DNA of 64,000 nucleotides from Polytrichum commune (Eukaryota > Streptophyta > Polytrichopsida > Polytrichales > Polytrichaceae), in NCBI GenBank assembly GCA_950295325.1, contig OX485807.1, forward strand, positions 8,521,001-8,585,000, read 5' to 3'. The translations under genes and the position numbers were made by a program. Shown in pieces: positions 1-64,000 of this stretch (position 1 is its first letter; each line of letters opens with the position of its first letter). A model generated the notes under the pieces. The model saw nothing but the letters and a program-made list of their open reading frames with translations. It did not search any database and was not told where the DNA came from.

Positions 1-1466
1 AGTGTGCGGTATTCTGCTTCTACAGTAGAAAATGCTACCGTGGGTTGTAGTTCACTACTCCAATGTATCGGTGTTCTCCTGTCTTAAAGATCATCCTTGT
101 TGTTGACTTCCTTTTGTCCAAGTCTCTACCCCAGTCTGAGTCTACATATGTTGTGCGTTCTGGTAGCAAACCTCCGTATTTATCTGTGCCTTCGATGTAG
201 TGGAGGACCCTCTTTGCCACTTCAAGGTGTGCCGGTAGCTGTGGTGCAGACATGAATCTGCTCAGGCAGTTTACCGCATACGAAATGTTTGGTTTGGTGT
301 TCGTGAGGTAAATGAGGCTACCTACAAAGCTTTGGAAAGTCGCGATATCGACATAGTTTGCATCCATGTTTGAGTGTAATTTTTCCCCTTCTTCCATTGG
401 AGTTGTTATTACTGCGCAACTTAGCATGTTGCATCTTTCCAGGAGATTGTGTGAATAGCTTCTTTGAGTTAATTCATAGATTCATGTAGAATTCATAAAT
501 TCATGTAGATTCATGTGACGCTACATGTGTGGTTAATCTGATGAACTCAACTCCTATGTAGAATGCCAGTAAGCTAGCTTCGACATCTCGAACTCGCTTC
601 CTATTCCCTCTGTAATGGTTAAATTGTAAGCATGCAGTTTCATGTGATCAGGAGAACATCCACGTATATCAAGACTATCAGGATTGGATCTCCTTCTTGA
701 TAGAAATAGAGGCTGTGGTCGGTATCACTTCCCATCATGCCAAAATCCGTTAAGAAATATGTATCTTGATGTACCATGCCTTACTTGCATGTTTTGAACA
801 TTAAATGGCCTTTTTTTAAGAGACATACCTTGTTGATGTCTCTTTCTGATGTGACTAGCGCATGAAGTATCTCCATGTGAACTATTTCTTCAAGGTCCCC
901 ATTCAAAAAAGCCGTTTTTACATTAATATGCTTGATATACTCATTGCAATCCATGACTATCATAGTCGGGGCAAAAGTGTCCTGGTTGTTGAGCCCCTCC
1001 TTCTGCTCGAATCCTCTCGCCACCAGCCTAGCCTTCAATTTCTTCATTTTGCCATCCAGTCATCTTTGTCTTTAATACCCATTTTGAAGCTATAGGGACG
1101 CTGCCCCTTGACAGATCCACTAATTCCCAAGTTCCATTTCTTTGAACTTCAAGCTCTTCATTCATTGCTTGAGTTTCAAACCCTGGGTGTCGCATAGTTT
1201 CTTCACCCATTTTGGGATCATTGAGATCGATCACGTAGAGGTAGTCTTCCGATCTTCGAATGCAATTTGAGCGCTTAAATCTTGACATTGAACCATGTCA
1301 ATAACCATTGCACTATGCTTCGCTTCATGCCGGAATATATTTCCTCTGGTGTAGTTCCCTTATTCTTCTTAGCTGGACACCTATTCGTGACATAAGTGGC
1401 AGTGTTGATCACCTCACTCCATGGATATGTAGGGGCATTGCAAAAAAATGCCTGGGGAGATATTTG
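1..1466 (-). mobile_element. Ty1/copia retrotransposon fossil, pol region, cut by window edge
   Basis: Minus-strand translations match the copia pol order integrase, reverse transcriptase, RNase H, read from high to low coordinates. The integrase tail lies at about 1290-1420 (short motif NTATYVTNR). The RT N-terminal part lies at about 780-1290 (KARLVARGF, VKTAFLNGDL). The RT end and RNase H start lie at about 35-430 (VGSLIYLT, YVDSDW). The low-coordinate end runs off the window. No LTR, gag or protease could be recognised, and a dispersed repeat starts at about 1466 where more integrase would be expected. The element is broken in several places (at least four) and looks old. Family assignment is strong from the motifs; the boundaries are uncertain. 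Confidence 0.85.
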
Positions 1467-1670
1467 TGCATAATCGGTCGATATACTAGTGGTTCCAAGC
1501 CCAGTCGTTTACATGTTGACATATTTCGGTTTTTCTCTATTAAAATGAAGTATATTCTGTATATTCTTCCGAAATGATGGGTAATTTTCCTGAAGTCTTG
1601 AAATTCGACAACTTATTTCGCAAACGCAACCAGTGAATCCAATCTGTAGCTTGCAGCCAGTTCTCCCCGT
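1466..1670 (+). repeat. Dispersed repeat family C, copy 1
   Basis: About 200 bp that recurs at 13591-13750 and 18961-19160 in the same orientation. Shared blocks are GCATAAYCGGTC near the start, ACATGTTG/ACATGTTA in the middle, CCTRAAGTCTTGAA later, and CAGCCRGTTCTCCCC at the end of copies 1 and 2. This copy abuts the copia fossil, so it probably inserted into or beside it. The third copy ends in GGAGCACCC followed by TAA, which hints at a Tourist-like terminus, but no matching second terminus was found. Nature unknown. Confidence 0.6.
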
Positions 1671-2990
1671 TTATTGAACCAAATTTGGAGGGAATTCATC
1701 AAAAGATGGCTATGGTCCGCATTGAGTACATAATTTCCTCTTGGAAACACCACATTATCAATCATTTCTTGAGAATTAATTGTGATGAATTTTACAATAT
1801 GAGTCTCATTAGACAACAGTAGACTCTTATGTTGGTTTCTAAGTGATCATATTTTGCACTATTACATGTCATATATGTTATTATTGACTCTATGTATACT
1901 ATGTACCTGTTATGTCTATTGAATTGCTCACCACGGTCATTCCAAGTGTAATTAACTATGTCAGTATACCATAAGTGTTACAAATTGTATACTCCGAAGA
2001 GGTAACACTTGGAGGATATACCTCGTATATGAACTTGCATCGTAATCACTAAAGACTGCGAAGGAATATTATCTGGTTCTTAGCATCAGGGGTGACTTCT
2101 TACACATGGCACTTGCAGAGTGTTTCTTTCTGTGTTGTAGCAGTTTCAAGTTGCGATTAGCCTTTTGGCTTTCCCAACTTTTAAATCAATAATTTCTTTT
2201 TCAGTTCATTGCCAGCTCGTACATGACGGTTTCTCTTAACATGACAATCTCTTAACACACTTGATTCATCACCTGTAAATCTTTCAAAAGCTACTGTAGT
2301 GTGCTGGATATATGATATATGTGCTGGATCTTTCAAAAGCTACCTACACTTAACCCTGAAATATTAAGGCGATTATATGCCAGATATTTTCGAATAAATT
2401 CCATAAGGCTACTGTAGTATTGTAGATCTTTCACGCCACTCGTCAGTCCTATTTCGTCGCAATTCTATCTATAAACCATTTTTTAATGTAATATAACAAC
2501 GCCTCTAAAAGTCATCACTGTGTATTTCATGTAAGTTAAAGGAGGTATATTGCTGTTCAACAGGAACATCTTGGCGCTGTTCAAACATGCTGACTTAGAA
2601 GTTAGGAACACTCAACCATAGAAAACTAAGGTAGTGCCAATTATTCTCATATAATTTCCAATGGACTAGGTCAAGTAACTAAAGTCAAGGGTGCAATCAT
2701 GTAGAAATGGAATATATCATTTGACTGTAACAATTTTGCACTTTGTTTACAGTAAGATTCGCCTAGCATCGCACAATCCAAGGACTAATATCTCCGGTGA
2801 GTAATCCACACTGAGATTTACTATGCTCACACTACACCCTTACAAAGCACGTTCTTGAAACTTTAATGACCACGAAAAGTTATGCTCTGATGAAGTGCCT
2901 ACAGCTAGTGCCTTCTCGAACAGATAAACTGTTCCTCGCGCTCAATTATCTCTGTATTTTAGTATAAATCTAAAAAACATCAATTGCAAG
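1671..2990. other. AT-rich stretch without a recognised gene
   Basis: No coding region, RNA gene or mobile element recognised. The short open frame at 1613-1816 on the minus strand overlaps the dispersed repeat and matches no family I know. A short local direct repeat (GCTGGAT ... GATCTTTCAAAAGCTAC) occurs at about 2280-2345. Confidence 0.4.
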
Positions 2991-3924
2991 ACATAACCGA
3001 AACAACACCACCGGCGGGACAACCCTGCTGGGACCCACGAGGCATTAAGCCTAGCGGTCAGTTTTCATGATCTCACTTTTGTATCAGTTGCATGAGCTAA
3101 AGTTTTCCCTCATGCTCTAAATGTTTCGCTCTTTTCTTTCTCCGGATAAAGGTGAGGAGGATTCTTACATCACTTAGCGCTGGTGCAGCTTTATAATATC
3201 TTTCAAAATGCTCCTGCGTCAACACAATGAAACCATCACTGGTTTTAATTTTCAATTCAGTCCAAGTGGAACAGAGGAAGAAGTAGTTTTGTTGCAAACG
3301 ATATTTTCAGGATTAGGTCAAGTGTAGAAAGGTCACAAGCATACCTTTCATGCCCTTCAACAATTGAATCCTTGACAATGGAAGTAGTGGTCAATGAGTC
3401 TAGGAACAATGTCAGTAGCCAATAATAAGTGCACAACAAATGATTCAATTTGTACAATTGAGGTTCCATTGCTGACTGATCAGATTGGACAATAGGAAGC
3501 CTCAAAAATTTGTTTTCATCTACTCCTGCGAACTTCCAGATGCGCAGGAACACAATTCCTGACCTAACAAACACCAGATGCCTCCACTGTAGCTTGATTA
3601 GAATCTCTAGATACTTGGAGAGGGAAGTAAAATAACAACCAAAACATAACGAAAGAAGGATATAGCCATACAACGCGTGGAACCTGCAGCCAAGTTCATC
3701 ACATATGCATCTGCCTCAACAAGACCCGAAGCCTGTTGATTATCAAAATAAGACTCTAGCTATCGCAGGCTATCACAGACTTCTCCACAAGCACCAGCTA
3801 ACATTCTCTTCCTGAAGGCAAAAACTTAATCTGAAACCGAAATTCATTGCTAATCAGATGCATATCTGCAGACATGACCAACTAATCAACCTAGCAACTG
3901 ATCAAGGATCGAAGTAAACCAAGT
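2991..3924 (-). other. Gene-like stretch with splice-like signals, not recognised
   Basis: The minus strand holds a 138-codon frame (3673-3257) and a 66-codon frame (3297-3097), with sequence that looks like short exons between good plant splice sites. One candidate internal exon reads EHFERYYKAAPALSD, between an acceptor (gacgcag) and a donor (gtaaga) at about 3211-3165. Other donor/acceptor-like pairs lie near 3340 and 3460. No reading gives a family I can name, and stops interrupt most choices. It lies just downstream of the HMA gene on the same strand, so it could be part of a separate gene, a decayed exon series or chance. Confidence 0.25.
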
Positions 3925-4557
3925 ACATGTGATCAAGAATCTTTTATTGGAGCTTACAGGGCCCTCCTGACGCCCGATAGTTTTCGACACTGTCAAAACC
4001 TGCCATATCTGCCGACAAAGGCAGATTCACAACAAACCGCAACTGTAGATAGAACTACATGGCAATTACCAGATGGAAAGCCAGCACATTTTATGATAAT
4101 TGACTTCCATGAATCGAACACAAAGCTCAATCCAAGAGTAACTGGCTTGAAGATCATGGTTCCTGGAATATCATCTTGCTTGGCAGCAGCAGCAGCCCTG
4201 AATGAGCCGACTTTTAATTGCAGCTCAAAACTGACCCACTCTTAGCCGAATGCATCAACACTACACGTTATAGAATCCTCCGCAAAATTTCTAGGCCTTG
4301 GAATGGAGATGTACATGTTTTCAAATCTGCTACTGTTCTGACACCCCACTTGGGGTAAGTCTAGACTCTGAGGAGGTCATCCAAAAGAAATTGGGGAAAA
4401 TGATGCGGGTTGTCCGTCGATTGATGTCGATGATCATCTTCATGCTTCGAAGTTCCTTGTGATCCCGACGACATCAAACCACGCATGCAGGTGTGAAATT
4501 TGTCGACGAAGCTCTACCTATATGTACATTATCAAGAAGACGGATATTCGAGCTAAT
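3925..4557 (-). other. Probable 3' UTR of the HMA gene, with AATAAA signal
   Basis: Follows the minus-strand stop codon at 4560-4558. An AATAAA hexamer on the minus strand lies at 3948-3943, giving a 3' UTR of roughly 600 nt if it is used. Two plus-strand open frames here (4459-4851 and 4493-4747) are shadows of the HMA exons and UTR. Extent inferred from a single signal. Confidence 0.4.
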
Positions 4558-6781
4558 TCAAAATTTCTTGCCAGACTGCTGCCACAAGTCAGCATCCTTC
4601 TTGACTCGTCTGACTCGCTTCAGAACACTCTCAGGATTCACATTCCCCACCACTGTCACCTTCTTGCTCCATTGGTCGCACAGGATATCTTCCAAACCTT
4701 CACAAGACACCAAAACATATATACATATATTGAGCTCCCGGTACTAGCCCAATTCATAAACACCACCCGTAACAAGACTTTTTATACGTTGAATTTCAAC
4801 ATAGGTGGAGGAACTTTGACTCACCATTCATGTATGACAGAGACGCCCTAACTTTTCGCTCGCAGTTGTCGCAGCAAATGGGGACCTTCAACTCCAAGGA
4901 CTGCGAGCGGCCCAACTGCCACATCAAAACGTCCCCATGTTAGCACCCAAAAAGAGAAATCCACAAAACATTATGCACAAGGTGCCGGAAAATAATAGTA
5001 CCGAGTTATCGACATGCATGGAAGTTACTTCAACACATGATGATGGAAGGGGAGATACAAATTAGAGGTGATGCTTCGTGTTAGGATGATGCAAGGAGCT
5101 GGGCCACAAGTTGCCGTACCTTGTTCTGGGCCTTGCCGCTGGCTCCCTGGACCTGTTGTTGTTGGTTTCCACCTTTAGCAGAGCTAGATTGGTTGTACTG
5201 AGCACCTTTGGAAGAGACATTGAAGTTCCCCCAATTCTCCTCTGCCGAAGAGTACCCCATGTCATCAAAGTCGACGCTCTTGCTCTTCTTCAAGCCACTC
5301 TTCTTGGCTCCGCCCATGATCATGGGACTGAGGTCATCCATGTGGCCGTTGTAGTGCTGCCCTGACTTCCCTTGCGAGCTGCCACCTGACTTCTTGGACC
5401 CCGAGCGGGTCATGTCATCGTATCCCTGGTTGGCGTAGCCCTGGTTGTCAAATCTGTTGTTGCTGGAAACCTTGCTCCCCTTCTGGTTATATTGGTCATG
5501 TCCACCACCGTTGTGGCTGTGGCTGCGGCTGCTGTTGCTACTGAGGCCTAAGGCCCACTTGACACCCTTCTTAATTGGGCTGTCATTATCCTCCTCATCG
5601 TCAGAAGTGTCATACTTGGAGCTGGACCGCTGTTGCGCATTGCCTTGCTTCATGGCAGACTTCGGCTTCTGCATGTTGCCATTGTACCCTGGCCCTTGGG
5701 AATTTTGAGCATAAGCCCAAGCCTCATCACCCCTTCCGTTGCTTGCAGAAGTCACGTTGTGGCCATTCCCAGTACCCTTGCTGACCTTGTTTGCTGATAC
5801 TCTGGAACCATTCATCCGGTTGTCGTCATCCTCATCGAAGCCACCGTTGCTTATCCACCCCCCATGGCCGTGTTGGCCATTGTAACCGTTCTGCTGCGAT
5901 GATTTGTTGCCCTTGGCCCCAGATTTCTTGCCAGAGGAGTTCACACGGTTGTCGTCATCATCGAAGTCATTCTGCATCCACATCCCCTGACCACCCTGGC
6001 CGCCATTGTATAACTGGCCCTGCGACTTGTTGCTCGACTTACCCGTAGGAGGCATCTTTGGAACACTCATGCTCCTTCCATAACCCTCCGTGGACTCTCC
6101 ACCACGCCACATCCCCTGTCCTCCGTTCATGCCATTGTATTGCATGTCTTGCAAGTTGCCATTACTCATGCTCTTGCCCAAAGATTTCTTGCTAGTGCCC
6201 TGCATATGACCTCGATCATCATCATACTCATTCTGCATCCACCCCCCTTGTCTAGCACCTCCACCACCCGTGGACTGATTCTGGCCTCCAGCCTTGCCGA
6301 AACCTGACTTCTTGGCACCGTTTGAGCCTCCACGGGAGTATTCATCATCGTCATCCTCGCTTACGTCGTTGTCTACGTACTTCGGCTGGCCACCCTTGCT
6401 CTGCGCTTTCGGGGGTCTGGAGCTCGCGGAGCTCGTATAATTGCCTCCAAAATTGTTGTGATCATCCCTGTACCCTCCGCCTCCTTGCTGCTGCTGGTAC
6501 TTCACTTGGGAGGCATCATACTGACTGTAACTCGGATCCCTCCCATTCATCTGCCGCATCTCGGGATGCTGCAGGTACCTTGTAAAGGTGTCGTCTCGCA
6601 TCTCCGGTCTCCTGTACTCCCTGAATGTGTCCTCCCTCTGAGGCATGTACTCCATCCCCGGCATGGACGCTCTCCGTGGCCCCATGGATGCTCTGTAGCC
6701 AGGATATTCATCGGAGGCAGCGTGCATGTGTTGTTGCTTCTGCAACATCCATGTTGTGGTTTCCTTCTGCCCATTGAAGAA
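4558..6781 (-). CDS. HMA-domain protein with long disordered N-terminal region (HIPP/NaKR-like)
   Basis: Three exons are read on the minus strand: 6781-5120, 4915-4825 and 4697-4558, with introns of 204 and 127 bp (donors GTACGG and GTGAGT; acceptors TGGCAG and TGTGAAG; a CTAAC branch-like site in the first). Numbering residues from a GTG at 6787, residues 1-556 are low-complexity, rich in Gly, Asn, Gln, Ser, Asp and Lys. They hold a 14-residue tandem repeat (51-64, 65-78: DTF..Y..PEMR) and three acidic-aromatic modules (WMQNEYDDD near 183, WMQNDFDDDD near 270, WISNGGFDEDDD near 311). Residues 557-632 form an HMA fold with the metal-binding CxxC at C571-C574 (ICCDNCERKV) and a KKVTVVGNV strand. 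There is no C-terminal CaaX box, so it is unlike typical isoprenylated HIPPs; domain order resembles NaKR1. A role in metal binding or chaperoning is inferred. The true start is unknown: no in-frame ATG opens this exon, the GTG sits in the acceptor (gtgcag), and an upstream exon is likely. Confidence 0.85.
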
Positions 6782-7092
6782 CTGCACTCACATGCGATGA
6801 ACAACAAGTTAACCTCTACACTCACTGCACCAAGAAACACTCAGGTACGGACACCTGACCACTCCACCTTCCAGAAATCCATATACAATCAGTCAATCAA
6901 TCAATCAACTGGTACCAACACACAACACTCCAAACCAACTACACACAGAACTGTCTAAGAAGATATTTCTTGAGATATTTCTGATGGGTCAATCCTCACT
7001 TAAATTTTGAAGTTACATTCTAAAATGTTTCTGCATGGCCAGTTAGTTGCACCTGCACACACCGAAATGCAGACTACCCACTGGTATGGAGC

Positions 7093-7258
7093 AACTAGAC
7101 ATTCCCCAACTTCTACAGCTAGTCACTCACTGCAGATATTTTGGCCAAACAGTAGCACAATGAACCATCAAAAAACAAAGCACTACATTCAAGCTGATCT
7201 GAGGCCTCTAAGCCTTAACCCACAACAACAAATTCAGATTAGAGGATTTGTATTTTCC
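7093..7258 (+). repeat. Diverged direct duplication, copy 1 (inside HMA gene 5' intron)
   Basis: Aligns with 7679-7835 in the same orientation, starting at AACTARACATTCCCCAAC and ending near GTATTTT. Identity looks like 70-80 percent by eye, with small gaps. No terminal inverted repeats or target duplications seen. Confidence 0.6.
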
Positions 7259-7678
7259 AAAAATGACGTTTAGTAGTTCCAGTTGGAAATCCACCTCCCC
7301 ACAGAAAGGCCAATGGTTGTGTGAGGCACTGTGACATTGTTCATTTTTTCAGTACAAATGTATTGGTTGATACATATTGCAATGAGCGCATGGAATTGGT
7401 TATTTCCCAAAGCTACTGGGAATTGCACCGTCATTTGAGTATACAAGCTTGTTGGGGAAGATAACATATGCTTCCGAAAAGCTCACTTTACATTTCTATC
7501 GTTGTTTGCAAAGCATGTTTTGGGTCCATAGCCAATGCAACACAACCTCCTTGTAGATGGGTTAAATTCCCGCCAAACAAGGCAACTTGTGATGCAGACG
7601 TCGAGCAAACACCACAAGCTGTTGCATTGATTATGCTCGACATCTGCCCTATTGGTTTCCGACAAAGATTAGGGACCG

Positions 7679-7835
7679 AACTAAACATTCCCCAACTGCT
7701 ACAGCTGGTCGCTTACTGCAGAAATTTTTGCCAACAGTATCACAATGAATAGTCATACATCGGAAAACAAAGGGCACTAAAATTGAATCTGATCCGAGAC
7801 TTCGGAGACTTGAGAATAGAGAGGTCGTATTTTGG
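7679..7835 (+). repeat. Diverged direct duplication, copy 2 (inside HMA gene 5' intron)
   Basis: Partner of 7093-7258, offset 586 bp. This copy overlaps the end of the candidate upstream exon frame on the minus strand (7949-7740), so the duplication may have copied part of an exon or its flank. Confidence 0.6.
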
Positions 7836-8157
7836 ATCTCGCACCTCATCCAAGGGAACCAAATTAGTGTGGCCGAGGCCGTAGAATGGCCGGGGGTCAT
7901 GAAAATAGTTTCCTGCCATGATCAACTCCAACCGCACTCCGTTAATCAAACGATTGAGCCGGCCGCCCCAGATAACAGAAACCCCTCCTTGATCAGATTC
8001 AACTCTTGTCTGATACCCAACTCTCGATCATAAGCACTTGAACCGCCAAATATACTCTTCAATATGTTAGCTACTCCAAGCCAGCTTCTGGACCTGCTGC
8101 ACCCACCAACCAACGCACGCCACGCTCCCGCCCACTAAAACTGCTCTAATCTGATCT

Positions 8158-8640
8158 GACCTGATCTACGCTGCTACAAAGAGAAGAAGATGCGAGACGA
8201 TCGGCGAGAAATGGTAGTGACGATGATGCAGCAAGAGGCAGTGGGGGCCGCGGGTGGCGGGGGCTCCTCCAGGAAGGAGCAAAAGTTGACGGCGATGGTG
8301 CGGAGGAGGGGGGGAGTTCGGAGAGAAGGGGTGCAGGATTGCGAGTGCATCCCGCTTTGCGCTGCGACGGCGTGAGAGAGCGAGGGGGCGGAGGAGGCTG
8401 GGCGTTGCGCTTGTGGGAGTGAACCGGCGAGCGCGTGCAATATATGCAGCTGCCGGTGGGGCCCGTGCCTGCCGCAAGCTTGGTGGCCTCCCATGTTCGC
8501 TCCGAGACCCTCTCCCTCGCCCCAGCCCCCCCACTCTCCAGGACGGACGGACGGACGGAAGGAAGGAATCCCCTCGCCACCCTCGCAGGCGATGCAGTCG
8601 CCGTCGTCGTGCCTTCCAATCCACGCTGGGCGACAACCCG
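8158..8640 (-). promoter_or_regulatory. GC-rich promoter and 5' leader of the HMA gene
   Basis: A sharp GC-rich island directly upstream of the minus-strand HMA gene. A TATA-like element (GCATATATTGC on the minus strand) lies at about 8447-8437. It is followed by a C/T-rich leader typical of plant 5' UTRs. A possible donor CAG/GTCAG sits near 8158, so the leader could be spliced to the exon at 6781. The several open frames here on both strands are proline/arginine/serine-rich shadows of GC-rich DNA, not proteins. Start site and splice are inferred. Confidence 0.5.
8541..8568 (+). repeat. Tetranucleotide microsatellite (GGAC)4(GGAA)3
   Basis: Perfect compound tetranucleotide repeat in the promoter region of the HMA gene, about 100 bp upstream of the TATA-like element. 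Confidence 0.95.
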
Positions 8641-8678
8641 CTATGTCCTCACACTAAGATACATAGTTAGTCCCATTA

Positions 8679-9105
8679 GGGCGTCCCCAGCAGCCTCGCC
8701 ATGGGGCATGCCAACGCCAAAATTGGGGCATCCCGGGTTCTTAGGTGGCGGTACCGGCATAAATTGAGCCCCACCAATGTCCAGTCCGGCATAATTTAGA
8801 ACCGGCCCGGGTATAGTAAAGGCCTTCCAACGCCATAAATGATTCATATGGCGACCCTCCTCCGGCCCGCCAAGAGATTACTTTAATATCAAATACTCCG
8901 ATATCCTACTTTATCCCATGTCAGATAATAGGTGTCGTTTTCTTATTGATTGCTTCCTAATTATACCGGGGGTATGCCTAGGCTTTGGTGGGCTCTGACT
9001 CAAGATGAGTTGCCCCGCCCAAGATGGAGGGCTCCCCAAACACCCTAAACACCATATAATACATTATTTTTGGCGGGTTGCTTACTATCTCTCCTGGGCA
9101 TGCCC
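8679..9105. mobile_element. Tourist-like MITE (PIF/Harbinger type), 427 bp
   Basis: Flanked on both sides by TTA (8676-8678 and 9106-9108). Termini are inverted and imperfect: GGGCGTCCCCAGCAG at the left against GGGCATGCCCAGGAG at the right when reversed. TTA duplication plus a GGG-starting terminus is the PIF/Harbinger pattern. GC-richer than its surroundings and contains no coding region. It lies about 40 bp upstream of the HMA promoter island. Confidence 0.7.
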
Positions 9106-9154
9106 TTAGTGTTGGGTGGGAAGTTCATAACATCGTTCAGCCAAGCCGCTACTA

Positions 9155-9655
9155 GCCGTTCCACAATGTCGCACTAATAATGTTCAGGGAAAGTATCTCA
9201 CCCGAGTTTTTCACCCTCAATATGCCAGCCATTTCATATTGTCGTAGTAATAATGTTCAGCGAAAGTGCCTCACCCGAGTTTTTCAGCCTAAATATGCCA
9301 TCCGTTCCATAATGTCGCAGTAATAATGTTCAGCGAAAGTGTCTCACATGAATTTTCAATTTGAATATGCTAGTCGTTCCATAATGGTGCAGTAATGTTC
9401 AGGGAAAGTGTCTCACCCAATTTTTTCAGTCTGAATATGCCAACCATTCCATAATGGCGCAGTAATTCAGGGGAAGTGTCTCACCCAAGTTTTTCAGTCT
9501 GAATATGCCAGCCGTTCCATAATGGCGCAGTAATTCAGGGGAAGTGTCTCACCCAAGTTTTTCAGTCTGAATATGCCAACCGTTCCATAATGTCGCGGTA
9601 ATAATGTTTAGGGAAAGTGTCTCACCCGAGTTTTTTCAGTCTGAATATGTCAGTG
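9155..9655 (+). repeat. Tandem array, about 7 units of 68-73 bp
   Basis: Units begin at about 9155, 9228, 9301, 9373, 9443, 9511 and 9579. Unit core: CCGTTCCATAATGTCGCAGT, then a TTCAGGG(G)AAGTGTCTCACCC block, then TTTTTCAGTCTGAATATGCC. Period shrinks from 73 to 68 along the array because of a small deletion (TAATG) shared by the later units. This suggests stepwise local duplication. Lies just downstream of the MITE at 8679-9105. Confidence 0.9.
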
Positions 9656-12600
9656 CAATGCTTTGTTTTGCTATGAGAATGAACATCGTATAATGTAGAA
9701 TACAATATTATGACTTCTCCACCTGCCCTCCATGGTTACTTGGATAATATTATGGAACTTGGTGTGGTTGCACTAACTTTATAGTCAAGGTACAATTAAT
9801 GTGGGGCCTAAACCATGGGTCTGCTCCTCGGTCTTCATGAAGATTTTGACTGACACACTGGATATTAGTTGTTATTTTGAAAATGTAGCCACCCACATTA
9901 ATTTTCAAGGAAAACAATTATTGTGGTTTGTGTTGATGTTTTCTACTGAGAATTTAGAGTGGGTTGAAAGTTAGTGTGGACTCTGGATTATTGTTGTGGC
10001 CTGTTATTATAGGATTGTTTTGTGTAAATACATATGAACCGGTTTGTGCTCCTAAAGTATTGGTTGAAAATCAAAATTTTAGGAAATAAATTGAAGCATG
10101 TTTTATGGATTTTCCTATTTTGGGTAAAACTATAAGGAATAACCGAAGCATTTCAAATATTAATCGTTTGACTATAAAGAAGTGAGGATAGCGACCAAGT
10201 TGGCTCAAATTTCTCCCCATTCATTGCATCCAATCTACTTAATGGAATAAGCATGTACAATGTTGCCACGTTTGTGGTATTTAATGTCACTTGATATTTG
10301 GAATTACAAACTAGATAACCAACAATTGGATTGGCAAGTCATCCACCTACTCAAAGTTGGCTATCATGTATAAAGGATCAACTCATGAACAAAGTCCTTA
10401 AATGTATGGATGGTATTGTGTGTGCCATTAGATAAGATAAATCACAACAATATAAGATTATCCTTATGTAATTGGTTATGGACTATATCAAAACCAATGA
10501 AAATAATAGTTTAGGGTTTAGGGTCCCAACTTGGGTTGATTATAGTCATCACCACTCAAGAATTTTGGATGTTATTGTGTTTCCATGGTAGAAAAAAACC
10601 GACAAATTGTGACAAACCCTTAGACGAGCAAATGGGTGATGGACTAGATAACCAACAAGAGGAGTGACAAGCCATTTATCTACTCAAGTTGGCTATTGGT
10701 TATAACCGATTATCTCATGGACGAAATCTAATAATCGTGCATGACCTCATGTCTCCATGGAATAAATGTGACTAGTTATTATGATCATTAATGCTCTTGG
10801 ATGAGCAATTGGTTATATGATGATACAACTATAGGTTTCATCTCTTGCAAGCAAAAGGGCAAGAGGGAATTGTTGCATGTGAATGTACCTCACATCCATT
10901 GAACACAAAAACTTGCTCTCATATTTATTGCTTGTTCATCTCAAATGATTTGGACTACACTAATTTGGGTCTTTGAAGCTAGTTCCAATGTCAAAACATC
11001 TTGAAATAATAACCTTATGCATACTACTTCAAGATTTGTAATGTTAGATGAATGAAAGGTATACTCATATGTGATAATTCCCTCTCGCCCAAACAAAGCA
11101 TTACAACAATTTGATTAGTAAGTGACACTAAACACCATAAACAATGTAGTGGAATGCCGAGGTTTGCCCATCATGGTATAACTCTTTCAATGCGCTTTCA
11201 AATCTCTACACAAACTCGATCACGCTCACACTCTGCATCCGAGCCAATCTTCTCCACTTGAAATCATGCATACCAAATTATGTGGTGCCAATGAGTGCAC
11301 TAAGTGTATGATTTAGTGTGGAATTTCAAAAATTGAGCATGCCACGTTGATTGGAGCAGTATTCCTGACTTGTCTTGTAAGCACCAACCCTCTCTAGTCG
11401 CCACCAAGGGATTGCCAGACAATTAGTGTGGATGGGTAACAAATAAAGCGGGTCACACTAATTTAGATAGTTAGTGTAGTGGAAATTGAGTTTTTGCTGT
11501 GGATTTCCGCCCACTGTATGGTTTAAAAATCTACAAATGTGGGACTTGGGATCAACTACTTTAGTTTGTGGACCATAATCTTGTCTATTGGGTGGTAGCC
11601 TGTGGTAAGAACACACAATTGATTGGAACGTGAAGTGCTATGCTTGAAATCATGTGGTATGATGGGTGGAAACCGTGGTAAGAATGTTCATGATCCAATT
11701 TTCTGGAGTAATCTTCAAGGAATACCCATACAAGAGTTTTTCATTCCAAATTTCCTACAATATTTATGGTAAATATTGTGGGTCATGCTAATAACAAGGA
11801 ATCAATACTAAAAATATGGGGGAGGTGGACGTTATATTTCAACCCACATTATATAACTTTGGAGGTCCAAGAAAAAAATGATGACATCATTTTCAAATCT
11901 TGCTCATTTTTCAAAATAATAAAAATATATTTGTTTGTTTGTTTGTTTAGCTTCTTGTCCTCTTATTAAGGACACCAAGATTGTCTCTTAACAATTAGCC
12001 ATTTGATTGCAATGACCATTCAAAGATGAACTACATATGCCTTCAAGAAACATCTTCATGAACTTGATTTTTGATCTTGGACTTGGAAGTGAGTTCATTG
12101 TCTTTGGATTCTCATTCTCGATTGCTTTCTAATTGGTACCTTACCCATAACTAGAACGAGAACATGGTCAGTGGTTGAAGATTCAAGTGTACCTAGTGTT
12201 GCACACTATTTTCATGCATGATGGTGTATAATAAGGGCCACACTATGGGGACACTAGTGTAGTGAAATACCAAGTGGAGTATTGTAGTTTTGCCATAGGT
12301 TCATGCCTATGCTATATGCTTCTAACTATGCAAATATGGGATTTGGATCTAGTATGTAACTTTGCTTATTTGGATACCAGAGGATGGGCGGAAACTTGCA
12401 CTACCATGTCAAAATTGGCTAATTTTAAAACTACACTACGCAAGGCTATTTAAGGCTACAATTATGTCCAAATGTATCCAAAATTTGTGTGATGTTTTTG
12501 TTACATGTAATACATCTATTATTGGAAGCAACAAAATCTAGATGAATATTTGGATTTTGCCAAAAAGATGAAAGCAAACATCCACAACACCTTAGCGTTC

Positions 12601-13558
12601 CCAACCCACCCAAAAAATAAGTAGCAAGTGGAAATCATTGAAGTCAAAGTTTGGCAACCACGTAGGAAATATTTTCTAGAGCTCATGGCATGTTTGTACC
12701 AGTGACCATGACCACCACTTTCTAGATTCTATTATTGGTTGAGAAATGAGTGGTGGTCCCACTTTGTTTACACAAGGTTGCCAACAATAGAAGTGACCAT
12801 GAATGAGTATGTTTGAAATAGATGAGAAAGAAACATGGAACTTTACATCTACATAAATGAATAATGTGTGGTGATAACCTGGATTATGCAGTGAGACAAC
12901 CCTAATAAATTATATCCCGTGGGATTCTAAGGCAATTTAGCACTTAAAGATTGGAGGATGGAGATAATTCCTTCTAGAATACGAATATAAAAAGAAGACG
13001 CCGGCCATGGATAACATGAAGAAAGGGTGCTTCAACCTTGGGCATTATCTCTACTCACATGCGATCCTTGGGTGGATTCTCTGAGCTAGTTTATGGACCA
13101 TAGTTTATTGCCCCTTTGTCAGTGTTGGTCTCTATGACTATGAAAAATTCATATGTAAGTCCTTACAATGTGTATAAAACCCATAGTATATGGTTAAATG
13201 TTATGTAAATGTATTCATATTTGCCGATACTCCTTTGAAAATGTCTAAAAGTATAAATTATTCAATTCGTAAATGTGGTTCACATCAAATCGAAACCACA
13301 GTTATAAATTGAAGGAACAACCTTGATAACCAGCGGGGATTTGGTGCCAATTTAATACCCACCCGACACACTAAATACCATGAACGGTGTAGTGAACTTA
13401 AATTGAGATGAAACAACCAACTTAAAGAGGTCATGTAGATTATTACTATCACCTCCTTGGTAGGTGTTAGGAAACCAAACCGCTTAAGTACAATGGCCTG
13501 CAACAATTACCTCACACCAAGTAATTAGGATTCGAATTGTCACAAGAGATAAGTTGTT
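9656..13558. other. Long AT-rich stretch, no gene recognised
   Basis: No coding region or RNA gene recognised. Scattered copies of a short motif (ACACTAAAYACNATNAACNRTGTAGTG) occur near 11128 and 13368 and again at 62956, and similar phrases near 11470 and 12255. This suggests old dispersed-repeat DNA. A region at about 12680-12800 has short inverted segments (GACCATGACCACCACT / AGTGGTGGTCC) that could be a MITE remnant. Small open frames (11766, 12262, 13285) look random. Confidence 0.5.
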
Positions 13559-13576
13559 GGGGGGGGGGGGGGGGGG
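13559..13576 (+). repeat. Poly-G tract of 18
   Basis: Uninterrupted run of 18 G directly before dispersed repeat C copy 2. One of about fourteen G or C runs of 8 or more in this window. Confidence 0.95.
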
Positions 13577-13590
13577 ATAAACTCTATGAA

Positions 13591-13750
13591 GAGTTTTGAG
13601 CATAACCGGTCAAGATCTTAGTGTTTTCACGTGCAACCCATTACATGTTATTCGGTAATTTTCAATTCTTTCCTGAAGTCTTGAACGTTCAACCAGTTAA
13701 TTCTCAAACTCAATTGGTTCATGTGTAACTAGCAGCCGGTTCTCCCCAGT
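13591..13750 (+). repeat. Dispersed repeat family C, copy 2
   Basis: Shares GAGCATAACCGGTCAA, CCTGAAGTCTTGAA, TTCTCAAACT and the closing CAGCCGGTTCTCCCC with the copies at 1466-1670 and 18961-19160. Confidence 0.65.
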
Positions 13751-13770
13751 CATCGTGTCAAAGGAGATGA

Positions 13771-14830
13771 GCTGTTTTCGGAGGAGGGGAGATTGTCATT
13801 TCTTGCCTGCAAAGTCTCTTTCCGGGATGGGCTGTCATCCTTACCACCCCCCACTGATTGCAAGGCCCGGGGTCTTCAGCCAATGCAGGTAGGCCCCTAT
13901 CACAATCATATTGTCATGTATTCCCATACAGTTCAACACGAATACAAGCAAATGAGAAGGCGCTGGTGTATATTTTGAACCGATTGCCAAAACACGGACT
14001 GATGATGTGGTTGGTGACATCTGGTGGTCACCTACCCCACCTAATCGTCAATTGGTGTTGGGGCCGGCACTGTGGTGGGTTGGGTTAGTAGCAGTCTTCA
14101 TCGACATACAATATACACCGACGAGTCGACGACTGATCGTGGGTGGTGGTGGTGGTGGTGGTGGTGGTGGTGATGAGGAATTTGGAGATCCGGTGTTGGC
14201 TTCGATGCTCAGCAAGTGGCCCAATTTGAAAGCATGGCGCATCATGAAACGCATTCCCTCTTCAACGTATTCCTGTGTTCCTGCAAGGGCGGGCAGGCAG
14301 GCAGCTCCAACCTCAAAGGAAGGCCTTCAACTTCCTCGTCCCTTATCCAGAACCTCGACGTACTGTCCGGAATGGGATCAGTTTAATGTTCTCCCTCTAA
14401 TCGTCTGACGAAACTTAACTCAGTCCACAGCAGCTGTTTCCCACTCACAGTGCGGCCCCACTGTGCATTTAGTATATTATTTGACACGGGAAACGACACC
14501 TGTTTAAACCTGGTTGAGGCTCGAGAGTCAAATCATGTGGTAGGGTTGGTTCTAACTTGGTGAGAGGTTCAATGGTGGAATTTTAAGATGTAACCGATGG
14601 TAAGAGCGCATCTTGACAGACTTGTTGGATATATAAATGGTATGTGATGTCTTGTTGTTCAAAACAGCAACAACTTGATAAACCCATCAGAAATTCACTT
14701 CTCGTGTCACGTATGTGTGACGTGATTGTCATGTGTTGTATTTCGTACGCTCGTCTCATTAATGTTGGGTCTTGTAGATTATTGGTTAATCTATGCTTAG
14801 TGTCATAAAGTAAGCTCCATGGCAATGGTA
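13771..14830. other. GC-richer orphan segment with (GGT)n, no gene recognised
   Basis: The plus strand has a 133-codon frame (14007-14408) with a ten-glycine run encoded by the (GGT)n microsatellite, followed by DEEFGDPVLASMLSKWP. I recognise no family. It could be a captured gene fragment, since base composition rises above the AT-rich neighbours. 14410-14830 holds nothing recognisable. Confidence 0.3.
14142..14171 (+). repeat. (GGT)n microsatellite
   Basis: Ten perfect GGT units inside the orphan GC-richer segment. Confidence 0.95.
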
Positions 14831-15165
14831 CAAGGGAGATGGATCTTAAATGGCTACTTTTCATGATTAGCCCCACTTCTCCTAGGATATGAAATACATA
14901 ATTAGTACATGATAGTTAGCAAATCCAAATCGAGGTTGTAACCACTTGCCTCTTAATTTTCAAAGCGCATATGAGTAACTTATTCATTATCAGAGTGAAG
15001 ATTATTGTGCTCATTAAATGGCTATATAGATCCCCCCATTCATGTTGACTATTGACTCTATAATGGTTATTATATTTTGAGCACGTAGTCAAATCTTTCT
15101 TAAGCACGTGTTTTTATGACATCCGTTCTTGGAGCCACACCTAATCACATACCACTCAAATATAA
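14831..15165 (+). repeat. Dispersed repeat family I, copy 1
   Basis: Shares long blocks with 15798-16112 and 63110-63447: CACTTCTCCTAGGATATGAA, GTTAGCAAATCCAAAT, a TCATTCATTGTTAT-like block, and near the end CACACCTAATCACATACCACTCAA. No terminal inverted repeat or coding region seen. Copies 1 and 2 are direct repeats with 632 bp between them. Confidence 0.8.
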
Positions 15166-15797
15166 GAAAAATGATTGAATTATGAACATCTACCTAATTG
15201 CCAATTAAAATTTGAGGTGTAATCTCTTCCAACTACCACAATCCGTATCTTAACATGGGGAATTGCAACCTTCTTTTTTTTTGTCAATAGGCGTAAGGCA
15301 TGCGGGGCTTGTGTGGTTACTCTTCTCAATCATACACATGCAATTTCAATGGAATTTGGCAAGGCTTGAAATTAAATGTGCACACCAAAATAGACATGTC
15401 TTATGCTAATATTAACCTATGTGCTCAGAATATAGACTTCAATAGAGATTTGATACTAAACACAATTGGGAGGCTATGCTATCACTTAAAAAAAGTTATG
15501 AGTTTTCACTTTGACTTCTTATAAGCTATGTATCTCAAGTCCGATGTAAACTTTAGAGAATAATATTTGTTATTTGCAATTGTTGCCCAGATGAGTCAAT
15601 TGTCACTCTGATCCAACAGTTGAAATTTTATGTGGACTTGAAAGTGTCCCCAATAGGATCACATACCTTATCCGACACAAAGGATGACGGTGTTAAAGCC
15701 TATGGATTCCTTCTCAATGTGAACTCCAAGCTCACTACAACTAGGACACTTAAGAGATCTAACCCATATGGGTCTTATTTATTTATTTATTTATTTT
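15166..15797. other. Spacer between two direct copies of repeat family I
   Basis: 632 bp of AT-rich DNA without a recognised gene. The 74-codon plus frame at 15300-15524 matches nothing known. Ends in a (TTTA)n tract at about 15775-15796 that touches copy 2. The copy-spacer-copy layout resembles a miniature terminal-repeat element, but copy 3 stands alone and the ends lack TG/CA, so I do not call it one. Confidence 0.4.
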
Positions 15798-16112
15798 TGT
15801 AGCCCACTTCTCCTAGGATATGAAACAAGTGATTAGTACAAGATGGTTAGCAAATCCAAATCAAGGCCACAACCACTTTTGTCATAAAATTTTGGAGCTC
15901 ATGTCAATATCTCATTCATTGTTATCATGTAGAATTTTGTGGTCATTTAATGGTTATACATATCCCCCCCCCCCCGCCCACGCTTCAATTATGTTGACTA
16001 ATGAGCCTAGAATGGTATCGTAATTTAAGCGCATAATCCAATCTCTTTCAAACACATTTTTTGTTTGTATCCATTCTTGAAACCACACCTAACCACATAC
16101 CACTCAATTCTA
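15798..16112 (+). repeat. Dispersed repeat family I, copy 2
   Basis: Begins CCCACTTCTCCTAGGATATG. Contains a C12 run at 15964-15975 exactly where copy 1 has CCCCCC and copy 3 has CCC. Ends near CACATACCACTCAATTCTAA. Confidence 0.8.
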
Positions 16113-16187
16113 AGTCTTAGCAATGAAGTCGTAACCCTCTTGTGAACTCCTTGGAATGCCCCTAAACACCTCAACGTTTAAGTCTTA

Positions 16188-16737
16188 GGTGTTGTTTACA
16201 CCATGGACCATGAAGTCATCCCAAGGCCATGTAAACTATGTGATTGGTTGTTAAACTCATCCCGAGACCACTTCAATTTACACCAAGGACAAAATATCAA
16301 AGTGACCATGGAGTATGAGGTCCCCAAAAGACATATTTTAACGCCTACATTAGCCATTGACACGGTCCAACAAGTTTCTTTGGGGGGGGGGAGACAAAAG
16401 AGGTGCTCTAATAGAAAAAGGCATGGGCCCATGATAGAGAAATGATGTTATTATAAATTTTGAATGAAATGTATTTTGAAGAAGAGAAGATGAAAAGAAG
16501 ACAAGACAAGAGAGTTGTCAAACTTGATTTTTTTTTTCAACACTGTCCTTTTTGGACATATATTGAAAAAAATCAGCACATTCACTTTTGCTGCATGGTC
16601 ATTTCTATTGATCCACATTCGATTTACACCTAGTGAAGGGCCCAAAGGCTTTGTAAACTGATTTTTTAAGAAATCGGACCATGGAAAAAGGCCATCTTCC
16701 ATGATCCAATTTCATGGTCCATGGTGTAAACCGGCCC
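16188..16737. mobile_element. Tourist-like MITE family B, copy 1 (550 bp)
   Basis: Left end TTA then GGTGTTGTTTACACCATGGA; right end CCATGGTGTAAACCGGCCC then TTG. The termini are inverted over about 25 bases. The interior matches copy 2 (25768-26283) closely, for example AAAAAATCAGCAC and CACCTAGTGAAGGGCCCA. Target duplication TTA/TTG is imperfect. A G10 run at 16382-16391 sits where copy 2 has a mixed G-rich segment. No coding region. Confidence 0.75.
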
Positions 16738-17657
16738 TTGTACTAAATTGAGTTCTGTGATATGCTTGTATTCCAGTTTGACATCATATGTACCTGATTT
16801 GAATTTAATTTCCTGAGCGTTTTCCAGACCCATATTTTGAAGGATATTGGCACTAGCTTTAGGTCCAACAACAACCAGCAGTGGTGGGGGAGGAAATAGG
16901 CAGGCGATGGCCTACTTCGATGCACCACCGTCAGTTTTCTATCATCATAGACTCTGGATTTTTGGGTTTCAGAAACTTGAGCAGGCTATGAAAATAGGAT
17001 AGGGTTTTCAACAACACCGTGATTGCTGGACTGTCAATGAGCTTGCGCCTCAAAGCTCGTCTCGAGGACCCCAAAAAACCATTTTATTGGAGATATAAAG
17101 TGACTAAGACAATTATTTACCTCTTTGACTACCTATTGGCACGGACTTTGTGTCTTCTCTGTTTGCTTGTCCTTATAATTTGATTTCTACATCCTCAAGG
17201 AAGTTGTCAAGGCCATCAATCGGTCCATTCAATCTTTGAGACTACAGTAAGTAAGCTTTTTGCACAGTGGTGGTCTGGTCCTTTGGGCACCCACACCTGC
17301 TGTGCTCAGCTTCTTCCAGCGCTCCCACATGGACTATATATACAAAGAGTTACTGTAGTGGCATAAAATACCCATTGACACTAAATATCATATTTAGTGT
17401 TAGCCGACTCAAGATTACATTGGTAGATTTCATGTTAAACAATTTCACACATAGTTTACTATGCTTTGAGCTGTGGATAAGCCCGATGTGCTGAGATTAC
17501 TAGATTGTTCCCTTGTCAACCTATACCTACACGACACACTACGAGGTTCACATATGATTATTGTTGTTTCTATTGTTGTTAGGAGGTAGATCCTAGGTGT
17601 CCAAATGTTTTGGTGTGATTGATTCTGATGTGTAGACTTATCTTTTAGTGGCAAAGG
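16738..17657. other. Stretch without a recognised gene; contains a perfect palindrome
   Basis: No coding region recognised. At 17378-17400 lies a perfect palindrome with 11-bp arms (ACACTAAATAT, one C, then its complement). Related CACTAAA...TTTAGTG phrases occur at about 60441-60463. Confidence 0.5.
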
Positions 17658-18010
17658 CCAATGTTGGACCAATGTATAGGTGAATGCATGGTATCAAAGA
17701 ACCATCAAAGAACCTATGGGTATCAAATTTGTAATATCAATAAAGTATTGATATTTGGTAGGTATGTCAAGGTGAAAGAATCTCTTTATACCCATGTTAT
17801 CATTTGTGTTAATACTAATCCAAATCATATACGACACCAAGGTGATTTTACCTAGGTATGAAAGTCCTTGCATGATATATAGAACCAAATGGTGTTAAAA
17901 ACAAAAATACCGTCAAATATCCATACCCTACTAAGTATCAAAATAGTGCAAAATCCTCATTATAGTCGCCTAAATGATAGCAAAAAAAGACAATACCAAT
18001 CCAACATTGG
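17658..18010 (+). mobile_element. MITE family D, copy 1 (353 bp)
   Basis: Starts CCAATGTTGGACC and ends TCCAACATTGG, so the termini are inverted over about 12 bases. Aligns along its whole length with the reverse complement of 44064-44458, including TGATTTTACCTAGGTATGAA. Flanks CAAAGG and TAAAGA may be a decayed 6-bp target duplication. It sits directly against the LINE tail at 18011, so it probably inserted in that LINE. Confidence 0.7.
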
Positions 18011-18621
18011 TAAAGACATACATGCAATGCTATGTGATTCTTGCATTAAAATGGCTAAGAGAGCATGGGATTTCTCCACTAGGATCATCAATAAAATGAA
18101 AGAATGCTCCAATCAAATGGGACCACGGAAAGTGCTTGATTGGTAACACGGAAATTTTGGGAAGAAATTTTCCTACTCCCTTAGCAAGGTTTGCAATATA
18201 TGGTTGCTACTCAAAGGTATCACACTTTGGACTATCTGGATTGAAAACAAAGTGAAAGGTAACATTTGACAAAGTCTCCTAGACTAGGCGAGAATTGCAT
18301 GGGATAAAGCACTTAAGTAGTCCAAGAAGGAAAGCACATGTAACGATGTTCTCGCCAAATTTGACATGGTGTTGGGAGGTAACTAGTTCATCTACCATAG
18401 ACCAAATGGAAGAAAAAACATTTGGCATATTAGAACGCCTAAAGTTGGCTTAGTTACAAATGCTTAGCATTTTACTCATCTCAGGGATTTGTGGTTCTAC
18501 TGTGTGGCCACCCAAGAGAGTTCCCTCCCTCTCTTTTTTTAGGTCCGGGTGTGGCCTTGTATGTTTTATTCTGGCAGTGGAATAAAGTGTTGTTTCACTT
18601 GTCTCAAAAAAAAGAAAAAAA
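18011..18621 (+). mobile_element. L1-type LINE 3' end fragment with A-rich tail
   Basis: The plus-strand reading at 18050-18260 gives CIKMAKRAWDF and GITLWTIWIE. The latter also occurs in the larger LINE at 28476-28505, placing this at the C-terminal end of ORF2. It is followed by about 250 bp of 3' UTR and an A-rich tail at 18606-18621. The 5' side is truncated at or under the MITE at 17658-18010. Internal stops are present, so it is dead. Confidence 0.7.
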
Positions 18622-18960
18622 GGAGGAGGAAATACTCTTGCCTGGTTGTTTATGTTTCAAACAAGCTTAAGATAGTGCAGTATGCTACATTGGAAACTAG
18701 AAATATCCTTCAAACATGTTGATCTGTCACAGCATGTGGACTTCAGCTTACCAAAAATAACACTCAGAAGTACCAATAAAATACTTCACAACCAAAATCA
18801 TGGCAATTATCAGAGTATTTATATGTGTTTCATTCTTCATCAACACCGAGGGTTCTGACGAGAACCTCAATTTGCACACAGTGTGGTTGCGAAAAGGATC
18901 ATGTCAGCAATGCTCACCTACAGTACCTCTTCCTTGAGTATTACACCAGTGTTCGGGGAA

Positions 18961-19160
18961 ATTTTTGAGCATAATCGGTCAAAACCCTAGTGTTTCCAAG
19001 TCCAACTGGGTACATGTTGTGATCTTTCAGCCTTTCTTCATTAATTTGAGCATATTCTACAGATTCCTCTTAAATGATCGATACTTTTCCTAAAGTCTTG
19101 AACTTTAACCAGTTAGTTCTCAAACTTGGCGGCTTAGTTTTTAACTAAGGTAGGAGCACC
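18961..19160 (+). repeat. Dispersed repeat family C, copy 3
   Basis: Shares TTTTGAGCATAATCGGTCAA, CCTAAAGTCTTGAAC and AGTTCTCAAACT with the copies at 1466 and 13591. Ends GGTAGGAGCACCC followed by TAA; the inverted form TTAGGGCGCTCCTAC occurs at about 21097. Confidence 0.65.
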
Positions 19161-19222
19161 CTAAACCGAAACAGCCCCTTAAAGCATGACCTAGAGTGCC
19201 CCAGTCGCAGTACAAAGCCTTA

Positions 19223-19719
19223 GGCCACTACACACACGAGACTGAGTGCCCGTGACCATTACACTTCAAGCACTCTCATTGGTGGAAAAGGCGGAGCTGG
19301 TGCAAGTTCGCTTCACACTACGCTTGAGGGACCAACGGAGCATGTGAATGCAAGATGGATGTAAAGTCTACATGAATTCCTACACAGTATCAAATGGATC
19401 GTGTTTCATGGTCACTTGGATTATTTTCAAAAACCATCTCTTGGAGGTAGGCTTAACACAAAACCGGGAGACCATGCATTCCGAACGCTCACCACCGTTG
19501 ATTCATTCTATTTTATCATGTGTGAGGACCCGCATGAATAGAAATGCATTGAAATAGTATTTGGTTGAGGGCCCGGTCACATACGACTTCACACTACACT
19601 TGAAGGTCCGTGACCACACTACATGATTTTGGAGGTGTGTTGGGACTGCCTTTGAACACTTTCTTTTGGGCTCTCACAATTTCATGGTCACGGCTCTTGG
19701 CTCGTGTGTGAAGTGGCCC
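19223..19719. mobile_element. Tourist-like MITE family A, copy 1 (497 bp)
   Basis: Left flank TTA (19220-19222) and right flank TAA (19720-19722). Left terminus GGCCACTACACACACGAG; right terminus reversed GGGCCACTTCACACACGAG. The subterminal CGTGACCAT block also occurs on both sides. Aligns with copy 2 (24175-24769) at both ends and in the interior (CTCTCATTGGT, AAAAGG, TTCACACTA). No coding region. Confidence 0.8.
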
Positions 19720-19722
19720 TAA

Positions 19723-20720
19723 CCCATTGTCGCGAGTGTTTTTTTTAGTAACGAATCTCTTGTACATGGAGCAACTTCTGTATCTGAAGCAGTGGGACCT
19801 CGAGGAGGGCGGTGCACCAGCTCAACTTGACTGCCCCTGTATTCAAATCCTGCACAACCCTAAAACCTACACCATAACCAGACCAATATGTGATCCGAAA
19901 CCCCAAATGTGGTCTCCAACTCTGCGAGCATGAATAGAGATCGGAGTTGGAAGGCTGACCAAGGTGTCCCCCAAGTGTAATTTGAAATTTCCTGGAATGA
20001 AGTTGCTGAGATCGCGATGTTCTTCGGGAAATCCGGAGAGAAGAGGAACTTGCCAGAACCCTAATCGATGACGGGGGGATCTTCATTATTCATGAACTTC
20101 CGAGGCCTTCCCGGTTAATGCTCGACCAGCAGTTCACATAGTTCAGACAAACATGTTACTACATCATAAAACAATACTACCAATCTAGTCCTTTGACAAC
20201 AATTCTAGCAAATAAGGCATGAGGAATAGATATTGCGGAATCCCGCATCATCAACTAGGGTGAAATAAGGACGAAGACTACTACAATTCACCCCTGCGCC
20301 GAGTTTCTGAAGTGCAAGCTGGGATCATCCGGAACCTGCAAGAGATTCATGTCAAGCTGGTAACCCTGGATAGTATATACCAACCTTCTACAAATTGAGA
20401 CAAGAGGCACCAAACTGAATGAGTGAAACTCCATACCCAGCCCACAATCAATTGAGAGCAATACGAAGTTCGCTGCAGGCAAAAAGCAAGCAAACGGTGA
20501 TCCATCCATACCTCCGAGCAGACAAGTTCTTTGCTCTAGTGTATCTTCAAGATCTTGAGCAATTTTTTCAATGCTGCAACCAGCAGTTGCCTTATAATAA
20601 TCTCAACCTCGTCAAGGCTTCTCCTTCAATTTTGCTGAGGCCTATTCTGTTCCACAGAGCAGGGAGAAGTCTCAGAGATGAGAAGGTAGCCATTGTTAGA
20701 TCTCTGTGATGGGCACCTGT
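19723..20720 (-). other. Gene-like fragment, minus strand, not recognised
   Basis: Less repetitive and richer in coding-like composition than its flanks. On the minus strand, 20600-20510 reads AGCSIEKIAQDLEDTLEQ, followed by a donor-like GGAG/GTATGG at about 20513. An acceptor (TCTCTTGCAG) at about 20337 leads to VPDDPSLHFRNSAQG and a stop at 20288. The two pieces do not share a phase that keeps both readings open. 20086-19745 is a further open minus frame of 113 codons. Likely a decayed or partial host gene; I cannot name it. Confidence 0.3.
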
Positions 20721-22149
20721 GATTTTTTAGTATCAGCTTTCCATGCGTTCAATGGAAAGACAGGAACCATTTCAAGTCCAAAATATCGTAGTTTTAGGTC
20801 CAGACCTGATTCACTGGAGCTCTGAAACTTTATTTTTTCAAGTTCACTTGTTCACAAAATTGGATACTTCGATGTTCTAGAAGCAATGTCTTGTTATTAG
20901 TTATAGGCTACTGTGTGCAACAAGTAGAGGTGCTAACAAACTTTTCCTTTTGTAAATTTGTAACTATATCATGATCACTTGTAAGAAATATACAAATAAA
21001 TATGGATTCTTCATGCACTCTCTTTTTCTACAACGGAAAATTCTCACTTAACTTCCATGGCCACCATAAGTGTGCAAAATCCTTTAACTTCATGGTTTAG
21101 GGCGCTCCTACTTGAGCGGTTGGTTCTCCTTGTTCACTGAATTTCACCCACGTATTTCGCATCTAAACTCAAACCTTTTCTTAATATGTTGAAAGGAGTG
21201 AAGCATTTCTGCCCATGTGTTGAATCTTTGTATAGTAATCTTTTATTTTTACAACTGGTATTGAGCCTTGTGTAAACCTTTCTAAACACTCCCTCAACTT
21301 TGATCATCACCAAAAAGTCCCATGTATTTGGGGATCCAAAATACATGTCCACCGTTGGAACCAAATCTAAGAAACAAAGGGCAAACCTTAACCCTCTCCA
21401 TATGAATTTCCAAGGGGAGGTGGACAGGGGTTGGGCCCCACGATCTGGCACCCTAAGTAAAGCCCACCCCCCCCCCCCCAAAAAATCCAAAATTTTCTAA
21501 TCCCAAGCAAAAATTACATATTTGAAGGTCTCTTGTCCACATAACCCATATTTGAGTGCACTTCACCATCAAGGTCCAAAATCCAATATATATGTTGACT
21601 TTCACTTAGTAAATAAACAATTAATTGGGATTTCCTTTTCAAAGTGAAACCGTCAATAAAACATGTAATTAACTTGGAAGTCAAAAATATTACAAAATCC
21701 TCATTAGCATTGAGGTTGTCATTTTTGTGACTTATCATTTAAAAGGTTCGTTGTCATTCTAAAATGAAACTTAAATTAGACTTGTGCTATTTTGAGTATG
21801 TTTATTCTTTGATAGTTTAGCTAATGCCTTCTACTTTCATAAGTATTCATACATGTTCAAACTTATTAAGTGTCATGAAATGTAATTAAGCGTAAATAAC
21901 TGTAATTGAAATTAATTGAGCACAAGGCATAAGTTTCATATAAATTTGAACTAATTAAACCCGATTAAGTGCAAGTAAGTGCATTAAACCTAATTAAGCA
22001 TATTGAAGCCTAAAAGAGTGTAATTAAGCACAACAATTCTCATATCTAAGTTACATTATAATTAATACAAGTGACTACATTTTAGAATTAATTAGGTTTA
22101 ATTAGATTTGTAAGCATTTTTAATTTAATCATGCTTAATTAGGTTCATT
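20721..22149. other. AT-rich stretch, no gene recognised; C13 run
   Basis: Nothing recognised beyond a C13 run at 21467-21479 and a Tourist-like terminus TTAGGGCGCTCCTAC at about 21097 that mirrors the end of repeat C copy 3. 21840-22140 is very AT-rich with many AATTAAG/CTTAATT words on both strands, like decayed low-complexity DNA. Confidence 0.4.
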
Positions 22150-23099
22150 GTAACACATAGTACACAATGTTAGCACAAGATGTTGGATAACTCAAAGCCA
22201 ATCCAACCTGCATGGGCTACTCTCACGCATAACACAAGGATCCTAGAGGCGCAACATAACCTAGGGAAAGGGGTGGGTGCTCACAACACTCCAAAGTTGG
22301 CCCCAATTGTAGCCTTATAAGGTCGAGAATCTAACACCAAATTCTCACTCCCCATACTAGCCACTTTAGGAAATGCAACAAAGCTAGGAATTGAGAATGG
22401 TAGTGAGGACACACATAAGGCTCAAGACGAGGAGATAACTCTACAAACTCCAATTGTTACAAACCAAGAACCCGGAGCACATGAGGGTGATATGGGTTGG
22501 TTGACACACAAAGTTGTCAGCCATAAATGATATTTTGAGGACCACCTTGCTAAGGAATCCTCCCCCGGACTTGTAGGATGATGGTAAGAAAATAAATAAA
22601 TAAATAAATACAAGAAACAAGACAATGATAGCTAGTGTTAGAGGCAGCTGACTCGGGTGGTGCTTGCTAAGAATGTTGGCGACCGAGATGTGGAAGTGGT
22701 TGTAGGCCTCAACACCGAAGAGGATGCCACTAATCCCAAGCAAGGAGGTCATGTAGGGGGAGAGGACGTCTAGAGAGAGGAGGAAATGGGAAACCATCAA
22801 GGAGAAGAGAACATGGCAAGAAAAGAGGATAAAAAAGAGGTAAAAATGGCTTGAGCAGTGCATAGAAAAAGAAGGGGTCAACAATCGTGGTAGCGAGGTT
22901 GATGAAGGAGAAGAGCATAGTGAGGAAGAAGACCAATGAAGCTCCCATGTTAAACGCTAAAGGTCAAAATGTGGTACTAACAAGGCACCACACAACTCCG
23001 AAATCAATGGCCAACAAATGCTTGATAAGACCGTATCACCATGTGGTGCCATCAATGATATAATCAACAAAATAGGGTAAGGTTACCTACTCCACCCCA
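22150..23099 (+). other. Possible ORF1-like part of the LINE
   Basis: Lies directly upstream of the endonuclease region. The plus strand, read with stops, is rich in charged and polar residues (Lys, Glu, Gln, Arg), as in LINE ORF1 proteins, but no zinc knuckle or RRM was seen. Minus-strand open frames at 22422-22948 are shadows. Contains an (AAAT)n tract at about 22591-22610. Confidence 0.3.
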
Positions 23100-24174
23100 A
23101 CCCCACATCTTGGATATCATCCTAGAGAGTCAACTCCGCATGACTGACAAAAAATAAAAGCAATGTCCATAATCAAACTTTGGCAAGCATTGGAGTGGAA
23201 AACCCTAGTTCGTCATTAAAATGATGGGATTGTCAAAGGAGTGTTAACACAAATAGAAAAATGGCATTACAAATTTTCAAAACCCCTATTTGCACTAGCG
23301 CGACCAATCTTATGGCCTTAGGTCAACATGGGGTGACTCCTAGACAAGGGCAACTTTGGCAACTCAAAGGATGGTCCCACCTTGGGAAGAATCCTTTTGC
23401 AATCAACCTTAGTATGAAGCTAAACATTGTAACATATAATATACATGGACTTAATGACTCCAAATGCATTATGTAATAAAGAAGGTGTATTAATTTTGTT
23501 GTACCAAGGGTGGACATTATTATGCTACAAAATCATAAATGTAGACGTCAAGACATGGAAAATCTAGGAAAGAGGCTCATGGCAAGGTGTGCTAGTTAGG
23601 TCCTTGAGATGGCCCCGGGGAAGAAAAGTTGGTTCAACCCTGATGCAACAAGAAAAGGGGGAGTTGACATCCATACTTCTAAGAAATATGCTAGGTTAGT
23701 TATGATACATGTGGCATAATATGCGGATGAGTAGTTTGAGTGAAATTTGAAGGCATTGAGGGGGGGGAACATTGGGATTGCATTCGTACATGCCCTGAAT
23801 ATTCCCAGGACTATATACACTTATGGTTACTCGTGGCTAGCTCCCTCCCAAAGGTGCAAATGGGTTATTAGGGGAGACTTCAACATGAAAGAAAAGCCAT
23901 ATTATAACTCTACCAATTGTGGAAGGGTAATAAGTGACCTAGAGCAATATAGTTGGAATGATATTCTTACCACACTTCAAGTCCAAAATACCTTTAGGCA
24001 CTAGGGTGGGCCCTGATTCTCATGGAATAATGGGCAATTGGTTAGGCAAGGAGAATCGCTAGGTTGGACATATTATATATCCATGGATATAATAGTTGTA
24101 ATATTTGTCTGTAGTTATACTTTATCCATGAGTATGCAATGGTTCAAACCATTTACTGGTCCAAATAGAGCTTA

Positions 24175-24769
24175 GGGCCACTTCACACACAAGGTTGAAG
24201 GCCCTTGACCATGGCAATGTAAGAGCTCTCATTGGTCGAAAAGGTGGAGACCATCCAAGTTCACTTCACACTAGGAGGTGAAGGCCTAAAGGCCCAAAGA
24301 AAAGTTCGTGGATGAAAAGTCTACATGGAGTCCTACGTGGATGGTTGTGGATAAGGGTGCATGATCTACCGGAATTTGCGTCAAACCCACCTCCAAGAGG
24401 TGGGCTTGACGCAAATTCCGGGAGACCATGATTTAATTATTTTTTTTAAAACTCCAACATAACATATTTTAGGACAGACTGTATGGCAGATTCCATAATA
24501 GATTCCAGGACATACAAACACCACCAAGTAATTATCTTAAATTGATAAACTTGGAGACGTATTATATTAAACCAAATCCTCCCCTCTTTTTCCGCCAACA
24601 AAATATGCAATGGTCTCGCAACATGGTTTATTCTCACTTCACACTAGGCTTGAGGGCCCAAGACTACATAAAATGTCTTTCCCAACATCCATGGTATGGC
24701 CTTTGGATGAGAGTCAAGGGTCCTCACCATTACAAGGTCACGACTCTTGACTCATGTGTGAAGTGGCCC
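24175..24769. mobile_element. Tourist-like MITE family A, copy 2 (595 bp), nested in the LINE
   Basis: Perfect TTA duplication (24172-24174 and 24770-24772). Termini GGGCCACTTCACACA and its inverse, with further subterminal similarity (CTTGACC / CTCTTGACTC). It contains a near-perfect 53-bp palindrome at 24369-24421 that is only partly present in copy 1. It lies after the LINE endonuclease region, so it is younger than the LINE. Confidence 0.9.
24369..24421. repeat. Near-perfect palindrome inside MITE A
   Basis: Arms begin CCGGAATTTGCGTCAA and continue into CCCACCTC, with the complement following after a few bases. Only one mismatch is seen in about 24 bp of arm. Would fold as a strong hairpin in RNA or single-stranded DNA. 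Confidence 0.9.
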
Positions 24770-25767
24770 TTAACATTGAAAGCAACGAGGCTAGATTGAT
24801 CCACTTTTAAATCAAATATAGCCCACTTAACTAGAGAGGTTACCAACACACTAAGGGTAGTGTGGGACCGCCTCCTAGTCGATATGCTATAAACTCCAAC
24901 ATATTTCAAGGTTTTATAGGCAGTATTGTAACAAAGGACAATAGAACTTAAACATGAACTTGACACAAGAGCCATGTTAGAAGTGGAAAATGCAATCCTC
25001 CACGAAGATGTGTACGACCCTAATTAGCAAGGGGAAGTTAGTAAATTATCCAATGCCTTGGAAGAGATACAAACACAAAAAGCAAGGGGAGCAACCGTTA
25101 GGTATAGAGTTAAGTGAAAAAAGGTTGGAGATAAATGCTTAGCGGAATTATCTGCTATGTTAGACAAAAAAGAAATGTTATGGCAAACATCTCAAAACTT
25201 AAGGATAAGCATGGACAATGTTATATCAAACAAGAGGATGTAGACATAAGTTTGTCACAACTTTTGTCAAGGTCTCCATAAGCATCAAGACAATTTAGAG
25301 GATGCCATGCAAGTTTTTGAGGGTGTCCCTGTCACTTGCACTCGTGCTATCAATGAATCTTTATCCACAAAAACACATAAGGAATGTTTTACTACAATGG
25401 ACTCAATGGCTAAAGGGAAGGCCCTTGGACGTGATGGGATCCCTATAGAGTTCTTTCAATAACTTTGGCCAACACTTGGTAATGATTTTTACTGCATAAT
25501 CCACAATAGAATTGGACTAGGTGAGTTTTGCAAAAGAGTTACTAGAGGTCTCATTAGGTCTCATACCAAAGGAAGGAGACAACAAAGATCTCAATTGGTA
25601 GTGACCAATTGTTTTTCTTATTACAATTTACAAAATCTTTGCAAAAATGTTGTAGCTTAGGCTACAACCCATTTTGAGCAAGATCAATAGTCCCGAGTAA
25701 ACCCCCTTCCTTCCCCATAGATAATTTTTATTTTGCTTAGTAAGCACTTCATTGGGCTAAAACTTCA

Positions 25768-26283
25768 GGGGCGGTTTACACTATGGACCAAGAGCCATGA
25801 CCATGAAATTCTAAAATCTGTGATTGGAGAGTAAAGTGCTCTTGGTCGCATTTGGCTTTACACTACCTTGAAAAAAGGAGAATGACCACTAACTTTGAGG
25901 TCCCCAAAAACTACTAAAATCTGCCATTTGGATAATGTGCCATAGTCCAACGGGTTTTCCGTTGAGGCGAGGCAAAATGCTCGACTCAACGGAAATCAAG
26001 GGAGCCGTAAGGCTGAAAATCAACCATTGGCCGATTATTATTTTTTAATTATTATTTTTCCCAAATTTTTTTGGGCATGTATTAAAAAAATCAGCACCTT
26101 CACTTTTTGGTGTGTGGTCATTCCTCTTGGTCCACATTCGGTTTACACCTAGTGAAGGGCCCATGAACCATGAAAACTAATATTTTAGTAACTCGGACCA
26201 TGGAAGTCGTCCCATGAAGTCGTCCCACGCAAAATAGGCCTCTTACGTGGGACGACTTCATGGTCCATAGTGTAAACCGCCCC
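25768..26283. mobile_element. Tourist-like MITE family B, copy 2 (516 bp), nested in the LINE RT
   Basis: Perfect terminal inverted repeat of at least 20 bp (GGGGCGGTTTACACTATGGA) flanked by TCA on both sides (25765-25767 and 26284-26286). Interior matches copy 1 at 16188-16737. LINE reverse transcriptase sequence continues on both sides. The perfect termini point to a fairly recent insertion. The TCA duplication is unlike the usual TTA/TAA. Confidence 0.9.
26212..26263. repeat. 18-bp perfect inverted repeat hairpin in MITE B
   Basis: Arms CCATGAAGTCGTCCCACG (26212-26229) and its exact complement (26246-26263) with a 16-nt loop. Just upstream, GAAGTCGTCCCA is repeated once directly. Absent from MITE B copy 1. 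Confidence 0.9.
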
Positions 26284-28980
26284 TCAAGACACCAAACCTT
26301 TTTTTTTCTTTCTTAAAATTGGTTGTTCTAAAGCCTACAACATAGTGTTGTGGAGATTTTTTTTTAATGTGCAATGCATTGGATGGGTATTAGCAAGAAA
26401 TACATAAGTTGAGTCAATATGCTTTTTGGAGATGGCTATGCTATGGTTAACTTGAATGGCAGTATCGAAAAAGAGTTTAGAATTGAAAGAGGGTCCAACA
26501 TGAGTAGCCACTTGTGCCCTACCTCTTCCTGATCGTCACACATATCATTTAAATTTATTTAATTACAAAATAAAAATAAAAACTTTAAAAACAATGGCAA
26601 AGGGGAGGTTAAAAGGAATCATCCTTCCAGACATGAAGAAATAACAATGTGTCTCCCATTATGCAAAAAATATCTCCTTCATGGTTGGGGGGATAAGCAG
26701 TCGGTGGATGAGTTGATTAGGCTTCTTAAGGTTTTTAGCAAAACATCAAGAATAGAGATTAACTAGGATACGTGTGTGTATTGGTTTGATAAATACACAA
26801 ATAAGTTGGAATGGCGTGGAGGGTATAGCTGGAAACGGGCCAAAGAGGGGGATCTTTCTAAGCTTTTAGGGACCCCGTTTGGCCTCAACCTCAACAACCC
26901 ATATGTTGATCAATCCCTTTAAGCCGAAATCGCCAACAAGCTAGAGTATTTAAGTTTCATGAAACATTCATTTGCAGGCAGGGTAGTCATCGATAACCAT
27001 GTCTTTCTTTCTACCCTTTGTTACTGTATAGGGAGGCTCCAACAATTTTATTAGGAATATTAAGGGGGGGGGGGGGTAATTCATAACTACCTATAGTCCG
27101 GTAAAGAGAAACTTATACATACTAGGGTTAGTTGAAGAGAATGCTCCATGCAAAAGAAATATGGGGACTAAGCTTGGTAGACCATGAGGCAACTAAAACT
27201 AGTCTCCTATGCAAATGGGTTGTCAAGGTGATGGAATTGGGTGAGTCCAACCTTCAATTTATGCTTAGGTACATGTTGGCACATTTCAACCCACAAAGAG
27301 GGAGAAGTTGGAGGTTTGGGCTAGATTGGTTTACCATCAAGCAACACGTTTGATTTATAATGTCCAAGATTGGGGGCATATTAACAAGGCATGTTCAAGG
27401 GTATCTACCAGCTCCCTCACTACACCCTCTTTGAATTGCTCCACTCCAACATTTGGTGGTTAGAGGGTCTTGAGCTCATTAATAACATGTTCACTTATAT
27501 TAGGGCCCGAGAACTACACTGCAAGGGGATACAATATGTTATCAACATTTTGGGATAGTGAATACTACACATTCTTTTCATGGGATGAGGCCCAAGATAA
27601 ATTCAATCTCACCTCAGTGGACTGCTACGATTGGATTCTTATGTCCTCTAAGATCATTGATTGGTGGCGACATCTTTTGGAGAATGACCCAAACATCACT
27701 CTTTTTGGGCAATGGGTTGGCTCTTACAGTGATGGAACCTAGATGGAGAAGTTGACCCAACTTTTGTTACTAGGTACTTAGCCAAATTTACTCCCTCTGC
27801 CATACATCAATGCCATCCCCCCTTGCCTATTCATGATAAATTCTATAAGGTTTGGCACATATTCAAGGTGCCTTAGTGAGTGGGAGAAACCAATGCAGGA
27901 CGTACATAATCAAATTCTTTCACATGGTTGAGATCATCCACACTACTAGGGGTAAAGAGAGACAAGAAATGGTAAAATGGCCACCCTTAGTTGGGATGCA
28001 TATTGATGGAAGTGGGTGGATGGCTACCAACTCCTCAACTACACCACTAGGTTTGGTTGGATGGAGGTTATTACTAGGAACTCTAGAAATAATAGGGCAA
28101 TTGACAAGTGACAAAGCTATCTTCCCAAAAACTATTGGTTTTATTGGTTTTAGGTGTGGCTTTGGCAAAGCCACCTTCATGTGGTCCATTTGGCATAAGG
28201 CCATCACTATCAACGAACGGGGGGCCTCATCGCCCCGGTTTCTATTTTCAAGCAATATGACTTTTTTGGTCTTCCGGACACTAGCGAGTCAGTAAAACAC
28301 AAGTTTAGGAGTTGCATCTAAGTGAGGCATGCTTGGCGGTGGGTCACCTTCATCATGTGTGAGCTTTGTGGGGTTAGGACAGACAACTATGATAAAACTT
28401 TAATTGGAAGTAAGCCCTTTTGGGGAAAATAATTCCTAAGAAGTTCACTAAGAAAATCAAGATACACCATCTCCGAGGCATTACCCTTTGGACGATTTGG
28501 ATTGAATGGATGGGTAGGGTGTTCAATCATGAACAATGGCATGAGTCCAAAATGAAAGACCTTATTTGGGATGACCTCGCTATGTATGCCAAGGTGGCTT
28601 TGGAACAAGTGATTATTTTTTTAAAGATTACAACCTACTTGGTTGAAGCCCTTTTCAAGGGCTTTTCATGAAACCTAGGGTGCTAGAAACGTTCTTTGTA
28701 GACGGGATAGGATTTATTAAAAAAAAACATGTGGAATTGGAAAAGACAACGTACATAGGTAGACTATCACTTTGGTCACTTAGTGGGTTGGGGGTGCTCC
28801 TTGGATTGGGTGACTTGGTTGTCCTTGGGGTTCTTAATTTTTGATTCTTAGTCTTTTGTTACTTTTTATGTGACATTGTGGCATGTCTAAGCGGTTCTGT
28901 CTCCGCTCGAAATGGGCGTGCCTTTCTTGGCTCTTGATGCATTTGACATTAACTTTTTGGCATTATGTCCTAAAAAGCAA

Positions 28981-29283
28981 TTTACTAAGAGAGAAAGGAA
29001 AAAGTTATAATGTGCATTGTGCAGTATTTAGTTCAATCTCAACCTACAACACTCAATACTTACGTGTGGTCAAGGCTGTGATCATTGATGAAAATTCAAT
29101 TCCCAATCCCTCTTCTGGACGTAATTAACAAAGGCAACAAGGGTCCACGAAGTATTGAAACATTCATCACTCGGTGTATTGAAACTCCAAGTAGACTTTT
29201 GCTCAGAGAATCAATTAAAGATAATCATTTGGAAGCAGATTACGAGTCTACTAGTTAATTATGGAAACTGCCGTCAACAACTC
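28981..29283. other. Flank between LINE and tRNA gene
   Basis: No gene recognised. A CAACAA motif lies just upstream of the tRNA (29275-29280), in the position of the CAA motifs that often precede plant tRNA genes. Confidence 0.5.
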
Positions 29284-29357
29284 GTCTGGTTGGTGTAGTT
29301 GGTTATCACGCTAGTCTCACACACTAGAGGTCCCCGGTTCGAACCCGGGATCAGACA
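29284..29357 (+). tRNA. tRNA-Val(CAC)
   Basis: 74 nt, no intron. The acceptor stem pairs GTCTGGT (29284-29290) with ATCAGAC (29350-29356), one G-T pair, then discriminator A. The anticodon stem CTAGT/ACTAG encloses loop CTCACAC with anticodon CAC at 29318-29320. The T arm is CCCGG TTCGAAC CCGGG, and A-box and B-box promoter elements are intact. The encoded gene lacks CCA, as in eukaryotes. Very close to plant cytosolic tRNA-Val(CAC). A T4 tract at about 29404-29407 could end transcription. Looks functional. Confidence 0.96.
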
Positions 29358-29470
29358 TATGGGGTTTCCGTACTTCTATATACATCAGTGAAAGTTCTTC
29401 CTGTTTTATTCTATTTTCTTAAAATTGGGAATAACGGAGTGGAGTTATGTCTAGTAATGGTGGAAATAGC

Positions 29471-29837
29471 GTGGGCCCAAGACCTAGGTGTTCCCCTAAT
29501 ATTTCAAGGAGATTTTCCATCATTTTCATCACTAAGGTAGATGAGGCTAATGTGGATCTCCAACTTTTTGGAATTACCAAGCCAATGCGGTTTGAGCATG
29601 TTAGCAATTATGAATAAGGATTTGAGTATTTGAAATCATTGAAATTGTGGGCCCAAGACCTAGGTGTTCCCCTAAGATTTCAAGGAGATTTTCCGTCATT
29701 TTCATCACTAAGGTAGATGAGGTTAATGTGGATCTCCAACTTTGTGGAATTATCAAGCCAATGCGGTTTGAGCAGTAGAAGTTTGAGCATTTTAGCAATT
29801 ATGAATAAGGATTTGAGTACTTGAAATCATTGAAATT
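29471..29837 (+). repeat. Tandem duplication, two units of 176 and 191 bp
   Basis: Unit 1 is 29471-29646 and unit 2 is 29647-29837. Both begin GTGGGCCCAAGACCTAGGTG and end TTGAAATCATTGAAATT. Unit 2 carries a 15-bp extra segment (AGTAGAAGTTTGAGC-like) that itself duplicates neighbouring bases. Only a few mismatches (about 95 percent identity), so the duplication is recent. Open minus-strand frames in it are repeated for that reason and are not known proteins. Confidence 0.92.
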
Positions 29838-32048
29838 GGAGTTGAGGAAGGTGTAGGCTCTAGAATCAAAGAATATGTACTTCCCAATGAGGGTGATATA
29901 GGGTGCAATATTTTATTGTTTAACGTCGTGTAAGTGGTTGACATTGTTAGCAGATTCTACACGGGTCATTTGTCAGTGAAAACCACGTTTGGTGCCAACA
30001 TTGGTGGCGTCAAGTCTCTAAAGTGATCACATGTAAGATAAAATGTTGCAGAAGTGGCTTTTAATCATAGAATACCCACTATACAAAGTTGGTTTGCACC
30101 TCAAACCCACATGCCACCTCCTAATTTTTCCAAGTTGTTGCTTGCTCGTATGCCCACCTCGGGCACAAAAATCAAGTGTGGATAACTCGGTGGATGGCAC
30201 TCATTATGGAGGATGGTGTGTGTAATTTGACTTTTGTGAAGGTGACTAACCTAAATATCATCCACGCGGTGGCTAAATCATCATGTGTTATTTACTTGTT
30301 GAATTAAAGCGATCGCACCGTCAATTAGGAGCCAAAAAGAGGTGTCCAATTAAGGAAGCTAATTGTATTAGCCTCACCTACCTTATCTCGCAGAGGATAT
30401 TGCACTCTGCCACTCTTAAATTTTTGTTGGTTTGAAATCATCTTGATGAACTTTCAATCCCATTAGCCTCTTCGACTTCCCGGGCTTTAAAATCAATTAC
30501 ATTTACTTTCAATTCATTGGTTTTAGTTTTTAGCCTCATGTCTCCCAAAAAAATAATTCTCCTCAAACAAAATATCATTGGGATCCACACTTGTTCATAA
30601 CTAGAGATTTGATGTCGATTCAAAATTAATGTGAGTTCTAGAGAATTGTGTCATACAATTAGCAATTGCAAATGAAAAGTTAATGTTACTTTAAGTTTCA
30701 CAAATACGGTTGAGAGGGCAAAGGTTTTTCCAAATAATAATTAAAAATAATTGAGTGACCACAAAGGCCCTTCTAATTTTGCTTACCTTTGAATATGAAA
30801 CGATAGATTTTAACAAGTTTGGAAATTAGTCCATCTCATCATAGTTATGTCTTTTTGGTGATCATTTAGATTACACGCTCAAACCCACATCGACTTTATG
30901 TCAATGTAGGTTATTCTTTTTTCTTTACTATTAAGTTTAATTGTGCTTTAGGTGCCCAACTCAAAAGAGTGACCACATAAAGCTCAATTACCTTATTATC
31001 GAAGGAAACCTACATAGAAATATAGGAAACACATGGGAGTGTTTTGTAGGAGTTGCAATAAGGTGAGCATGTGTTACAACCCTTGTCAAAAGACAATTCA
31101 ACACGCTTGAATTGCAATGGATGGTCAATATAATTTGTTTGTAGTTCACACTAGAAGGATTGGAATCAGTAGATCCTGAACCTCAACAATTTGAGAAGAT
31201 GTTGGTGACTCTTGTTCTATCATCTTAAAGAGGGGCATCTAGAGTTGGTGATGGAACAAGCATGTTAGGCATCACCCTTAAAGTAGGAAGTGACATGGGC
31301 GATGCATGGACAAAAGGACTGGTGGTTGGAGATCCGTATGCAAATCTTTCTTGAATTTGGTAAGAAATACAACATACATTTAAGGAATAAAAGAAATGGG
31401 GATGAATATAAGTTAGTATGAAAAAAAAGAATAAAATTTATATGCCAATATAAACACACACACACGCAATTAAAATATGGGTCCAAAAATAGGAAAGTGG
31501 ACAATTCTTGATCTTTGTAAAGTTTTAAGTGTTAGTGATTCAAAAAAATATACTAATTTTGAATTTTTGTAAAAAGATTCAAAAAATGTTCAAGAGGACA
31601 TATTGATTTGCAAAGTCAAGAGATGTATGTTCAAATTTTAATCTCAAAAACATTGAATTTAAATGGTGCAAGTGGTGTGCAAGTAGGTGATACTAAACAA
31701 GTAATTTTTTGAAATTTGTTTGAACTACAAACAAATTGCATTAGAGCGACGATTTTACGAAATATTTTTTCATGGTGTACTTAAGTTTGTAATGAATTCA
31801 AGTAATTTAAAAAGAAATCCTAAGTTCAAAATATTTAGGTCATAAATCTTATTTAGCCATTATTTTTACATATATTACTATCCATGGTAAGATTTGAAGA
31901 TATCATCTTGATATTCTATATATGAGTATTTAATTCATAAATGAAGGGCATCATGAAAACATCTATTGTATAGAACTATTGATATTAATATGGTTTGACA
32001 AAAATAATTTGGTTTTGACATACTAGAGCATTTTTTGGGGCCACTTTG

Positions 32049-32086
<38 letters not shown>

Positions 32087-32455
32087 CATTCAAAGGCATC
32101 TAGGGTGTTTGAATTGGTTTGCCACTTTGTACCGTAGCACCATAGTTGGTTTGTGCACCTCGAAACGGATATTTATTTATTTTTTTGAAAAATAAGGTTC
32201 ATCAACGAAAAATACAATTTATGAAATTTCATTAGTCCTATGATGTAAAAATATTTAATTCGTTTTTTGGTAAGATCCAGCAGTACCGAAAGTAGGTTGT
32301 TGTTTTTTTCATTCATTCATGGCGGCTTCTTGGCCTTAAACCTAAGTATCCACCTTAACCTTACTTAGTGTGGCTCGTGTATTTCTTCACGTAGTGTATG
32401 TGTTAGGTCTTTTGTATGTATTTGCACTTTGACATGTGTGAGAAGAGTGTTAGAA
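29838..32455. other. AT-rich stretch, no gene recognised; (GA)n microsatellite
   Basis: No coding region or known element recognised. Small open frames (30043, 30438, 31265) look random. A perfect (GA)n microsatellite lies at 32052-32084. Confidence 0.5.
32052..32084 (+). repeat. (GA)n microsatellite
   Basis: About 16 uninterrupted GA units. Confidence 0.95.
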
Positions 32456-34301
32456 ATGGCACCAAAACAACGACGGGTTGATTTTTCTTTTATCCCTATT
32501 AGCAAGGAGGAGAGGGAGATGGATATAGAAAAAGAGTTTGCCGCTGAGTGTGCAAGGCGCCAAACCATTAACGTGTTAGCATGCAACCTCTTATGGCGCA
32601 TTGATGTGGTTGGAGCTTAGAAGAGTCCAAAATTCCCATTAATTAGGTTTTCTTCCTAAAGTGTTTGCAGGGATGTCGCCAACCTTGATCTCAGGATTAG
32701 GCCTGCTTGGAAAATTGGATTTTATCCAATACATATTAAGAATTTTATCCAGAAAAAAATGTCATTTTTTGTATATAACCTAGGCTTTCATGTGGGACCC
32801 ATGGTAAGCCTAGCCTATCCCAGGCCTAGGTCTGGCAACGCCCTTGAGTGTTTAGGTTAGTTGTTCATAATTCCTCATCTATCTCTGATGAGTGATTCGC
32901 TTGGCATTAAATGATTTTAGTGCGAGTCGGGATCGTTATCCAATTATTACAAGGGAGGAGGTCTTGCATTGAGAGTTGGCCCAGGAAGAGTCATTCCAAA
33001 CTATATATGGTCTCTGATGAGGTGAAGTGTCTTTGAGTTCAACCAAAATCAGCAAAGGGGTTGGACAAGAGCTAAGAGATCCATGTAAAAGAGTAAGTGA
33101 CTGGATTTGCGGACTCGCATGAAGGAATGGGTGATTGAAGGTTTAAGAGGATGGAAGATTATAATTGATGGGTGATTGAGTTAAAGACCCTTCCTTTTCT
33201 ATCAGCACAATTAAGGATACATTTGACTTGCTTCAGACCATCGTTTGCGATTATAGTCACAAAATCTAACTTAAATTGTCTACAACAAAACTTAGGAGGA
33301 ACCATTCAAATGAGAGAAGGATTGATGACTACTAGGAAGTAGATGAACTTTTGAATTTATGAATTCAATAGCCATTCACTTGGTCTCCAATTGAGAAGCT
33401 AATACAAATGAAGGCTCACTTGAAAAGTTAATAGCTTGACCTTTGGTGTCTCAACAACAGACTGTATCTTTCAGTTGCCAACTGTTTGTATTTGTGAAAT
33501 CCTGGAAGAGTAAATTCACAACTTGTTATACATAATTGTATTAAGTAGTTCGGGTTTAGTTTATCATGTGGCACAACAAGGACACAAGAGATTTAGGTAG
33601 TTGGCTTACATGTGTGGATTGAGTCATACCAATAATTCATTCCTAATTGCAATTATTTATAATAAGGTTGAATTAATGAATCAAGACCATGGACCCTTAT
33701 ATATGAACAACGGTTTGGCCTATTGTCCTATGTTGTGAAGATCTATCCCCATGGATCAAAGCAGAGGTAATAAAACCATTGTCCGAGAACCTAATTAAAT
33801 TACAAATCATCTAAGGAATACTAAAAACCATGCAAGGGTGATAGCATTGCCAATTCATGTTACACTAGAAAGGTTGATTAACTTGAGACAATTGATTACA
33901 CCAAAGTGCCTTTTGCTTTGGTAAAGAAACAAAAACGGGATGCTACATGCAAGACTATTACCAATGGTTGTGTTTATGCTTGTGATAGCACCAAATCCAT
34001 ATTTCAAACTACAAGGTCATATTTCAAACCAAAGGAAGGAAGAGAAGGGAAGACCAACAACCTTAATGAATACTCATCCTACAACCTTCAAGCAAACATG
34101 GAATCAACAAGTCGAAGAACCATCACCAATCAACAAGCAATCATAGCCAAAAGGAAGGGGAAGAAGTTCATGAAAGGAGTACCAGACCGGGAACATAAAG
34201 AACTAGGGAAACTCGAGAACTGGGGTGAATTTGGAAACAATAACCCATTGGGAACCCGGGGAACGCAAACGAACATTGGAAATGGGATGAAACCACCATG
34301 A
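32456..34301 (+). pseudogene. Degenerate coding-like region, possibly transposase-derived
   Basis: The plus strand begins with an ATG frame of 54 codons (32456-32620: MAPKQRRVDFSF, rich in Lys/Glu). After a short inverted-repeat insertion, coding-like fragments follow; one at about 33193-33255 reads FSISTIKDTFDLLQTIVC, a little like the N-terminal part of plant PIF/Harbinger transposases. A 131-codon Lys/Asn/Arg-rich frame closes it (33906-34301). Many stops lie between. The family is a guess; it could be an unrelated decayed gene. Confidence 0.25.
32670..32843. mobile_element. Small MITE-like inverted-repeat element (174 bp)
   Basis: Left end GGGATGTCGCCAACCTTGAT and right end, reversed, GGGCGTTGCCAGACCTAGG. 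Similarity continues inward (AGGATTAGGCCT / GGGATAGGCT). No clear target duplication. Interrupts the coding-like region after its first frame. Confidence 0.5.
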
Positions 34302-35479
34302 TCGGGACAGGGAAAGTCAGGGACATGGGTACAAGGAAAGGGAATGTGGGCCCATAGTGATGGAACACGATCATATCTATAGGGCAGGAAGACATGTAGC
34401 TTTAGGGTATACAAGCCAAGGTGACTGGGGTAGACATAACATATTAATAGGGAGATCTTAATACCATCATTTTGAGAACAATTATGAACAAATGAAGAGG
34501 ATGAATTAGAATATAGCATGGGATACATCAAGAAGGACTTTCGCCAACTCAATCATTTCAAAACCACCTCATTTATACCTTCAGGTTTTGGAATTACCCA
34601 TCATATTTAGTAAAAGAAAATTGGTAATTTCACACTCATGCAAAATTTAGAATATGTAACCATTATTTGGATGGCAGTAGAATCTTGGAGTTATGGACAT
34701 CCAAGAGGCAAACGAATGTAATCATTTATGAGAAACTCTCATTTACAAGTGTGATAGATAGGTTGAGATCTAAACAAGAGAAGATAGTTATTATATAACG
34801 TGTATATTTTAGTTTAGAAGTATGCGACAATATGTAGGAAGATGTTTTTGAAAGATATACCTTTTTCACCAAAACAAAGTTATTTTGAGATTGAGTGTTA
34901 AATAACACTTGAGCTTATCTTGTATCACTTCACTTCAAGATACTTTTTTGAAATATACTTAGTAAAATTTCTTCTACCCAAGAGTGTGATCTCTCCTCTT
35001 TTCTCAAAATTTGTATGACTTGTTGGATGTTTGTGATACTTGAATGAATTATCAATTGAGAAGAGATTAGTTGCCTCTTTTGAGCAAACATTCAAGAGAG
35101 TAGTGTGAGGATGACATATAAGTACTTGAGGTTTTGGATAATGATTATGACTTTGAATCAATGTGATGATTGAGTTAACCTTGACAAATATTGAAGCTTG
35201 AGAGATTAAGTGATAAAGTTTATTCTTCGTGTCTTTTGTGTTGAAACTCCTCAAACATGAATATTAACAAATGAATATCTTAATTATGAGAACTTAATTA
35301 CTCTAAGTTGGAGTTCTTTGCAGAACTAATCACTTAAGAGATTATAGATCATTGTTTTATCTTTGAGTCACATGTGAAATTCTTCTAGAGTTGTATGATT
35401 AAGTATGTGAATTATTATAACAATTATTATGTCAATGTAGTTAAACTTGTCATAAGCATTGTCACTACACAAACGCGCG
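34302..35479. other. AT-rich stretch, no gene recognised
   Basis: Continues the low-quality open reading of the previous region to about 34700, then AT-rich DNA. The 140-codon minus frame at 34552-34130 is the shadow of the plus frames. The 109-codon minus frame at 35254-34925 matches nothing known. Confidence 0.35.
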
Positions 35480-35486
35480 CACACAC

Positions 35487-35523
<37 letters not shown>

Positions 35524-35752
35524 GGTAACATTTAAGTCAATAGAAGAAAGACACAAGAACATGCATCTTCTACCATCTAAGACATTAACGTTCAATTTCA
35601 CTGCAGTACGTATCCCAATTAGTGAGGATGACACACACACTAAGTGGTAACATTTAAGTTAATAGAAGAAAGACACAAGAACATGCATCTTCGACCATCT
35701 AAGACATTAACATTCAATTTCACTACAATAAGTATCCCAATTAGTGAGGATG
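35480..35752 (+). repeat. (CA)n microsatellite plus tandem duplication of 122 bp
   Basis: A CA-rich run at 35480-35520 leads into unit 1 (35521-35630). A short second CA run (about 35630-35640) leads into unit 2 (35643-35752). Both units begin AGTGGTAACATTTAAGT and end ATTAGTGAGGATG with only a few differences. The microsatellite was evidently duplicated with the unit and is now much shorter in the second position. Open frames of repeated Val-Cys or His-Thr here are artefacts. Confidence 0.92.
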
Positions 35753-38700
35753 GGACTAATTCAAGTCACAAGCAAAAACTACAATATTTTTACCAATCAG
35801 TGTGAATTATTGTTGGGAATTACGTGTTACTATAATTTTTTACCTACATTATCGTTTCTCATTGAATTTTTATTTTTATTTTTATTTTGTCTTTGGTGGA
35901 CAATTTAGGTGCACTATCTCATATTTCAGTCTAATCGATTCAACTTTTTTGGATCATATTGTAAGTGGGTTTTGACTTTTATTCATATATATAGATGTGA
36001 TTTCTAGTTTAGAAAGAAGAAAAAAATTATAACCCGTAAGGAATCCTTTTCATTTTAACCCCACTAAAATTGTTACAATACTATGCCTACTCCAAAAATA
36101 CTTGCACCCAAAACCATGCCAAAATCCAAAGCCTACCTACTGAAATGTTGAGATTGCTTCCTACATCAAAAAAGGGTCCCTCAACCTTAGATGGTGTAAT
36201 CCGACACTTGACCGGTTGCATGAACATCACAACTTAGATTTAGGAAATGTAACCAAAATTGTCTCTAGATAATGACTTTGCCTTATGAAATGAGCTAGTG
36301 AAAATTGTAACCCAAAAGGGTAGGAGAGTTATTCTCTTCCATGTATACTTTGAACACCTTCACTTCCAAGCACTCTTTTATGTAATCACAGTGGGATTTT
36401 ACTTCTAGAATTCTAGTATGTTGAATTTAAAGAATCCCTTTAGTCTTCTTAGAAATCCTCATGGATTAGCTGCTCAAGTATTTCAAGGTTATGTTCTCCT
36501 TAGACCCAAATGTTAAGGTAAAGTGTCTAAGAAGAAAATGAATATGTATTCCCAACATCCTCATCTACGCATAATGTTAGATGTATGACTATTTCACAAC
36601 TTATGTGGTCCAAGTCAAAAATTCATCTTATCTCATTCTAATTCCAAATGCACTTGGACAAGTGTCCAAGATCGTTTCCATAAGCACTAAGTATGATTAG
36701 AAGTACAATCTCCTATTTATTCATATTACATTCCACTAGATTGGTATGATGTAGCATGATGATTTGAAATCCTAAATTAAATTAAAGTATGAAAAGACGG
36801 GTGAGTTGGCATACTTGACGGCTTCTCATGATTCTCTTTCGACCTTTGAGCCTCATCTCAAATGAGAGCTTTCACACATACCGATTATATGTAGCATACC
36901 ATTCTTCAAGTACGCCTTGAATTGTCAAATCCAATATTAATTGAGAGGTAAATTTTGGTAAGAAAATCAAACATAGCTTACCAATTTTGAATCATTCAAG
37001 TGTTTGAATATTCTTGGCATTTAGCACAAATCTTGGAAAACATTCCATATGTCTCATAAATTCTCTCTCCATGTTTCTACTATGTCTAGTAAAATTTTGA
37101 GTCCTTGAGTTCAAGATGATTTTGGTTAGCCTTCTAATTCTTGAGGTCGTTTGTTTTGTGTTTGTTCCTAATTTTGTTTATGTCAAAATATGAGTAATTT
37201 GGTTGCTATCCTTAGAGTCCAAGTATCCTTTTGTGGCATTCCCTAGGTCTAGAGTTCAAGCTACATTTTTGAAATCAAGAAACTTTTTTGTTGTTTTCCT
37301 TGCCTTCTAATTTCAAGTATATTTTCAAGACTAACAATCCAAGTTTATGTAATTTCTCTAAGTCCTTTGGCCTCCAAAGGTTCCCGTAGATGGCATCCGA
37401 GTGGGGCCTTCAAAAGTGTCTTCAAAAGTGTCTACAAAGGAATTCAAAGGAATACACTCCCCATAAGTCTTGTGATGCTCATGTGAAATGATTATTGTAA
37501 AATGAGGTATTCTAAGTGCCCAATGTACCTGCTTTCTATATTGCATGTGATCTATGAATCATTTGATCAGATAGTGGCTCTTCCTTGCTATGTTTCTAAA
37601 TATCTTAATTATCTAGTTCTAATACTATTTCATCTCATAAAATTTTACCCACTGTTTTCGTTCAAAATTGGTTGAGATGGTAATGTCCATCCAAATGAAT
37701 ATCATCTCTTTGGCATGTTTCTTCATCTACTCAACTTTCATCAAAAGATTGTTCTTACTTCACTTGGGGTCACCTACATGTTCCCAAGTTAATACCAAGT
37801 ACTCTATGCCCATTAACGTTCACAAGTTTGATCCAACATTCCCAATGCTTGTCCCAATGTTTCCTAGGGCCGTTTATGTTTTTCAAGCAAGCACCAACGT
37901 TCCCCAATCTTTTATATATTTTTTGTATTTGTTCATAAACGTGGGGCTTTTGGTTGTGATGGTCTTGTAATCATAATGTGTTTAAGAAGCACAAGTTTAT
38001 TACTAACAACTCAGTTTTTAATAAATAAAATGCAAAAACTCTAATATTCATCATTTTGTTGTTTGCAAAGTGGATACTAGTCCAATCATTCATGAATCAT
38101 TTTTTAGTTCATGTTCAAGAACTAAAAGTCATATCTTCTTCTCAAGAACTACACTACCCACCTCACCTACAATCCAAATATTATTTGATCGTTCATTCAT
38201 TCATTCATTCATTTATGTCATCATTTATGCTTTTTCTTACATCAACCATGTCTCCATCACTCATTTTCTTCACTTATGCAATATTCAAGATACCTCACCA
38301 ATGGTTTTGGGTGGTCTTTAAAGCTTCGTCAAATGGTCTCTTTTCCATGCCCAAAAATGTTTACCTCCAAGCCTCCAAGTCTTCAAATCCTCCAAAACCT
38401 CCAAAGTTTTCAACACATCTCCAAGCTCCTTTAAGCCTTGAAGGTGTTCAAGACCTCCAAACTCCTCCAAGGCTCCAAGTCTTCAACACCTCCAAGTTCC
38501 TCCAAACTACAAGCCTATAAGCTTCTCCTAGCTTTTCCAAGCTCCAAGATCCAAATTCCAGATGTTTAAAAAATCAAAATAAGAAATCAAAACATTAGCC
38601 TCAAACTTCTTTTTTATATTGTATGGTGGTCATTGCTCTTCTATTGAAGAGTTAGTATTCAAAACCCTTAGCAACTAGGCTTTGCCCATCAAATAATATC

Positions 38701-39559
38701 TTAGCCTCTGTTTTATCTACTCACTATTTTTATTTTTTTAACAATTGGACTCCCCTTAACCTTCAACTATAAGATATTGTTATTTACTCTCAATTACTTT
38801 ACTTAATCATAGTAAAACTTGAATCATCACAACTAATAACCAAGCCATCATAAAACACTATATTTGTTAATTGAAGACTTTGGGGAATTTAAACATATTT
38901 TTTTATATTCAAAGTTTGGGATGCCAATGTTGTGAGCACTGGGTACATTAGAAAGATTAGATCCATAACGTTATTCATGTTCTTACATGAAGAGTATGAT
39001 TTTCTATAAACATAGCAAATTTTAGAATCATAGTCAAACATAAATTACACACAGTACTTCAATGACACAAAATCATCTTGTTGGAATTGTGACAAAAGTA
39101 AGCTTTGACTTTATATAATTATAGATTTTTGGATAATCATCTCAAACCTATATTTAACATTGACAACCCTAGAAATAACAATTTTATATTGTGTATCTAT
39201 TTTTAACAATGCCCCTTACTACATTATTCATGCATGTCTCCGTCGTCGACTTCATTTCCAATCTCAACATCATTTTCTGCAATTATAATACGTGCCAAAC
39301 TATCTTTGACAAATTCTATATTTTTGAGGGATAGTCTTTGACTTGGAGCCTTTGTGCAACTTCCAAACACAACTTATGGTGCATATATTATCCAAACCAA
39401 CTTGTACGCTGAATGAATTGTCCATTTGAAACTATTTTTGGTGTCCCAACTTAAATAAGTGCAAAGCACATTCTAGTCATTGGTATCCTCTAGTCAATTT
39501 GACAAAAATTGGGCTAGTTAAAACAAAATTCACATACAAAAACACTTTCACTAGCCAAA
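35753..39559. other. AT-rich stretch, no gene recognised; cryptic CTCCAAG repeat
   Basis: No gene recognised. 38366-38550 is a degenerate low-complexity tract in which CTCCAAG, CTCCAAA and TTCAAC-like words recur about fifteen times. The 154-codon plus frame there (38056-38520), with Ser/Pro/Lys-rich wording, follows from that repeat and is unlikely to be a protein. Confidence 0.45.
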
Positions 39560-41200
39560 TTGATTTGGGGTGCTTGTCATCTGTTGTACATACAATACCA
39601 TATAACCTTCATTGCAATCTATACCTATACGATTGCAAGCATGGCCAACTCAATGTTCATCCATTGTGAACTCTTCAAAAATGTCTCCATTGTTGAAAAA
39701 CGTGGCGTGGGACTCCACAATTGTCACTGACTTTAAGTCCAAAATCCTTATGTCAAAGACAAACAAGTATGGACTACATGCGCCGACAAGGTTGAGCAAA
39801 TGCAATCCAATACGTTGTCAATGGTTAATGGGTATTATGAACAAGTATGGTGATGTCCTCCTCGCATAACTATCTCCAATATTCCATAAATATGGATAAA
39901 CCATTAAGATTTCCAGTCCATTCCTCATGGGGAACGATGTGCAAGGTTTGGGGTCCCCATCGGGCAACATACATTCTCCAATATTGTCTTGCCGCATGAG
40001 TATACCGTCCTCCGGGCCCGAACCGGGTGATATGTACAAAAGCTTGAATTGCATGGTATGGACATCATCATCCTGCACATAGAAGCAAGAGTGTTGAGCT
40101 TTGGTATGATCAATCATGTGGTCCACCCTTTACAACATGTATGGCTTGATGAAGGCCTTGAAATTTGACATTTCTTCAATCATGTGTGGAATTACCAACA
40201 CATTGTCCAAATTTATGTATAATTTCATGAGAAGTGGAATGGTAAATAAATCCTCTTAATACAACTTTGTGCTCCAATGACCAAATGACACATCAATGTT
40301 GTTGTGCATGTGGCCCACCATTTTAAAATAATAATAATAATAACCTTTTGAGAAAATGTCTCTTGCTACAAGCAAAGACCGAAAACAAAACACGTAATGA
40401 CATTTGTTGTCTTTAGCACAATTATCAAGTTGCACTTGAAGAATTGCAGGCAAGGTTCTTGCAAGGATGAGTTTAGTAGGGGGTTCCAGGAATGAAGACA
40501 TGCAAACCTCCTTACCCTCAAGCACCACCTCATAGAGGGTTGCATTTCAAAACCTTCAAATATGGCACATGAAAAGTGCATTGGTGACTTCTCAAGATCA
40601 TGAAGGAATTTAAAAGTAAACTGATAGTGTGGTTGGCATCACTAGGGTAAAAGCCCAAATCACAATGAGCAATTTCAATGTCCAAATGGCATGTACAATC
40701 ATACTTGGAGTAACAATTTGTGCGTGAATAATACAAATTTGACATCAAAACAAGATGGATGAATAACGTTAGAAATTTGGCATACACACTCAATGTACAT
40801 CTCATGTTCTGTAAACATCCATAAGGGATTTTTTTTGCGAATATGTGACAGCAATAGGTGGCTTCAATAGACTGTCCATGGCTTTTATTTTGCATGCATA
40901 ACAATGACATGTAGTCTTGATATGGATGACTATGAGAACTTTCATGGGCCTCATTATGGATAGTGCACGATTCTTGTAGTAATATTGATAGTGCACCTCT
41001 TGATTATTTGCATGCTTGATGGGGGTTTCTTTTTTTTGTTTTGTTTCTTTCTTTATGGTATCGAGTATGGGACTCAATGCCTATAGGTTGTGCGTCTTGA
41101 ATATTTTTATACTTCTCACAAGTTGTGCACCTAGAAAACTTGTCCATGGGTCTCTTCAAAATGTAATTTGCAAGTTGTTGATTTTTTAATCACACTCAAC
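39560..41200 (-). pseudogene. Decayed DUF7869-like protein, probably transposon-derived
   Basis: Minus-strand readings match the order I know for plant proteins with DUF7869. First comes a KFSRCTTCEKYK-type cysteine pair near 41150; a middle region follows (41077-40530, LGFYPSDANHT). Next is the core LQVQLDNCAKDNKCHYVF (about 40450-40395) and MVGHMHNNIDVSFG (about 40325-40285), corresponding to VGHTHxDID. The tail follows (40126-39818). In the core, the D of LDNC is kept, while the HTHxDID box has changed to HMHNNID. Several stops and frame changes. The family is widespread and of unknown function, with an acid-rich core that could be an RNase H-like nuclease; that is inference. No terminal repeats located. 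Confidence 0.55.
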
Positions 41201-42319
41201 TTGGACAAAAAATTGGGGCCACATCTTGTTGTTTTGTCCACTTCATTGATGTTTGTCAATATTTTTTTTTCCATTTTGTGCATGTCGGCAACTTCATCTA
41301 AACAATTTTCTCCCTTAACATCAATGTTCTTGGTTTGTGGGGCTTCGCATTGGCCGAGGGCACTATGATGATAGAGAGAGTGGCTACGGCTTGTAGTGTA
41401 GCATCTCTAGGCTTATTAGTGCCACAACTACCATGGAATCATGAACGGCATCCCACGATGAATACTTCAAACACCATATTCGAAAATTTGGGAAAATTCC
41501 ATGATTTTGGGAAAACACAATTTAGGTTGAGTCAACCTAAAATGTACCCACTGGGTACATTTTAGGTCGACTCCACCTAAACTGTCATCAAATTGGGAGA
41601 CTGGAAATCTCCCAAAATTTCGAATATGGTGTTTTCTGGAACCAATAGAAGTAACTCTTTAAAACTATGTGAATGATGTACCATGCAATATAACATACTT
41701 CCACATTCTCAAGGGTCACCGCCTAATGTCTATAAGCATCAATGTGTATATTGCGGTGGATCTCAAGTTTCTTCGCCGACCTCATGTGGAAGTCTACAAG
41801 CCACATCTCCTGCCAAAGAGATTTAGTTTCTACCACACAGGAAAATTTGGCAACACTTTGTGGCATAAAAATCCTTTGTAGCCACAATCCCAATAAGTTC
41901 ATCCCCCAATACATAATGACACCAATGATGCTTCTCTTCGTGAGGCACACGACTATAGTTATATTTTCACACTCCTTTCCGAGGTCGCATTGTGGCCAAC
42001 AAGTTGCTTGAATTTTGTTACGCCGATGGCCATGATTTCCAAGGCCTACTTCATCGTGGAAAACTTGTTGATGAGGCCATCAACACAAGGAAAACCTCCA
42101 TGTTAATGGAACTTCAAGTGGCAATTTTTTTTTCAAAATGCAGACGTCCACATCCTCCTCCTCAAGGGGTTTGGCATTAATATATTCATGCATCACATAG
42201 TTCATACAAATCCGATTTGCCACCAAAGCACCATTGTTGTTCAATAGAACAACATCAAGTGTAACCCATTGCTCTCGAGAGAAACCTTCATACAATGTGG
42301 TATCTACATCGCCATCCAT
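41201..42319 (-). pseudogene. Probable upstream part of the DUF7869-like pseudogene
   Basis: Continues the same strand upstream, with open pieces at 42319-42080 and 41950-41723. Wording is protein-like (REQWVTLDVVLLNNNG), but I recognise no domain. The stretch is interrupted by a 166-bp foldback element at 41469-41634. Assignment to the same decayed gene rests on strand and position only. Confidence 0.3.
41469..41634. mobile_element. Foldback element, 166 bp, near-complete hairpin
   Basis: The two halves are inverted copies from end to end. The outer arms are AAACACCATATTCG and its complement; the centre is a perfect palindrome with 15-bp arms (CCTAAAATGTACCCA, one C, then complement) at about 41538-41568. 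Similarity along the arms is about 75 percent by eye, with small gaps. No clear target duplication. It carries no coding region and would form one long hairpin RNA if transcribed. Confidence 0.8.
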
Positions 42320-44063
42320 AAAAAGATGTCATTGCTCATGTAATTGGAAGGTTCCATGAAGTCTTATATCCTCATATAGACTAGCGGAATCAATGTTGCC
42401 AAAAATGTCAAAAATCTCTAAGACAGTGCTAAGATTCACTATCTGAGGATGATGAACCCATGGAAATTTGAAAAGCACTATCTCTATCATTGTCAACCGA
42501 CCCACCTAAAATCAATGGCAATGAAAATGTGAAAATCATATAATGCGACAAGTGCAAAGACAACTACCACATGGATCCAAGAAAGGAAGACAAACACACG
42601 TCCTTATAGTACAAAGCCAAACAATAAATGATTAAGATGCAAAGCTAAAATTTCACAAACGGGTGCGCATGAACATTACAAATATCATTATTTTTATGCG
42701 AGTGCAATATGATATCATCAGTTCATGAACTATCTTGGGGGCAAGCACATAAAAGTGGACAATTTTTTATCCTTGGACTCATTTGTCGTAAGTGAATTCA
42801 CCACTTGTTGATATTATGGGAACATGAGGGAACAAGAAGGGAACCACATGGAACATGGACCTTTATTCCACTATGTCACATAAAGTACCCATAGGTTTAT
42901 TATAAGCCTACTTGATATGCTTTCTAGACGCAATGGTTCCAATATTGAAAGGATACTAAGTTTATTAATGGCCGTGTGAAACTTTACAATCAATGATGAT
43001 AAAAAGTTGGACGTTTTTCCACGATTCCCGCGTTAATCTCACTTGCATTCCTAATGCTCCTTGCATTCGAACTAGTGGATCAAGCATTTTGTCCTAGAAA
43101 GAAATCAAATTTTGACTCTGTAATGTGTTTTTTTTAAATGAAGTATATTATAAATTATTTTATCATGACCTCCGTGTATATGATACAATAACAATTCCAA
43201 GAAGAATGAACAAAAAAAAATACTTATTCACCCTTCAAATAATACCCATAAGTAAAGTTGCCATATTTGTAGCTCATGCGTGTGTTTCTTACACCAAAAT
43301 GAATGGTTTTCTTGATTTTATTTTCAACAAATATGTGCATATAATTATGTTCTAGGTCATCATACCAAAATTATAATTTAATATGTTATTATGAGACTAC
43401 TCATATGTCACTTTCAACCACTTGCAAATCATGACAAATTTGCGTAGGTGTTGAAAAATGGCATATAGATATTTTAAAACACATGTATTCTTCATTTATT
43501 TTTTATTCACTTGATTCCTACACTAGTGTACTATAAGCATATTATTTCTATATTCATAGAAGAATCACACTTATATTTAATAATGGTCACTTTCTAATGG
43601 CACCTCCATATTTACATTGACCGGAGCACTTTCTTGGTCCACTTTACCATGTTGGCCCCCTCTTATATATTACAAATATGTACTACCATAATTGTTAAGT
43701 AGGCATTCATGAAACAATCATCACACTCATCCCTCAATGGAAGAATCTCATTAACAACATGAAACTGGTTATTCACAAAGTAGCGTTCATCATATATATA
43801 TATATATATGTTCGTGTATCTTCACGATTGATCATTCATGTAGAACAAACATTTTGGGAAGAAAAAAAACTCGGGGGACAGGGGGGGGGTAGGACAATTA
43901 TTTTGGGATAGAGGGAGTAGTCTTTCATTTCTAGTAGTTTTATTGACCTGCACCATTGCCTTTCACGTCATGTTGCCAAATAATGAGCAATTTGATACCT
44001 TAAGCGATCGTCTTAATAAAAAAAACTCCTCAAAGTATTAGGTGTCAATGAAAGGGGTTTGGA
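42320..44063. other. AT-rich stretch, no gene recognised
   Basis: Nothing recognised. Contains an (AT)n microsatellite at about 43793-43809 and a G9 run at 43881-43889. Confidence 0.5.
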
Positions 44064-44458
44064 CCATGTTAGATTGGTATCATGCTTTAATTTATTTTGA
44101 AAGTTGGTTTGTTAATATCATTTGGGTATCTATAATGAGGATTTCATATTGTTTGACACCCGTAGGGCATGGGTATTTGACATTCTTTTTGTTTTCGATG
44201 CCATTTGGGTCCATATACTGTGTAAGAACTTTCATACCTAGGTAAAATCACCCTAGTATCAATATGGTGTAGATTGGGTATTGACTTAAATAATAACTTG
44301 GGTATACAAAGACCCTCTCACTTTGACATACCTACCATATATCAATATTTGACCAATGTTATAATTTTGATAACCACAAATACTATAGGTTCTTTGATAT
44401 CATTATTGATGTTGATTATTGATACCATGCATGCGCCTTTACACCGGTCCAACATTGG
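44064..44458 (-). mobile_element. MITE family D, copy 2 (395 bp), inverted relative to copy 1
   Basis: Reverse complement aligns with 17658-18010 along its length. Ends CCATGTTAGA and TCCAACATTGG. Flanked by an exact 6-bp duplication TTTGGA (44058-44063 and 44459-44464), which defines the target-site size of this family. No coding region. A superfamily is not clear from 6 bp. Confidence 0.8.
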
Positions 44459-44711
44459 TTTGGACACTTCAACCGCACCATCTACGGTTAATCGATCATT
44501 CACAAATAATACGGGAACAAGTCGCAACATTGATTGCATGTGGTTGTTGTCTCATGACAAGTGAATGTTGTTGGACCTACCTAGCACGGGCTTTAACCTA
44601 TATCTTGTTCCATGGACCAATATGGTGTACAAACAAGAATAAGTGAACGAGCCCTTGCCCGGATTCAAAACTAAAGGTGGCATTTGGTTTTCCATTTCTT
44701 TAATTCTTTTG

Positions 44712-44847
44712 CATAGCATTATTTAGAATCATAACATTGTTCTCTAGGACTGACTATATTCAGACTGAATGTGGGAAATATTTGAAAACACTACGTGAAA
44801 TATTGTCAGTCCCTCAAAACACTGGTATGCATTTGAATAATGTTATG
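44712..44847. mobile_element. MITE family E, copy 1 (136 bp)
   Basis: Left end CATAGCATTATTTAGAATCA; right end reversed CATAACATTATTCAAATGCA. Inside are TGTGGGAA and an AAATATT...AATATTTC pairing. Related to 46670-46823 and 54549-54632. Terminal inverted repeats of about 35 bp make it a small foldback-type MITE. Target duplication not clear. Confidence 0.65.
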
Positions 44848-46669
44848 TGTGTCATTTCCTTGTCGAGATTTGAACCCACTTCAACTCTACTACCTAGTTA
44901 TGTATCACTCTATGGTCTTCTTGTCATCACTCCAGCCCTTAGCACGGGTTTGAGGTTTTATATAACCACATGTATTGGTAGTGGTCAAGATCAAACTCGT
45001 ACCTGAAGGTTAAACCCAGAGTGCCAAAATTATACTCGAAGGTTAAACTTTGAATTCAACCTTGAAACAATTTTGAATAATTTATCATATGATCAGGTTT
45101 TATCCATTAAAACATGCATATGGTTCCATAGTTTTTTCAAGTATGATACTTGCAGCAATGTGAATTTGTATGTAATTGAAGGCCCAACCTCATACAATTG
45201 GCAGATTTCAGTTATGGTGGAGCTCATCACACATGGACGTGCACAATATTACTTATGAAACAAATACACCAAATTGCCATTAAATACCTCACATTCTTGA
45301 TATTAAATAAAAGAAACTAGACAACAAACAACCCCCCGTTGACCCCCCCCTAGAGGCTAGGGATTGAACCACTGAGTAAACTAAAGGAGCCCACCTCCTG
45401 AGAGGAGGAAGTACCCCTTACAATGACACTTGGTCAAACATAATCACGGTAAAGGGGAACGGGCTCCCATTCACGTCAGGGTAAAAGAAACTCAGACGTT
45501 GCTTTTATTTTATTTTATTTTATGTCCCCTCCCCATATCATGTGACATCAAGTGTCCAATGCAACCTTCTCAATGGTTGCAAGATAACTAATGGGTCAAT
45601 GATGATAAGTGTGCGCCACACCAAATTAGATGAACAATGTACTCAACTCTTGTACAAAAGAACGCATTTGAAAAATGCTTTTGTGGCACATACATTAAAT
45701 GAAATGTCTAAAGGAGGTAAAAGACCTTATGATGCATCATGGAGTGCCGTGATCAGTACAAGGCCAACGGGCTCACATTCATGCCGATACTTTGATACAT
45801 GCTTTTTTTAATTTTTTAATTTTTAATAATGAAATGTCCTACTTTACCCAATTGGAATCCACTATACTATTTTAAAACGATTGATTTTAAATCAACCATA
45901 CAAAGTGCATATTTCTTCTCTTTAGTGTTGCTTTTATTATTTCAAACTTTTGTCACTAATTTGGTGAGCTTTATTGGATGTGATGCACATTCTAGTAGAA
46001 CACCACAATAATTTACGAGAAGTTCATTTAGTTTGTTGCAAGACATTCCAGTTCACAATCCAACAAGGGCTTAAAACTTACATTGTATACCGTTTCATGT
46101 TCAATTCCAATATTGGCAACATGGAGCGGTGACTTACAAGCTCTAGTTTTTTAAAGATGTTGTTCGCATCAAGAGTGGTAGCAAAACGATGCACATGGAA
46201 TGGTGACAATGTAGTGGTGGTGAGGGCGTGGCAAAAGTCCACTTAATGAAGCATGAATATGATAATTACACTAAATATTCCTATTAGTGTGGGTTATCAT
46301 TTGAAGTTACACATTGCTATGAATTTGTACTGACATTATCATTCTTAACTTATATAAGACCGAAAAAACTACGCTAAATCTTGTATTTATTGTCACCAAT
46401 TCTCTTTGTCTTGCTCAAAACTAATTGTGAACCACTCATGTAGTGTCACTGACACTAAATGTAAACCCTGACATTATTTATCATTCTTTGTAAATAAATA
46501 AATAAATAAATAATTGGGCACTATAGATTTACAATATTGCAACTAATTGCACTTACTAAGTGATTTCTTCATCTAAATTATGATCATCCATGACCATATT
46601 TCATTGCTAATATGATAGGATGCAAAATATACCAAACTTTGTAAGTATTTCATTATAAATATGTAAGTT
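44848..46669. other. No gene recognised; short repeated phrases
   Basis: No protein or RNA gene recognised. The phrase AACGGGCTCMCATTCA occurs at about 45458 and 45768, near (TTTTA)n and T-rich tracts, suggesting small dispersed repeats. RC B-box-like words (GGGATTGAACC at 45360, GATTTGAACCC at 44869) exist without the rest of a tRNA or a convincing SINE. (AAAT)n at about 46493-46513. A C8 run near 45343-45350. Confidence 0.4.
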
Positions 46670-46823
46670 CATAACATAACTCATATCTATAACAATGTTT
46701 TGTGGGACTAAGAGTATTCCACAAAATATTCCCCACATTGAGACTGAATGTGGGAATATCCATGATTATTCCTGAAACATTGTCGATCCCGCAAACATTG
46801 TTATGGATTTGAATAATGTTATG
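46670..46823. mobile_element. MITE family E, copy 2 (154 bp)
   Basis: Right terminus reversed gives CATAACATTATTCAAATCCA and continues TAACAATGTTTG; the left terminus is a decayed form (CATAACATAACTCATATCTA then TAACAATGTTTTG). The centre contains CCCACATTGAG...CTGAATGTGGG. Same family as 44712-44847. Confidence 0.7.
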
Positions 46824-48453
46824 TTGGGACAACAACACTTGTAAACCTATTCATAAGAAGTGTCATCAAGAAAGTTGCCACAATGCCATAAAACACCATA
46901 TTGGCAAGGAACAACCACGACAAGGAACATCAATTAACTCGGTAAATAGTGATATTCTTGATATAAACGTGGTACGATCTTGTAACTCCAAGTAGTCACC
47001 CCCACTAATAGGACTATTTGGTGTGTTTTAGGAAGATATTCCAATTCCCACCAAAAATCGTCAAATGAATTATAGTCTAAATTTCACCCTAATTTGTTGA
47101 CACTTTGTTTATGTACCCACATCTAAGAGAAAGAGTGTAGCTTCCGGATGGCCCTCACATTTAGGACGGCAAGGAATCAACTCTAATTTGTCCACATTTG
47201 AGGGTGCACGGCCACCATGGTAGCATGAATGACCTCATGGTGACATGCATGCATGGAAGTAGAAGGCCCTTTCACTTTCGTGAAAGGGTAAGTTACGAGT
47301 CACATTATCTCCGCTTATTACGGTGGTAGCCCTCGTATTAGACTAAATGATATGATAATAATCTAGCTCATGTAGGATTGTGGTTGATTCATTCCAATTG
47401 AACCTTTAAAGAGACATTGGGTGGAGGTTCTTTTGAGTTCTAGACATTGGATTAAATTAGCTTGATAAAAATGTATAGGAATTGTTGAGGGGCTCCCAAT
47501 GTTTCAACCTTCAAGGCATGTACTGTACATGGTTGCCACAAATCCCAAGTGGGTCATGATTGAGTTGTATTGAAATGTGGTGAGGATCATGGAAAAACAC
47601 ATGAAAACGAGACAATTTGTCACAACTTGAAGCCGATTAAGATGGCTCGAGGGTTACGAATACTCTTCCCAAAAGTGGGTTACCAATGCCTTACATTTGT
47701 AACCTAAAATGAAAAAAACATGCCACATTCCAGAAGATATGTACCATTTGTGGAAGGATGTTCATGATACTTAGATGCTTTTAAATCGTAAGCACTCTCA
47801 AAACAACAAACATAAAACCACATTGTTTAAGGAGAGGCATGTTATAAACAACATTCCCAACGAGTTTACCAATGTACAATTGTCCTTAACTTACAACATG
47901 AAAATGAAGAGACACGTTACAGTCTAGAAATTACTTACCGCTTGAGGAATGGTGTCCATGACACTTAAGGTGAGTGGGCCTTTTATGGTTAATTTCTACA
48001 TTGGGAAAATAAAATAAAATTGAGTAGGTTGTGGTTAGGTATGGATCATGTTAGAACACACAACAACAAAAGACATATCTTTAGAAAAGATTCAATTGTG
48101 TGCTCAAACTATGATAACTATTCTACGTTCAATGGACAAGATAATTTCAAGGGGGGGGGGTGGTAAAGGGTAATGAATAAGAATTTCATACAAGCTCCAA
48201 TAACTATGAGGCAAATGGCTATGGATATAATTTGGAATTGACAATCATCTCATGCCAATTGCATGTTTCTCAACCTATAATAAGTGGGTACAAATCTTAA
48301 ATTGACCATATAATGCTCGCTTTAAGTGTTTCTACATTATACTCAAGTGCTCCCATAGCAACAAACAAAAACAAGTTGCATGACAAGGACAATAAGGTGT
48401 GTGTGTGTGTGTGCATGTGCATGCACACTTGCAAGTAACACCAAAATTTTATC
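46824..48453. other. AT-rich stretch, no gene recognised
   Basis: Nothing recognised apart from a G10 run at 48151-48160 and a (GT)n tract at 48397-48413 continuing into GCATGTGCATGCAC. Confidence 0.5.
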
Positions 48454-48730
48454 CTTAAAACGTCAACAAGTGAGTGCATTGAGTAAGACAAAAATAAAAG
48501 CCACTAATCATGTCCGGCATCAAGTACAACTTACGCCTTTGATCATTTATAGTGGCAGTGTAAGAAGGATGTAAAAAAATGTTTAAGAGGAGCGCCAACT
48601 TTGGCCAATCATAATGGCTAATCTAGGATCTACTTGCTTAATGATGTTGTGTAAGAGGAGTTCCACTAATGGTGAACAATACCCTCAATTAATAAAGACC
48701 CTTACGCATTATAAAATTGGTTTTGAGGTG
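48454..48730 (+). repeat. Dispersed repeat family F, copy 1
   Basis: Aligns with 61121-61390 in the same orientation. Shared blocks are CGTCAACAAGTGAGTGCA, CGGCAT, AAGGATG, CAACTTTGG(C/T)CAAT, AATGGCTAA/AATGACTAA, GTTCCAC and AATAAA(A)GA. No termini or coding region seen. Confidence 0.65.
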
Positions 48731-51700
48731 GACTTCACGGAACAATTCAACGTTAGTGGACCCCCCCCCCAATGTGAGACCCACAAGTCCCAATGTTGCA
48801 GTGCACTTTCAAAACTTATAGGAGCCACCAAAACCATATTTTCCACAAAATATTCCAGTGGACATTTTTCTCATCCATTTGCTAAATTAGGTTAATTCTC
48901 TTGAGATTTTCCAAAAACGATGAGAAACTCAAATTCCGCAAAAACCACAGGGGTGTCACTTTAAGAACCGCTTACCTTATGGTTGATATAAATGGGTGAT
49001 CAGCTAAGCTCTGAATGAATTAAATGACATTCTACATGCATTTCAATAAGAAGCACTACTAGGATACAAGTTTTACGCAATTGTCCCACGTTGATGAAAG
49101 AACAATGTAAATCTACCATCATGAGAGATTTGCAAATTTTCCAGTCACATAAGACAAGTTTCTAGTGATGTAGGTCAAGTTTCCAGTAACGTGGGTCAAT
49201 TGCGTAGGACTCGTATGCTTGTTGTGCCGAAACAAGCCAAGTACTTAGTACTGAATTTAGCATACCTCTATATTTGTGGGTGGGATAGCATATAATATAC
49301 ATACTTTGGAGATCAAGTAGCTAGGCAAGGGATCAGATACATTTCTCTTCTTCGTCTTTTTTGTCGCTTTTTCTCCACAGTTTGGCAAACGTTTCCGAGT
49401 TTATGTCCCATCACGATCGGCATGGTACAAGTGTACGGAATCTACGGCTCCCACTTTTACTCATTTGCAGGCTGCGGAATTTCATGCAGCTCAACGCTAG
49501 CTTAAAGTGCAGTCTAACTTATAGTTTTGCCACATCTTCGAATGATTAGGTAGTAGATGAGCCAACTTGGACGTGAGCTAACTTATATGGACTCCACGCG
49601 GACTTTATGTGTGTCCCTTTTCTTCCCTTCTCCGTGCGCCATGCAAGCAGGGTTTAAGCAGGGTTTAAGCTTCTTCACCACTAACTTAATAGAGCTTCAT
49701 GCATGGTTAAAAACGCCGCAGCATCTGTTCTATATATATCGAAGTTTAGAATCCGATTGATTTGGAAATGGTGTGAACGACTTGGTTGATAAATTAGAGT
49801 TCTAGATATATGGAATGGAATTTGATCGTTAGGTTTCTGTGTTTCTTTTATGAGAGAGTCCTTTCATTGATGTTGAATGCAGCGGATGCCACTCCCACAC
49901 AACAAACCCTTTGTCATTGTTATTTTGCGGATTTGCCACCCCTCCTCAACCAATCAGAAGGTTCCCAACCCAGGGAATCTAAATAAGTAAGCTAGTCGTG
50001 TTCTTTTCGGTTTTATGAATACAAGAACTCGACTTCAATGTGGTTTCAGAAGTCAAATGAGATGAGCATAATCGTTTACTTGTAAGTTTATAGTAGTAAG
50101 TCATAGGTTGGATGATGTCAAATCTTGGACTTTGGATGTTGATATTCGGAACTAATTAGCAGTCTTCTCTAGGGTGTTGTTGGTATAAAAGACATTGCTG
50201 TCATTAAAGCGATTGGACGATGGGTAAGAGGTTCACTAAAAAGACAAACAAGCAATCAAAATTGCTTGGATAGGTACTTGACTTCCCAATATTCTACAAA
50301 TCTTCACAACATGTTATTCTTGTTTTCCAAGCAACGTTACGGACAACATGGATCGGTAGGGCTAACACCTAGTCCCTAAGACTCTCATATCCGTCAAGAT
50401 ACATCAACATAATTCTCTCATTCTTCTTCTCTGCTATTCTCCTCTTAAATGAGGGTAAATGGAGGGGTGTGTAGGGAGGGAGGACTTGTTGTGACTTGTT
50501 TTTACAAAGTTATAATTTTTAGGATATGGTCAATAGATTTGTGAACAAACAAGCTAAGTGAATGAATAAGAGATCAAGTTTGTTTTGTTTGGTGAAGTTT
50601 ATTCCAACAACTTGGGTTAGTTTGTCGAACTGTCAAAACCTTGTTGCCTTGGATACCATGTGTCAAGGGCCAGTGAGCTCAAATTCACGTGTAGGTCAGA
50701 GCTCCTCATGAACGCCAGTCTATTCAAAAATTTCAACCTACAAGTTCTAGTGGAATACCTTACATACTTTGCAAAGCTTACTTACATACCTTACATACTT
50801 TTGTGCACATAGTTCATCAACCATTTAACGTTAGAAGGAGGAGAATATACCAAGCATGGAAAAACGCCTTAAAGAGAATCCAAAAACCAATGCGCTTGAG
50901 AATGGATTATGGGGAAACAACACTATGATGTGGGGAAATGGGGGGGGGGCATTGGGATGAGCGCTCGAAGAAATGCCAAAAGTTGTTGCCCCAATTTTGT
51001 GGAATGCACCCCTAAAAATATGTGAGTCCCCCCCCCCCCCCTTGCCCTCATAATACACCTTGTGGCTTTTGGTGAATGTTGAGAGGCAATCCAATCTGTA
51101 AAGAAGTTTGTACATGAGGAGGTAGCACGAAACCCAAGTGCCCATGCATTCGCTATATTGTCATCCACATTTCTAGTCAAGAAGGGATATTTTTTTTAAT
51201 TTAGGTTATGTTGTAATGAAAAACTCCTCTTAAAACTATGGATTAGTGAGAAAAACTATAATTATTACTCATTCAGTGAAAAAAGGTTAGTAGTTGCAAA
51301 AGTAAATAATTATGGCTATTGTCAAGGGTTAGGAGGAATTTTAGTAAGGAGCAATTGACATGTGAAAAAGGTGAAGGAGGAGGATTAGAATTTGGCTATG
51401 GACAGATGCGCCCCTTGAGAGTCAAACTCCTTGCTCCTCTCCCATATATCCCAGTGTAGACCATAGTCAAAGTAGTCATAGAAGACTCAACAAGATTTTA
51501 GATTTTGAAAAAAATTCCTCTTGAGCATAATTTTTTTTTAATTGTAAAATTGTTCAAGTACCATACTATGATTGAATCCACAAGGTGTGAAACCCGTACT
51601 TTCAATAAAAGATTGTTGTCTCTGAATTTGTATGTGATTGTGACAAATTGTCCTATGTGAATGTACATTGAAACAAAATACAAAAGCGCTTTCATATCAA

Positions 51701-52599
51701 ATGCCACAAACACAATACCAAACGTTAAATGATGGCTAACCAATGAAACTATTCACCCAAATAAAATTCCAGTATGGTAGATACCTCAAAAGCTATTGTA
51801 GGAAACACGCCCTCAAAGAAGATATATCGCCACCTCGTAGCATGTGTCCATTCAAACATAATGACAACTTCTTGCACCTCATGTCATGTTGCACAAATAA
51901 ACACATAACAACATCCGCACTAGCCGACATAACAAACTGGTCCACGCAATAGCCAACACACTACTTGCAACCCTCCCCACAAGATGCTCCACACTCATAA
52001 ATGCCGAAATACTCAACGAATGAACACCATAATACACCATACCATCACAGCTCCTCCCCTACTTTTGCTACCTCCCACTCTGCAAGTGCCCCACACGACC
52101 ACACCCTAATATATTGTGCATCCTTGGAGCAACACCTACGGCCAAACCTCCATTCTCACCAAACCCCAACCTAAAAGTCCAACTCTTTGAATTCACATAC
52201 TGCAACAATAGATTCCCCTTGGAAGCCACAACAAGGAAAAAAATTGACCAATAGGAGGTGCTCCTCCCGCTACTCACCCAACAAGGATGGCAAGTCCTCC
52301 CACCCACAAATCATAACAACGGAAATTCACTATGCCATTCGCACCCCAACCATCAAATGCCTCACATACCTTAAAACCTCTACCCAAAAAGTCCATAAAC
52401 TCATGGACACCCTCTCACAAATCTTCGTCAAATACTTAACACACATTATCCTAAACAGAAGAAACGTTGCAAAATAAACAGTCCCCAATCCCACTCGACA
52501 AATCCCAAACCCCCCCCCCCCCCCCCAATGCACACCTACTTACATCGATTAGTAACCCCATATTTGCCTAACAACATTGATCATCCCACAGTCCACCTA
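48731..52599. other. No gene recognised; cluster of G and C runs
   Basis: Contains C10 at 48761-48770, G10 at 50940-50949, C14 at 51028-51041 and C17 at 52510-52526. Open frames here (for example 50831-51145 minus, 52187-52477 plus) match no family. 52000-52600 plus is C/A-rich, as if one strand-biased segment had been inserted. Confidence 0.4.
52510..52526 (+). repeat. Poly-C tract of 17
   Basis: Uninterrupted C run in AT-rich DNA. Confidence 0.95.
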
Positions 52600-53561
52600 C
52601 CAAAAATAGGCTCTAAAACCCCGTCCCCCTATTCACAGGAAGATGACTAGGAGAGGGTGAACGGACGTGGCACGCCAGCGTAAAAAGCAATGGTTGTTCC
52701 TTGTTATTATTATGCGAGGGTCCCAATGTGGTCCGAGTCCTGGGCAGGGTGCAAAACTTGCTGAGATTTGGGTCCCGGAATATGTTACCCTGGCCCGCTT
52801 TCAACTTGGGGTGTCACTCAGTTGGCAGGTAGCCAAGTATAATAGTATTTGATGCACACTAATTTTATGTGTGGGGCAGTGGACCCCGGGCACACGGAAG
52901 ATGGGGTGTCTGGGGAAGCGGCCGAAAACGGACGCGTGAAAGTTACCTCGCTTGCATTGCTGGGGTGCCCCTGACCCTGTCAAAAAAGGGGCTTTCCTCC
53001 CTCTTTCTGTGACGGACCTGAAAAGCCTCCGTATGGAAAAAGGCACACACAAAAAAAAAAAAGGGGAGGCAAGCGAGGGGAATAAATTGACCCGAGCTGC
53101 GAAAAGCGAGAGAGGCGGGCGAGCGGGCGGCATCGTGCCTATCATTGAAAGGACGGTGGCACTGCCCGAAGTTGGCGCCGCCCTCAACGCATGCATCCCG
53201 CATCACCAAAAATTCACATGCCCCCCCCCCCCCCCCCCCTTTCCCCTTCCCCTTCCCCCTTCCCCTTCCCCTCGGAGTCTCCCTTGCTTGTCACATCCCG
53301 GCCTCGAATGAAATCTTGTTCTTGTGGGAGTTGCCCGGGTCTTTGCGTCCTGCCCATTGCCCCAAAAAAAAGAACCAAAATGACATTGAAAATAACTATA
53401 TATACACATGTGGCTTCTCCCATGCGTTTCCCTGTGCCTGCAGATCGGCTGGCACGCCACCGCACACAAAAACGAAAGGAACGGAACCTCGTTTCTCAGT
53501 CTGGAAAGCCAGAAAGGCTTGTGGGATTGAAAGTACGTCAGGATGGTGATAAGAATTAGAA
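52600..53561. other. Orphan GC-rich island with TATA-like site, no gene recognised
   Basis: Base composition resembles the promoter island of the HMA gene (8158-8640). A TATA-like CTATATATACAC lies at about 53396-53407 on the plus strand. All open frames on both strands are Pro/Arg/Gly-rich products of the GC-rich sequence and overlap each other. I find no protein or exon downstream within 1 kb that I can name. It may be the 5' end of a lost or moved gene, or of a gene I cannot read. Confidence 0.35.
53221..53273 (+). repeat. 53-nt pure pyrimidine tract: C19 then (CCCCTT)n-like
   Basis: Begins with C19 and continues as repeated CCCCTT/CCCCCTT units with no purine until 53274. The minus strand carries at least six separated runs of four or more G, a strong G-quadruplex pattern. 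Confidence 0.95.
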
Positions 53562-55512
53562 GAAGAAGAAGACTGTTTTCCTAGAGTAATGGAGAGAGTG
53601 TAATGGTCTGTGTGAGATAAAGGCTAATATCAATTTAGCGGGCCGATAGAAAGGAAGATTTGAGATTGCCTTAGTACGACATTCTAAAGCAAGGAAGGAA
53701 ACATAGAAGAAGAAGAGCTCCTCCGGTCGCCGGAGGGGGCCGGAGTGAGTAGAGTTTATGTTCGTAGAACATCCTAGGCCACGCCCTAGGGCAATGGCGT
53801 TAGATCAATGGAAGGAAACATATTTGTAATGGAGTTGTAAAGAGGACACTCCAACCCACTGTGACAATCCCAAATAAGACTCCTAAGAGAAATAATGTAT
53901 TTATAATTTAGGGTGGGATTACAATAGGTTATGGGCTCAAAAACACTGGGGTCTAAAACATCTCTTAACCCCTTAATGGACATAACAAATTGGACTCAAG
54001 ATTGGATCCCAAGCTTGAAAATGAGTTTCTCAAATGGGGAGGGGTGCTTCCTTGAGTTGGGACCAACAAGATTTGGCGGGAAAATGGTGGTGCCACATAA
54101 GTGCAACATAAGTGCCACTTCATGCTTTTGTACTTTGGACTCAGACCCTAGTGTAAATTCCTTGCGTCCAAAAAACTTCTCTTGACTAAGGAGGTCTTTG
54201 GTCTTGAACCGTAATGTAAATATATCTTAACTTGGTATGGTACAGGAGCCTATTGGGGGCACTTCAAGGGCCACAAACAATTTTGATCATTGAACTAGAT
54301 CTTGAAACTCACATCCGACTAGCAGTTGCAAGTCACACATAATGTCAATATGAGATTCAAAATTGTGATTCAAGTGCCAAAATTACAAGAGATCAATATT
54401 AACTTATCTTGTTCTCTATGTGGTCAACATATGTCTTTCTACTTGCATTGATTATTGAACTTGGACTCGACATCTAAATTTTTGAGCACATGCTCCAATC
54501 TATTCATAACACATCTTCTTTTGGTGTAGCCTTGCCATTCTACTACCACATAACATTATTCAGAGTCCATAACAATGTTCTGTGGGACTAATAATATTTC
54601 ACGTAGTATTCCTAGATATTCCCCACATTTAGTTTATGCACTCAAACATATATGTTAAATTCAAGAGAATGACCATACGAGGCGGCCCACACCATAATTA
54701 AACATCTCGCTTGCTGCAAATCAACACTGTGTTGAGGTAGTGACATGACATTTCGCAAATAGCCAGGTGCCCATGGCCTTGCATAGAAGAAGAGAAATGT
54801 TTGAATAACATGCAAGGACAAGTGTTTGAATAACATTTTGGTCACTAGGACAGCAAATGCCTTGAGTTCACAACCAAATTATTTGAATAACCTTGCCTTG
54901 TTGTTGACATAACATTATTCAGCTTCCTCAAGTGGTTTCATTCTGAACTTAAATGGCACTTTTTGTGTAAAAAATCCAAGGTGAAATTGGTGGGGTAAAG
55001 GGGTTTTATGGCAACTCGTCAGTCCAGGGGGTCAATCCCGTATTTTAGAAAACTATGTGAGAACAAATACGGGGGTCTTCTTTATAGTTGTGACTTATGA
55101 ATTATAAAACTCATACTTGTGACAAAGTTCAAGTTATATATTGAACTCTATGGTTTAAATAAATTAGGGTGTTTACAAAGTGTTCACGTTAGAAAAGTTC
55201 TAAAAGTAACATACCACATGGTTCAATAGGGTGGGGACTTAAAATAATATATATTAGGGTCCCACACTATGAATGACTCCCATTGGATGATATCTCGTGG
55301 ATGTCTCTTGGTAGTTGGATGTAATATGCTTGGTTAGATGCGGGACGGGCTCCCAACACGTATACGCATTATGTTTGGCGTTGTGAGTTCCCAAATAGGG
55401 TTTGTGGGAGTTCTTCAAAGGTTTCATGTTTGTGCAAACTCCCACCATCTTGCAAACTTGGCGAATGTTGATGGTTGATTGTTGAAGGTTGGAAATAGGC
55501 ACACGCGCATAG
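53562..55512. other. No gene recognised
   Basis: 53562-53740 is A/G-rich on the plus strand (repeated GAAGAA). 53723-53742 has a CTCCGGTCGCCGGAG hairpin. A partial family E MITE end is at 54549-54632, and CATAACATTATTCAGC recurs at about 54910. Confidence 0.4.
54549..54632 (+). mobile_element. MITE family E, partial copy 3
   Basis: CATAACATTATTCAGAGTCC and the following ATAACAATGTTCTGTGGGAC match the termini of the copies at 44712 and 46670. The right half is not found. Confidence 0.55.
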
Positions 55513-56734
55513 TTGCGCTCTTCAGGTGCGCCCATTCAACCTTCAACTTTCCCACTCTCAGGTTTTTGCTCACTTGGTATATGGGTAGGGTTTAGGGTTT
55601 TCAATTCTTGTTGTGATTTCTCACATTTTTTGGGAGCATCGTCAACACAAAGGAAGGGGGCGACGTCAATAGAAGGTGTTCATATGAGCGATACTAATTG
55701 CAACTAAGATACTCGGTTCCTGTCAAGTTGTTGGTTACAAAATAAGTTTGCAATGTCTTTGAAGTTGAAATTGTTTTCACTTGTTGATTCCAATGCTAGT
55801 CCAACACTCAATGGATTTTGTGAGTGTGATGAGGGCGATACATTTGCCAAATTCATACCACTACTCAAAGGTATTCAACTTGTAGATTGGTCTTTCAATT
55901 CTTTGATATTGAGAGTAGATGCAAGATTAATTGCAATTTTGAGGGGCTCAATAAAGTTTCTTCATATGAATGTGTTATGCCCTAGTTTTTCCCAACCTTA
56001 AATCTAGAGAGCACATGCGCGTGGTTGACTTAGATTCTAAACACGACTCCCAACAAACTCTAAAGTGCATAGTAGAGTAGGCTAAAATCCAAAGATCTTA
56101 TTTTGCTTGATGACTTTGACTACCCATTGCCTCCACTTGATGTTCTAGAGTTAGTGGTGAGAGCACGAACCATGTGGCACTTGACTTGCAATTCACATTG
56201 GTGAGTGTTGAGGTTATGGCTAGACACTTGCTAGCCAAAGAGAAACTTAGGAATATTTGAAACTAATAACCTTGGAAGATCACTAGTGGCACTTGAGGGT
56301 CTTTGGACTATAATTTTGTGGGCATATTAAAGGTGTATTGTGTGGAGTGTTGTAAAGAGTTTGGATTCACCACTAGAGATCATTGCAAAGAGCTTATGAG
56401 AGAAAAAACCATTTGCTTTAGTTGGGGATCCTGAATCGAAGGAAGTCGAGTCTTGTTGGGTCTCTAGCAGACAATTGAGGGGTAGCAGAGTGACAACAAG
56501 TGAGTACATGAGCAACTTGTATGTACAGAACGTGGGTTGGTTGATAAAACCACAACTTATAAAAGCGGCTCAAATTTGCAATTGTTGTCTGAGCCATTAA
56601 CTCAATTAAGTGTCTTTGCATTAAAGGTTCTAAGGGATGCCCTATATGATTCTTACTATTATGTGAAGGTGAATTGCATAATTTTTTTTTTGTCAAAGGA
56701 AACACATGAGTATAAACCTCCAACTGCTTGTTGA
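55513..56734 (+). pseudogene. Decayed coding-like region, not recognised
   Basis: Plus-strand open pieces at 55513-55707, 55753-56001 (82 codons, GIQLVDWSFNSLILRVDARL) and 56537-56734 read like protein, but stops separate them. At about 56335-56395 a Cys/His-bearing phrase (YCVECCKEFGFTTRDH) could be the remnant of a zinc-finger or zinc-knuckle. I cannot tie it to a family. Confidence 0.25.
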
Positions 56735-57887
56735 ATTGGTTTGGGTAGGATTTTAATCAGAGGTTGTGGCAATGCTTTTGGCATATTGTTAGTTTGTAGC
56801 AATGGGGTAAGAGTTAGGATTTGGACTTTACGTTTGAATACAAAAGGTTGGACGTTGTGTATCGAATAATTTCAACCACTTGAACTTGAACAATGACAAA
56901 AATTGCTCCATATCTAAATGTGTAAACCTTAAATAAATTTTGATTGGTGTTGGCTTATTGTTATTTTAATGTTACAAGTATGAATGCAATTGTGTTTTTA
57001 AAACTTTTGGAAGCATTTGCATGTGTATTTGAACACAAGCATTTTATCACCAATTCCATGTATGTACATTTTGAATAAATAGAGTGGATATTAGGAAGCT
57101 AAATTGTGTGCATGTTATGTTGATGTGTGAATTATGATTTTGTACATGTAAGTGTTAGATTTTACATGACATCAACATAAAATAAAATTTATAACTACTA
57201 TATGCCCATGAAAAAGAAGAATGAATACTACCTAAGAAAACATTATGTTCTCACATGTTCCCACTAAATACAAGGTAGTGACCCCTTGAATATGTCAGAA
57301 TAAGTCTTTTCTTTTCTTTTCAATCTAGTGATTGCACCTTGAAAAGGTAGACATTGTCGCCTGCCATGACAACCATCTAGTTTGCATTGGGGATTTCCAG
57401 CCAATTGCGTTATTGGTAGAGTGTTTATGGTTGAAATTTTGTGCAGTGGGTACCAAGGCGGTGGTGTAGGTAATAGATTCCCGACTTATATTAACTCCAA
57501 CTTCAGTTGCTTCGAGTGGATTTTGTTGTTGGGTCTTCCCGTACCTCTTGTCTGTTACTTCTTCTTCTATGGTTATTATATGTGCTAGCAAGTCCAACTC
57601 CCAACCCTTGCCCAGAGATTTGTGACTAGCTAGGTGCCTACTGCTTCACCACCTGTATTAACTAGCGGATCCTAACCTTTTGTTGTGTGAACTTTCCTCA
57701 TAGACCAAGGCGTAAACCTCCCATTTTGTAACCAAATTCCATATTGTGGTTCCGTACTTCTTGTTATGTGCCCTACTTTTGTGACCTAGTTCCATGACTT
57801 AGATATGGACCTAGATCTATGACCTAGTGCCATGATATCTTAAGTCCCTCTTGCTTCTCATAAGGCCCTTAAGCACAAGATTGATAA
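56735..57887. other. No gene recognised
   Basis: AT-rich DNA. The 90-codon minus frame at 57597-57325 and its plus-strand partner show no known domain. Confidence 0.4.
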
Positions 57888-58226
57888 CCCAGCCACACCG
57901 GTCGTGCCTGGTTCAGCCAGCTGGTGGCCCCGGCCAAGGAGGTAGCGGGTTGGCTTGGCTTGGTGTGGCCCCGCACTAGCCTACTCTCCAGTTGGTGTTG
58001 TGAAGGGATTGAGGGTCCCTACCCAAAACTTTAAAAAAAAAGTAAGTCGAGATGATAATACTTGCAAACTTATTCTTAACTTATGTTATAAATGGGCCGA
58101 CCAACCAACCAACCCAACATGCTTGGCTTTGACGTACGCGCCTGCATTGGCCGTTCCTTGTTGCAAGGGACCTTGAACCAACCGGGTTGGCTGCGTGCCT
58201 GATTGGTCCCCCCGATGTGGCCGGGG
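57888..58226. mobile_element. Possible GC-rich MITE-like inverted-repeat element
   Basis: Left end CCCAGCCACACCGG; right end reversed CCCCGGCCACATCGG. Further CAGCCA blocks are inverted inside, and GGTTGGCTTGGC / CCAACCAACC segments pair. No clear target duplication. GC content is well above the flanks. Confidence 0.35.
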
Positions 58227-61120
58227 TATGACTCCCTTTTCAGGGTTAGCATAGACCTAGGCTCCCTCAATTTACTAAATATTTCTCATGCTAGTGGTAG
58301 GGATAAGGAGCCTAATCCGTTGTGCTCCTCTCATACCTCAATGCTAATATTTCCTTAGTATCCCCTGCTCCATGGTGGAAATCCAATGGAGCTCAACCTT
58401 ATATATAAAAATCCTAATCTACTTGGACCAAGATTTTCTAACCCTAACTCTACTGGAGTCTCTCCCTTCAAGAACTTCCCGCCCTACTAACCACAAAAAG
58501 ACCCCAAAAGAGAAACAAAGTTTCTCCCTTACTTCTCCTCCCTATACCTTCTTGATTCTCAAAATTGCACCTACTTCTTCCTTACCCATTATCTAATGAA
58601 ATCCCTAAAGTATGTGATGCAGTCCCCATGAACATTTGTCCTTGTCATGCATTTTTTTTTTGTCTACCAATCAACTGTCATTTTTACTAGTTGGATGACA
58701 TGCTCGGCTATATGTTCATGGTCCACTGGCTAGTTACAAGTTGGTGTTCTAAAAACTTTAGTACAATTCCCCACCTGGGCCTAACAAATCTCCAATCTCA
58801 TTGCATATTCTCACATCCCAAAACGAACATCATTGCATAAAAAGACCACGCGTATAATCACACATACAAGTACAAATAGGCAAGGAAAGAGGTTGGCGCC
58901 TCCAAGCACCACTAATGTGTTCCATTCTGAAACTTGAAATTTGGTACCTAAAATTCTTAACCTTCACTACAATCAAAAGGTGGTGCCACTAATTGCCACT
59001 ACATGAATAAAGAGGCTACAAGATACAAGCTGAGAGAACAAGAGGGTGATGACCACAGGGTTGGAGAACGGAGAAAGTGGTGACACCACTCACACACCCA
59101 ACTAAATTCTAGATGATGTGAGCTCTTGGATGGGAGGATGGTCTCCATTCATGGCTCGCATTGGAGCTCATTGGCTACTCTAAATTATGGAGCTTAGAAG
59201 GAGGGTCCCATTTTTTAGGTGACTCCACTCCACTCATGTGAAGCTAGTTGGTGCCACCTCTTACAAACAAAGAGTGGAGGTGACACTTTAGAAAGGAAAA
59301 AATCCAATGTTTTTAGCATATGCATGGAAATCAATTCACTTCACTGTAGAAAGTGGCTACTAGTAGCCAAATTATTATTAAAATTATTATAATGGTTCCA
59401 ATCACTCTAAGGCACATCATATAGTTTATTGTCTACAAACGAGAGATTTCATTTCCCACACTCACCATTGGGGGGCGGGGAGGTTAGTAAATGTTTGCAC
59501 CTATAGGTTTATTGTTTATTCACAATAAATTAAGCTCCATCTAATAATTTATCATGATGTAAGTGTTCTTTGGTTTATAATTAAAATACATGGGATCTAC
59601 ATAGGAATCAACATTTTTATACTCCCCAATGGTAAGTGTTGTGAAGAAGTACCCACAAACATGCAAGAAGAATTGATCTTCATGTGGCCCCATGTGTGGG
59701 GTTTTGCATGAGTGGTGAGTACCAATTTATGCAATTGATAATCTTCAATCTATCCCCCCCCCCCCCCAAAAAAAAGGATCATGGAAACAAGTTTGGTTTT
59801 GACAATCCTAATCACTTTGGTGAATGTGATGCAAAATCTTACCAATTCCAAGTTTAAGGATGTTATTTATTTGTTTTTAATTTTTAAAGAAAAGCGTAAT
59901 TGAAAAACACTTGCAACCACTTTTTGGCTACTTAGATTTGAAACTTAAGTAAGATTGGACTAAGTCCAAGTCCATAATTATAACATGTTGAAATTTATCA
60001 TAGGATCCTACAATAGTCTTGTATAATAAAGGACTCCGATAGAATGTGTAGAGTTGATCATGATATTATTATAAAAGTTTTTTTGTCTTCATTTCCAGTA
60101 TTCGGCATTTATTTATATGAATTTAACACCAAAATAGATGTATGGAATTTTCCATCATATTTTAATAGCATGACATTTAAGAAGTTCAAAAGTATGTTGA
60201 TGTATCCATTCATAGAATTGAAGCCACCAAGAAGTCCACATTTTGAAAATACATCCAACTTTACTTAAATGCATCTTTAGGCACTTTCAATCAATTGATT
60301 TGCACAATAATCTAACAAATAAGGCAGGATGAATCTTGAAAAACAATTAGTTATCAATATAGTGGGGGTGAAAGTTGACACATGCCAACATTACTTTGTG
60401 GCATTGTGCTACAACTTGGTAAAGTCGTAAAACATTGCACTAAACAATATATTTAGTGTCAATTACTATTTGGAATCATGTCTATCATCTTTTGACTATT
60501 GATGCAAATTTCTACCAAGTGAAGTATTTTAAGTTCTACAATGTCCAAACAACCAATTTGACTTATGTTTGTAAAATAGGATATACAACATTGCATAACT
60601 CCAAATAACAAGTGACACAAAATACAGTATTTAGTTTGTACTTATGGTTGGAAATCCGGCAAAGTCTATCGCGAACAAAGTGGTCGCTTCCTATCCCCTT
60701 TCCACCACTTACGTGATGTTCCCAAAGGGAATCTTCGCAACGACCGAGGTATCTTGTGCGGAGGGATATTTGTTAGGATACTTTTTTGTGAACATGTTTT
60801 TGGGAATCTAACTTAATGAGCGCTTTGAACAACTATTTGAGCATGACAAGTGATACATGATGTATCTAACTTTGTGGGATCTTCCTAAATAGAGTGTGCG
60901 TCCAAGACTAGCACACAACTCATTGGAACTAGATATCTTTGCTACTTAGCTTAATATCGTAAACCTACCCTATGCGGAGTCTCTCACCCGAGTTTGAACC
61001 AAGTTTGTGATATTTTGGTCTGTTTTGTAATACTTAGAGGCAGCCTCGGACATCCCGGTCACGATTAAGTAAGGTGCCGTGGTCTTAAAGTAACACCTTC
61101 GCTTTGGTGACACATGTTTT
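58227..61120. other. AT-rich stretch, no gene recognised
   Basis: Nothing recognised. C14 followed by A-rich sequence at 59754-59775. A palindrome-like CACTAAACAATATATTTAGTG at about 60441-60463 resembles the perfect one at 17378-17400. Confidence 0.45.
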
Positions 61121-61390
61121 TAATCCTTAAGCCGTCAACAAGTGAGTGCAGCAATGGTGGATCAAGTGAGTCATTGTTGAAAGTGATTAATTATATGCGG
61201 CATTATGTATAAAATAGCACCACTTCATATGTTCATAATAGCGGTGCAAAAAGGATGCAAGAACGTCAACTTTGGTCAATTACAATGACTAAACATGGTT
61301 CTCTCCGCTCGACGAGGCAGTGTGAAAAGTGTTCCACAAAAAAAGAACAACACCTTCATTTAATAAAAGATCCTCACTTGCAGTCAGACT
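61121..61390 (+). repeat. Dispersed repeat family F, copy 2
   Basis: Partner of 48454-48730; begins near CCGTCAACAAGTGAGTGCA and ends near TAATAAAAGATCCTCACTT. Confidence 0.65.
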
Positions 61391-63109
61391 GATATTGTGA
61401 TAATTCTTAATTAGCAATCCAACATCAATAAACCCGCCTAGTTGATAGTAAAAGGCCCTTTCCTTAAGATGGCTTGGAGAATTTAAGTAGGTTGCATATG
61501 AATTTATTAAATCATGTATTTTTTTGGTAGATTCTGCTAATCTATGGATTTAAAAATAATAAAATTCCAAACTACTTCGCCTTCCTAAAGTACCAAAAGT
61601 TCCTTAAAGTGTCACGTTAAGACCTCAGTAGCTTAAGGTGGATCCAAATCCACATTAGCTTTTCAATACAACACACCTACATATGATTTCCTCGAGTTCT
61701 TGTTGTTTTCCTCCTTGCGGCTCCACATGTTTTATTTGGGTGAGGCCCACTTTATACGTACTTGGGGCCGGGCTGGACTTTAGGAATTTCAACCATAGGA
61801 TCACTTGGTTTCATCAAATTCAGTCAAAGGAGTTTTATCTGGGGGTGGTCTAGAACATTTACTCATCATGTATGGTGTCCTAGGTGGCAAAATTTTGGCA
61901 CCAAATCTTCGGGTTGCTTTGAACAAATGGGGATGAGGTTTTCCTTGGCTTGAACTCTCAACATGGGCACGACTAGGCTCATTTGTTGGATAATGAACAT
62001 CTCTATTGTCAACTCATACAAGATTAGTTCTCTTAAGTAATCATTCTCCTCAAGAACATCGATACCTAAAATTGGGCCCCATCACTTTACATGTGACAAG
62101 GTTGAACCCGAAAGAAATTGATAAAGTTGGACCAGATTGAGGGCTTAAATGCTTGACAATCAAGCCAATGCTCAATCCAACCCTAGATTTTCTTGTTTCC
62201 ATCCACGTCATATGTGGACCAAGGGTTTAGGACATGCCAGGAAGAGAGCTCTTACTTTCCCCAAGCTCAATGTCAAGCAAAATGGATCAACCTAACCAAG
62301 TCCAAGGGGAGGTTGAGTGCTCAAAACACCTACCGAGCGGAAAGGAGGGGAGGGTGAAGACACCAATTATTATTGTAGAGGCTGGATGTTGTTGTTTTAG
62401 CCAAATTAACTCATTATTTGGTATTAGAGACCCCGAATTAGCCTCTAATGTTTAATGTCACACACACTATTTGCGAGGGGCCTAAACTAGATGCCTAAAG
62501 GTTTCAAAGTGGCACATCCATTGATTTCCAACACGATACTATTCATCAATGTGAGTAACTTATTAAAGGGAAAAAAACATTAGCAATGTGATTTTTACCA
62601 TAGCACATAGCAAGACCTGAGATGATAGTTTTGCCTTTAAGTATGCAATGGGAATATATTATTGAGCATACTATGGCAAGTGTGATGTGTTTGCATTTTA
62701 GCAGGCAAGGGGAAGATATTCTTGAGCATACTCATACCAAGTGTCATTTGTGTACACTTTAATCAACTTGTAGACCATTGTGTAACATAGGCATACACCT
62801 AATAACATTGTTGAACATGTTCAAGCCAATATATTAGTAAGTGCATTTGAGCAACAAGTATCATGAGGTAACACCAATGGCGAGTTTGTTTATTATTATT
62901 GTAAGTTACCTAACATACGCCTCAAAATAGAGTAAACAACACTATTACGCATGTGACACTAAATACAATAAACAATGTAGTGAGCTTAACTTTGTAAGAA
63001 TCAACAACCAATCTATAGGAGGGGGTCAATTTATACTATTACCACCTCATCATGTATTTGAAAGCCAACCTAGTCTAAAGGATTGACAGTGTTGATGAAG
63101 GATCTAAGG
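61391..63109. other. No gene recognised
   Basis: Open plus frames at 61762-61953 and 62234-62455 match no family. A short local direct repeat (AGCATACTATGGCAAGTGTGA / AGCATACTCATACCAAGTGTCA with a shared upstream AGCA/GCAATGGGAA segment) lies at 62640-62745. The ACACTAAATACNATNAAC motif recurs at 62956. Confidence 0.4.
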
Positions 63110-63447
63110 TAGATGAATATTAAATGGTTACTATCTATGATTAAACCACTTCTCCTAGGATATGAAGCACACTAATATAACTACAAGATGTTTAGCAAGA
63201 CCAAAATAAGTATGCAACCACTTACCTCATATTTTTTGGGACTCATATGAATATCCTATTCATTATCAAAGAACAAGTCCTCTTACTCATGAAATGTTCA
63301 TACATGTCTCCCTGATTACATTCATTATTGAGCATAGAATGGTTATCATATTTTGAGCATGTAGTCCAATTTCTTTTAAATGTCATATGTCTTGTTTTTG
63401 TTCTTAAAGCAACACCCAATCACATAGCACTCAAGTATACGTGTCTG
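63110..63447 (+). repeat. Dispersed repeat family I, copy 3
   Basis: Shares CCACTTCTCCTAGGATATGA, TTATCATATTTTGAGCATGT and CACATAGCACTCAAGTAT with the copies at 14831 and 15798. Contains only CCC where copy 2 has C12. It has no neighbouring second copy. Confidence 0.75.
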
Positions 63448-64000
63448 AATACGATAAGTAACTAAATTAAGGACATCTACTTATGGAGTATCTCTAGACA
63501 AGGCACGATGTGTTTAGCATGTGACATGAATCCATGGTTGATTGTTGCATATGATATAAAGGTATATGGCCCTATTGTGTTACATATTCTCTTATTTGCA
63601 AGGTCAAGGTGGTTCAACGCTTCAAATAGCCCATTGTTTGGACATTGTGTGCAAAATTTATTTGGGTTCGAAGTTACACTTGTAGGTGACTTAGAACCAA
63701 CACCAATATGAAATGTTCAAATGGTGTACGTGTTCCTAATCATTATATTCCTATTGTACAAGATTTCTAGGTGTTAGATTTGGGTTGTGTTGGTTTTGAG
63801 TATAATTACCTTAGAGATTGCAAATCATGGAGATTGTCAATTGTTGTTTGAGTAGAGATATAAACATGAGTCCAATATAAATGTCATGTGGCAGGCCTCC
63901 CAATTACTTTGTGATACATATTTGCATAACACAATTGTCCTTTAAATGTGATGTACATCTTCATTACCAATATGTAGTTATCCTGCAAGATTCCTTGTGC
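63448..64000. other. No gene recognised, window end
   Basis: The 67-codon plus frame at 63508-63711 matches nothing known. Confidence 0.4.

What the first reader, a model, noticed from the sequence alone, without database searches (positions are those of the whole stretch)
4558..6781. HMA domain hidden in two short exons behind an in-frame stop
The 568-codon open frame (6787-5081) shows only a disordered protein with no domain. Reading a 204-bp intron from 5119 to 4916 joins it in phase 0 to an HMA domain with an intact CxxC (C571-C574), then a 127-bp phase-1 intron leads to the last exon and stop. The result is an unusual layout: about 555 disordered residues first, HMA at the very C-terminus, no CaaX box.
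Basis: partly seen in the sequence, partly recalled or inferred. Interest (0 to 1): 0.72.

Follow-up and report, generated by a model that had tools for sequence, protein, structure and literature searches.

The report
Plant metal-binding protein with disordered arm
A plant gene, probably from a moss, encodes a mostly disordered protein that ends in a small metal-binding-type domain; it looks like a genuine four-exon gene with sister copies, and the stop that hid the domain lies inside an ordinary intron.

Summary
Joining across 5119-4916 (204 bp, phase 0) and 4824-4698 (127 bp, phase 1) gives a C-terminal HMA domain with intact CxxC: 29.6 bits to Pfam HMA as an 82-residue piece, cut-off 24.8. 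The in-frame stop lies 12 codons inside an ordinary intron. Versions of it lie upstream of HMA exon pairs in four sister genes. The model is four exons, 655 residues, CxxC at C594-C597. Paralogs L029 and L030 keep four exons, phases 0/0/1 and a low-complexity second exon. HMA codons show purifying selection (pN 0.15-0.20, pS 0.54-0.76); introns 2 and 3 never beat the best of 100 shuffles. The layout is not unusual here: by my reading 10 of the 33 family rows put in the tree end in HMA. None of 34 C-termini read is a canonical CaaX box. By definition this is a non-prenylated heavy-metal-associated plant protein (HPP), with an N-terminal signature for which I found no description. No transcript data were available and function is inferred. 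Interest is modest.

The parts
7845..7919 (-).
   Evidence: Genome query found 4 places: window, L029, L030, L032, each upstream of an HMA exon; fifth version read in L031; 21/25 identical to L029, 14/25 to L030
6782..7844 (-). Intron 1, 1063 bp, phase 0, GTGCGA...GTGCAG; holds two copies of a 56-bp repeat
   Evidence: same position and phase in L029 (362 bp) and L030 (526 bp)
5120..6781 (-). Exon 2: 554 residues, starts FFNGQKETTTW, then Gly/Ser/Gln/Asn-rich low-complexity region
   Evidence: no Pfam match at E up to 1 for the frame 6760-5081
4916..5119 (-). Intron 2, 204 bp, phase 0, containing the TAA that ends the 568-codon frame
   Evidence: same position and phase in L029 (160 bp) and L030 (180 bp)
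4825..4915 (-). Exon 3: first part of the HMA domain with CCDNC (CxxC = C594-C597)
4698..4824 (-). Intron 3, 127 bp, phase 1, GTGAGT...GTGAAG
   Evidence: same position and phase in L029 (167 bp) and L030 (260 bp)
4558..4697 (-). Exon 4: rest of the HMA domain, C-terminus WQQSGKKF and stop TGA

Best explanation
This is a four-exon gene for a 655-residue heavy-metal-associated plant protein (HPP): a short conserved N-terminal segment (25 residues, then FFNG...W), about 560 low-complexity residues, and one HMA domain with intact CxxC at the very C-terminus, without a prenylation box. Shown by sequence: exon structure shared with paralogs, homology of the domain, purifying selection on it. Inferred: the gene is expressed and spliced so; the CxxC binds a soft metal ion (Cu(I), Zn or Cd) as in other HMA proteins; the conserved N-terminal segment docks the protein to a partner or membrane site, a job a prenyl anchor does in HIPPs; the low-complexity region is a flexible tether or scaffold whose length is little constrained.
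For: HMA hit to the joined exons. Same exons and phases in L029 and L030. Exon 1: the genome query found 4 places, all 4 upstream of HMA exons on the same strand; two of these (L029, L030) I had already seen by eye, so L032 is the new one, with L031 then read. HMA pN 0.150, 0.195, 0.173 against pS 0.756, 0.708, 0.544 in three pairs; introns 2 and 3 score below the best shuffle in 6 of 6 comparisons. Linker lengths 561, 467 and 376 residues, 13-17% VILFWCM.
Against: No transcript data. By eye, the intron 1 donor (GTGCGA) and intron 3 acceptor (GTGAAG) are weaker than those of L029 and L030. Full-length window protein and L030 score 24.5 and 24.1 bits, both just under Pfam's 24.8. The window's FFNGQKETTTW departs from the FYGxxEPxW form and is not matched by the DNA pattern. 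The clade window + L029 + L030 has moderate support only (90/81, not starred; bootstrap not settled). Metal binding, location, partners and the docking role are untested; disorder was judged from composition, not predicted.
Confidence: 0.7

Rival explanations
1. The main product is the intron-2-retained form ending at 5081: a purely low-complexity protein, with the HMA exons a minor addition.
For: The frame runs open 12 codons into intron 2; L029 and L030 also read a few codons past the donor before a stop.
Against: The three read-through tails share nothing (VRQLVAQLLASS, VLRLFLP, VSKLKLHHNSSTLIPSYS), while the HMA codons are under purifying selection. No transcript evidence either way.
Confidence: 0.06
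2. The HMA domain serves mainly as a protein-interaction surface rather than a metal carrier, as discussed for many plant HMA-like domains.
For: A review describes HPPs and HIPPs as frequent protein-interaction and effector targets (PMC12835825, passages); a long linker and conserved N-terminal segment suit a scaffold.
Against: CCxxC is present in all 33 family rows that I put in the tree (input; rows chosen by HMA homology), whereas the domains called HMA-like lack CxxC (passage).
Confidence: 0.25
3. The locus is a decaying pseudogene copy.
For: Two splice sites look weaker than in the paralogs; a retroelement fragment lies about 3.3 kb away.
Against: 655 open codons, conserved domain and CxxC, pN far below pS.
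Confidence: 0.03

Closest known systems
[quoted passage not shown] Arabidopsis NaKR1/HPP2
   Same: HMA domain with CxxC, no CaaX; NaKR1 also has a long N-terminal region before a C-terminal HMA (recalled; the 2010 NaKR1 paper is not held)
   Different: MAGxYF exon and FYG-type segment, CCxxC in the HMA, a 560-residue low-complexity arm; no comparison with NaKR1 itself was possible
HIPPs (isoprenylated), e.g. HIPP6 (30kx_D)
   Same: HMA domain by sequence (E 2.8e-8)
   Different: No CaaX; HMA at the C-terminus, while rice small HMA proteins typically carry it at the N-terminus (PMC11611257, passage)
Sister genes L029 and L030 in the same genome
   Same: Four exons, phases 0/0/1, first exon, low-complexity exon 2, C-terminal HMA
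   Different: Length (556 and 469 residues) and linker make-up (Gln/Ser/Gly/His-rich; Arg/Gly/Ser-rich)

Membership tests
HPP | At least one HMA domain (PF00403) | tested here: met
   29.6 bits for the 82-residue joined piece, cut-off 24.8; 24.5 bits in the full-length protein, just under the cut-off
HPP | CxxC metal site | tested here: met
   C594-D-N-C597
HPP | No C-terminal CaaX box | tested here: met
   Predicted C-terminus GKKF
HPP | Binds heavy metal | not testable with these tools
   Needs purified protein
HIPP | C-terminal CaaX isoprenylation motif | tested here: not met
   Ends in GKKF; of 34 family C-termini read, only L017 has Cys at -4 (CMPS, Pro in the third place)
NaKR subgroup | N-terminal region homologous to NaKR1-3 | not tested
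   No plant protein set available; NaKR1 layout is recalled only

The most novel reading that the evidence does not exclude
Non-vascular plants carry their own expanded HPP lineage in which a conserved N-terminal segment (MAGxYF...PLDE plus FYGxxEPxW) does the anchoring job that the prenyl group does in HIPPs, and a fast-changing low-complexity arm presents the HMA domain; the window gene is the long-armed extreme.
Probability: 0.2. Interest if true: 0.5.

Novelty: new variant of a known kind. Interest (0 to 1): 0.3.

Why it matters
It shows how a real domain can be lost when it is split over two short exons after a long low-complexity exon; even joined, the full-length protein falls just under Pfam's cut-off (24.5 against 24.8 bits). 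It also offers a testable N-terminal signature for a group of non-prenylated HMA proteins, relevant, if the plant is a moss, to how such proteins are placed in the cell without a prenyl anchor.

Tried and rejected
Layout as an oddity: rejected, sister genes share it. Retained-intron product: tails not conserved. Pseudogene: unlikely. Biopython dN/dS gave no usable dS for window-L029 and stopped at unequal lengths for the HMA pairs with L030, whose exon 3 I had mis-set by one codon; pN and pS were recounted with the corrected model. NCBIfam gave only weak hits far below cut-offs (CopZ_AFE_1862 24.6 bits against 85). Growth of exon 2 by a repeat unit: six short families of two or three copies, spaced 108 to 387 nt (129 nt in three families, 261 in two); Tandem Repeats Finder reported no 129-nt array, so this is weak. 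Organism: 5S/5.8S linkage inconclusive, as only 47 of 15,430 5S candidates were scored. Fold prediction was not attempted, since the spliced protein is not read letter for letter from the window.

Literature searches (listings only, rows seen of papers found): 20 of 49; 12 of 372; 15 of 24; 11 of 11; 12 of 102; 10 of 2,472; 12 of 56. No row seen described this signature or layout in a moss; open-licence papers only, so this is weak evidence of absence. Passages only were read in PMC10459601, PMC12835825, PMC7225358, PMC8267685, PMC11611257, PMC10049917, PMC8581813; no paper was read whole.

Changed on checking: I first counted the 6 of 6 FYG-pattern hits as support. The pattern was written from those same six loci (read), so one search shows only that no seventh place matches exactly. 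I also first left out two moss reports of HIPP-named proteins. For these reasons I lowered the novel case from 0.25 to 0.2 and the best explanation from 0.72 to 0.70.

Rows dropped: L040 (its two HMA pieces lie on opposite strands), the tree and the C-terminus list; L044 (fourth exon unresolved) from the tree and the list; L043 (near-copy of L042) from the tree. Exon 2 ends of L031 and L032 were not modelled. C-termini are ends of open frames and may be wrong where a further intron exists. One search fetched 20 regions; the other loci are short pieces that searches returned, so 34 members are not a full census of the 76 matches.

Full report
Observation. The 568-codon frame 6787-5081 on the minus strand is there. 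It reads 12 codons into a 204-bp GT-AG intron (5119-4916, phase 0) and stops. Joining the next exon (4915-4825) and, after a 127-bp phase-1 intron (4824-4698), the last exon (4697-4561, stop 4560-4558) gives an HMA domain with CCDNC. As an 82-residue piece it scores 29.6 bits against Pfam HMA, cut-off 24.8. It matches 9 distinct solved chains at E up to 0.01, best HIPP6 30kx_D (2.8e-8) and rice Os01g0507700, 8r7a_A (6.1e-8); others include immune-receptor HMA domains and copper chaperones. In the full 655-residue protein the domain scores 24.5 bits and in full-length L030 24.1, both just under the cut-off; a routine pipeline could miss it for that reason (inference).

The missed exon. The window lies in a 408-Mb plant genome. 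A query with the joined HMA piece gave 76 exon-level matches at E up to 1, the window's own two included. L029 and L030 on contig C3 have the same two HMA exons and a long open low-complexity frame before them. Their translations also showed a short upstream segment, MAGNYFFDPRPFYGLNNSNLVPLDE in L029, whose like lies in the window at 7919-7845. A genome search with the window version found 4 places: window, L029, L030 and L032, all 4 lying 1.6-3.1 kb upstream of an HMA exon on the same strand. Two of these I had seen before the search; L032 was new. A fifth version was then read in L031. A profile built from these five found no further copy in the 21 sources scanned, the window and 20 loci. 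The ATG at 7919 is the first in its frame after a stop.

Gene model. Exons 7919-7845, 6781-5120, 4915-4825, 4697-4561; introns 1063, 204, 127 bp; phases 0, 0, 1; 655 residues; CxxC at 594-597. L029 (556 residues; introns 362, 160, 167) and L030 (469 residues; introns 526, 180, 260) share the phases and GT-AG ends. By eye, the window's GTGCGA donor and GTGAAG acceptor are weaker than theirs.

Constraint. Over 62 HMA codons pN is 0.150, 0.195, 0.173 and pS 0.756, 0.708, 0.544 for window-L029, window-L030 and L029-L030. Over the 25 codons of exon 1 pN is 0.102, 0.226, 0.167 and pS 1.16, 0.50, 0.86, on only 15-16 synonymous sites. Introns 2 and 3 score below the best of 100 shuffles in 6 of 6 comparisons; window-L030 intron 2 comes nearest to standing out (-22, shuffled mean -30.7, best -14). 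The read-through tails after the exon 2 donor are VRQLVAQLLASS, VLRLFLP and VSKLKLHHNSSTLIPSYS. Splicing into HMA is thus the constrained state.

The low-complexity arm. Between exon 1 and HMA lie 561 residues in the window (16% Gly, 13% Ser, 9% Gln, 8% Asn; 13% VILFWCM), 467 in L029 and 376 in L030. Disorder is judged from this make-up only. Exon 2 holds six short repeat families, several spaced 129 or 261 nt, but Tandem Repeats Finder reports no such array; growth by duplication is a weak suggestion.

The wider family. In 9 of the 19 loci read an open frame upstream of the HMA exon holds a segment like FYGxxEPxW: six closely (L035-L038, L044, L045), three loosely (L046-L048). A DNA pattern written from the six close ones matches exactly those six places in 408 Mb and nowhere else, 0 in the backward control; this shows the segment is specific, and is not independent confirmation. 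Window, L029 and L030 carry divergent forms (FFNGQKETTTW, FFNGSRESMPW, LFYGREEMAPW). I labelled 10 of 33 family rows as ending in HMA; on the tree the label needs 2 changes, against a shuffled mean of 8.9. Only 10 of 32 inner branches are firm; window + L029 + L030 has 90/81. CCxxC stands in all 33 rows of that input. Of 34 C-termini read, one has Cys at -4 (L017, CMPS) and none is a canonical CaaX.

Function. HPPs and HIPPs share HMA domains with CxxC; HIPPs alone carry CaaX (PMC10459601, passage). By that definition this is an HPP. A review states that HIPPs appear exclusive to tracheophytes (PMC12835825, passage) and that HPPs were detected in the plasmodesmal proteome of the moss Physcomitrium (passage). 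Against a clean split, another study found HIPP-containing orthogroups in at least four of five plasmodesmal proteomes at low stringency, in an analysis that took in moss fractions (PMC10049917, passage), and a Syntrichia moss transcript is named HIPP 28-like (PMC8581813, passage); whether those moss proteins bear CaaX was not seen. NaKR1/HPP2, an HPP, acts in FT movement (PMC10459601, passage); its C-terminal HMA is recalled. My most likely mechanism is CxxC metal binding on a flexible arm of a protein docked by its conserved N-terminus. Only gene structure, homology and constraint are shown.

Organism. Seven contigs of 42-78 Mb make up nearly all of the genome. Six actinoporin-like matches (bryoporins in mosses are recalled), 13 S_locus_glycop matches (I recall many more in flowering plants) and the lack of canonical CaaX suggest a moss. 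Nothing here names the species.

Verdict.

Noticed in passing
window 35-1288 (-): Copia-type retroelement frames; 781-1047 hits RVT_2 (37.3 bits, cut-off 31.6), while 35-427 and 1028-1288 gave no Pfam match.
   Followed up: partly
window 7093-7148 and 7679-7734: A 56-bp direct repeat, 88% identical, 586 bp apart inside intron 1, which is two to three times longer than in L029 and L030.
   Followed up: partly
G000 C5:8.43-8.53 Mb and C3:32.67-32.79 Mb: Two clusters of HMA genes of this family (L036, L045, window; L038, L044, L029, L030), perhaps copies of one block (coordinates; synteny not tested).
   Followed up: no
window 5120-6781: Short repeat families in exon 2, several spaced 129 or 261 nt; no such array by Tandem Repeats Finder.
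   Followed up: partly
L017 (C4:13.67 Mb): Open frame ends in CMPS, the only one of 34 C-termini read with Cys at -4; perhaps an incomplete frame.
   Followed up: no
G000 C7:14.4 and 23.3-23.5 Mb: Six actinoporin-like (PF06369) exon matches.
   Followed up: no
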